A stretch of DNA of 37,486 bases. Origin: a virus. Of the stretch, positions 1 through 37,486 are shown piece after piece. Both the position numbers and the translations under genes were made by a program. Every line of letters begins with the position of its first letter. The stretch's first letter is position 1. The notes under the pieces are model-generated. The model was given only the letters and a program-made list of their open reading frames with translations. It was not told the DNA's origin and did no database searches. The DNA is taken from IMG/VR virus record IMGVR_UViG_3300037993_000061, positions 1 to 37,486 of that record, one strand, 5' to 3'.

Positions 1-29
1 CGGTTCGCGAGCGAAACATCATCAGCCAT
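1..29 (-). CDS. Start of a gene that runs off the left edge
   Basis: An ATG at 29 opens a reading frame beginning Met-Ala-Asp-Asp-Val-Ser-Leu-Ala-Asn that continues past the left end of the window. It lies downstream of the holin-like gene on the same strand, and an AG-rich stretch (AGAGGCGG) precedes the ATG at a reasonable distance. Only nine codons are visible, so no product can be named. Confidence 0.3.
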
Positions 30-71
30 GTCAGGCCGCCTCTGATGATTTTTGGGGATGAGCCACTAGAA

Positions 72-635
72 TCAACTCCCAGCCTTGGCCGTTGGTGATG
101 CCGCAATTATCGCAGCGCCCGCAGTAGTTTGAGGTATGAAATCTATGATTCTCTTGGCGACGTACTCCGGCGTCAATCCGAAATGAGCGGCGGCGTCGGG
201 CAGGACGGCGATAATCTCGTTCGCGGCCGCAGCCAATTGTTCGTTCGGCACGGTCACCGTGGCGCCCTCGACTCTCACGAAGCCGTCGGCGATCAACGAT
301 CCGGCTTGGTTCTGCAGTGCGCGGACCAGCGCGTCGCGGTGGCCTTGGTCGATCGCGATCCCAGTCTTCTGCTTGAACACTGCGAACGCCCATCCGAGCA
401 CGGCCAGGATCAGCGCATTGATGGCAGCATTGACATAGGGCTCCGCGACCTCGCTGAAGGCTTGGCCGACGTTGATGACGCCGCCCTGCTTCTGCGGCAC
501 CACGAAGGTCGGCGAGCCGATCGGGCCGCCAATGGCGACGGGCGCCGGTGCCTGCGGTGTGCCGCTTGGCGTTTGTGCGGAAGCCGAGACGGTGATGGCT
601 GCGGCCAACGCAGCGGCAAGGAACAATCGCTTCAT
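72..635 (-). CDS. Holin-like membrane protein (LLH-type candidate)
   Basis: This 187-residue protein has a Sec-type N-terminal segment (residues 1-20, ending Ser-Ala-Ser-Ala before Gln) and a Pro-rich linker. A single strong membrane segment follows at about residues 66-87, then the signature Lys-Gln-Lys-Thr-Gly-Ile with His-Arg-Asp-Ala-Leu (about 88-103) and a helical C-terminus containing HFGLTPEYVAKRI. The order membrane helix, KTGI, RDAL and C-terminal helix resembles phage holins of the LLH family, which permeabilise the inner membrane to release endolysin; that family assignment is from memory. The neighbouring lysozyme and RlpA genes fit a lysis role. The start has a GGAGG site about nine bases upstream. 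The cleavable-looking leader before the main membrane helix is odd for a holin, so a membrane-anchored secreted protein is the alternative. Confidence 0.55.
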   Translation of the reverse strand: MKRLFLAAALAAAITVSASAQTPSGTPQAPAPVAIGGPIGSPTFVVPQKQGGVINVGQAFSEVAEPYVNAAINALILAVLGWAFAVFKQKTGIAIDQGHRDALVRALQNQAGSLIADGFVRVEGATVTVPNEQLAAAANEIIAVLPDAAAHFGLTPEYVAKRIIDFIPQTTAGAAIIAASPTAKAGS

Positions 636-650
636 GGAAAGCCTCCCTCC

Positions 651-685
651 AAAGAAAAAGGGCCATCCAGATTCGGGTGGCCCTT
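651..685 (-). terminator. Intrinsic terminator between the outer-membrane protein and holin genes
   Basis: In the minus-strand RNA an AAGGGCCA stem (with one internal mismatch and two further pairs) closes a six-base loop at 658-685. The U-rich tract UUUUUCUUU follows at 651-657. It lies 30 bases downstream of the outer-membrane protein stop and directly in front of the holin ribosome-binding site, so it should end most upstream transcription before the holin. Confidence 0.8.
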
Positions 686-714
686 CTATAACACGGATGC
701 GCGGTCAGCACATC

Positions 715-1530
715 TTAAAGGCCGAAGAAGCTGCCCACCCCAAAATCGTAATGTAAGCCGGCGACGTACATCGTGTTGAGGTTGGCATTTGCCTGGGTGA
801 CGATCGGCGCCCCGCTGGTGCCGAACAGGTTGGCGATTGATGCCCCCTTATCCGCCCAGTAGATGTCCGCGAACACTTTGAGCGATCCGCCGTTCGGTGC
901 GCCATTGCTGCCGAGAGTCTGCCAGCGCCACCCAGCGGTCACGCCTGGGGCATAGGCCCAATCCTGGCCGCCGGACTGGCCGACGTTGCCGCTAATCAGC
1001 ATCTCCGCCTGCTTGAAGCCGACGTATCCCATAGGCGTGTTGGAAACCGCGACCGCGGAGGGAAGGAAGCTCGTCGGATTGGCGAAAGTAGGGAACGGGT
1101 TGCTGAAGCTCGGGAAGACCTTCAGCACGGTCTGGACCACGTCGATGCCGAAGTCGAACTCCTGCGTCAACACCCATCGGGCGGCGATGGTTCCCACCGC
1201 GTTGCTGCCCTCAACGTTGGTGTACTTGGCGTCGGCCTCGACTTGGCACCAAGTCTGGAGGAAGCACTTGCTCCAGATGTAGCCGACGTCGGCGTCGATG
1301 GTGCCGCCGGCGGCGTTGACGCTGCCGCCGGTGATGCCCGGCAGCGTGATGACGTTTCCGGACACGCTCGACGCGGCGATCGCGGCCGACGTGCCAATGC
1401 CAACGAAGGGACCAGAGCCGGTGATGAAGGCGTTTGTCGGCGGTGGTGGGGCTTTCTTCGGGAAGTCTGCGGCGAAAGCGGCAGTCGAGACGACTGCGGC
1501 GAGCGCGGCCAGAAGCAATCTGCTACGCAT
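715..1530 (-). CDS. Outer-membrane beta-barrel protein with signal peptide
   Basis: This 271-residue protein has a clear signal peptide (residues 1-21, cleavage after Ala-Phe-Ala) followed by Asp-Phe-Pro-Lys-Lys-Ala-Pro-Pro-Pro-Pro. That start is typical of rhizobial Omp31/Omp25-like porins. The rest alternates polar and aromatic residues as expected of transmembrane beta strands, with strand-like ends such as GYVGF, VTAGWRW and LHYDFGVGSFFGL. The last residue is Leu rather than the usual terminal Phe. The ATG is preceded by GGGGGAG. A phage carrying a host-type surface protein may use it for receptor masking or superinfection exclusion, but that is inference. It sits between the RlpA-like gene and a terminator, within the lysis region. 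Confidence 0.65.
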   Translation of the reverse strand: MRSRLLLAALAAVVSTAAFAADFPKKAPPPPTNAFITGSGPFVGIGTSAAIAASSVSGNVITLPGITGGSVNAAGGTIDADVGYIWSKCFLQTWCQVEADAKYTNVEGSNAVGTIAARWVLTQEFDFGIDVVQTVLKVFPSFSNPFPTFANPTSFLPSAVAVSNTPMGYVGFKQAEMLISGNVGQSGGQDWAYAPGVTAGWRWQTLGSNGAPNGGSLKVFADIYWADKGASIANLFGTSGAPIVTQANANLNTMYVAGLHYDFGVGSFFGL

Positions 1531-1622
1531 GTGGGTTCTCCCCCTGGTTGATTCGGATTTACAGGGGCCAGCCTATACCCAGTCTCGGCTCGGAAGCGTT
1601 ACCGCAAAGCCACAACGGCCCA

Positions 1623-1982
1623 CTATCTTCCGATCACGTCGAGGCGGACAGGTATCAGCCCAGAAAAGCCGAGGGCGCGGGCGGCGGCGGGGGTAAGGTC
1701 AATAATCCTTCGGGCCACGAACGGCCCCCTATCCACAATACGGACCACCGTGGTGCGTCCGTTGCCGCGGTTGGTCACTCGCACCATGCTGCCAAACGGG
1801 AGCGTCCTGTGGGCCGCCCAGAGGCTTGCGCAATTGAGCACGGCACCGCTCGCTGTTATGTGCCCGCACAGCCCGTCGGCACCGCCATAAATCGAGGCGA
1901 TTCCGGTCTGCTGGGCGCTCACGGAGTCGATTCCGGCGAAGAGGAGAGCGACGGACAAGGTCGCGCGGATAGATGCCGCCAT
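1623..1982 (-). CDS. RlpA-like double-psi beta-barrel lytic transglycosylase
   Basis: This 119-residue protein consists of a signal peptide (about 1-23, cleavage after Ser-Val-Ser-Ala) and a compact double-psi beta-barrel domain. Visible family signatures are AAHRTLPFGS (56-65), VTNRGNGRTT (69-78), the VDRGPF motif with its Asp at residue 84, and RRIIDLTPAAARALG (91-105). In RlpA enzymes the equivalent His and Asp are catalytic for cleaving naked peptidoglycan glycan strands. The protein is far shorter than chromosomal RlpA and lacks a SPOR domain and a clear lipobox. It starts immediately after the lysozyme stop codon (TGA-ATG), so the two are translationally linked and probably act together on the cell wall during lysis. 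Confidence 0.75.
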   Translation of the reverse strand: MAASIRATLSVALLFAGIDSVSAQQTGIASIYGGADGLCGHITASGAVLNCASLWAAHRTLPFGSMVRVTNRGNGRTTVVRIVDRGPFVARRIIDLTPAAARALGFSGLIPVRLDVIGR

Positions 1983-2696
1983 TCAGGCCGCCGCCTTCAA
2001 TCCTTGCTCGAATAAGGCGGACTCGTGGGCTCGGCGCTTCCAGAGATCGCCGCCGCGCGGCCAGATCCGTTGCATCGACAGGATCAGCGGCGGGATCGCG
2101 GAGAAGTTCTTTGCGATCATTGCCGCCTTGATCTCACGCATCTCGAGATCGCGTGGGCCGGGATCGTCGTAGCCGCCGGTGCCGCGGTTATAGGAGAGCG
2201 AAAACACCGCACCTTGGCAGTCGCTGTGGAGCAGATCGAAGTTCGGCAGCGCGGCGCGGCAGCGCGCCAGCCACTTCGGGACCTCCTTCGCCTTGAACTC
2301 GGCGATGGCTTGGTCCCAGGTGATCGTGATCTCGTTGCGGTGCGCGGCAACGTAGGCTTCCGCGGCCGCTCCGCGGTGGCCGACGGCACCGATGATCCTC
2401 TGGACCGTTGCCGGGTCAACGATTCCCGTCCAATCGGCTTCCGCCTCGGCATTGATGACATAACCGCAGTCATATCCTACGCCGAGCGTCGGGCCAGAGA
2501 CGCCTCCGGGCCAAGACCAATGCTCCTCCGCTTTGACGTAGTAGCCTGGACTCCCGTCCTCCTCGTCCTCGACGAAGGTCAATGCGTCATCGGGGATTCC
2601 CAATGGCGACAAAACTGGCAGTGGCGCCGCTACCGTTGCCACTACGGGCGATGGCGGCTGCCTGAATAAGGAAAGAAAATTCTCGATCGGGCTCAT
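1983..2696 (-). CDS. Endolysin, lysozyme/pesticin-like fold
   Basis: This 237-residue protein has a Pro-rich N-terminal stretch and then a T4-lysozyme-superfamily-like core. An acidic FVEDEEDG segment (41-48) could supply the catalytic Glu. It is followed by GPTLGVGYDCGY (68-79), which corresponds to the substrate-cleft Thr/Gly region of pesticin-type enzymes. A helical domain with YNRGTGGYDDPGPR and a C-terminal WKRRAHESALF follows. It would hydrolyse peptidoglycan at the end of infection. There is no signal peptide, so release probably needs a holin. The start has AGGGGAAGGGAAG upstream. The RlpA-like gene follows directly. The family is judged from pattern only. Confidence 0.65.
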   Translation of the reverse strand: MSPIENFLSLFRQPPSPVVATVAAPLPVLSPLGIPDDALTFVEDEEDGSPGYYVKAEEHWSWPGGVSGPTLGVGYDCGYVINAEAEADWTGIVDPATVQRIIGAVGHRGAAAEAYVAAHRNEITITWDQAIAEFKAKEVPKWLARCRAALPNFDLLHSDCQGAVFSLSYNRGTGGYDDPGPRDLEMREIKAAMIAKNFSAIPPLILSMQRIWPRGGDLWKRRAHESALFEQGLKAAA

Positions 2697-2774
2697 GTCG
2701 ATTCTTCCCTTCCCCTATGGACTTCGGCTGTAGAACACGCGAATCTTACACCTGTTCGGAATAGGAGGGAACCC

Positions 2775-2960
2775 ATGAACGCCGTCATCAAACTGATCGA
2801 GGCTGCCGATACCCACGCGGAACAACTCACGTCTGCAGCCCAACATGACTCCTCCGATTATGGAGCTAAGGCCACCGAAATCGAAGCACAGCGTTGGCGA
2901 CAGCTTGCATCGGAAGCGCGGTCTGAATTAGTCCAGGATTCTCCGATCATCGGTCAATGA
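2775..2960 (+). CDS. Small helical protein of unknown function, the only plus-strand gene
   Basis: This 61-residue ORF is preceded by a near-perfect ribosome-binding site (AGGAGGGA, seven bases before ATG), the strongest reason to accept a gene against the prevailing strand. The protein is predicted helical and polar (Ala, Glu and Gln rich) with no membrane segment and no recognised domain. It lies in the gap between two minus-strand transcription blocks, divergent from the lysozyme gene, and its stop codon is inside a large inverted repeat. A regulatory role in lysis timing is possible but not shown. Confidence 0.55.
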   Translation: MNAVIKLIEAADTHAEQLTSAAQHDSSDYGAKATEIEAQRWRQLASEARSELVQDSPIIGQ

Positions 2961-2968
2961 TCGGAATC
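2937..2968. terminator. Inverted repeat at the end of the plus-strand gene
   Basis: An eight-base perfect stem (CCGATCAT with ATGATCGG) encloses a six-base loop and extends by GATT/AATC after a two-base bulge. It covers the stop codon at 2958-2960 and sits between converging transcripts. No U-tract follows on either strand, so it may be a weak bidirectional terminator or another RNA structure. Confidence 0.4.
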
Positions 2969-2992
2969 ATGGCACCGGGCATCGGGCTACCG

Positions 2993-3253
2993 CTATTGCT
3001 TAGCTGGCGGCGCGGTTTTCGGTTCTTCCTTCGCCGCCTTGGCGCTGACTGCTTTGGCTTCCTCTCCGTTGAGCCAGTTTATCAACGGTGTCGAAAATTT
3101 CCCCGGTTGCTCGCCGAGATAGTTATGCAGTCCTTTGTAGGTCGTTTCATCAATTGTGATGGGAACGTATGACGGTCCGGATTGCGGGGCCTGCGCCGCA
3201 GCCGACACGACGAAGGCCGCGACAGCAAGCGCGGCGAAGGCGAGACGAATCAT
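2993..3253 (-). CDS. Small secreted protein of unknown function
   Basis: This 86-residue protein has a textbook signal peptide (MIRLAFAALAVAAFVVSAAA, cleavage before Gln-Ala-Pro). A short mature region contains ITIDETTYKGLHNYLGEQ and ends in a Lys, Ala and Pro-rich tail. The chosen ATG has a GGAG site eight bases upstream; an in-frame ATG further upstream would overlap the previous gene and bury the signal peptide. It is the last of the two small secreted-protein genes downstream of the large tail spike. No family was recognised. A periplasmic role near lysis (spanin-like or otherwise) is only a possibility; no lipobox is seen. Confidence 0.6.
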   Translation of the reverse strand: MIRLAFAALAVAAFVVSAAAQAPQSGPSYVPITIDETTYKGLHNYLGEQPGKFSTPLINWLNGEEAKAVSAKAAKEEPKTAPPAKQ

Positions 3254-3273
3254 TGTGAATCTCCGTTGGTTCT

Positions 3274-3546
3274 TTACTTTTTCGGCGGTCCCGCAAGCGG
3301 CAGTCCAGCACATGCGCTGATGAATGCGCGGCGCGTATTTGGATCGGAGTTGACCGCGCCGGGATGTGCTGCGGCCCATTGTTCGTGACATGCCTTGTTC
3401 TTCGCGATCTGCGCTTCATACTTCGCCTGCTGCTCTGGCGTGCGGATGATGTCGGTCGGCGTTGGATTGGTAATGTTGCCGACGTTGATCTGCGCAACAG
3501 TACAAGTAATAAAGCCGCTCATCATCATCATAAGCACGATCCGCAT
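3274..3546 (-). CDS. Small secreted protein of unknown function
   Basis: This 90-residue protein starts with a hydrophobic segment containing four consecutive Met residues (MRIVLMMMMSGFITCTVAQ), probably a signal peptide cleaved after residue 18. The mature part contains TPEQQAKYEAQIAKNKACHEQW, two to three Cys residues that could form a disulfide, and ends PLAGPPKK. Cys15 is not in a convincing lipobox. The start has GAGGGG seven bases upstream and begins 15 bases after the tail-spike stop. No family was recognised. Its pairing with the next secreted gene suggests a joint envelope function. Confidence 0.6.
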   Translation of the reverse strand: MRIVLMMMMSGFITCTVAQINVGNITNPTPTDIIRTPEQQAKYEAQIAKNKACHEQWAAAHPGAVNSDPNTRRAFISACAGLPLAGPPKK

Positions 3547-3561
3547 TTTGAACCCCTCGTC

Positions 3562-6321
3562 TTATTGATAGCGGAAGAATCCGGCAGGGCCGTCACACGA
3601 CCCGGGCATCACAATCGAGCCACCACTAGCGACTTGAGCGTGATAACCGGGTGCGCCCGAATTTGTGACGATCGCTCTCTGTCCATTTCGCGCTGCGTTG
3701 CAAACTGGTAGAGTTGCAACTGTATATGTCAGAACATTTCCGTTCACATTCGCCTGGGCACATGGCAACGGATTATTCTGATCTGTGCTAGTGTCGCCCC
3801 AAAATCCTCCAGTCGGCAATGTTCCAATATAACTGCCGCAAAAGCTAGACGCTTGAGCAGTTGTGTGATTTCGGAAAAAAAGATCACTTGATGCGCTGTC
3901 GTTTGTCCCGGCGATGTTCCAGAATTGAGAAGCCACGCTGTCATTATGGATGTTTGTTTCAGACGACGAACCAACGATCTGCACATTGCTAAACCCATAC
4001 AAAGAACCGATGACGTGTAGGTCGTATGAGCCGGTGCCGAGATAATCGCCTTGATTTATAAAAATGTTTGCGCCCAACCAAGCATAATCGCCAGCTTCGG
4101 TCACGTCGATCGAATTGCTGACTTGCTCAATATAGCCGTTGTTCAGTTCATTGGCGCTGCTATTGGCGTTGGTGAAGGTGATGCTATCGCCGGATGAGAT
4201 TGTGCTGGCGGCATCAGCCGACATCGTAACGGTCATGCCGCTGACCGAAGCAACGGAAGTTCCGCCAGTAATTGATAACGGATGCGTGTTATTGGTGACG
4301 ATCTGGCCGACCATCGCGCCGGGCGCAGTGGCGAAGTTCAGGACCGCGCTGCTGGAACTCGTTGAGGCGTTCGTGCTTGCCGTGATCGTGTTGTCCGCCG
4401 AATAGATGCCCTCAGTCGTGCAATGCTCAAGATCAAAATCTGTGATCTTGATAGCATTTGAGGCGTTGCGCAACAGCACACCATTCGCACAACCCCATGC
4501 CGTCCAGTTCGACATGCGACCAGAAAATACGTTGTCAAATAGCGTGATGTTGGCCGTATTGCTCGTTGTGCCATAGGTATTGTAATCGAAGTCGTCGAAC
4601 TCACAATGCTCTCCGGCTAGGCACATGAAAGCGAAGCCGGAACCGCCTGTGTAGGGATACCAATAACCACCACGAATGTCGCACGTCATCCGCGTGCCGC
4701 CCTCGCCGCTGCACGCGAGGCCGCCAGTCGAGCCATTGAAAAGCATCTGCACGGACTTGTCGATGTTGACACGCAGCCGGTAGTGGTTGGAGTCGGGCGC
4801 GGTAACAACGATCTGTGACTTCCACTCGCACTGGTAGCCATTGTTGGCGTCGCGCATGAAGTGGAGCACGCCAGTCGTAGCGATGGCCTCGGCAATCGCG
4901 TTGGTGAACGCCGTCGTATTATCCGTCGAGCCATCGCAGATGAAACCAAATTGTGTTGAGCGAACTTCGGTGTCGAGAGAATTAAGCACGCTGTCGGTGC
5001 CCGGCGCGGAGTAATTTAAGGCACTAAGATTTATGTTATTGGATTGCGTACTGCCGCTAATCGTCCATGGCGTATTGATCGCGCCGCCGCTCACTGATAG
5101 CCCAGTTCCAAGTGCGTAGTTTGTCAGCGTGCCCGATCCACCTGACACCGTTCCGGTGCCGAGCAAATAGTTGCTTGCCGTTGCGCTACCGACCGTCGTG
5201 ACTCCGACCGTGATGCTGGCCGACGCCGCCGAGACCGCCGTTAATTTCCCGCTGACGACGACGATCGTGGAGTTGTCTGGATAGCCACAGCCGATCTGCG
5301 ACGCGGTCATCGTGGTGCAAGAGATCACGCCAGTATTGATCGTCAGCGTGGAGCCGTCACCCTGCACGATGCCCTGCGCGGCCGAAGTGGCGATGGGAAG
5401 ATACGCGGCACCGACCGTGCCGGAATTGATCTCGGAACCCGCGATCGACTTATTAGTCAGCGATTGTATGTCGGTCGTACCAACGATTAGACCGCTCGCC
5501 GGGAAAGTCTCGGCCTGACCGCCGATCTCGAACGTGCCGATAAAGTTCGCCGTGCCGGAAACCGTTTCCCCGGCGATGGTAGGTGCGGTGGCGAGAACGA
5601 CGCTGCCGCTGCCGGTGACCGCGATCTGCGTCAGGCTCGGCCCGCTTCCCACGGCAAGAATATCGCCGGGCGTGCCGTTGATGACGCCGGTCGGAGAGCC
5701 GCCGCCGACCGTGACGTTCGCCGCCGTCGCCGTAATCGAGCAACCGGGAGACGCGACGCCGAGCGTGCATGGCACGCCGTTCACGTAGACGTAGTCGTAG
5801 GCGAGGTCGGTGTTCGTGATGAGACCGGCCGCCGAGACGGAGCCGGTGAAAGTCGGGTTGGCGATCGTCGACCCGGAAGAAAGCACCATCGCCCCAGTGC
5901 CGGTGACCGAGTTCGATAGCGTGACACCACCGTAAGTGATCGCGGCGGAGAAAGTTGCGCCGTCTGAAAACGTCTGTGATGCTGACCAACTATTCGCGTG
6001 CGACAGGTTGATGCCGAGATTGTTGCTACCGTCGACGGTGAGGCTGCTGTTGATGTTGAGCGAGAGCGTCCCGGCGCTGTAATTGAGCGGCGCGTCCGTC
6101 GCCGTGACCGATTGAACCAGTGAGTTGTTGAGATAATAACCGTCGCTCGCGTTGAACGTGCCGGCGCCGGTGTTGTTCAATGGTGCCCCGGCGTTCACGC
6201 TGCCGCCCGGATAGTAGATCAACGGCCCATTCTGAATCCAAGGCTGCGTCGGTCCTGGTCCCGGCTGCGCCGAAGCGGCGGTCGCGAGCAGAGAAAAGAT
6301 CAGCGCGAGGATCGCTCTCAT
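3562..6321 (-). CDS. Large tail spike/fibre with signal peptide and beta-helix region
   Basis: This 919-residue protein begins with a strong signal peptide (residues 1-18, cleavage after Ala-Ala-Ser-Ala). The first half (about 30-450) is Gly, Ser and Thr-rich tail-fibre repeat material, including IANPTFTGSVSAAGLI. From about residue 458 the segment FGFICDGSTDNTTAFTNAI is the usual opening of pectate-lyase-like tailspike beta-helices. A C-terminal cap with LPVCNAARNGQRAIVTNSG and a closing CDGPAGFFRYQ follows. Such proteins bind or cleave host surface glycans. The start is the ATG five bases after the preceding stop; a longer reading frame would extend into the upstream gene and hide the signal peptide. 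The 3' half (3562-4950) looks clearly more AT-rich than its surroundings, suggesting a swapped receptor-binding domain. Confidence 0.7.
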   Translation of the reverse strand: MRAILALIFSLLATAASAQPGPGPTQPWIQNGPLIYYPGGSVNAGAPLNNTGAGTFNASDGYYLNNSLVQSVTATDAPLNYSAGTLSLNINSSLTVDGSNNLGINLSHANSWSASQTFSDGATFSAAITYGGVTLSNSVTGTGAMVLSSGSTIANPTFTGSVSAAGLITNTDLAYDYVYVNGVPCTLGVASPGCSITATAANVTVGGGSPTGVINGTPGDILAVGSGPSLTQIAVTGSGSVVLATAPTIAGETVSGTANFIGTFEIGGQAETFPASGLIVGTTDIQSLTNKSIAGSEINSGTVGAAYLPIATSAAQGIVQGDGSTLTINTGVISCTTMTASQIGCGYPDNSTIVVVSGKLTAVSAASASITVGVTTVGSATASNYLLGTGTVSGGSGTLTNYALGTGLSVSGGAINTPWTISGSTQSNNINLSALNYSAPGTDSVLNSLDTEVRSTQFGFICDGSTDNTTAFTNAIAEAIATTGVLHFMRDANNGYQCEWKSQIVVTAPDSNHYRLRVNIDKSVQMLFNGSTGGLACSGEGGTRMTCDIRGGYWYPYTGGSGFAFMCLAGEHCEFDDFDYNTYGTTSNTANITLFDNVFSGRMSNWTAWGCANGVLLRNASNAIKITDFDLEHCTTEGIYSADNTITASTNASTSSSSAVLNFATAPGAMVGQIVTNNTHPLSITGGTSVASVSGMTVTMSADAASTISSGDSITFTNANSSANELNNGYIEQVSNSIDVTEAGDYAWLGANIFINQGDYLGTGSYDLHVIGSLYGFSNVQIVGSSSETNIHNDSVASQFWNIAGTNDSASSDLFFRNHTTAQASSFCGSYIGTLPTGGFWGDTSTDQNNPLPCAQANVNGNVLTYTVATLPVCNAARNGQRAIVTNSGAPGYHAQVASGGSIVMPGSCDGPAGFFRYQ

Positions 6322-6326
6322 CCGGT

Positions 6327-6614
6327 TCACCAATAGATCACAGAAAAGCCATGGCCACTGGAGGCCGCGTTGACGGTGGTTGCGGTCGTCTGGCCAGGAA
6401 TCACGGTCCAAGTCTGCCCCGGCGCGAGACCGAACGTAGTCCCGCCCGCGGCGAGTTCCGCCTCGGTGACTGGATTCACGAATAGCGTCTCCGTCGCCGT
6501 GGCCGGATTGGTGATGAATCCGCCGTTCGGATTGGCGGGAATCACTTCAACGGGATTGCCTCCCGTCGCGATCTGGGAGACGAGGCCGGGACCTGGAGTG
6601 ACGGGCGTTGTCAT
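6327..6614 (-). CDS. Small virion protein duplicating a baseplate-protein domain
   Basis: This 95-residue protein contains GGFITNPATATE, LAPGQTWTVIPGQTT and VNAASSGHGFSVI. These match in order GGIITNPASTEQ, IQPGASYFFTPDQTT and VNAATAGHRFSGF in the N-terminal 105 residues of the baseplate protein at 8333-9430. It therefore appears to be a free-standing copy of that beta domain, probably a tail-fibre adaptor or decoration. It starts one base after the tail-collar gene stop and is followed by the large spike. No enzymatic motif is seen. Confidence 0.6.
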   Translation of the reverse strand: MTTPVTPGPGLVSQIATGGNPVEVIPANPNGGFITNPATATETLFVNPVTEAELAAGGTTFGLAPGQTWTVIPGQTTATTVNAASSGHGFSVIYW

Positions 6615-6615
6615 G

Positions 6616-7671
6616 TCAGTATTTGATCGCCACGAGGATGGTATAGGTCGGCTGAACAGTCGTGACCGGCGTTCCGCTCCCGTTCGACGAGGCAGAACCT
6701 TGCGCATTGACGCTGACGTTTGTCGTCACCAGCGAGCCGTAATTACCCGCTGAACCGGTCGCCAGTCTTCCTATTATGATCTCGTCCGGGGTCACGCTAC
6801 TACTTCCACATCCGCCGGGAGTACTTAAACCAAGAAATGAATCGCATCCCGACACGTTCGTGCTGCCATTGGTGAGCGTGATCCCAGAGTTCGGGAACGA
6901 CCACGATGTCCCGAGATTCGCCTGCGCCAACGTTCGGTTCTGCGCGCCGCAGCCAACGGCGACCGCAGTCGCCGGACATCCAGAACCGGAGTTCGTCAGC
7001 ACGCCAGCCGTCTCGGAACCTTGCTGGTCGTAGGCGACGGCGGTGCGCCCGTTGGCGAAGGGCAAGGTGAAGCTCCCGGCCGAGCATGAGCTTCCCGCCT
7101 GCGTCGCCCAGAGATCGCCACTGCCGCCGTAGTAGGCGTAAAGCGCGGAATAGGTCGTCTTCAATATGCACGTCCCGTTAGCGATCAACCATCCCGCCGG
7201 AGCCGTCGGGCCGCTGAAGTGACCGACGGTTCCGACCGGGGCGTTCCCCGTCGCCGGGTTCGTCTGCACGAACTCGGTGCCGTCCCAAACGATCTCGGCG
7301 TAGGGAATCGGGGAACCAGAACCGAAGTCGCCCCCGGCGATCGGGACTAGCGCGCCACCCGAGTTCCGATAGACCGCCGCCGTTACGACGGTCGAGAAAC
7401 CATTGTGGATCGCGACTGTCGTCGCGCCAGCGACGTTGGGAGACCCCGGCACGAAGCGGATCGGAACTCCGAGCAGGTTCGACGTCGCTGTGACGTTCGG
7501 CAGCGTGAGGATGACCGCGTTCGCCGTTCCGCCGACGTTCGCGCTGGGAATCCAAGTCTGCGTCGCGCTAAGCTGCGCTTGGCTCTTGCCGACGTACTGC
7601 GAAAGAAAAGAACCAGCAACGGCCGCAGCAAGAAGTGCGATGCTCGCGAAGAACTTGCCGTTCAGCCTCAT
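6616..7671 (-). CDS. Tail-collar-domain fibre protein with hydrophobic leader
   Basis: The 351-residue protein has a phage tail-collar domain at about 146-210. Its signature is GTVGHFSGPTAPAGWLIANG, followed by YSALYAYYGGSGDLW and FTLPFANGRTAVAYDQQ. This domain occurs in distal tail fibres and microcin-like collar proteins and contributes to receptor binding. The N-terminus (MRLNGKFFASIALLAAAVAG) looks like a signal peptide or signal anchor, unusual for a cytoplasmically assembled fibre. The ATG overlaps the preceding stop as ATGA, deciding the start against a longer frame. The C-terminus is Gly, Ser and Thr-rich and ends in TYTILVAIKY, a common fibre ending. Confidence 0.75.
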   Translation of the reverse strand: MRLNGKFFASIALLAAAVAGSFLSQYVGKSQAQLSATQTWIPSANVGGTANAVILTLPNVTATSNLLGVPIRFVPGSPNVAGATTVAIHNGFSTVVTAAVYRNSGGALVPIAGGDFGSGSPIPYAEIVWDGTEFVQTNPATGNAPVGTVGHFSGPTAPAGWLIANGTCILKTTYSALYAYYGGSGDLWATQAGSSCSAGSFTLPFANGRTAVAYDQQGSETAGVLTNSGSGCPATAVAVGCGAQNRTLAQANLGTSWSFPNSGITLTNGSTNVSGCDSFLGLSTPGGCGSSSVTPDEIIIGRLATGSAGNYGSLVTTNVSVNAQGSASSNGSGTPVTTVQPTYTILVAIKY

Positions 7672-8312
7672 AGCTTTACGCTCCAAATATTGCTGCCATA
7701 ATAGACGAAGCGGGCGCATTGCCGATCGATGTTTAGTACGGCGGCAGCCTCGCCAGCGATAGTCTGTCCGGCCGGCGCGTTCACCGTTACCGGATAGTCC
7801 GAGAAGTTTCCCGCCAAGTCCTCGATGCCGTATTCCTGTCCGTCTTCCGCATTCGACGGCAGCGTCGTCGAGGAAGCCGCAACCGAAACCGTCCTGTTCA
7901 AGCCGACATGCCCGTTCGCATCCGCAGTCGTCATCGCGAAGACGCCGCTCGCCGTCACGATCCTCGACGGATAGAGCGTCGAGACTTGAAGCATCGCCTC
8001 CATCTGTCCGGCGGTAAGTAAGTTAGCGGCGAGATCGCCTGCAAGCCACGCCTGCGCCGTCGTGCCTTCCTGGCCGCGGAGGAGCGGAAGCGAAACCGAG
8101 CCAAATGTGTCACCGGAAACCGTCTGAACGTAGATGATTTCCGTCAGCAGCCCGGTCGCGGCGTCGTTCATCGTCAGCGAGAACTGCTGATTCGAACTCG
8201 GAACGGGAAAGAGCGCGCCGGTGCCGGACGCCAGCGTCAGCGTCGTCGCCGTGCTCGAGATCGGGGCGGCCAGTGTCGAGCTGGCGTCATTGCTGAAGAT
8301 AAACACGGCCAT
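7668..8312 (-). CDS. Tail-fibre proximal protein
   Basis: This 214-residue protein opens with MAVFIFSNDASSTLAAPIS and continues with a beta-rich segment containing TLTLASGTGALFP. LLRGQEGTTAQAWLAGDLAANLLTAGQME follows at about 78-105. The RGQEGTTAQAW...AGD...AG(Q/T)M pattern is a recurring fibre-base domain in phage genomes, probably the part that attaches the fibre to the baseplate. It lies between the baseplate gene and the tail-collar gene and overlaps the latter by ATGA. The C-terminal third is a small beta domain of unknown role. Confidence 0.65.
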   Translation of the reverse strand: MAVFIFSNDASSTLAAPISSTATTLTLASGTGALFPVPSSNQQFSLTMNDAATGLLTEIIYVQTVSGDTFGSVSLPLLRGQEGTTAQAWLAGDLAANLLTAGQMEAMLQVSTLYPSRIVTASGVFAMTTADANGHVGLNRTVSVAASSTTLPSNAEDGQEYGIEDLAGNFSDYPVTVNAPAGQTIAGEAAAVLNIDRQCARFVYYGSNIWSVKL

Positions 8313-8332
8313 CTATCAGTCCCTCTCCCGGA

Positions 8333-9430
8333 TCAGATGCTTATCACGACCTGATTCTGAAATGGCAGGATCAGCACGCCCGATTCGACCGCTTCAGCCA
8401 GAACATTAGCATACATCGGTGGACTCGATCCGCTGGAGAATATCGTCCGCAGCGCGTTGAACGGCATCCTGTTGTAGCCGAAACGGTTGTAGAGCGCACC
8501 CCCAGTGATGGTCCGCGTTCCGTAAGAAAGCCGGACGGCAATGATCCCTGGTCCGTAAGTGACGCTGATCTGGTAGGTCTGATCGACGTTCGGCGCCATT
8601 CCATTAGGCCCGATCAGGAACCGCATGATCCGCCGCTTCAGCCAGCGAACATTGAAGACATTGCCGTCGCCCTTGTAGAAGTTCCAGGTCATGATCCGCT
8701 TGAAGACGTCGTCGGACGTGACCGTGATGTTCCTGGGCCCGACGAGCTTCCGGACGTTGAATCCTAGTTTATTGTAGCCCCAGGTATTCAGCGGGCCGAT
8801 ATCGAGGTTCTTCCCGGAGGAGAGCGCGGGGCGCGTCATCCCGTAGATGCCTTCCGCCACCCAATCGAGCAGCGCGCCGACGATCAATGGATTCGTGTAA
8901 ACCGGCAGCATGATCGTGGCGAAGAAGGCGACGAACTCGTTGGCGATCGAATTGAACGCCGCGACGAAGGCCTGCAAATTGTCGTCGTCCGCGTATTCTT
9001 GATAGAGGTAAGAGCCCATCCAGACGGTCTCGCCAGGGGCACCGAGCGACGTCAACGTGGTCGGCCCCGGCGGTGGGAACGTCCCGACCTGTGGCACCGG
9101 CGGATAGGGTGTCGGCGTCTGAGTGACGAAGCCGGAGAATCTATGTCCAGCCGTCGCCGCGTTGACGCTGATGCTTGTCGTCTGATCCGGCGTGAAGAAG
9201 TAGGATGCGCCGGGCTGGATCGCGATCGTCGTCTCCGTGACCGCAAGTCCTGCGGGAGCGCCGGTCGGGTCGACGTAGATGACTTCCGCCGTCCCGATTC
9301 CTTGCTGTTCCGTCGATGCCGGATTCGTGATGATGCCGCCAAGGAACGGTCCATAGGCAACCGTGACCGCCCTGCCGCCGACGGCAATAGCCGAATTTGC
9401 AAGCGGATAAAGCGATATGGGCGCCGTCAT
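8333..9430 (-). CDS. Baseplate/tail protein (tail protein I position)
   Basis: This 365-residue protein comes directly after the gpJ-like gene, the usual place of tail protein I/gp48-like components that link wedges to fibres. Residues 30-105 form a beta domain that also occurs alone in the 95-residue protein at 6327-6614. A Pro-rich linker follows (about 104-130), then a mixed domain with AFVAAFNSIANEFVAFF, FNVRWLKRRIMRFLIG and a C-terminal NRMPFNALRTIF. Exact family membership is not certain from sequence alone. The five-base junction with the preceding gene supports co-translation. Confidence 0.55.
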   Translation of the reverse strand: MTAPISLYPLANSAIAVGGRAVTVAYGPFLGGIITNPASTEQQGIGTAEVIYVDPTGAPAGLAVTETTIAIQPGASYFFTPDQTTSISVNAATAGHRFSGFVTQTPTPYPPVPQVGTFPPPGPTTLTSLGAPGETVWMGSYLYQEYADDDNLQAFVAAFNSIANEFVAFFATIMLPVYTNPLIVGALLDWVAEGIYGMTRPALSSGKNLDIGPLNTWGYNKLGFNVRKLVGPRNITVTSDDVFKRIMTWNFYKGDGNVFNVRWLKRRIMRFLIGPNGMAPNVDQTYQISVTYGPGIIAVRLSYGTRTITGGALYNRFGYNRMPFNALRTIFSSGSSPPMYANVLAEAVESGVLILPFQNQVVISI

Positions 9431-9434
9431 CGGT

Positions 9435-10889
9435 TCATCCCTGAACGAAAGTTATTCCAGCGACCGTGGCCTCGAAATACGATTCCGGGTCCCCGAAATA
9501 GAGCTTCGTCCCGCTCTGCGGCGGCGTCGACACGCCGTTGATCGAGACCGCGTAGGTCAGGACCGAGATCTGCGATTCCAGAAGCACGCTGGCGACCGCT
9601 TCGATGAATGCGTCGTCGAGCTCCAGCGCATTGATCGGCTGTCCGACCGGAATCGAGTTGACGTAGGCCGCGATCGCCGGGCCGGCGAGTTGCTCGATCG
9701 CGCTCTGGGAGACGAAGTTCGGCCCGGTCGTGTTCCAGGTCACCGCGATGGTCACGGTTTGTTGCGGCGGATTGACGAACGTGATCGCGTACTGATCTGG
9801 GTAATCGTAGATGCTGACGGTGACGTTCCGTAGGTTCGGCGACAGCACGCCGCCGCTGACGTAGGCCGGGAAGCCGGTCGTGTTGACGTTGATGGTGAAG
9901 TTCTTCTCGTCAATGATCGTTTCGACGGTGAAGAGGATGCCGTTGAGATTAGTCATCCCGACGATGCCGGTCGCCGTCGCCTGCTGTCCGGCGCTATAGC
10001 CGTGATTGATGTCGGTCGTGATCTGCGCGCTCACGGCTTGGGTGACGGCGGTGATCGCGAGCGTCGATCCGGTGACTCCCTGAATGTTGATCCCGGAATC
10101 GCAGATTGCGTTCGCTACTTCGTAAGGATCGCCGCCGCCGACGATGATCTCCCAGTTCCCGTTTTCCGCTTGAACGACGGAGATCAATCGCTGCTGGACG
10201 CCGGGGACTTGGCCCAGCAGCGTCTTCAATTGCTGCGGCGCCCCGGTGGATATGGCTTGCCCGGCCTGAACGACGCGCGCGCGGTACTGCGCCTGCGTCT
10301 CCGCAGGGCCGCCGGAAGTCCCCGGCGTCGGATTCGTGCAAGTGAGCGTGATGGTCCCTGGAACGGAAGTCACGATCTGCGAGACGGAGTTCGTCGGCAC
10401 CGCCCAGGTGCCGGGGATCGTCGCTTGGCAGAAGATCGGCGAGGAATAGCCGCTCGACGTCGTGACGCCGCCGTTCTGGATGATGTACTGGTACGTTCCG
10501 TCGGAAACCGTGAATCCGACCGGGATGACATAGCCCGGCAATGGGTTTGAGCTGGCGTCCTCCGCGTAGAAGACGACGTAGACCGACGTGTTCGTCGGCA
10601 CCGCCGGCGCAGAGCCCGGCCCGAGATAAACCTGCCCAAGTTGGGACAACATGAACGGGTTCGCGGTCGATGGTGAGATCGAGTTGATCGTCTCGACCGC
10701 CGCAGTGTCGCACATCACCAGTGCGCCGACTTCGGTGGACGAGATGTCCTCGATCAAACTCGCTGGCAACGTGAAAGTTATCCCGGGAACGACGGCCGTG
10801 ACCGAAGCGATGAGGTCCGCGAGCAGCGCCGCCGGCGGCGTCGGCTGCGCGCCAGATGGGCCTATCGTGAAGTCGTAGATGTTCGACAT
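9435..10889 (-). CDS. Baseplate J-like protein
   Basis: This 484-residue protein has the baseplate_J/gp47 layout: an N-terminal domain with LIEDISSTEVGALVMCDTAA and LSQLGQVYLG, a beta-rich middle with GFTVSDGTYQYII, then GGPAETQAQYRARVVQA and PQQLKTLLGQVPGVQQ. It closes with a conserved-type C-terminal region. This protein forms the baseplate wedge ring that anchors fibres and triggers sheath contraction. About residues 285-345 hold an inserted small beta domain (INHGYSAGQQ...KNFTINVN) shared with other virion proteins here. The gene follows the gp25-like wedge gene, the expected order in Mu-type tails. Confidence 0.8.
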   Translation of the reverse strand: MSNIYDFTIGPSGAQPTPPAALLADLIASVTAVVPGITFTLPASLIEDISSTEVGALVMCDTAAVETINSISPSTANPFMLSQLGQVYLGPGSAPAVPTNTSVYVVFYAEDASSNPLPGYVIPVGFTVSDGTYQYIIQNGGVTTSSGYSSPIFCQATIPGTWAVPTNSVSQIVTSVPGTITLTCTNPTPGTSGGPAETQAQYRARVVQAGQAISTGAPQQLKTLLGQVPGVQQRLISVVQAENGNWEIIVGGGDPYEVANAICDSGINIQGVTGSTLAITAVTQAVSAQITTDINHGYSAGQQATATGIVGMTNLNGILFTVETIIDEKNFTINVNTTGFPAYVSGGVLSPNLRNVTVSIYDYPDQYAITFVNPPQQTVTIAVTWNTTGPNFVSQSAIEQLAGPAIAAYVNSIPVGQPINALELDDAFIEAVASVLLESQISVLTYAVSINGVSTPPQSGTKLYFGDPESYFEATVAGITFVQG

Positions 10890-10896
10890 CGCGCTC

Positions 10897-11262
10897 TCAT
10901 TCCGGAATTTGTTGCGTGATTTTTACACCAGTGTTCGTTGTAACATTTATCTGATAGGTCGGCTTCGTCGCCCCAGGCACGCGCGAGACGATCAACGCAG
11001 CGAAGTATTGCGCGAACAGTTGTTGCGTCCGCGCGACGTAGTAATCGGGCCAGACCTGTTGGATGACGGACTGTTCGGCGGGTAAGCCGAAAGAAGCATA
11101 AAAAGGACTTTCACCCAAATTAAGTAAAAGAACCTGACAAAGAGTCACGAGCCATACCAAGTCATTCGACCCAGTTACTGGATCGGTCTCAATGGCTTCC
11201 CAGTACGGATACCCGGGCGGCTGCGGCTTCGCCCGCGTCCCGTCCGGATTGAGATAAAACAC
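10897..11262 (-). CDS. Baseplate wedge protein, gp25/gpW-like position
   Basis: This 121-residue protein contains NDLVWLVTLCQVLLLNLGESPFY followed by FGLPAEQSVIQQVWPDYYV. The hydrophobic helix plus Gly-Glu-x-Pro pattern resembles the gp25/gpW wedge family (usually about 110-140 residues). Its place between the spike and the gpJ-like gene agrees. The likely start is GTG at 11262; GGGGAAGG lies very close upstream, so the exact start is less certain than for the neighbours. Confidence 0.6.
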   Translation of the reverse strand: MFYLNPDGTRAKPQPPGYPYWEAIETDPVTGSNDLVWLVTLCQVLLLNLGESPFYASFGLPAEQSVIQQVWPDYYVARTQQLFAQYFAALIVSRVPGATKPTYQINVTTNTGVKITQQIPE

Positions 11263-11297
11263 CCTTCCCCACGTCCTAATGGCGGCCTCCCGATTCC

Positions 11298-11939
11298 CTA
11301 CTGCGCCGTGAGGATAGTCGTTAGCTGCGCGGAGGTCATCTGCTGAGTTGGAGGCGAGCCGTTCGAGGGATGCGTGTGATTATTGAACAGGGCCTCAAAC
11401 GCGGCGGTGACCAGACGACTGACTTTCTCCGTCGCGGCAGTGCCCGCGATGACCACTCCACCGGATTCATTCAGCGTGAGGGTGACCGTCTTCGCGATGT
11501 TGCGGAGGATGGTTCCGTTCGGCCCGTAGATCACGACCGCGTTCGGATCGTCCGTCGCGCTGAAGTTCTTGTTCCCGATTGAGAGGAAGATCAGCGACGA
11601 GAGATTCGCTTGGAGGGAAAGATCGGCGGTCCCGCCACCGAGCCCGGAAACGCCGCCGAGATAGACGTCCGACGGAATCACGACCCCCTTGTCGCCGATT
11701 TGCGTCGGCATCCGGACGTATTCCGGCCCGGCGATAGGGACCGTGACGTTCGGCAGCGTGTAGGGCGAGTTCGTCGTCGCGGCGAGCAGGAACTTGACCG
11801 TGACGATCGAGTTGGAGACCGAGACGACCTGGGCGGGCAAGACGTTCCCAAGTAGCGCCATCGCGCCGCGAATCTTCTTCTCCGCGAATTGATTGAGCGA
11901 CCGTGCGAGCGGAATCTTTTGCCAGTTTCCAGCGTCCAT
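11298..11939 (-). CDS. Baseplate spike (gp5/Gp138 N-terminal OB-fold type)
   Basis: This 213-residue protein has an OB-fold-like N-terminal part (ALLGNVLPAQVVSVSNSIVTVKF, then GPEYVRMPTQIGDKGVVIPSD) as in membrane-puncturing spike proteins of the Gp138/gp45 type. A beta-repeat segment (PNAVVIYGPNGTILRNI) follows. The C-terminal FNNHTHPSNG contains a His-x-His motif (188-190) of the kind that binds iron at spike tips. It would pierce the outer membrane. The start is the ATG at 11939 with AGGA six bases upstream; a longer frame would run into the hub gene. Confidence 0.7.
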   Translation of the reverse strand: MDAGNWQKIPLARSLNQFAEKKIRGAMALLGNVLPAQVVSVSNSIVTVKFLLAATTNSPYTLPNVTVPIAGPEYVRMPTQIGDKGVVIPSDVYLGGVSGLGGGTADLSLQANLSSLIFLSIGNKNFSATDDPNAVVIYGPNGTILRNIAKTVTLTLNESGGVVIAGTAATEKVSRLVTAAFEALFNNHTHPSNGSPPTQQMTSAQLTTILTAQ

Positions 11940-11947
11940 GATGGTTC

Positions 11948-13009
11948 CTATAACGGCGGATTGCTTGCTAATACTTGCTGATTCGGCGCAAGCGTAAACA
12001 CGGTTACCCACGCATCAGCACTTGGTTGTCGGAAGTCTCCGTAATGATGAATGTCATGAATCCAGAATCCTCCTTGAAAAGTCGCCTTCAAATTCACCAA
12101 CGATGAATTAGCCGCTTGCGTGTTCTTGATCAAATACGGAGGCAAGGTTACTTGCTGGAAAACCGTCAGATCGCCCCGCATGACGGTCTTCATGGAAATC
12201 ATCCCTGCCTCGATCCATGTCGGCTGCCCGATGAGGTCTTGAAATGCGATCTGCTTGGCGTTGCCTGTCTGCGGATTGCTGTTGTCGGAAATCAAAAAAC
12301 CACCTTGCGAAGTGACTACGATCATGACGCCCGGATAGCCTTGCGTGCCATTGGGGTCGATCGAGTTCTTGCTTAGTTGTTGAACGATCCAGCCGAACTC
12401 TTCGATCGTCGGATATTTGCCGAATTGACCTGGCGCTGGCGTGGCGATGTTGGGATTAATGTTGCCGAGCGTGATCTGCGCGCCGGGATACGCCGTCTGC
12501 AAGGCGTTCTGAATCGCTTGGCCGAATGGCGTTCCGGCTTTCCAATTCAGGACGATATTCTTCGGCTTTCCGAGTGTTCCAACACCACCCGTATTGGACG
12601 ATGTCGCGAATGGTCCCGGCATGACGACGAGGTCCAACGTCATCGCCGTTCCAATCCAATTTCCAAACGCCTGAAATATCTTGCCTTGGCAGATGAGACC
12701 TTGTTCGGCCGGATTTGCTAACGGAAGTCCTTTTGCCATCCCCGCAAAAACTTTGATGTTCTTGCCAGCGAGATTGTTTGCTTGGCTGATTTCCTGAAGG
12801 CTGATTCCCCAGATGCGAACGGTGCCGAAATTCGCTGGCGTGGCGGCGTTGATGATCGCGATGTCGATTTCGACGTTCCAAGCCGACGGCAACGTCTGTC
12901 CGTTCGCGTAGCTTCCGTAGCTTTGATTTCCGAGCAAATTGCCAAAACCCGGAGGGGTGTAAAGCGCGCCTGTTTTGGCGTCGGTGATGATGATCGAATA
13001 GAATCTCAT
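11948..13009 (-). CDS. Baseplate hub protein (gpD/gp44-like position)
   Basis: The 353-residue protein starts MRFYSIIITDAKTG and is mixed alpha/beta. Features include WNVEIDIAIINAATPANFGTV and a central region with FGQAIQNALQTAYPG and PTIEEFGWIVQQLSKN. A hub-like C-terminal beta domain includes WIHDIHHYGDFR. Its location between the plug and the spike gene is that of the baseplate hub in minimal contractile tails, which connects tube to spike. The start overlaps the plug stop by ATGA. No single motif proves the family, so the call rests on context and overall pattern. Confidence 0.6.
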   Translation of the reverse strand: MRFYSIIITDAKTGALYTPPGFGNLLGNQSYGSYANGQTLPSAWNVEIDIAIINAATPANFGTVRIWGISLQEISQANNLAGKNIKVFAGMAKGLPLANPAEQGLICQGKIFQAFGNWIGTAMTLDLVVMPGPFATSSNTGGVGTLGKPKNIVLNWKAGTPFGQAIQNALQTAYPGAQITLGNINPNIATPAPGQFGKYPTIEEFGWIVQQLSKNSIDPNGTQGYPGVMIVVTSQGGFLISDNSNPQTGNAKQIAFQDLIGQPTWIEAGMISMKTVMRGDLTVFQQVTLPPYLIKNTQAANSSLVNLKATFQGGFWIHDIHHYGDFRQPSADAWVTVFTLAPNQQVLASNPPL

Positions 13010-13518
13010 GGCGAGACTTCAAATTGCGAACTGGATTCGCGAAACACGAGTGATGACGTGAACGGAGTTCCGTTCTCATCGCTGAACCCGCCGACCAAAT
13101 TCAGATTAAAATTCGCGACGCCGAAACTTGTCGCGGCGCCTGGATCGGGAGCAAGATCGTATTGAAATTTGGTAGGGCTGATTATCAAGCAATCAAACAA
13201 TCCGCTGTACGCGCTCGGCGTCGCTCCAGAGATTGTCAGCGCGACAACGCTGCCGATTGTATAGCCGTGCGGCGCTTCTGTGGTCGCCGTCACGATTCCG
13301 ATCGTTGACCAAGACAGAGATTCGATGATGATGCCGCTCGGAGAGGCGATCAACGGTTGCGAGACGATCAACGCGCCATTGAGCGAATAAAGATTCAGAT
13401 ACCATCGTTGCCCGAAGACATTCCAAGTCACCGTCGCGTTATAGGTCTGCCCGTCCAAAACTGGTTGAAAGGAGAATGCTTGTGACGTGCTCGGGACGAA
13501 GTTCGTAAACGTGGTCAT
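13006..13518 (-). CDS. Baseplate plug-like protein with inserted beta domain
   Basis: The 170-residue protein begins with AFSFQPVLDGQTYNATVTW, then FGQRWYLNLYSLNGALIVSQPL. This resembles the small baseplate plug family known from the cyanophage Pam3 tail (DUF6983-type, recalled from memory). Those proteins are usually about 100 residues; here an extra segment (about 70-130: VTATTEAPHGYTIGSVV...KFQYDLAPD) is inserted, matching the recurring beta domain seen elsewhere in this phage. ATGA junctions on both sides tie it to the 245-residue protein and the hub. Confidence 0.6.
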   Translation of the reverse strand: MTTFTNFVPSTSQAFSFQPVLDGQTYNATVTWNVFGQRWYLNLYSLNGALIVSQPLIASPSGIIIESLSWSTIGIVTATTEAPHGYTIGSVVALTISGATPSAYSGLFDCLIISPTKFQYDLAPDPGAATSFGVANFNLNLVGGFSDENGTPFTSSLVFRESSSQFEVSP

Positions 13519-14252
13519 GGCTGAGGTGCCACAGTGCCGCCGCCGGCCGGGTTAGCGAGAGCGGGAACGGTGGCCGGTCCAGCATCGCTTACTGTCGTGC
13601 CGACGTTCGTCGAGAGACCGTATGGTGATGCCGATGTCACGGCCGTTCCGTTAGTAATTTGGCTCATGAGACCGTTAAGTGATTGCTGCGCCCCGACCGC
13701 ATCGGAGAGTGTCAGCAGTGGTTGTTCAAAGTCCCACTGCCAAGTGTTTTGCGCTTGTTTGTCGTTCGTGTTCGACGTGTCGAACAGCCGCTTGAAGACG
13801 CAGCTCGTGAAGAAGAACGACGGCGTCGCACAGATGTAGGTTCCGCCCTGTGCGTTGTGCTGCGAGAGCGCGGCCCGGAGCGCGAGCATTGTCGCCAGCT
13901 TCACCGCGTAGCCCGCTTCACCGCTTGCCGGGCAGATCATCCGGTAAGAAACCGGAAGCGATTGCCGAATGACCGCGTTCGCCGCGGTCGCTTGGTTGGC
14001 GAACGGATACTTGCCGAGTTCCTGCGCGAGCATCTCCGTTCCTGGCAGCGGGTGGAAATTCGCGAAAAAGTCGTCGAGATTGGCCAGTTCGCTGCCGCCA
14101 GAAAGCAAACCTTCAGTGAAATTCGCCGCTTCGGTCAAACTGACTATGGGTAGCATATTGCCGGGCATCCCCGTCGCGATGCCGTTTTGCAAAATGATCG
14201 GCGAAAGCTGGAAGCTCAAGCGATATGCGGCAAGACCAGGAGAGATACCCAT
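13515..14252 (-). CDS. Tail/baseplate-associated protein of unknown function
   Basis: This 245-residue protein lies between the tape measure and the baseplate plug. An N-terminal hydrophobic SPIILQNGIATGMPGNMLPI is followed by a helical middle (AANAVIRQSLPVSYRMICPA, LATMLALRAALSQHN) and a beta segment with TYICATPSFFFTSC. The C-terminus is Ala, Thr and Pro-rich and disordered-looking. The position suggests a tube-end or hub-adjacent protein. AGGA eight bases upstream of ATG supports the start. No family was recognised with confidence. Confidence 0.55.
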   Translation of the reverse strand: MGISPGLAAYRLSFQLSPIILQNGIATGMPGNMLPIVSLTEAANFTEGLLSGGSELANLDDFFANFHPLPGTEMLAQELGKYPFANQATAANAVIRQSLPVSYRMICPASGEAGYAVKLATMLALRAALSQHNAQGGTYICATPSFFFTSCVFKRLFDTSNTNDKQAQNTWQWDFEQPLLTLSDAVGAQQSLNGLMSQITNGTAVTSASPYGLSTNVGTTVSDAGPATVPALANPAGGGTVAPQP

Positions 14253-14255
14253 CGG

Positions 14256-14414
14256 CTATTTCCTTCGGAGTGGTTTTCTCATCCTGATCGTTCGAGAGGC
14301 TTCTTCGAGCGTTCTCCGTCGGCGGTTATGAAACATCAGAGAACCAGGAAAACGGCGCTTGATAATGTCGTACAAGCATGATGCGAAAGTAAGTTCCTTA
14401 CGATAAACCGCCAT
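14256..14414 (-). CDS. Very small basic protein between tape measure and tail gene
   Basis: A 52-codon ORF starts two bases after the tape-measure stop and ends three bases before the next start, filling the gap exactly. Its ATG is preceded by CAGGAAACTAAAG, a usable ribosome-binding site. The protein starts MAVYRKELTFASCLYDIIKR and is strongly basic, with an Arg-rich C-terminus including NRRRRTLEE and RKPLRRK. The tight packing is the main evidence. Function is unknown. Confidence 0.6.
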   Translation of the reverse strand: MAVYRKELTFASCLYDIIKRRFPGSLMFHNRRRRTLEEASRTIRMRKPLRRK

Positions 14415-14416
14415 CT

Positions 14417-16066
14417 TTAGTTTCCTGTTTTCAGTCCGTTGACGATGGTGGCGACATTCGCGCCGGTCGTGTTGTGAATTTCGACCTTGACCGAACTGTC
14501 TCGATATTGATTGTAGCTGGCCGCGCGTTCCAGATAACGCTGCGTCTCCGCCGGCAGCACGGCGGGATTGTCGCCAGCCCTTTTGAATCGGTTCGCGGCG
14601 CCGGGACCGGCGTTGTAAGCGGCGAGAACTTCGGCGATGTTGCCACCATATTGCCGGTAAAGATCGTTCAAAATCGCTTGGGCAACTTTCTCGTTATAGG
14701 CCGGATCAGTTAGCCGCGAGGGATCGTACCCGTATTGCCGCGCGGTGCCCGGCATGATCTGGTAACGCCCGATCGCACCTTTCGGACTGATGGCGGTGTC
14801 ACCGCTACCTTCCAATTTACGAACCAAACCTAGAAGATCAGATGATGTATGGAGCGCGCGATCGAGAAAACTGCCTTTTTCAATAGTCGGATCAAAGGTG
14901 CCGAGTGGTCCCAGATCGAGCAATGGCTTATCGGAGAAGATGCGACGGCCTCCGGCATCCTCAGTCTTGGGAAGCTTCCCGGTGATCCATGTAGAAAAGT
15001 CGTCGATAACAGTCCCAAATTTTTTGACCGTTTGCTTGAAGTCGTCGCCACCGATATAGCCTGCGAAAGCCTTCAAAGCGTCTCCCGATTCATCGACCCA
15101 TTTCTTGAGTTCTGGGACACCAAACAAAGAACTGATGAGTTCCTGGATGCCTTCCGAAAGTTTTTTCAGACCAGGAGCGAGCGGAACGAGACCTTGGATG
15201 AACGTGTTTTTGATGCTCTTGCCGGAGAAATCTATGTACATCGTCAAATCTTGCCACTTCATCAACGTGTCGTCGTCGATTTTCAGCTTCCGCGCGTAGT
15301 CGGCTTGCGTCGCCAGAGTCCTTTCAAATTCCGCGGGCCTAGTCCGTTTCAATCGTTCGAGATCGAACTCCGAGACGCCTTGCAGACGATAGGCTTGGAT
15401 CGTCTGAGCGAACAATCTCGGATCGGTCCTGTCGGCGAGTTCCTTTAATTTGCGAAGATAGGAGATGCCGAGTTCTGCGGTATCGCCACCCGGCCGCACA
15501 CCGAGACTGAGCAGTCCGACGCTTTTGGTGATGTCGAATCTCGCTCCCGCCACGGCTTCTAAAAAGCCGGGACCGACGAAACGTTCGGTGCCGGTCTGGA
15601 ACGCCTCTTGGCCGCCAAATGTCGTTCCCAAGCCAAGCGCGGAGCGGCGGCCAGCAGCGGCGCTGGCGGCGAGGCGGTCGATCCCGAATAAGCCGCCCGC
15701 ACCGATTAAGCCGGAAACTATCCCGGTGATTCCGCTCCAACGAATCAGCGAAATCGTCGCTTCCTTGATGTTCGTCGAGAAATTCTTGGTGTACGTGGAC
15801 ATCTCGCGCCAGAACCGGGACGACCGTTCCAGATGCGCGTTTGTGGCGTTTTGCTCGGCCGCCGCGATGCGCGCGAGGTCGTTCTGCGCCAGGATGGCGG
15901 CGGCGATCGCCTCGAAGCCCTTCCGCTGCGCCTGGATCTCCTTGGTCGCGGCGGCCCAAGCGCCAGGAGCTTTCTCTAAAGTTTTTTGATATTTTTCATA
16001 GAGATTTGCAAAATTTTTGAACGCCGCGTCATCGACCTGAACGTCTATTATACTTTTGACGGCCAT
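14417..16066 (-). CDS. Tail tape measure protein with C-terminal lytic transglycosylase domain
   Basis: The 549-residue protein has an Ala-rich coiled-coil-like N-terminus (20-110), a hydrophobic segment (about 105-130, ISLIRWSGITGIVSGLIGAG) and helical middle sections. A soluble lytic transglycosylase domain lies at about 413-500. The signature residues are present: catalytic Glu419 in RKLEGSG, GRYQIMPGTAR (433-443) and AYNAGPG (483-489). It sets tail length and probably cleaves peptidoglycan during DNA entry. At roughly 1.5 Angstrom per residue the tail would be about 80 nm, short for a myovirus. The start lies directly behind the stop of the frameshifted chaperone (TAG-ATG). Confidence 0.85.
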   Translation of the reverse strand: MAVKSIIDVQVDDAAFKNFANLYEKYQKTLEKAPGAWAAATKEIQAQRKGFEAIAAAILAQNDLARIAAAEQNATNAHLERSSRFWREMSTYTKNFSTNIKEATISLIRWSGITGIVSGLIGAGGLFGIDRLAASAAAGRRSALGLGTTFGGQEAFQTGTERFVGPGFLEAVAGARFDITKSVGLLSLGVRPGGDTAELGISYLRKLKELADRTDPRLFAQTIQAYRLQGVSEFDLERLKRTRPAEFERTLATQADYARKLKIDDDTLMKWQDLTMYIDFSGKSIKNTFIQGLVPLAPGLKKLSEGIQELISSLFGVPELKKWVDESGDALKAFAGYIGGDDFKQTVKKFGTVIDDFSTWITGKLPKTEDAGGRRIFSDKPLLDLGPLGTFDPTIEKGSFLDRALHTSSDLLGLVRKLEGSGDTAISPKGAIGRYQIMPGTARQYGYDPSRLTDPAYNEKVAQAILNDLYRQYGGNIAEVLAAYNAGPGAANRFKRAGDNPAVLPAETQRYLERAASYNQYRDSSVKVEIHNTTGANVATIVNGLKTGN

Positions 16067-16863
16067 CTAAAGCCCCCGCGCATAACGTTGCCGGAATTGA
16101 TGGGCGTCGTCGAAGTCCAGCCCGATCTGCTTGGCGAACTCGCCGAAGCCTTCGTTCGCCACCCAACTCAATGCGGCAGCAATGCAGGTCTGCCTTCCGC
16201 GGGCGCATTCGCAGGATCCGGTTTGTGCGCCGCAGACGCAGACGCCGGTTCGCCAGAACTGGCGGTCGCGGTCGACGTCCCCAAGGAACTCGCGAAGGCC
16301 GTAGCGTTCAATGGCGAGAGTCGCGCGTCCCAAAGGTCCGCCACCGCCTCGAGCATCTGCTTGCGCGGCTCGCGGGGCAATGTGGCAGAAGTCGCAATAA
16401 AAAAAAGGACGGCGTTCTCGACCTCCGCCTTGTCTTCCGAATCGAGCTTCTTCTGCGCGACTGCGACTTCGAGCGGGATGGCGTGCCAGCCTTTTTCTGT
16501 TGGAACAATCACGTTCGTCAAACGCCTGATTTCCTCGACGAGTCCTTTGTCGACGCCGTCGTCTCCGTCCCAAGCGTTCGACGCCATCGCGATGTTTTTC
16601 AAGATGCGCATGGCTTTCGCCGGTCCAGCGGTAACGCCGAGACCGAGGCCAAAGCATCCGGAATATGTCTGCGCGAGGATGATCTCGTACTTTTCCAGAA
16701 CCTCGCCAGCGAGCGGGACGGAGTGAACCCATGCGATGACCGTCCGCGTCATGACCGGCTTACCGTTCTTCGTTTCTGGCTTTCCGTCAGAGCCGAACTT
16801 GGCGATTTCCTCACCGTAAATAGGGACTACAAAATTCAGATGCCGGTTGATCTTCAGCGCCAC
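16067..16863 (-). CDS. Frameshifted tail assembly chaperone (-1 product, GT-like)
   Basis: If ribosomes slip back one base on the U8 run at 16399-16406, the first about 155 residues of the chaperone join a 110-residue extension in the -1 frame, giving about 265 residues. The extension has a Cys-rich part (TGVCVCGAQTGSCECARGRQ) and a convincing helical end, ALSWVANEGFGEFAKQIG and DFDDAHQFRQRYARGL. It stops exactly one codon before the tape-measure ATG. The extension accounts for the otherwise empty 16067-16167 interval. Tail assembly chaperones of many phages use this mechanism, as lambda G/GT does. Slippage itself is inferred. Confidence 0.65.
16168..16863 (-). CDS. Tail assembly chaperone, unshifted form
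   Basis: The 231-residue product starts at GTG 16863 (GGGAG seven bases upstream), 13 bases after the tube stop. A longer frame would run into the tube gene and is rejected. The N-terminal part has ALKINRHLNFVVPIYGEEI and a helical region with DKGLVEEIRRLTNVIV. The C-terminus after residue 180 becomes Ala, Ser and Pro-rich. Its position between tube and tape measure is the classic place of the G-type chaperone that binds the tape measure during tail assembly. A slippery U-run in its middle gives a longer second product. Confidence 0.7.
   Translation of the reverse strand: MALKINRHLNFVVPIYGEEIAKFGSDGKPETKNGKPVMTRTVIAWVHSVPLAGEVLEKYEIILAQTYSGCFGLGLGVTAGPAKAMRILKNIAMASNAWDGDDGVDKGLVEEIRRLTNVIVPTEKGWHAIPLEVAVAQKKLDSEDKAEVENAVLFFIATSATLPREPRKQMLEAVADLWDARLSPLNATAFASSLGTSTATASSGEPASASAAHKPDPANAPAEGRPALLPH
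16356..16406 (-). promoter_or_regulatory. -1 ribosomal frameshift site: slippery U-run and downstream hairpin
   Basis: In the minus-strand RNA the zero frame reads CUU-UUU-UUU-AUU, so positions 16405-16399 form the ideal heptamer U-UUU-UUU. After a nine-base spacer comes an imperfect hairpin at 16389-16356: UCUGC/GCAGA, UUGC/GCAA and GCG/CGC stems with small bulges and an AGC loop. The combination of heptamer, spacer and hairpin is standard for programmed -1 frameshifting. Two UUU codons in a row stand out in a GC-rich gene. Confidence 0.7.
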
Positions 16864-16876
16864 GCGCGCTCTCCCG

Positions 16877-17317
16877 TCAGTTGAAGGCGTTGGCGTTGAC
16901 GTAGTAGACGCCGCGCAAAGTAATTCCCCACAATGGCGTCGTGCCATTGAAGGTCATTTCGCCGACGCCTTGAATCGCCATGCGATTTAATTGGTAAGGA
17001 CCAAGCCCAGATGAGACATCTGGCCATGCCGTCCCATCGCCGATGATCGAGTTGGATTCCATCTGAGACTTATAGGCATCGGAAAGTGATTGAGTCTTCA
17101 GCAGCGAGATGAGGAGGCTCACCGGCATGTATGGCTGCGGCGACTGAACAATATTAGTCATCGTCTCGTGCTGAATCGTCGTCGATCCTTCCAAACGAAG
17201 CAGCAAACCAGCTTTGTCCATGAAGGAAGCCGTGACATTCAGACCAGAGAAATTCGCCCAATTAACTGACGCCTTTAGCAGGTTCAGTTGGCCCTGGTCG
17301 ATGAGCGGATTGCCCAT
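16877..17317 (-). CDS. Tail tube protein
   Basis: This 146-residue protein follows the sheath gene directly, the expected place of the tail tube. It begins MGNPLIDQGQLNLLKASVNW and contains beta-strand-rich segments (LNVTASFMDKAGLLLRLEG, MAIQGVGEMTFNGTTPLW, GITLRGVYYVNANAF) with a central helix, as in tube subunits of contractile tails. Length is typical (about 140-170). AGGAG precedes the ATG. The name rests on order and fold pattern rather than a diagnostic motif. Confidence 0.7.
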   Translation of the reverse strand: MGNPLIDQGQLNLLKASVNWANFSGLNVTASFMDKAGLLLRLEGSTTIQHETMTNIVQSPQPYMPVSLLISLLKTQSLSDAYKSQMESNSIIGDGTAWPDVSSGLGPYQLNRMAIQGVGEMTFNGTTPLWGITLRGVYYVNANAFN

Positions 17318-17328
17318 GCTTCAGCTCC

Positions 17329-18969
17329 TCACGTCGTGAAGGACGATACGCTGATGTTCACCGTGATCGATTCGAACCCGATCAGCGGCGTGTAGTCGAT
17401 CGAGATGCCATCGTAGGTCCCGGGCGCGTAGTCGTTCGGGTTCTCCGTGACGTAGCTCGCGAACGGATCGGCGTTGACCACCGTGAAGCCGTCGTAGGTC
17501 CCGTTGTCCAACGCGGCGACGAAGTCCGCGGCGTCGAGCGTCGTCATCTTTACGTTGTTGAGCACGAGTCCATCCGTGATGCCGGTATTCATCGTCGAAA
17601 CGGCGACTTGTTGCAGTGTGTTGATCCCGGCTTGATTGTAGTAGATCGGATTCTGCGGATTGTTCGCCGCCTCGATCAGCGCAGCGGTGATGTTCACCGC
17701 GAGGTTAGTCTGCACCCAATCGATCGAATACCAATAGTTGAACGGATTGCCATCGAGCGTATTGCCGCCGATCAGGATGTTCGCCGAGATTCCGCCCGCC
17801 GCGCCGGTGCCGACGAAGTTGACGTTGCCGACGTTGAGTTCTGTGAGCAACGCCGCATTGCCCTCGGTCGGAAACGGTGTCACGCCGACAAGGTAGGACA
17901 AGTTGAGCGGCGTGACTTTGTTGGTCGATGACGGCTTGTAATTCAGCGTCACGCGGAAATCGGAGGCGTGGCTGAACTCAGTCGGCGGGATGCCAGCGGA
18001 GGCGTATTGGCTCTGAACGAGCGTGCCGAGCTGCGTCTCCGCCCCGGTCGCTGCCGGGACGTTGAAGACGATCGCGTCGGTGGCGGTGCCGGGAAGCGCG
18101 AGGAACCAGCCGTTGTATGCGGCCGGAAGATTGCCGGAGAGCTGGAAATACTCACCCGGAGAGACGCCGTGGTTCGTCGTCGTCACCGCCGTCGCCGTCC
18201 CAGAAGTCTGTGTCAGTCCGGTCAGCGCGTTCGCCGGCCAGACGCCGTAAGCCGGACATTCGATCATGAGATCGACGCACTTGTCCGTGTCGGGATAAAG
18301 CTGCCAATTCTGCAGCGTCGTCGTGACGAAGAAGTAAATCTTCGACGTCGTCGCGTTGAAGTTCGCCAGGAAGGCGAGGAACGAGGCGTTGCCGTCCCAG
18401 GATCGCGGCACGAGGTACGAGTAGAACGTGTTCGGGTTCGCCGCGATCCATGTCGTCAAGAATGCGACGCCAGCACTCGGTTCCCCCGGACCCAACTCGA
18501 GGACGGTAACGCTCTGTGCGGTGCCTTGCGCGAAGAAGGTCGTCGCCATCGCGACGAGCTCGGCCTGGTTCCGCGGCGTATAGGTGATCGTTCCCGTCGC
18601 GGGCGACGTGCCGCCGTCGGAGGCCAGCTCGTAAGTGAACTGCGACACCGTCGTGGCAGTGGCAAGGACCGTGCCGTTGTAAACCGCCGGAATCGCCCCG
18701 GCGATCATGGTAAGGAATTGGTCGCCGACCGCGACGCCGTGGTTGACCGACGCCGTTGCCGTCGCGACGCCTCCTGACCACGACAGGTTGGAGATGGCTA
18801 GCGGAGCCGCCAGGATCGGCGTCAGGTCGGAAGGCTGCGTCAGGAGAGACTTCGTGCCCGGGCTCGTGTTCGTCCCGCCTTGCGAGATGAAGGCTCCGGT
18901 CTTCTGCAGCGTCGGTGGTGCCGGGGCAACGAGAACGCTTACGTTGACGGAAACTATCGGATTGCTCAT
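17329..18969 (-). CDS. Contractile tail sheath protein
   Basis: The 546-residue protein starts with a sheath-like N-terminus (VSVNVSVLVAPAPPTLQKTG). A middle region contains TFYSYLVPRSWDGNASFLAFL and IYFFVTTTLQNWQ. The C-terminal domain (about 405-546) has FNYWYSIDWVQTNLAVNITAALIEA and ends in ESITVNISVSS, the polymerising handshake region. Two extra beta domains interrupt it (about 56-130 and 250-315), each with the NHG...G...AAYNG pattern found in other virion proteins here. The sheath contracts to drive the tube through the envelope and proves a myovirus tail. AAGGAAA lies upstream of the ATG. Confidence 0.85.
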   Translation of the reverse strand: MSNPIVSVNVSVLVAPAPPTLQKTGAFISQGGTNTSPGTKSLLTQPSDLTPILAAPLAISNLSWSGGVATATASVNHGVAVGDQFLTMIAGAIPAVYNGTVLATATTVSQFTYELASDGGTSPATGTITYTPRNQAELVAMATTFFAQGTAQSVTVLELGPGEPSAGVAFLTTWIAANPNTFYSYLVPRSWDGNASFLAFLANFNATTSKIYFFVTTTLQNWQLYPDTDKCVDLMIECPAYGVWPANALTGLTQTSGTATAVTTTNHGVSPGEYFQLSGNLPAAYNGWFLALPGTATDAIVFNVPAATGAETQLGTLVQSQYASAGIPPTEFSHASDFRVTLNYKPSSTNKVTPLNLSYLVGVTPFPTEGNAALLTELNVGNVNFVGTGAAGGISANILIGGNTLDGNPFNYWYSIDWVQTNLAVNITAALIEAANNPQNPIYYNQAGINTLQQVAVSTMNTGITDGLVLNNVKMTTLDAADFVAALDNGTYDGFTVVNADPFASYVTENPNDYAPGTYDGISIDYTPLIGFESITVNISVSSFTT

Positions 18970-18984
18970 ACGGCGATTTCCTTC

Positions 18985-19185
18985 TCAGTGACCGCCGACT
19001 ACGCTGCGCGGGATGCTGCCGCAGAGCGCGGGAACGATGAATTGGCCGAAATTGGCGAACACGACTGGACCACCGGGATTGCCGACCGCGACCACACTCC
19101 CGGCTCCCAAGTTGATCTGCTCTTGAAATCCGGACGGATTGACCGGCCGGGCCGGGATGGCCAATGGGACGAGACCCTGCGGCAT
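18985..19185 (-). CDS. Small protein of unknown function upstream of the sheath gene
   Basis: This 66-residue ORF has a good ribosome-binding site (AGAAGGAAA, seven bases before ATG) and fits snugly between the 312-residue beta-helix gene and the sheath gene. It starts MPQGLVPLAIPARPVNPSGF and includes a hydrophobic beta-like stretch (GPVVFANFGQFIVPALCG). The first four residues, Met-Pro-Gln-Gly, also start the preceding gene product. No family was recognised; probably a minor virion component. Confidence 0.5.
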   Translation of the reverse strand: MPQGLVPLAIPARPVNPSGFQEQINLGAGSVVAVGNPGGPVVFANFGQFIVPALCGSIPRSVVGGH

Positions 19186-19203
19186 GACGTTTTCCTTCTA
19201 AGA

Positions 19204-20142
19204 TCAACTGGCCGGGATGCCGATGTTGTTCGTGGTCGGCGCTGCGGTCGACAACTGGCCGACCCAGATTTGCGACGAAGACGCCGCGATGGAGTTGGCG
19301 CCGATCGAGATGCAATTCGGGCTGAGGATGACGTCGCCGTTCGGTGAGCCGAGCGCGTTGGAGATCGCGGCCGTCATCGCCGTGCCAAAGCTGTGAAGCA
19401 GACAATCATCCAGCCAAAGATAACGATCCATGCCGCCGGATTGGACGAGGACATGGACGTTGCCGGCAAGTCCGTTCCAACACTGGAACGCGCTGGATCG
19501 GATGATGTTGCGCGGCGATCCGCCGACGATCTCGATCGTGGCGTTCGCGTTGTTGATCCGTTCGATGGTGTCGAGGCCGAAGGTGCAGCCGACGAACAGG
19601 TTTTCGCCCGCGCCGCCGATGGTGAGAGAGCGCATCGCCGCCGCCGCTGCGACGTTGGCGTCGCCGCCGCCGAGGAACTGGACGTTCGAGTAGAAGTTCC
19701 GACCGCCGGCCTCCTCCCAACAAATCGGCGTGGTCGGTGCCGTCAGACTCGACGCGCCGTAACCGTAGAAGGTGCCGAGATTGACGAATGAACAACCCTC
19801 CGCTGTGACGTTGACCAGCGGGCCGAACGCGGTCCATTGAATCTGCGTGAGGCTGTCGGCGACAGAAATTCTGCCTCTGTCGTTGTCGGAGGGAGCGGAT
19901 AGACCGACCAGGGAGACGCCGTTCTTGGCCCAGTTCAGTGTAGCGGATTGGTGCGACGTCCCCATCAGATAGACGACGTCATTATTGTTCGCCACTGCGG
20001 CGTTTTGAGCGGCGGGGAGCGTCGCGAAAGGGAGCTGCGCATTGCCAGGATAGTTGTCGTTCCCGGTCGACTCATTGACGAACCACGAGTTTCCGATGGC
20101 GGCACTGTTGGTGACCCGGACGGCGATCGGCCCCTGCGGCAT
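19204..20142 (-). CDS. Beta-helix virion protein
   Basis: The 312-residue protein begins MPQGPIAVRVTNSAAIGNSW. It continues with VNESTGNDNYPGNAQLPFATLPAAQNAA, the usual first rung of pectate-lyase-like right-handed beta-helices, followed by repeated short strands (SFVNLGTFYG, NLFVGCTFGL, NIIRSSAFQCW). No obvious catalytic motif is visible. It is probably a structural decoration or adsorption protein. The start is the ATG at 20142 with a strong AGGAGGGG site; a longer in-frame extension overlaps the preceding gene and is rejected. Confidence 0.65.
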   Translation of the reverse strand: MPQGPIAVRVTNSAAIGNSWFVNESTGNDNYPGNAQLPFATLPAAQNAAVANNNDVVYLMGTSHQSATLNWAKNGVSLVGLSAPSDNDRGRISVADSLTQIQWTAFGPLVNVTAEGCSFVNLGTFYGYGASSLTAPTTPICWEEAGGRNFYSNVQFLGGGDANVAAAAAMRSLTIGGAGENLFVGCTFGLDTIERINNANATIEIVGGSPRNIIRSSAFQCWNGLAGNVHVLVQSGGMDRYLWLDDCLLHSFGTAMTAAISNALGSPNGDVILSPNCISIGANSIAASSSQIWVGQLSTAAPTTNNIGIPAS

Positions 20143-20237
20143 GGTAGCCCCTCCTGATGGCGGCCGGCGGAATTGAGGCCGCGTCGAAGTTCCGATTCCA
20201 CCTTCTACAGCAGAACGAGCCTCCGCACTAGCGGGTT
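20143..20237. other. Short intergenic gap upstream of the beta-helix gene
   Basis: The 95-base gap holds the AGGAGGGG ribosome-binding site and a GCGGCC/GGCCGC inverted repeat with an 11-base loop. No U-tract or promoter was recognised. Confidence 0.4.
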
Positions 20238-21269
20238 TCAGGCCGCCTCGTCCGCTTGGCCGTTGATGTAGTAAGTCGGGATCGCGGTCTTGATGATCTT
20301 CTGCGCGACGTCGCGGATGCGACTCTGGTGATACGAGATTTCCCAGGTGAGCGACTTCTTCATGGCGATGGTGCCGAGCTCGGCCTGCGTCCGCTTCTCG
20401 TCCTGCGGAGCAGGCGAGGCGCTCATCAAGCCGAAAATGCCGACATCGGTGCTGTATTGATTGACGCAATCGACGAAATCCATCGCTTCGTCGTTCCTGG
20501 TCCCCCAGAGCGTGATCTTCACCCGTTCGGCGCAAAGCTGATAATGGCTTGATCTCGACCCGATGCGCGGCGCCAGCGCCAGCGGCCGCGTGCTTTCCGG
20601 GAAGATGTGCACCGCGGCGAACGGCGGCACGATGTTCGGCGGCACGAGGAACGACGGGTAGAGCGTGATCCCGGGGTTGCCGAATCCGTAGGGCGGATCA
20701 TAGCCGTTCAGCGCCAGCCAAGCCGGCAGGCTGTTCGAGACGACGACGCTGGAATCATCGAAATCAGAAACGTCGTCGACGAGCTGGTTCTCCATGTCGG
20801 GGTAGACGGCGTTGCCGAAGTAATGAAATAGCGACGCCTGCCGGTAGAAGTTCTTCCGGTTCGAGAACGCGAACCGCTGGCCCTCGAACTCGGCGACGTA
20901 GAGCAGCGTGGGGCCGACCTTGTTAAGGTCCTGGACCTCCTCGAGCGACGTGAAGGTGACCGCGTTCACCGCCAGCGTCTCTGCCTCTTCCTGGCGGACG
21001 TCGATGGCATAGTGGAGCGATCCGAGCGCCTTGATCTTAGGCAGCGGCATATCGGCGCTGGAAAGCTGCGCCGCGGCGACGATGTTGGCGAGCGTCACGG
21101 CGCTGAGCAGGTCGGCTCTTATCCAAAAAACCCAAGAATCGAGAGGCAGAACGATTTTGGCGTAGAGCGTGAACTCGACGCGCTGCGTCAGTGATATGGT
21201 CTCGACGCCAGCGGCGAGGTCGCTGGCGAGCGGCGTCTTGGCGGCTGCGGCTTCCTTGGCTGAACTCAT
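20238..21269 (-). CDS. Conserved-looking virion protein, tail terminator candidate
   Basis: The 343-residue protein has an Ala-rich N-terminus, a region with DSWVFWIRADLLSAVTLANIV and a C-terminal part containing RVKITLWGTRNDEAMDFVDCV and DEKRTQAELGTIAMKKSLTWE. That C-terminal pattern (beta strand, Trp/Tyr-Gly, helix, then a final strand) resembles tail terminator proteins that cap the tube and join it to the neck. The place upstream of the sheath gene agrees. The N-terminal about 220 residues are longer than in usual terminators, so this may be a fused connector. The assignment is inference. Confidence 0.45.
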   Translation of the reverse strand: MSSAKEAAAAKTPLASDLAAGVETISLTQRVEFTLYAKIVLPLDSWVFWIRADLLSAVTLANIVAAAQLSSADMPLPKIKALGSLHYAIDVRQEEAETLAVNAVTFTSLEEVQDLNKVGPTLLYVAEFEGQRFAFSNRKNFYRQASLFHYFGNAVYPDMENQLVDDVSDFDDSSVVVSNSLPAWLALNGYDPPYGFGNPGITLYPSFLVPPNIVPPFAAVHIFPESTRPLALAPRIGSRSSHYQLCAERVKITLWGTRNDEAMDFVDCVNQYSTDVGIFGLMSASPAPQDEKRTQAELGTIAMKKSLTWEISYHQSRIRDVAQKIIKTAIPTYYINGQADEAA

Positions 21270-21279
21270 TTTCCGTTCC

Positions 21280-21579
21280 TCATGCCGCGATCAGGTCAGA
21301 AGCCTTGACGAAGAACTTGGTAGCCGGGGACGTCGCGATCACCGCCCCCGTTCCCTGCCATTGATACGTCCATTCCCCAGGGCCGGAAGGCACGAACAGC
21401 ATGTAGTAAACGCCGACGCTGGTCCGCACGATGGGAGTGCCGGGACCGTATTCCGTCACGTTGCCCGACGGATCCTCGACGTACAAGATCGTCGTCGTCG
21501 GATCGGCCGGGATGTTGGCGGCCACGTTGTAGAATTTCCCGTTGAGCTGGATCTGCGTGTCGATCTGATACATGTTCAT
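21280..21579 (-). CDS. Small Ig-like beta-sandwich virion protein
   Basis: The 99-residue protein starts at the ATG that overlaps the stop of the Pro-rich repeat gene (ATGA); longer in-frame starts lie inside that gene and are rejected. The sequence shows a seven-strand pattern with ILYVEDPSGNVTEYGPG, SVGVYYMLFVPSGPGEWTYQW and AVIATSPATKFFVK, as in small Ig-like phage decoration domains. It could decorate the virion or bind cell-surface glycans. No enzymatic motif is present. Confidence 0.6.
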   Translation of the reverse strand: MNMYQIDTQIQLNGKFYNVAANIPADPTTTILYVEDPSGNVTEYGPGTPIVRTSVGVYYMLFVPSGPGEWTYQWQGTGAVIATSPATKFFVKASDLIAA

Positions 21580-24500
21580 GACCGAGGAGCCTTTCCGATG
21601 TCGCTCGCGAATACCACGAAGGACGCGAAATCGCTGGCGACGCAAGTGTCTGGCGCCACCGGCGTGATGTTCGCTGGGTCGAGGTTGACGGCGACTTGAT
21701 AGGCCGGATCGGGCGGAACCCACCCGATCAGGACTGTGAGCGGCACGCTCGATCCTAGGAACGGCGGGTTCTGCGGCTGCGGCGCGCTGACGGGGATGGG
21801 CAACCGCAGCGGTTGATCGGGCTGGTATCCATATCCGAGCCAAGCGATCTCGATCTCCAGCGGCTCTTTTGCGCCAGCGAAGGGAAACGGACCGGATGGA
21901 ACCGCCAAGATGCGCTGCTGGATCGGTTCCGGCGCGAGCCAATTCACCAAGACTTCGACGGGAACCTTGGCTCCGACCAGCGGCGGAATGGACACCAGCA
22001 GCCCTGGCGCGGTCGCCCGTCGCGTTTGGACGTCCGGGGCTGGAACGGCCCACCAGGAAAGAACGTCTTGTCCCACGCCCACGCCACGCGGAACGAAGGC
22101 CGTCCTGGGAACGATCTTCGCGGTGATGACTTGGTCCGGCGCGAGAGCCACCCACCAAGACAGGACATCCTGACCAATGGCGGTGCCGCGCGGCAGGAAG
22201 GCCGTTTGCGGGACCACCTTGGGGATGAAGACCTGGTCAGGCGGCGGTATCTGCCACCAAGCCAGGACCGGCAGCGGTACGCTCGACCCGATCGGCGTCT
22301 TTTGCGGCGCGCTCGGCGGCGTCCGTAGCTTCGCCGTCTGCGCCGCAGGCGGCTCAATGGATTGCCACCACACCATGACAGGCGCGGGAACTTGCGACCC
22401 GAACGGTTGAACGTGAGCACTCGGCGGCGTCAGCGACGGTGCGGTCTGTGGTTGCGGTGATATTGGCGACCACAACGCTTGGATAATCTCCAACGGAGCG
22501 CGGGAACCGGGGAATGGCGGGTTCTGCGGCGTCGGGCCGTTGGGTGGCGTTAATGGTGGCGCTACGATTGGCTGCGGGTCAGGCGGCAGCCAGTTGAGTT
22601 GCACTTCGTCGGGCAATCTTGCGCCAACCAGATGGGTTGTCGGCGCTGGCCCACTCGGCTCCGTCAGCGACGCACCCACGATTGGTGCCGGATCTGGCGG
22701 TAGCCATGTCAGTAGAACCGGCAACGGCACCTGAGCGCCGCCAGCAAACGGCGGGTTTTGCGGGATCGGCGGCGGGACAGTCTGTACTCTTGCCGGCAAA
22801 GGCAAAATCGGAGGCAACCACGCCAGCAGTTCCGCCTCGCGGAAGTTCGATCCGATCAGCGGCGGGTTCTGCGGCACCGACCGCGGCGGAGAAAGCAATC
22901 GCGCCGCTTGGAACGCGGGAGCGGGCGGCAGCCACGAGGCCAAGATCTCGGTCGAGACTTTCGTCCCGATGGGCGTCGGCGGCGGTGCCGAGCGCGGCGT
23001 CAACCGTGCCCCGATTTGGAATGGCGGATCCGGCGCGATCCAGGCGTCGAGGACCGCTATCTGCGACGCTGGGGCGAGGACGTAGGCGGGCCCCCTGAGT
23101 ACGGCGGACTCTGGCAATTCCACAAAAATCGGCGGTGCATACCAAGAGAGAACTTCTAACGACACCTTGGTGCCAGGGAACGGGATCGGCACTGCCGGTC
23201 CCGGCTGCGGAGGCGTCAATCGCGCGCCAGTTTGTGGCTGCGGGGCGTGAGGCAGCCAAGCAATCTGAATCTCCACCGGAACCTTGGTCCCGGGGAACGG
23301 CGGATTTTGCACTGCGGGCCCGCTCGGCTCCGTCAGCGAAGCTCCGATTTGGAACATCGGATCGGGCGGCAACCAAGAAATCAAAACTTCGACCGGCACC
23401 TTCGCTCCGACTGGCGGCGGCGGTTGTCCCGCTGGCCCGCTCGGTGGAAGACGCGGCTGGGTTCTGATTGGTTGAGGCGGCGGCGGAATCCAGCCGACGA
23501 GAACCTCGATCGGAACCTTGGTCCCGATAACGGGCGGGTTCTGCGGAATATTGCTGCTGAGGACGCCGGAAGGCGCCAAATCAATGATGGCTGGCGGCTT
23601 CGCCCATGAGATCAAGATCGGCAACGGGACGCCGATCGACATAACGGCTGGCGGGTTTTGCGGGGCACTTACCGGCGGAGAAAGATTCCGAACCGTCTGG
23701 AAGGCCGGGTCTGGCGGTAGCCACGTTTCCAGGACCGCGCCGAATTGCTGCGATGTTGCCCCCGGGAAGGGCGGGTTCTGCGGCGTGGGTCCGCTCGGCG
23801 GTATGAGATTGCGCGCGACTTGGAACGCAAAATCGACGCTGGCCGGCGGCGTCTGCCACGAGAAGTTTTCGACCAGCGGCCTCGTGAACGGCGTCACCGG
23901 GGCTTCGATGGGAGGCGATAGCAGCCGAGTAGTTTGGAAAACCGGGTCGGTCGGAAGCCATGAAATCAGGACCGGCAACGGCACGGCGGTCCCGATCGAC
24001 TGGAACGTGGACAACGTCAGATTGGGGCCGGTTTGGAACTGAGGATCGGGCGGAATCCAGTTGATCTGGACCTCAAGCGGAACCCGCGACCCGACCGGAG
24101 TAGGCTGCGGCGCCGACCGCGGGGGCACCAACAAGCGAACGGTTTGGAACGGCGGGTCTGGCGGCAGCCAGGCGTTCTGCACCACGACTTGTTGCGATAC
24201 GAGAGGCAGCACGAAGCCCGGAGCCGCCGCCGACGGCGGCAACCCGTTGATCGGGATCGAGACGACCGTGGTCGCCGACCAAGAGTTCAATACCGACTGC
24301 GGTACTTTGGTCCCGGGAAACGGCGGGTTCTGAGCAAGAGGCGCAGAGATCGGAGGATTGAGAAGCCGCGCTGTTTGGAAGGCCGGATCGGGCGGAATCC
24401 AGGCGACTAAGACGGGCAGCGGCACGCTGCTTCCGATTACGGGCGGATTTTGCGGGGCCGAGATCGGCGGCGTCAGCAGTTCTTGGCAGTACGGCTGCTG

Positions 24501-24797
24501 GTTGCCTTCGTAGATCGGCGGCGGGGGTGGCAGCCAAGCATTGAGGATTTCGACCGGGACGCGGCCGCCAATCACAGGAGGATTCTGCGGCTGCGAGAGC
24601 GGCGGGTTGAGATTGGTCGCGACGATGGGCTGCGGCGGCGCAGGCGTCCACGCGCCAAGCACGACCGCCAACGCCATCGCGGCGGCGCCCATGAATGGCG
24701 GGTTTTGAGGTTGGGATTGCGGCGGAACCAGCAGCTTCTCTTGAAGCGGCTGCTGGTTGCCGACATTGTAAAGGGGCGGGTGGTAGAAGATGCCCAT
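21576..24797 (-). CDS. Giant proline-rich repeat protein
   Basis: The 1073-residue protein consists almost entirely of about 27 imperfect repeats of 33-42 residues. A typical unit reads QNPPFPGTKVPVEIQIAWLP followed by x-x-P-x-x-Q-x-G-x-x-L-x-PP-SGP. The invariant features are a QNPP opening, a Val-Pro-hydrophobic-Glu-Val segment, a Trp and a closing Leu-x-Pro-Pro. The N-terminus (MGIFYHPPLYNVGNQQPLQ) is echoed within the second unit (YEGNQQPYCQELLTPP). The last about 26 residues are non-repetitive. There is no signal peptide or membrane segment. Polyproline and beta-turn content suggest an extended fibre or surface coat. I do not recognise the family. It lies between the 165-residue virion protein and the Ig-like gene, which overlaps its stop. 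Confidence 0.75.
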   Translation of the reverse strand: MGIFYHPPLYNVGNQQPLQEKLLVPPQSQPQNPPFMGAAAMALAVVLGAWTPAPPQPIVATNLNPPLSQPQNPPVIGGRVPVEILNAWLPPPPPIYEGNQQPYCQELLTPPISAPQNPPVIGSSVPLPVLVAWIPPDPAFQTARLLNPPISAPLAQNPPFPGTKVPQSVLNSWSATTVVSIPINGLPPSAAAPGFVLPLVSQQVVVQNAWLPPDPPFQTVRLLVPPRSAPQPTPVGSRVPLEVQINWIPPDPQFQTGPNLTLSTFQSIGTAVPLPVLISWLPTDPVFQTTRLLSPPIEAPVTPFTRPLVENFSWQTPPASVDFAFQVARNLIPPSGPTPQNPPFPGATSQQFGAVLETWLPPDPAFQTVRNLSPPVSAPQNPPAVMSIGVPLPILISWAKPPAIIDLAPSGVLSSNIPQNPPVIGTKVPIEVLVGWIPPPPQPIRTQPRLPPSGPAGQPPPPVGAKVPVEVLISWLPPDPMFQIGASLTEPSGPAVQNPPFPGTKVPVEIQIAWLPHAPQPQTGARLTPPQPGPAVPIPFPGTKVSLEVLSWYAPPIFVELPESAVLRGPAYVLAPASQIAVLDAWIAPDPPFQIGARLTPRSAPPPTPIGTKVSTEILASWLPPAPAFQAARLLSPPRSVPQNPPLIGSNFREAELLAWLPPILPLPARVQTVPPPIPQNPPFAGGAQVPLPVLLTWLPPDPAPIVGASLTEPSGPAPTTHLVGARLPDEVQLNWLPPDPQPIVAPPLTPPNGPTPQNPPFPGSRAPLEIIQALWSPISPQPQTAPSLTPPSAHVQPFGSQVPAPVMVWWQSIEPPAAQTAKLRTPPSAPQKTPIGSSVPLPVLAWWQIPPPDQVFIPKVVPQTAFLPRGTAIGQDVLSWWVALAPDQVITAKIVPRTAFVPRGVGVGQDVLSWWAVPAPDVQTRRATAPGLLVSIPPLVGAKVPVEVLVNWLAPEPIQQRILAVPSGPFPFAGAKEPLEIEIAWLGYGYQPDQPLRLPIPVSAPQPQNPPFLGSSVPLTVLIGWVPPDPAYQVAVNLDPANITPVAPDTCVASDFASFVVFASDIGKAPRS
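21657..24707 (-). repeat. About 27 in-frame coding repeats of roughly 100-125 bp
   Basis: Tandem in-frame repeats recur through the gene, for example CAGAACCCGCCGTTCCC-like openings and GTGGTTGCCGCCGGATCC-like Trp segments on the minus strand. They have diverged at the DNA level, so the array is old or under selection for protein pattern rather than recent amplification. Boundaries are approximate. Confidence 0.7.
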
Positions 24798-24840
24798 GCC
24801 GCCCCTCTAAGCGCGGCTTACGAAAGCCTCGTCAGTTGGC

Positions 24841-25338
24841 TTAGACGCCCTCGGCGTAATTGATCCCAACTGCCCAGTTCGACAGCGAAGCCGCCGCCGC
24901 TGGCAGGAAGAGGCCGAAACCGGAGCCGAACGCCGGCGGCAGGTCGATCTGCTCGCGCGGGGTCGCGACCCAGAGATAGCCGTTGAGAACGTTGAAGTTG
25001 TCGCCGAACATAATGGTCTTGGAGCCGGCGTTCTCGGCCGAGGCGTTGATGCCGCAGGTGCCAACCGCGCCGGTCGTCGCGCCGGAGACGATCGAGGCCG
25101 TGGTGTCGCCGAGCTTCAAGTGCTTTGGCGTGGCGCTGACCAACGTCGGGAAGGCCGAAGCCTGGGTCTCCGCCTCGATGCGTTGCTGCGCGGAAGTCGC
25201 GGAGCCCTGCTGCGACGCCCACATGCGGAGGACCAGGATGTCGACCGACGGCGCCGCGGGCGGATTGATGTAATCGAGCGTGATGGCTGAGTTCGCGAGC
25301 GTGAGGCCGTCGCCGCCAACCGTAAATTCACGAGACAT
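24841..25338 (-). CDS. Conserved virion-associated beta protein
   Basis: The 165-residue protein starts MSREFTVGGDGLTLANSAIT and contains DILVLRMWASQQGSATSAQQ. Near the end LNGYLWVATPREQIDLPPA is followed by SGFGLFLPAAAASLSNWAVGI. This arrangement (strand, GLEL-like, S/T-rich middle, GW(L/Y)-PTPE, then a final Leu-Ala-Ala-Pro-like strand) is seen in many tailed phages as a small virion protein of unknown role. The ATG lies 11 bases inside the end of the glycosyltransferase gene, so the two are translationally coupled. Confidence 0.55.
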   Translation of the reverse strand: MSREFTVGGDGLTLANSAITLDYINPPAAPSVDILVLRMWASQQGSATSAQQRIEAETQASAFPTLVSATPKHLKLGDTTASIVSGATTGAVGTCGINASAENAGSKTIMFGDNFNVLNGYLWVATPREQIDLPPAFGSGFGLFLPAAAASLSNWAVGINYAEGV

Positions 25339-26647
25339 GGTGCATGGTCTCCGCTGATGTTGTCTTAGCCGATTGCGACCTGCCCTGTTGCACCAAGTCG
25401 CTGAGTCTTGCTCTTAGCACGGCGACCACGGATTTCCAATCCCCGTCGTGAGGTTGCCGAAAGCACGTCGCCGACGGATACCAGGGATTGTCAGTGCGGC
25501 CGCGAATCCAGAGCCAATATGTTCGATACGATGTCAGCATCACCCATGTTTTGACGCCGACCGTGCCGGCCAAATGAGCGACCGACGTGTCGACCGTGAT
25601 CACGAGATCAAGGCCGGCGATGACGCAGGCGGTGTCGAGGAAATTCTTCACCTTCGAGCCGACGTCGAAGATGTCCATTTCGTCGAACGCGGCCTTGTCG
25701 GTGTCCCTGATGTCGAGTTGCAGGCTGTAGAACTCGACGCCGGGAATCTCGAACAGCGGCGCGAGTTCACGCAGCGGGATGTTGCGGACGCGGTCGTACT
25801 GGCTCTCGCGCGATCCGGACCAGCACAGGCCAACGCGCAAACGCGGCTCGCCCATCAACATCCCGGATTTCCACTTCGCCTTGAGTTGGAGCGGCAGTTG
25901 ATACGGAGCTGGTGGCGGGCAGGTATCGACATCGGTGCCGAAGCAATGGGCCAAGCTCATCATACGAACCCAGTAATCGTGCTTCGGCGTCTCATCCTTG
26001 ATCTGGAGCATCAACCCCGGCAGCGTGGCGGCGAGTGGCTGCATGACCGAGGGGACGGCAGCGATCACTTTAGCTCCGCACTTCCGCAGCATCGGCACGT
26101 AGCGCAGGAACATGATGTTGTCGCCGTGACCCATCTCGCCGACGATGAGGATGGTCTTGCCGTCGAGCGGCTGCTTGCCGGTCCACTCTGGCGTCGAGCG
26201 CGGTGGCAGTTTCATTTTCTTGCGATACTCAAAATCCACGAAGCCGTCGCGCAAATTGCCGAGCACGAGATTGCAGAAGCCGCGCCCGAAGCGCGCCGCG
26301 TGCTCATAAGGCTTTTCCACATCAGGATTGTCGATCAGCATGTCGTAGTTGGTGATCGCGTCCTCGTGGCGCTGCACCTGCATGAGCAGGTGGCCAAGGT
26401 TGAGCCGCGCGACGTGGTAGAGTGGGTCATTGCGGAGAATGGCGTAGAGGATTGACAGCGCCTCGTCAGCACGTCCTAGTTCTCCAAGCGCAACGGCCCG
26501 ATTGCATAGCGCGGCGCGCATATCCTCCTGCATCTGGGCAATGGCTTGGTCGAGCCACGGCAATGCCTCCTCAAAATATCTTTTCTGAACTAATTCGAGG
26601 CCAATCATAAGCCTGCCGTGAGCGTTTAAATCCGGCATAGAGTTCAT
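25328..26647 (-). CDS. TPR-containing glycosyltransferase (GT9/GT41-like)
   Basis: The 439-residue protein has about three tetratricopeptide repeats (residues 10-140; for example AALCNRAVALGELGRADEAL and VARLNLGHLLMQVQRHEDAI). A GT-B-type C-terminal half follows (about 160-415). Glycosyltransferase features are ILIVGEMGHGDNIMFLRYVP, GLCWSGSRESQYDR with NIPLRELAPLF, and VIAGLDLVITVDTSVAHLAG (342-361), which matches the sugar-nucleotide-binding loop of heptosyltransferase and O-GlcNAc-transferase-like enzymes. It should transfer a sugar to a protein or glycan acceptor in the cytoplasm. ATGA and overlapping junctions place it in one operon with virion genes, suggesting virion-protein glycosylation, which is inference. 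Confidence 0.75.
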   Translation of the reverse strand: MNSMPDLNAHGRLMIGLELVQKRYFEEALPWLDQAIAQMQEDMRAALCNRAVALGELGRADEALSILYAILRNDPLYHVARLNLGHLLMQVQRHEDAITNYDMLIDNPDVEKPYEHAARFGRGFCNLVLGNLRDGFVDFEYRKKMKLPPRSTPEWTGKQPLDGKTILIVGEMGHGDNIMFLRYVPMLRKCGAKVIAAVPSVMQPLAATLPGLMLQIKDETPKHDYWVRMMSLAHCFGTDVDTCPPPAPYQLPLQLKAKWKSGMLMGEPRLRVGLCWSGSRESQYDRVRNIPLRELAPLFEIPGVEFYSLQLDIRDTDKAAFDEMDIFDVGSKVKNFLDTACVIAGLDLVITVDTSVAHLAGTVGVKTWVMLTSYRTYWLWIRGRTDNPWYPSATCFRQPHDGDWKSVVAVLRARLSDLVQQGRSQSAKTTSAETMHHVS

Positions 26648-26838
26648 CGGCTTCCTACTCCTGGAAAATGCAGCACCATCATTTTGCCTGGGTTCTGCGG
26701 GGGCGACGATGGAGGCGGCGCTGTCGATACCGTTTCGTTGACGTAGACCGGACCTGCTGCGATGGCCTGCCGCGTCCCGGTCTCGTTGATGTAGAGCGGG
26801 AAGGGGAATCCGGCGACGATAGCTTGTCTGCCTGCCAT
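26644..26838 (-). CDS. Small protein with duplicated YVNET motif
   Basis: This 64-residue protein has two tandem copies of one motif: RQAIVAGFPFPLYINETGT and RQAIAAGPVYVNETVST. A Pro-rich tail (APPPSSPPQNPGK) follows. Its QNP motif echoes the giant repeat protein two genes downstream. Similar (I/Y)VNET repeats occur in phage and prophage structural regions of alphaproteobacteria. The stop overlaps the glycosyltransferase start (ATGA). Function is unknown; a virion surface peptide is likely. Confidence 0.5.
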   Translation of the reverse strand: MAGRQAIVAGFPFPLYINETGTRQAIAAGPVYVNETVSTAPPPSSPPQNPGKMMVLHFPGVGSR

Positions 26839-26845
26839 GTCAGCC

Positions 26846-28765
26846 TCAACTGAAATTCATCAGAGGGTCTACAAAAAACGTCGTGCTTGCCTCGGCAGCC
26901 TTCACCGTGCCGTAGATGTAGCCAACCATCTGCGCCGTCAGCGTCACCACCATCGAGAACCGACACCCGGCGCGGAACGTGGCACCGCCGTCAGTGACGG
27001 AGCCTCCGTCCACGGCACTCGCGTATCCGGCAGGCTCGCTGCTGGCGCTGGTCCCCGCCGACGTGCAGAAGAACACGCGGCCCGCGTTGTCCGGCACGCT
27101 AATCGTGTTGCCGAGCGAATAAGACGTGCTGTTGGCTCGCGCCGTCGCGTTCCATTGCGACGTTGAGTCGGCGGTGAGCGCGGTGCCGGTAGCGAGATTG
27201 TTGGCTTTGGTATCATTGGCGAAGCTGGCCATCGGCGAACTCGCCGAGCCGAAGTATTCGCACTCCAGCCATATCTGATCGTTGTTAGGAACTGCGGCGG
27301 CGTTGACGAGACCGTAAACCGTGACATTGCGGGACGATCCGGTAAGTGTGTTCCACTCTGGAATCTGGAAAGCATTGAATGGATTGATCCACTTGCTGTT
27401 CGCTGTCGTGACGATGTTCCAGCTAATCGGCGTCGTGCCGTCCGATGCGCCGCCACTGCGGTAAACCGATGTCGATTGCGTCAAAACACCGGAGTAGTGG
27501 TATCGTGCCTGCCGGTAATTTGTCGCCGCGCTATCGCTAGTGATGAAATCTACGTTACATCCTGGGTAAGTTTGCGCGATGCAAGGCGTCACGCCAGACC
27601 CCAACAGACAATCCCTGAATATCACGCCACCGTTGAGCGAAGTCGAATCAACAAGTGTCTTACCGGAGCCCAAGGCCGAAAGGTCAACGCCGTCTATCAA
27701 TGCCAATCCGAGGACAATACCTTGGAATAGATTCGTCGGCAAAGTCGCGCCTTGGATTGCACTCGGCGTATTCTTCCAGATAAAATTAGAGGTATTAATC
27801 GATACCCCATCGGCGGTGGTTCCGATTTGCAGCGTCGTGTTAACGAGTTCGACGTAGATGTTATACACTGTTGTAATAGAACCTGAGTTAGAAGATGTGC
27901 CCAATTTTGCAATCGTGCAATTTTCTATCTTTTGCCAGTTCGCTCCAAAAGTAAAAGTAGCATAAGAGCTTGAACCGCTGCCCGCGTTGAACGTGAGGCC
28001 ATTGCAATAAACGGCGGTGCCAGCAAGACTAAGGTTACTAATCAGAGTCGTAGAAATTGATGCGCCAGTGATTATGTCGCCGGTGCCAGGCGGAACGCTG
28101 CCTGGGGATTGTGCCACGCAGTAGCAATATGCCGGAGCGGCAAAAGTGCCAGGTGAAGTCAGCGTGTTTGCTGATGCTTGCGTCTCGGCATGAATGGCGC
28201 TGATGAAGAAAGAGTTCCCGGCCTGTCCCCAAGTTGAAGCGAAGGCGTTACCTAGCCGCGCGTGCGGCGCGCTCCAGATTGAAAAGCCACTTGCCAGCCC
28301 GAGCGAAGTCCAGGTCGCGCTGGCGTCCGACGCGGTGACGCCAGCCGTCGCCGAGAACGTTGGAGAACCGGAGGTCTTGCCTGCTCCGCCGACCGTGCAA
28401 ATCTGGATCGAGGTCGTGCCAGGATCGTAGATGTGCTGACCAAGCACCCAAGTCTTGCTCAGTGACCACTGCGGCGTGTTGGTGATGTCGCCGTTGAGGC
28501 CGCTGAGTCCGGTACATTCCTGGAAGACCGCCGTACCGCTGGTGTTCAGCGCGCCGCGCGTCACCGTCCATGTCGGTTCCGTCGTGGTCGAGCCCGCCGT
28601 TGTAACGATGAAGCAGCGTTCGCTGCCAACCGCTGGCGTCGTGAGCTGCCGATAAAGCGCGCCAGCCGCAACAACGGTCAAGCCAGGGAATGTCGGGATG
28701 GCGTAATAGCCTGTCGAGGAGCCGTTGCCGAAGTTGACATACCAAGCATTATCGACGAGGGCCAT
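26846..28765 (-). CDS. Beta-rich spike-like virion protein
   Basis: The 639-residue protein opens MALVDNAWYVNFGNGSSTGY. It has repeated short carbohydrate-binding-like modules (VLGQHIYDPGTTSIQICTVGG; TSYSLGNTISVPDNAGRVFF) at both ends. The centre is beta-helix-like (WQKIENCTIAKLGTSSNSGS, VIFRDCLLGSG). The C-terminus ends EASTTFFVDPLMNFS. No catalytic site was recognised. It is probably a side spike or adsorption protein. The first base of the ATG is shared with the preceding stop (TGATG). Confidence 0.6.
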   Translation of the reverse strand: MALVDNAWYVNFGNGSSTGYYAIPTFPGLTVVAAGALYRQLTTPAVGSERCFIVTTAGSTTTEPTWTVTRGALNTSGTAVFQECTGLSGLNGDITNTPQWSLSKTWVLGQHIYDPGTTSIQICTVGGAGKTSGSPTFSATAGVTASDASATWTSLGLASGFSIWSAPHARLGNAFASTWGQAGNSFFISAIHAETQASANTLTSPGTFAAPAYCYCVAQSPGSVPPGTGDIITGASISTTLISNLSLAGTAVYCNGLTFNAGSGSSSYATFTFGANWQKIENCTIAKLGTSSNSGSITTVYNIYVELVNTTLQIGTTADGVSINTSNFIWKNTPSAIQGATLPTNLFQGIVLGLALIDGVDLSALGSGKTLVDSTSLNGGVIFRDCLLGSGVTPCIAQTYPGCNVDFITSDSAATNYRQARYHYSGVLTQSTSVYRSGGASDGTTPISWNIVTTANSKWINPFNAFQIPEWNTLTGSSRNVTVYGLVNAAAVPNNDQIWLECEYFGSASSPMASFANDTKANNLATGTALTADSTSQWNATARANSTSYSLGNTISVPDNAGRVFFCTSAGTSASSEPAGYASAVDGGSVTDGGATFRAGCRFSMVVTLTAQMVGYIYGTVKAAEASTTFFVDPLMNFS

Positions 28766-29076
28766 CAGACGAAGCCTCTCCTAGACCGGCTGAATGACTT
28801 CCAGCCGTAATGCCCGAAAATCTTCACCACGCCGCGCTGGTACACGATCTTGCGCGCGACCTCCCCGGTATCAACATCGTTCCGCATCACCGTCCACTCG
28901 AACTCGCCGCTGTGGACCTCGTACTGCGTCCCGATGGTCCAGGCCGCACCGTCGGAATCGGTGATGATGAAGGCTGGCGGTATCTCGACATAACTCTCCG
29001 TCTTGTTCGCGCGCTCGTAGCGGGCACCGTTGATGATGCCGACGAGCATGTCTTTGTCAAAAAGAAAATCCGTCAT
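28765..29076 (-). CDS. Small virion-associated protein of unknown function
   Basis: The 103-residue protein begins MTDFLFDKDMLVGIINGARY and is mixed alpha/beta with ITDSDGAAWTIGTQYEVHSG and a basic C-terminal tail (WKSFSRSRRGFV). It is tightly packed between two beta-rich structural genes with TGATG on one side and a one-base gap on the other. No domain was recognised. Confidence 0.5.
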   Translation of the reverse strand: MTDFLFDKDMLVGIINGARYERANKTESYVEIPPAFIITDSDGAAWTIGTQYEVHSGEFEWTVMRNDVDTGEVARKIVYQRGVVKIFGHYGWKSFSRSRRGFV

Positions 29077-29077
29077 G

Positions 29078-30004
29078 TCATGCTGCTTTCTTCGGCAGGA
29101 TCAGGCCACGATTCGGCACTAGCAAGCCAGACTTTCTATGCCGCTGGTAGCGTGGCGGTAACCAACCCACAGATTTCCGCCGCTGCGCCAGGATAGGCCC
29201 TTGCTGCGGCCAAGGATTATAAGGATTGAGGCCGGTAGCGCCGCCGGTCTGCGATAGTGCGTCCACCATGATGCCCCAGCCGCCCGCCGTCGCGGCAGAG
29301 GCGAATGCGGCAGAGGCGGAGGAAATAGTGGCGGCCAGAACCCGATATTCTACTTGGAGACCAGCCGCATTGCTTCCAGAGTTTTCAAGCGCGACATCCG
29401 GCGTGACCGAAGTTCCTGTTGTACCAGCGAGTGGTCCAGGCTGGACACTTTCAAAAAATGGGACAGTAGCGCCGTTGTCCGAGCTACCGCCGAACGCAAA
29501 GGTTAACGTCGCGGCATTCGCGGTTGAGACGTTAGCCCCGGACGTCAACTGTGTCCGCGTAGCGCCGTTGTTGGTGACCGCAAACCCGAGTGCCGTCGTT
29601 GCCGACTGATCCCACGGATTTGTCCGATAGGATGTTCCCGTGAACCCGGTGACCGAGAAGCTCATGAACGCGCCGTTGTCCAAGGCACCGCCAGCGGTGG
29701 TGATCGAAATAGAACTCGAGACTGTTAATGCCGTGGCAATGTAGGTCCACCAGATCTCCAAATCGGTCAATCCGCTGCCAAACGCCGAATTAGACGTGTA
29801 CTGAATGCCGTTGCGTTTTTGATAGATGTTGCTGGTTCCGTCAGATGGCGGAGTAGAAGTCGATATCGTTGGGTACGATGCGCTGACACTGTCCATGACG
29901 GAACAAATGATGACGACGTCACCCACGCTCGCGAGCATCCCAGTTTCCGCGATGGGCGAGGTCGTCGAGATTCCCGAGGCATAGTCTCGTATGCTTAGAG
30001 CCAT
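29078..30004 (-). CDS. Beta-rich virion protein with basic C-terminal tail
   Basis: The 308-residue protein starts MALSIRDYASGISTTSPIAE. It has a jelly-roll-like pattern (VGDVVIICSVMD, LTDLEIWWTYIATALTVSSS, GAFMSFSVTGFTG, TLTFAFGGSSDN, GGWGIMVDALSQ), which is common for phage surface proteins with a lectin-like sandwich. The last about 45 residues are Pro, Arg and Lys-rich (QRRKSVGWLPPRYQRHRKSG), suggesting a charged anchor. No catalytic motif is visible. It is co-transcribed with the beta-helix and hydrolase genes upstream. Confidence 0.55.
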   Translation of the reverse strand: MALSIRDYASGISTTSPIAETGMLASVGDVVIICSVMDSVSASYPTISTSTPPSDGTSNIYQKRNGIQYTSNSAFGSGLTDLEIWWTYIATALTVSSSISITTAGGALDNGAFMSFSVTGFTGTSYRTNPWDQSATTALGFAVTNNGATRTQLTSGANVSTANAATLTFAFGGSSDNGATVPFFESVQPGPLAGTTGTSVTPDVALENSGSNAAGLQVEYRVLAATISSASAAFASAATAGGWGIMVDALSQTGGATGLNPYNPWPQQGPILAQRRKSVGWLPPRYQRHRKSGLLVPNRGLILPKKAA

Positions 30005-30005
30005 C

Positions 30006-31484
30006 TCATCCGCCTAAGTTGGCGCCAGTCTTCAGGTTCGTGTTGCCGGAATAAGTGATTGTTGGATTGTAAGTCCCTTCGCCTTCGTTAGCCACAGAGA
30101 ACACTCCGTAGTCCGTTCCGGTCGGATCGACAAAATTATTCTCATAGGTCATCGAGGTCTTAATGTTGCTCGTATCGACGTACCAATCATAGCTGACGGT
30201 ATTCGTCCCGAGCGTCACCATTGTATTATTATTCGTAACGACAACGGTTGCGCTGCCGCTGTTGCCAGCCGCACTGACGATGCTTAAACCTTGTGTCGCG
30301 GCTCCGGCATAAGTTCCCGTCAAGCCCGGTTGGCGCCAAAGATTGAAGTTCGTGGTGATAGTCTGAATGTTGCTGGCGGAAATGTTGAAAACCTGCAACC
30401 AGTCACCATGAGAACCGTCGATTGGAAAACCAGCTCCAGCGACTTCAACTAGATTGTATTGAATTGTCAGCGTCACTCCGGTTTGTGCCGGAGTATCCTG
30501 ACCATAGACAACATCTTCGTTCCAGAAATTCTTGATCCAATTATATTGGATTAGATTAGTGCCATACCCATTGCCCTCAATCCCTCCGGCATTATTGTTG
30601 GTGTAACCCTGCAACGCACCCCCGTCCACGATGTTGTACGCGACCGTTACGTTGGATGCCACAAGACTCGCGGAACCTACTGTTTCAATTCCCGGTACAG
30701 TAATCTGGCCAGACCCATAAGTCGTGCCGCCGCCGCCTTCATGCCAATAGTTATCGCGGATAGTGAACCCGGAACAATTAGCCACGATGATGCCAATGCC
30801 AGTATGCAGCGAGAAGTCATAGCCCCACAACACGGCATTATTGGCCGATGATCCTGAGAACTGAATAGCTTGACCATTGCCGCTATAAGAGCCGGGGTAA
30901 GTGCCGCCAATCGCTGTCAGTATAGAGACGAGCGTTCCGACCGTGTTGCTTGTGTAGCTAGAGAACGGATCGCGCAGGAAATAAAAGTTGTTCCCCGACA
31001 TACCAGAAGTCGAGGCGTTGATCGCCGATCCGCCGCTAGTTGTCGAGACTTGGAATTGCGTTTCCGTCAATCCAGTCGAAATGACATAGTACGGTACGCC
31101 CTGCGTCAGCGCGCTAGGCAAAACGTTCGTGCTGGTCAGTGGTAGACCGCTGGTGGGAGAAATGTTGTCCTGTTGTGCATAGAAGGTGATGATCTGGCCA
31201 GCGGAAAGACCATGCGTCGACGGTAACCCGGGCGGTGCGACATAGGTAAACAAGATCGTCGAACCAAAGTTTGACATCGTCAAGTTGGCATTGATGCCGA
31301 CGGCGTAATCCCAACCGCTTACCTTCCATGCCGGTGGATGAGCATAGTTGGCCCGCTCGTTCGGCCACTGCGCCGAGCCAATCGCAGCGTTCGGCGAGCC
31401 ATCCACTCCCGCATATGGATCGGTGGACGAACCGGACGATGGCGGCGACAATTTCGGCTTTGTCTGAATGAGAACGTAATCCAT
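30006..31484 (-). CDS. Parallel beta-helix (NosD/pectate-lyase-like) spike protein
   Basis: The 492-residue protein has an N-terminal stretch MDYVLIQTKPKLSPPSSGSS. An inserted small beta domain follows (about 80-160: THGLSAGQIITFYAQQ...TETQFQVSTT), then a long parallel beta-helix with typical rungs (SGFTIRDNYWHEGGGG, NVTVAYNIVDGGALQG, NLIQYNWIKNFWNEDV, TLTIQYNLVEVAGAGF). Such proteins bind or cleave polysaccharides. The N-terminus resembles that of the adjacent hydrolase (MDDFILVQRAPRS), as if both dock to one virion site. The gene looks more AT-rich than the core tail genes. Confidence 0.7.
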   Translation of the reverse strand: MDYVLIQTKPKLSPPSSGSSTDPYAGVDGSPNAAIGSAQWPNERANYAHPPAWKVSGWDYAVGINANLTMSNFGSTILFTYVAPPGLPSTHGLSAGQIITFYAQQDNISPTSGLPLTSTNVLPSALTQGVPYYVISTGLTETQFQVSTTSGGSAINASTSGMSGNNFYFLRDPFSSYTSNTVGTLVSILTAIGGTYPGSYSGNGQAIQFSGSSANNAVLWGYDFSLHTGIGIIVANCSGFTIRDNYWHEGGGGTTYGSGQITVPGIETVGSASLVASNVTVAYNIVDGGALQGYTNNNAGGIEGNGYGTNLIQYNWIKNFWNEDVVYGQDTPAQTGVTLTIQYNLVEVAGAGFPIDGSHGDWLQVFNISASNIQTITTNFNLWRQPGLTGTYAGAATQGLSIVSAAGNSGSATVVVTNNNTMVTLGTNTVSYDWYVDTSNIKTSMTYENNFVDPTGTDYGVFSVANEGEGTYNPTITYSGNTNLKTGANLGG

Positions 31485-31493
31485 CGTCGCCCT

Positions 31494-32960
31494 CTATGGT
31501 GCCGTCAGCACCAAGACCCAGTCCGGGTCGCCGTTGGCGTTGTTGGATGTCGGAACAAAGTTATGCGTGCCGGTATTGGAAAACGGCGAACCAGAGATGG
31601 CCGTAAATGCTCCGTTAGTCGGGTCGAGCCATCGTGCCGTCACGCTGCCAGCAAAGTGTGACATGGCAACCGTGAGCGTGCCTGTCTGACCATAGATGAA
31701 ATACGCGAGGGCCAGCGTACCATCCGGCGTCGCCGACACCGTGATGTAGTTGGTTGCTGCGAAGCCAGTGGCAGCAGTCGGGTTTGAACCATAACCAGCA
31801 GTGCCTACGGTGTGGGCGTTATCTGGAACTAGGTTCTGCCACGCGATAGTGGAAAGGAAATTTCTTTGTACGGTAAGATCCGCGACGCCCGGCGTCGCCA
31901 TGTTGTTCTTCCATCGCGGCGACGTGTTGTTGTAACCAGTCACCTGAATGTTAGAACCGACGTTGACCTCAAATCCGGTACTGAGAAAGCCATTACCGTA
32001 TTGCTGCCCGAATACCCCAGAGCACAGCGTCCACCATGCCTGCTGCCGCAGATTCAGACGGTTGCCGGGGTTGCCGACGTTGTTCTCATATTCGTAATTG
32101 GCTTCAAGCATCGTTGACGGGCACGGCGTCGGCGTCTTATTGGTGCCGGTCACGCCGGCGAACGCGGCTGGCGACTGCAAATAAGACACGAGCGAATACC
32201 AAAAGGTCACATAGTAGGAATAATTGCCCGTCCAGTTGACGTAAGACCTGAAGTTCGCATCGTCGAGCGCGGTACTGTCTGATGGAGTATAATTCATCTC
32301 CATCGTGATCAGCGTGCCAGCAGGAGCAGTTTCCTGGACGCCTAACATCATGGCGGCGACCTGCGCGTCGAAAGAGCCGCCGTAGTCGTTGCCGAACTGA
32401 TAGGCGACGTGCTTGTAGCTCTTGTAGCGGTTGGCGACCCATGCCGTGTACGCCGTGCAGTCAGCAGTTGCAAAGCCTTCGAAGTTGCCTTCCGATCCGG
32501 TCTGCATCGGGTTGAGGATGCACCACATCCCATAAGTCGCGCATAGTTGAACGAAAGTATCCATGCGCGACCAGTAGGCCGCGTTGACGCTGCTGTTGCC
32601 GTTGAATGGTGACGGGATGAAGCCGTTGCCGACGAAGGCGTAGAGACCGTCGAGAGTTCCGTAGTTATTGTAGGAGATTGTTCCGCCGCCGCTTGTCACG
32701 TAACCACCAGCGCCAGGGGCCAAATCCCACTGCACGGCGTTGAAGCCGAGTGATGACATGGTCGAGAGAAAGGTCGTGACATCGGCGACTGACTGCTGCG
32801 ACATTCCCTGCGCCGATATGCATTGCAAATAGAATGGCTGGCCCTGCGCGTTGACCAGATAGCGGCCGTTGGAACTGGCGGCCAACGGGAATGGACCGCT
32901 CGATGCGGAAGGCAACGGGATCGATCGCGGCGCTCTCTGGACCAGGATGAAATCGTCCAC
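31494..32960 (-). CDS. Apiosidase-like (DUF4038-type) glycoside hydrolase
   Basis: The 488-residue protein shows the DUF4038 pattern: SSNGRYLVNAQGQPFYLQCI (29-48), then SVADVTTFLSTMSSLGFNAV, a TIM-barrel body and a C-terminal collagen-binding-like domain (about 403-488, with TLALAYFIYGQTGTLTVAM and ARWLDPTNGAF). Candidate acids are Asp192 in QFGNDYGG and Glu286/Glu290 in LEANYEYE; canonical members usually have Glu in the first place. Relatives are apiosidase-like sugar hydrolases acting on plant or microbial polysaccharides. There is no signal peptide, which fits a virion-borne enzyme. The GTG start has AGGAAGTGA upstream. Confidence 0.7.
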   Translation of the reverse strand: MDDFILVQRAPRSIPLPSASSGPFPLAASSNGRYLVNAQGQPFYLQCISAQGMSQQSVADVTTFLSTMSSLGFNAVQWDLAPGAGGYVTSGGGTISYNNYGTLDGLYAFVGNGFIPSPFNGNSSVNAAYWSRMDTFVQLCATYGMWCILNPMQTGSEGNFEGFATADCTAYTAWVANRYKSYKHVAYQFGNDYGGSFDAQVAAMMLGVQETAPAGTLITMEMNYTPSDSTALDDANFRSYVNWTGNYSYYVTFWYSLVSYLQSPAAFAGVTGTNKTPTPCPSTMLEANYEYENNVGNPGNRLNLRQQAWWTLCSGVFGQQYGNGFLSTGFEVNVGSNIQVTGYNNTSPRWKNNMATPGVADLTVQRNFLSTIAWQNLVPDNAHTVGTAGYGSNPTAATGFAATNYITVSATPDGTLALAYFIYGQTGTLTVAMSHFAGSVTARWLDPTNGAFTAISGSPFSNTGTHNFVPTSNNANGDPDWVLVLTAP

Positions 32961-32966
32961 GGCCGT

Positions 32967-33305
32967 TCACTTCCTGACGGGGCCGACGTACTCCCATCTC
33001 GCCCGCATCAAGTGACTGGTCGGCCACGCGAGCCGGTTGCCGCGGTCGGGGATCGCGGACGCCCATGCCCGCTCCGCCGCGACCCAGATCATCTCCAACG
33101 GCTTCGCGCCGCCGGGCGGCTTCATGAGATGGATGGTGCCGTTCCTCGTTCCAGCGCCGGGTTCACAATTCTTGCTGCCGCGCGCGCTCGCGGGAAGCTC
33201 CGGCGGACCACTATGCTTGAGGTAGCCGATCCCGCGAAGGAGCTGATGATGCGTCCGCTGCTTGACGGCCTCTGATCGGGTGACGAGCGGCGAGGCGGCA
33301 ATCAT
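32967..33305 (-). CDS. Small protein of unknown function
   Basis: The 112-residue protein starts MIAASPLVTRSEAVKQRTHH at an ATGA junction with the upstream 61-residue gene and ends seven bases before the hydrolase. It is basic and contains GTRNGTIHLMKPPGG and LEMIWVAAERAWASA, with no membrane segment. No family was recognised. The tight junctions support a real gene. Confidence 0.5.
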   Translation of the reverse strand: MIAASPLVTRSEAVKQRTHHQLLRGIGYLKHSGPPELPASARGSKNCEPGAGTRNGTIHLMKPPGGAKPLEMIWVAAERAWASAIPDRGNRLAWPTSHLMRARWEYVGPVRK

Positions 33306-33487
33306 AGCGCCAAAGCCTTAAATACGTCGCCCAATGTCGAAGATTGAGCCTTCGACATTTGTAAGCCAATAACAAGCGCGTCATTCGTGCGATCTCTGAT
33401 CATACAGCGCACTTCCTCGCCATCTGGGCTATCGACTTTGCGGACGATTAGATCGACATCGCCGATTCGGATCGTTTTCTCGCCCAT
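33302..33487 (-). CDS. Small protein of unknown function
   Basis: The 61-residue product starts MGEKTIRIGDVDLIVRKVDS and is mixed alpha/beta with EEVRCMIRDRTNDALVIGLQ. The start at 33487 has AGAGGAG eight bases upstream; an ATG six codons earlier would place that site inside the gene and is less likely. The ribosome-binding site lies within the coding sequence of the GIY-YIG remnant. Function is unknown. Confidence 0.55.
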   Translation of the reverse strand: MGEKTIRIGDVDLIVRKVDSPDGEEVRCMIRDRTNDALVIGLQMSKAQSSTLGDVFKALAL

Positions 33488-33605
33488 GCGATTTTCTCCT
33501 CTCATGATGAAGCCAACGTTGACCTTTGCCTTTACCGATGTAGCAAGGCGAACCGTCCCACGGTCGAAAAAGAGCGTAAACGTAATAAATACGTTTTTCT
33601 GGCAT
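33429..33605 (-). pseudogene. Truncated GIY-YIG nuclease remnant
   Basis: The frame from ATG 33605 encodes IYYVYALFRPWDGSPCYIGK followed by GKGQRWLHHERRKSH. This is the N-terminal half of a GIY-YIG nuclease domain: YVY and YIG motifs, the GKGKG loop and the conserved Arg. After about 40 residues the similarity ends and the frame runs into a stop, so the catalytic Glu region is missing. The ATG shares a base with the stop of the neck gene (TGATG). It is probably a decayed homing endonuclease; a very small functional protein cannot be excluded. Confidence 0.65.
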
Positions 33606-34078
33606 CACGTAATCCAAGCGAGAGAACTCGCACTATATAAACCGCTATCAATAAACGAAACTCCCGTTCCCGGCCGCGCGCGTTTGAAACGTGCCGATCG
33701 TTTTTTGCCGGAACGGCGGTCGAGCGCGGCTTGCGTCGGCACGCCGGGATAGCCGATCTTTTCCATTTCGCCTTCGGATAGGAACTTCTTGAAGCGGTCG
33801 CCGATCTTTGACGTCGCGGAGCCGAAGACGTCGAGCGAAGTCGGGGCACCCATCAAAAGGCTTTCCAGCGCGCCAGCGAGACCATCTTCAAGATCGCCAG
33901 CGATATTTTCTTTGTGAAGCTCCCAGAAGTTTTCGAATATGTGATATTTCGCCTCTAGAATTTCAGCCACGTCACCCGTCGTCTGTGTCCCGGCCGCGAT
34001 TTTCTTTCTCCGTCTTTTGCCGCTCGGCGGAGGCTCGTTGTACGGAATGTCGTTTACACCGAGATGAAGTGTCGGCAT
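33605..34078 (-). CDS. Neck/tail-completion protein candidate
   Basis: The 157-residue protein begins MPTLHLGVNDIPYNEPPPSG. It has a helical segment with TTGDVAEILEAKYHIFENFW and a C-terminal part GYPGVPTQAALDRRSGKKR ... FIDSGLYSASSLAW. A closing (F/V)(I/V)D(T/S)GLY...W is typical of phage neck or tail-completion proteins of the gp10/virion-morphogenesis type. The start is ATG 34078; a longer frame overlaps the 195-residue gene and is rejected. The gene follows other head and neck candidates, consistent with head-tail joining. Confidence 0.55.
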   Translation of the reverse strand: MPTLHLGVNDIPYNEPPPSGKRRRKKIAAGTQTTGDVAEILEAKYHIFENFWELHKENIAGDLEDGLAGALESLLMGAPTSLDVFGSATSKIGDRFKKFLSEGEMEKIGYPGVPTQAALDRRSGKKRSARFKRARPGTGVSFIDSGLYSASSLAWIT

Positions 34079-34083
34079 GGGCG

Positions 34084-34671
34084 TCACACGTAGAACACTG
34101 TGAGGTTCGCCGCGCCACCGCCGTCCGTCGCGATGGCGATCAAGCCTTCCTCGATCGCCGCGCCGACCGGGATGAAGTCCTGCGCCGTAGTCGAGTAGGT
34201 CCCGATCGGATCGGAGACGTTCCACCCGGTCTGTGTCCCAGATTGGGAGCCGGACGTATTGATCTGATTCGTGCCGGCGAGCGCATGCGTCTTGGTGTCT
34301 GAGACGGCGAAAGTGTTCGCCGTCAGATTCGCATCCTGGGCGACGTAATATGTCGTGTTCGCCGTCAGCCCGGTCGGTAGTGCGCCGCCGCTGCTGGTCG
34401 TGAACTTGACCGCCGCGCCGGCCGCGAGACCGTGACTTGGCCAAGTGATGACGCCCGGCGAGGCGAGCGTGATGGTGACCGTCGAGCTCAAGCCGTCGTA
34501 CATCGTGACCGCCGAAGAAGTCCCGGCAGTGTTGATCCCGAGGCCGGAGAAAACGCCGGCACCCTCCTCGATCTGGAAATTCGCCGACGTCGTCAGGTTT
34601 TCCCAATAGGAACCGCCATTGAACGACGGGATCGCGCCGTTCGGGCCGAGGAAGTCGTTGGGGTTGCCCAT
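34084..34671 (-). CDS. Virion structural protein with recurring beta domain
   Basis: The 195-residue protein starts MGNPNDFLGPNGAIPSFNGG and contains the small beta domain VITWPSHGLAAGAAVKFTTS ... TANTTYYVAQDANLTANTFA seen in several other virion proteins of this window (about 72-130). It ends AIEEGLIAIATDGGGAANLTVFYV. It is probably a head decoration or connector protein. AAGGA lies nine bases before ATG. Confidence 0.6.
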   Translation of the reverse strand: MGNPNDFLGPNGAIPSFNGGSYWENLTTSANFQIEEGAGVFSGLGINTAGTSSAVTMYDGLSSTVTITLASPGVITWPSHGLAAGAAVKFTTSSGGALPTGLTANTTYYVAQDANLTANTFAVSDTKTHALAGTNQINTSGSQSGTQTGWNVSDPIGTYSTTAQDFIPVGAAIEEGLIAIATDGGGAANLTVFYV

Positions 34672-34682
34672 GTTGCGTTTCC

Positions 34683-35165
34683 TTATGAAATGCCGACGGT
34701 TGATGGCCCATAGCCCTGAGCGATTTGAAGATACATTCGCCCATACGGGTCCTTCAATCGTTGGAGATCAGAAAGCGTAAATTTCTTCGCTGCTTCCTGA
34801 ACGACCATGTTCTGGCTCGTCGATTCGTCTGACGCGGATTGTATCACGCCGGACACGAAGCCATTGATGTTGAACTTGGCACGGAGTTTCTCGAAGAATT
34901 TCCGGCCAGATTGATCCTGTGCAAAATTGATAACGAGACTAGCCGCGAGGTTATAGATCGCCGTGACGTAGACGGAGACCGGCGGAAGCCCAGGAATCGG
35001 CGGCCCGCAGGTGGAGACACCGCGGAGCGCCGGATTGACGATCTGGATGGCGAACGACAGCGCCCAAGCAACTACGGCCGAGTTCGGCGGCAGATCGTTC
35101 GCGCCGATTTGCATGATGTTCGCGATGAAAAATTGGAACCCAGCGAGCGTCGGCTGCTGCTGCAT
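34683..35165 (-). CDS. Head/neck protein of unknown function
   Basis: The 160-residue protein is largely helical: FFIANIMQIGANDLPPNSAV, WALSFAIQIVNPALRGVST, YVTAIYNLAASLVINFAQDQ, and a C-terminal LQRLKDPYGRMYLQIAQGYG. The hydrophobic helices are amphipathic rather than clear membrane spans. Context after the capsid gene suggests a connector component. The upstream GGGGTGAT matches an extended ribosome-binding site. Confidence 0.5.
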   Translation of the reverse strand: MQQQPTLAGFQFFIANIMQIGANDLPPNSAVVAWALSFAIQIVNPALRGVSTCGPPIPGLPPVSVYVTAIYNLAASLVINFAQDQSGRKFFEKLRAKFNINGFVSGVIQSASDESTSQNMVVQEAAKKFTLSDLQRLKDPYGRMYLQIAQGYGPSTVGIS

Positions 35166-35169
35166 CTAA

Positions 35170-35778
35170 TCACCCCGCAGCTCTCCGCCTGCCGAGGCCG
35201 CGCTTCGGCGACGCGGTCACGCGGCCCTTGAACTCCCGCCCTGGTGCCACGGCGTCAGTGACGCGGACGCCCTCCGCAATCGTCTTCTCGCCGGCCGGCG
35301 TCTGCTCGACCTGCTCAAACGTCGTCTCGACGCCGGGGATCTTGACCTCGTTGGGATCGCCGCCGAGGTTGGCGACCGCGTTCTGGACCGCCGTCTCGAT
35401 GGCTTGATTGTTCGCCACTGCGGCCTTTCTCCGCCGCTCCGCGCCTTCCTGAGCAAGGACGCCCATGTTCAGCGCGCGAACGCGCTCGATGATGGCCGCC
35501 GGCACCGGCTTGTCGACGTTGAAAACGAGCGGCGTGTACACCCTCTGCCGTTGAACGTCCGTGACGCCGATCGCGCCATATTTCGAGAGCTGCTTCACGA
35601 TCGATTCGACTTGAGAAATATGCAGGTCGCCGCCAATGGCATTCTGCTTCCCGGACGGAATCGGATGCTGTTTCGCTGGCGTGAAGCGGACGTTCGGCGA
35701 ACCGTCGTCGTTGAAGTCGAGACGATAGAAGATGATCCAATTTTGCGGGGTGGCATTGGCCACGAACAGCTTGGACAT
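35170..35778 (-). CDS. Head-associated protein of unknown function
   Basis: The 202-residue protein starts MSKLFVANATPQNWIIFYRL and has a compact N-terminal domain (RFTPAKQHPIPSGKQNAIGG, VESIVKQLSKYGAIGVTDVQ). A helical Ala-rich middle and a basic disordered C-terminus (GREFKGRVTASPKRGLGRRR) follow. It is the first gene after the capsid terminator. No family was recognised. AGGGGAGA precedes the ATG. Confidence 0.5.
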   Translation of the reverse strand: MSKLFVANATPQNWIIFYRLDFNDDGSPNVRFTPAKQHPIPSGKQNAIGGDLHISQVESIVKQLSKYGAIGVTDVQRQRVYTPLVFNVDKPVPAAIIERVRALNMGVLAQEGAERRRKAAVANNQAIETAVQNAVANLGGDPNEVKIPGVETTFEQVEQTPAGEKTIAEGVRVTDAVAPGREFKGRVTASPKRGLGRRRAAG

Positions 35779-35821
35779 TCGATAATCTCCCCTGTTGGCG
35801 CCGATTCATCGCGGCGCACGG

Positions 35822-35827
35822 CATCAT
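35822..35827 (-). promoter_or_regulatory. Possible -10 element after the capsid terminator
   Basis: On the minus strand TATGAT lies just downstream of the terminator hairpin and 44 bases upstream of the next gene start. A -35-like TTCGCT at 17-18 bases falls in the hairpin arm and matches poorly. The site could restart transcription for the neck genes. Confidence 0.3.
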
Positions 35828-35842
35828 AGCACTCCCGAAACG

Positions 35843-35875
35843 AAAGAGCGAAGGGCCGACCAGGCCCCTCGCTCT
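35843..35875 (-). terminator. Strong intrinsic terminator downstream of the capsid gene
   Basis: The minus-strand RNA forms a 14-base-pair stem (AAGAGCGAGGGGCC with GGCCCUUCGCUCUU, one G-U pair) around a five-base loop, followed by UCGUUU. It lies 42 bases after the capsid stop and would raise capsid transcript over downstream genes. Confidence 0.8.
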
Positions 35876-35916
35876 TAATCCCCACTTCCCCTCGGTTCTC
35901 GACCGATTGCGAATCG

Positions 35917-36942
35917 CTATGAATACACCATCAGGATTTGGGTTACTGCCTGTGGCCGCGGCGTCCATCCCGACGTGATGCGCCATTCCTGCAGGAAATC
36001 CGTGGCGCCGCCAGCCAGCGGCGAGACGATCTCGCGTGGCGCCGCCATATCGCAATACTGCGTTACGCAGACCTTATTGCCGGGCGACATCGACGCGAAG
36101 ATGTTGGTATTCACCGGCTTGTCGGTCGCTGGCTTCTCGACCTCCGGCATGACAAGGAGAACGACATCGGTGTCGGCATTGCCACCGGCGCCCTGCAGCG
36201 TATCGTCGTAGGCCCAGAGCAGCGTGTCGCCGTTGTCCATCAGAATCGATTTGAACGTCCCGGCGGTCGAGGTCGTGCCGGCGCCGATGCGCTGGAATTG
36301 CACGAGCTGAACCACGTTGTACTCGAAGAGGCCGAGCGTCCGCTGCGGGCCGAGGATGCAGAACAACCGACCCATACCGAGTTGGTAGGTCCGCTGCTTC
36401 AATGCGAGGACCTGCGATGCTACGAAGAACGCCATCTCGCCGTTGTCATAGGTCACGACAGTGTCGTTGCCGTTGGTGTCCGGCGGCAGCGGCACCGTGG
36501 TGGTACCCGGCGCATTGACGATGCCCTCGCCGATCTGAGGATTGAAGCCGAAGAGCGCAGCATCCCTGGCAAGCTGGAAGTGACCCTGCCGGCCGCCGAG
36601 GCGGTAGGCTTCCGGGACCGCGAAGCCCCAGCGACCGCCGGCCGCGACATCATGGTGGTTCCACTCTGCGCGAACTTGCAGCAAGTAAGTCGCGGTCGAG
36701 AACATCGTCGCCATGATGTCCACGCCGGGAAGTTCGTTGTAGGAAGCCTGCCCCGCCGCCATCTTGGTGCGGAGATTGAGCTGCTTCATGTAGACCACCA
36801 AATCATCCTCGGCGAGCCGGACGCGAAGCTGCTGGTCGGCCATGAGATCGAGGAAGCCACTGACTTGGCTGTATTGAAGTATAAGCTCGGGCTCGATGAA
36901 CGAAGGGTTCACCGTGATATATGCGTCGGCTTGAATCCCCAC
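35917..36942 (-). CDS. Major capsid protein candidate (DUF2184-like)
   Basis: The 341-residue protein contains LPGVDIMATMFSTATYLLQV, AAGGRWGFAVPEAYRLGGRQ and LFGFNPQIGEGIVNAPG (131-147). That last pattern of a 'local gene product' loop followed by a short Leu/Val-Asn-Ala-Pro motif is typical of DUF2184-type major capsid proteins. MGRLFCILGPQRTLGLFEYN and a C-terminal EWRITSGWTPRPQAV follow. The GTG start has a perfect AGGAGG eight bases upstream, suggesting high expression. A dedicated strong terminator follows. Size and context fit a major capsid protein with HK97-like fold; the family is recalled from pattern, not from a search. Confidence 0.6.
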   Translation of the reverse strand: MGIQADAYITVNPSFIEPELILQYSQVSGFLDLMADQQLRVRLAEDDLVVYMKQLNLRTKMAAGQASYNELPGVDIMATMFSTATYLLQVRAEWNHHDVAAGGRWGFAVPEAYRLGGRQGHFQLARDAALFGFNPQIGEGIVNAPGTTTVPLPPDTNGNDTVVTYDNGEMAFFVASQVLALKQRTYQLGMGRLFCILGPQRTLGLFEYNVVQLVQFQRIGAGTTSTAGTFKSILMDNGDTLLWAYDDTLQGAGGNADTDVVLLVMPEVEKPATDKPVNTNIFASMSPGNKVCVTQYCDMAAPREIVSPLAGGATDFLQEWRITSGWTPRPQAVTQILMVYS

Positions 36943-36957
36943 GGTTGATCCTCCTTC

Positions 36958-37486
36958 TCAGATCTGAATCACGGCGCACGCGCCGTTGAAATTCCAAGTC
37001 GCAAACCCGGTCGTCGGATTGTAGACGACCGTCTCGCAGTTCGTCACTTGGACGTCGAGAACCTCGACCGGGATCGCGACGTCCGAGCCGGAGCCCGGCG
37101 TTACCGTGCCGCCGGTAATGGTGGTGGCACCCAAAGATGCGGCCGCCTGATAGGTGATCACGTCACCGGAAACCGATAGCACCGTGTAGGTGCCGTTCTG
37201 TCCGCTGATGGAGCTGCCAGTCAAGGACGAGACGACAATCGAATCGCCGGGCGATCCGCCGTAGGCGGTCGTCAGCGTCAGCGAAACGATACCGCTGGTA
37301 TTGTTGTAGGCGCTACCCGTCGAATTGACCGTGTAAGCGGCGAGGTACGGCACGAGCACTTGGTTGACGAAATCCCAAGAGACCGACGCACCGATCGGTC
37401 CGCCTTCGAGGTCGGCGAGGATCGGGTCGCAGGCGACTGCGATGCGGGCCTGGGAACCGAAGGCATAGGCGTTGACGTGATTGAGG
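36958..37486 (-). CDS. Structural protein, 5' end outside the window
   Basis: The frame is open to the right edge, beginning in view with LNHVNAYAFGSQARIAVACD and continuing DFVNQVLVPYLAAYTVN; an internal GTG at 37359 is not the true start. The middle carries a small beta domain (GIVSLTLTTAYGGSPGDSIV ... TYTVLSVSGDVITYQAAASL) of the kind repeated in other virion proteins here. The end is TGFATWNFNGACAVIQI. Position just before the capsid gene suggests a head decoration or capsid-associated protein. Confidence 0.55.
   Translation of the reverse strand, partial: LNHVNAYAFGSQARIAVACDPILADLEGGPIGASVSWDFVNQVLVPYLAAYTVNSTGSAYNNTSGIVSLTLTTAYGGSPGDSIVVSSLTGSSISGQNGTYTVLSVSGDVITYQAAASLGATTITGGTVTPGSGSDVAIPVEVLDVQVTNCETVVYNPTTGFATWNFNGACAVIQI

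Follow-up and report, generated by a model that had tools for sequence, protein, structure and literature searches.

The gene at positions 715-1530 (minus strand) of the window, a stretch of 37,486 bp that is a virus record with tail sheath and baseplate genes, very probably encodes a barrel protein of the outer membrane, as judged from a predicted structure, and is referred to below as the OMP gene. Phage-borne outer-membrane proteins encoded near tail fiber and lysis genes are a known kind. New here, by sequence comparison, is an alphaproteobacterial-type family of such proteins, which is unrelated in sequence to Lom and unnamed in the model libraries searched. By analogy with known systems, the protein might act in a late conversion of the host surface, masking the receptor, excluding superinfecting phages and sparing the progeny; this function is put forward at somewhat less than an even chance.

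In the ORF list of the window, the OMP gene occupies exactly 715-1530 on the minus strand, starts with ATG and encodes 271 amino acids. Its N-terminus is MRSRLLLAALAAVVSTAAFA followed by ADFPKKAPPPP, a canonical Sec-type signal peptide (residues 1-20; positions 1471-1530, minus strand) with a KKAPPPP stretch after it. The ORF, the signal peptide and the KKAPPPP linker are as claimed in the preliminary description; the ORF and the linker are read directly, a simple signal-peptide scan agrees with the signal peptide, and residues 2-18 form a helix in the predicted model. A Shine-Dalgarno sequence, AGGGGGAG (1538-1545, minus strand), is positioned 7 bases ahead of the ATG. Directly past the stop codon there is a terminator-like hairpin, GGGCCACCCGAATCTGGATGGCCC then TTTTTCTTT (650-685, minus strand), with a fold z-score of -3.35 and no equally stable fold among 200 shuffles. 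The hairpin, whose fold has an internal mismatch, is missing from the list made by a pattern scan, and such a scan showed no promoter specific to the OMP gene. Among 13 members of the family, the hairpin past the gene is strong in six, weaker in two, negligible in one and absent in four; a strong hairpin with a T-run follows the gene in five of the 12 members besides the window's own.

The structure predicted by AlphaFold2 with the 13-member alignment (mean pLDDT 64.6, pTM 0.61) consists of the signal helix and eight long strands; a run without an alignment was poor (pLDDT 39) and was set aside. In comparisons by VIA-align, the model matches a Legionella porin III chain (Z 13.2), the N-terminal barrel of OprF (13.0), NspA (12.6), OmpW (12.3) and OmpA (12.1), with rmsd values of 3.4-4.7 across 133-161 residues. 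The Foldseek E-values are weak, the best being 1.2e-3 in the PDB and 8.6e-5 in a viral library, the latter for a phage OmpA-domain protein. The predicted fold class is a small outer-membrane barrel with unreliable loops, and the eight-stranded barrel after a signal peptide places the model in the OmpA/OmpW/NspA/OprF class; the comparison bears on the listed families. A structure prediction showing no barrel had been named beforehand as the outcome that would speak against the assignment, and a barrel was obtained. The term "porin-like" in the preliminary description can be kept in the loose sense of a small predicted barrel. It does not extend to a large-pore porin, since the model has eight strands, and for the same reason a classical trimeric porin of 16 strands was rejected. 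Strands 4 and 5 are joined by a stretch of 38 residues (129-166) that includes conserved prolines; it is predicted to face the periplasm, where the turns of such barrels are usually short.

Single-sequence searches with the protein gave no usable match in Pfam, PHROGs, viral contigs or genome contigs. By tblastn against phages and plasmids it matched only two Rhodococcus plasmids (E 0.2 and 0.9), both judged to be chance matches; tblastn with other family members found nothing, and the best match by sequence in the PDB (E 0.0068) runs across the low-complexity N-terminus. The starting point for finding the family was the baseplate-region gene at 8333-9430, which led to 80 of 90 viral relatives; further scans followed. 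An OMP homolog was present in three loci besides the window's own among 82 loci, and four of 16 whole records scanned had it, namely G001 and G002 (43%), G008 (37%) and G007 (33%). A 13-member profile (A5) found it in 15 of 22 related records, the seven without it including several fragments. The profile detects the gene in 41 of 41 loci that had been gathered for carrying it. With six near-duplicate loci removed (L095, L100, L103, L106, L146 and L147), there are 35 distinct genes, the window's included, with a median pairwise identity of 0.30. All are in virus records, as is the window's gene itself, which bears out the earlier claim that the protein is phage-encoded. Conserved residues are retained across these divergent genes. 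The expected signal of outer-membrane barrels is a C-terminal aromatic residue, and the presence of an aromatic residue within the last three positions of 29 of the 35 members agrees with it.

No Pfam, PHROGs or NCBIfam model names the family. Searched with the 13 members, Pfam and PHROGs gave nothing below E 0.05, and the strongest NCBIfam match was that of one member to a lipoprotein model (E 0.0036). No cellular copy was found by pattern scans of a species-genome collection, which reach near relatives only, and no description of the family by a literature search in which the coverage of subscription papers was limited. A chance ORF is ruled out by the homologs, which occupy the same position in two close relatives and recur in the 13-member alignment and in all of the 41 loci. 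One 98-kb record (G021) has two different copies of the gene, at 21603-22406 (plus strand) and 59058-59852 (minus strand), and a serine recombinase as well.

The family is linked to host outer-membrane proteins by its N-terminal part. When six plasmid records, five from Hyphomicrobiales and one from Azospirillum, were searched with the profile, three had a match at E <= 1. The strongest was an "outer membrane beta-barrel protein" of Bradyrhizobium japonicum (WP_304501689; E 1.6e-11, profile positions 1-111), which is a PF13505 match too. The family profile gives this protein 56.7 bits, as compared with 4.8 for the best shuffle, and hhalign of the family against three host proteins gives 95.9% across 101 columns. 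For the mature part of the Bradyrhizobium protein, the score with the 13-member profile is 15.1 bits, none of 200 shuffles exceeding 6.7, and that with a 35-member profile is 27.1 bits (best shuffle 5.4); among the other three host proteins, the mature part of one scores 10.2 bits and those of two no higher than shuffles. By Pfam score, the family does not belong to PF13505 (OMP_b-brl), with no match at E <= 1 for the window's protein and none for the 13 members. By profile similarity to accepted members it is kin to PF13505 in the N-terminal part only. What it has in common with the Omp25/31 proteins of Hyphomicrobiales (PF13505) is the signal peptide, the AAD...KAPP linker and the first strands; in contrast to them, it has no PF13505 match, its C-terminal half is unaligned, and its gene is situated in a phage lysis region. 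The preliminary description had likened the signal peptide and the KKAPPPP segment to those of rhizobial Omp31 relatives, and this is supported in part: the likeness stands for the shared N-terminal features and does not reach the C-terminal half. The profile match to the Bradyrhizobium protein supports a host-type origin of the family. Together with the RlpA-like neighbor described below, for which the two best plasmid matches come from Methylobacterium and Pelagibacterium (many other genera match too), this link suggests that the host of the phage is probably a member of the Hyphomicrobiales. The best named matches of the tail sheath (17329-18969, minus strand) are phages of Klebsiella, Pantoea and Yersinia with identities of only 41-44%, so that the window's phage is far from recorded phages.

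On the minus strand, the order of the genes is tail fibers, two small ORFs, an endolysin-like ORF, an RlpA-like gene, the OMP gene with its terminator-like hairpin, and a gene for a protein with a signal peptide and a transmembrane segment. The RlpA-like gene (1623-1982, minus strand) encodes an RlpA/DPBB-type lytic transglycosylase (PF03330, E 1.6e-20) whose N-terminus looks exported. The endolysin-like ORF (1983-2696, minus strand) is so called from its position and from a presumed lysozyme-like motif, and has a 55% identical relative in another virus record. Pfam, PHROGs and the PDB lend no support to an endolysin and give no family match. The last protein (72-635, minus strand) matches phrog_17576, has relatives beside the OMP gene elsewhere, and is possibly a holin or another envelope protein. 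A tail fiber-like ORF (3562-6411, minus strand) matches a virion structural protein weakly in PHROGs. In a simple scan, signal peptide-like N-termini turned up in five of the eight ORFs left of 7668 and in none of the 28 others; that of the RlpA-like protein, visible by eye, was missed. They include the fiber-like ORFs at 3562-6411, where the signal peptide-like start is at an internal ATG, and at 6616-7719 (minus strand), and are also present in relatives (L094:2414-4621 and L110:431-2554), which is odd for virion proteins. None of ten fiber-like ORFs of relatives has a Pfam match.

The lysis-region setting given in the preliminary description is supported, and many relatives have a similar one. 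A supported endolysin (GH108, PG-binding or Rv2525c-like) is encoded 0.9-2.3 kb upstream of the OMP gene on the same strand in 21 of the 35 distinct loci, four of which supplied search seeds; the window, with its endolysin-like ORF, is outside the 21. In 13 loci the seeds found no upstream endolysin; one of these has only 1.3 kb of upstream sequence, and in another (L105/L106) an endolysin is encoded 4.7 kb away on the opposite strand. With seeds included in the counts, a class 3 lipase is encoded near the OMP gene in six of the 35 loci (L005:19404-20096, L097:6813-7493 and L101:5204-5914, these three with phrog_21992; also L110, L145 and L150) and a phrog_17576-type protein in eight. The lipases possibly reflect a phage attack on membrane lipids. 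In L105, a gene for a GroES-like co-chaperonin (3532-4134; PF00166) is located about 1.8 kb before the OMP gene, a setting unlike a lysis cassette. In lambda, the outer-membrane step of lysis is carried out by spanins. No Rz-family spanin was found in any of 16 records, and no lipobox ORF in any of 13 regions at two stricter settings of a scan that detected both Rz1 and Bor of lambda as controls; the loosest setting gave one doubtful ORF, in L098. The OMP protein itself has neither a lipobox nor an Rz-family match, which places it outside the spanin class.

This setting makes it conceivable, if somewhat unlikely, that the protein is an outer-membrane lysis factor. A barrel inserted late would then weaken or open the outer membrane, alone or with the RlpA-like, phrog_17576 and lipase neighbors. 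The frequent upstream endolysins, the lipases and the negative searches for spanins speak for such a role, as does the co-transfer of holin and lom reported for lambdoid phages, whose authors also suggest that Lom takes part in lysis (PMC9836094). However, spanins are diverse, and the negative searches cover the Rz-family and lipobox types. The L105/L106 gene is remote from its endolysin, 12 more loci have none upstream by the seeds, and the family is kin to ordinary outer-membrane proteins of the host. A more elaborate proposal, which must be called unlikely, is that barrels were taken from Hyphomicrobiales-type hosts and made into an outer-membrane component of lysis, which together with exported RlpA-type and lipase partners would open the envelope as the last step; it includes the notion that this would apply to phages that have no recognizable spanin.

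The comparison with a close relative, G002, bears on late surface conversion. From 8333 to 31484, 20 ORFs of the two phages encode proteins of 100% identity, and the DNA of the phages is 97.8% identical across 12.5 kb. Leftward from there, the identity is 97% for the ORF at 7668, 66% over 273 residues for that at 6616, and 89% for that at 3562, where the match covers the first 454 of 949 residues. On the lysis side, it is 66% for the RlpA-like protein, 64% for the product of 72-635 and 40% for the OMP protein, which is lower than for any other matched protein of the left block. The ORFs at 3274 and 2993 and the endolysin-like ORF at 1983 have no match in G002, nor have the six ORFs right of 32967 in the available pieces of it; no tRNA was found in four pieces of G002 that were searched. 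As the 20 ORFs are identical while the fiber at 6616 and the OMP protein have diverged and the endolysin-like ORF is unmatched, the OMP gene diverges together with the host-recognition block of tail fiber and lysis genes. This co-divergence is a point for masking of the receptor, but it is not specific to a receptor function, because the RlpA-like protein, the phrog_17576 protein and the endolysin-like ORF differ as well.

In some pairs of loci, the OMP gene appears, from nucleotide similarity, to have been exchanged alone. L105 and L102 are similar over bases 1-800 of the ORF and elsewhere have just 74-base and 233-base matches; in L110 and L111 the similarity runs from base 100 to the end, which is the mature part, with nothing besides. 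L111 resembles L097 from -143 to +413 (70%) and L110 from base 91 on (78%), and this change of partner suggests an exchange inside the gene. L097/L098 and L097/L111 share other nearby genes, so that the similarity is less cleanly bounded by the gene than in L105/L102 and L110/L111. The features of a moron are present: a strong terminator-like hairpin in six of the 13 members, absence from some, possibly fragmentary, related records, and exchange.

Several known phage proteins invite comparison. Lambda has two genes of this kind for outer-membrane proteins; in its record, lom is found between tail fiber genes, and bor beside Rz/Rz1. Lom (Ail/Lom, PF06316) resembles the OMP protein in being a phage-borne outer-membrane protein whose gene is next to the tail fiber genes in the late region, and Ail itself is a fold match to the model, though a weaker one (Z 9.2). 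There is no sequence kinship between them: the match of Lom to the family profile has an E of 15, and none of the 13 members matches PF06316. Receptor-changing phage proteins include PA-2 Lc and T5 Llp. Lc/NmpC, which likewise are phage-borne outer-membrane proteins encoded near lysis genes and tied to receptor change, are 16-stranded trimeric porins, as opposed to eight strands in the OMP model. Llp, and Cor of phi80 and N15, are lipoproteins, whereas the OMP protein is a predicted barrel; what they would have in common with it is the proposed inactivation of the receptor and superinfection exclusion. Cor is described as inactivating the FhuA receptor (PMC11436027).

By combining these observations, it is possible to describe how late surface conversion might proceed. 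The OMP gene would be a moron-type accessory gene, carried by a contractile-tailed phage whose host is probably one of the Hyphomicrobiales. Lying at the end of the lysis block, it has a ribosome site of its own and is followed by a terminator-like hairpin. Its product, a small Sec-exported eight-stranded barrel related to the Omp25/31-type (PF13505-like) proteins of the host, would be made late in infection, and the machinery of the host would insert it into the outer membrane. There, we infer, it would mask or displace the receptor of the tail fibers. Superinfection would thus be blocked, and newly released phages would not be lost by adsorbing again to the dying cell or to its debris. The predicted barrel and its matches to small outer-membrane barrels are consistent with such masking, as are the profile link to the Bradyrhizobium protein and the similarity confined to the gene in L105/L102 and L110/L111; the absence of the gene from seven of the 22 related records, several of them fragments, counts against it. 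The predicted surface loops are not hypervariable and are conserved at least as well as the strands (p 0.04 with 13 members, 0.09 with seven and 0.17 with six de-duplicated ones). This fits a conserved partner rather than an arms race at the loops and can be used by the masking and the lysis readings alike.

Alternatively, the protein might convert the fitness or surface of a lysogen (adhesion, permeability) and have no role in infection itself, as the conversion reported for lambda Lom might suggest, but this is quite improbable. The hairpin of its own in six of the 13 members, common in morons, would suit a lysogenic gene, and a serine recombinase scores over the cut-off in two of 18 virus records (G021 and G022, which share one copy). 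However, among 15 OMP-bearing records searched, 13 lack both a tyrosine integrase and a serine recombinase over the cut-off, although two weak integrase-like matches fall below it and the records may be incomplete, and the pattern scan found no close copy in species genomes. As most of the records are without these enzymes, an action in the lytic cycle is favored. It is hardly credible, in spite of the host-like N-terminus, that this is a passing host gene of no use to the phage or that the contig is contaminated with host DNA. Against both stand the 35 divergent genes in virus records, which have conserved residues and in many cases a similar neighborhood and which led to the rejection of contamination; moreover, no close copy in cellular genomes turned up in the scans.

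The family adds at least 35 distinct phage-borne predicted outer-membrane barrels that no Pfam, PHROGs or NCBIfam model searched names, and the phages that carry them probably infect Hyphomicrobiales. The window's phage and G002, with identical structural proteins and a differing fiber, lysis and OMP block, amount to a natural experiment, and the question of whether phages keep outer-membrane barrels near their lysis genes for receptor control or for lysis itself becomes testable. Phages that carry this family may remodel the outer membrane of their host during infection.
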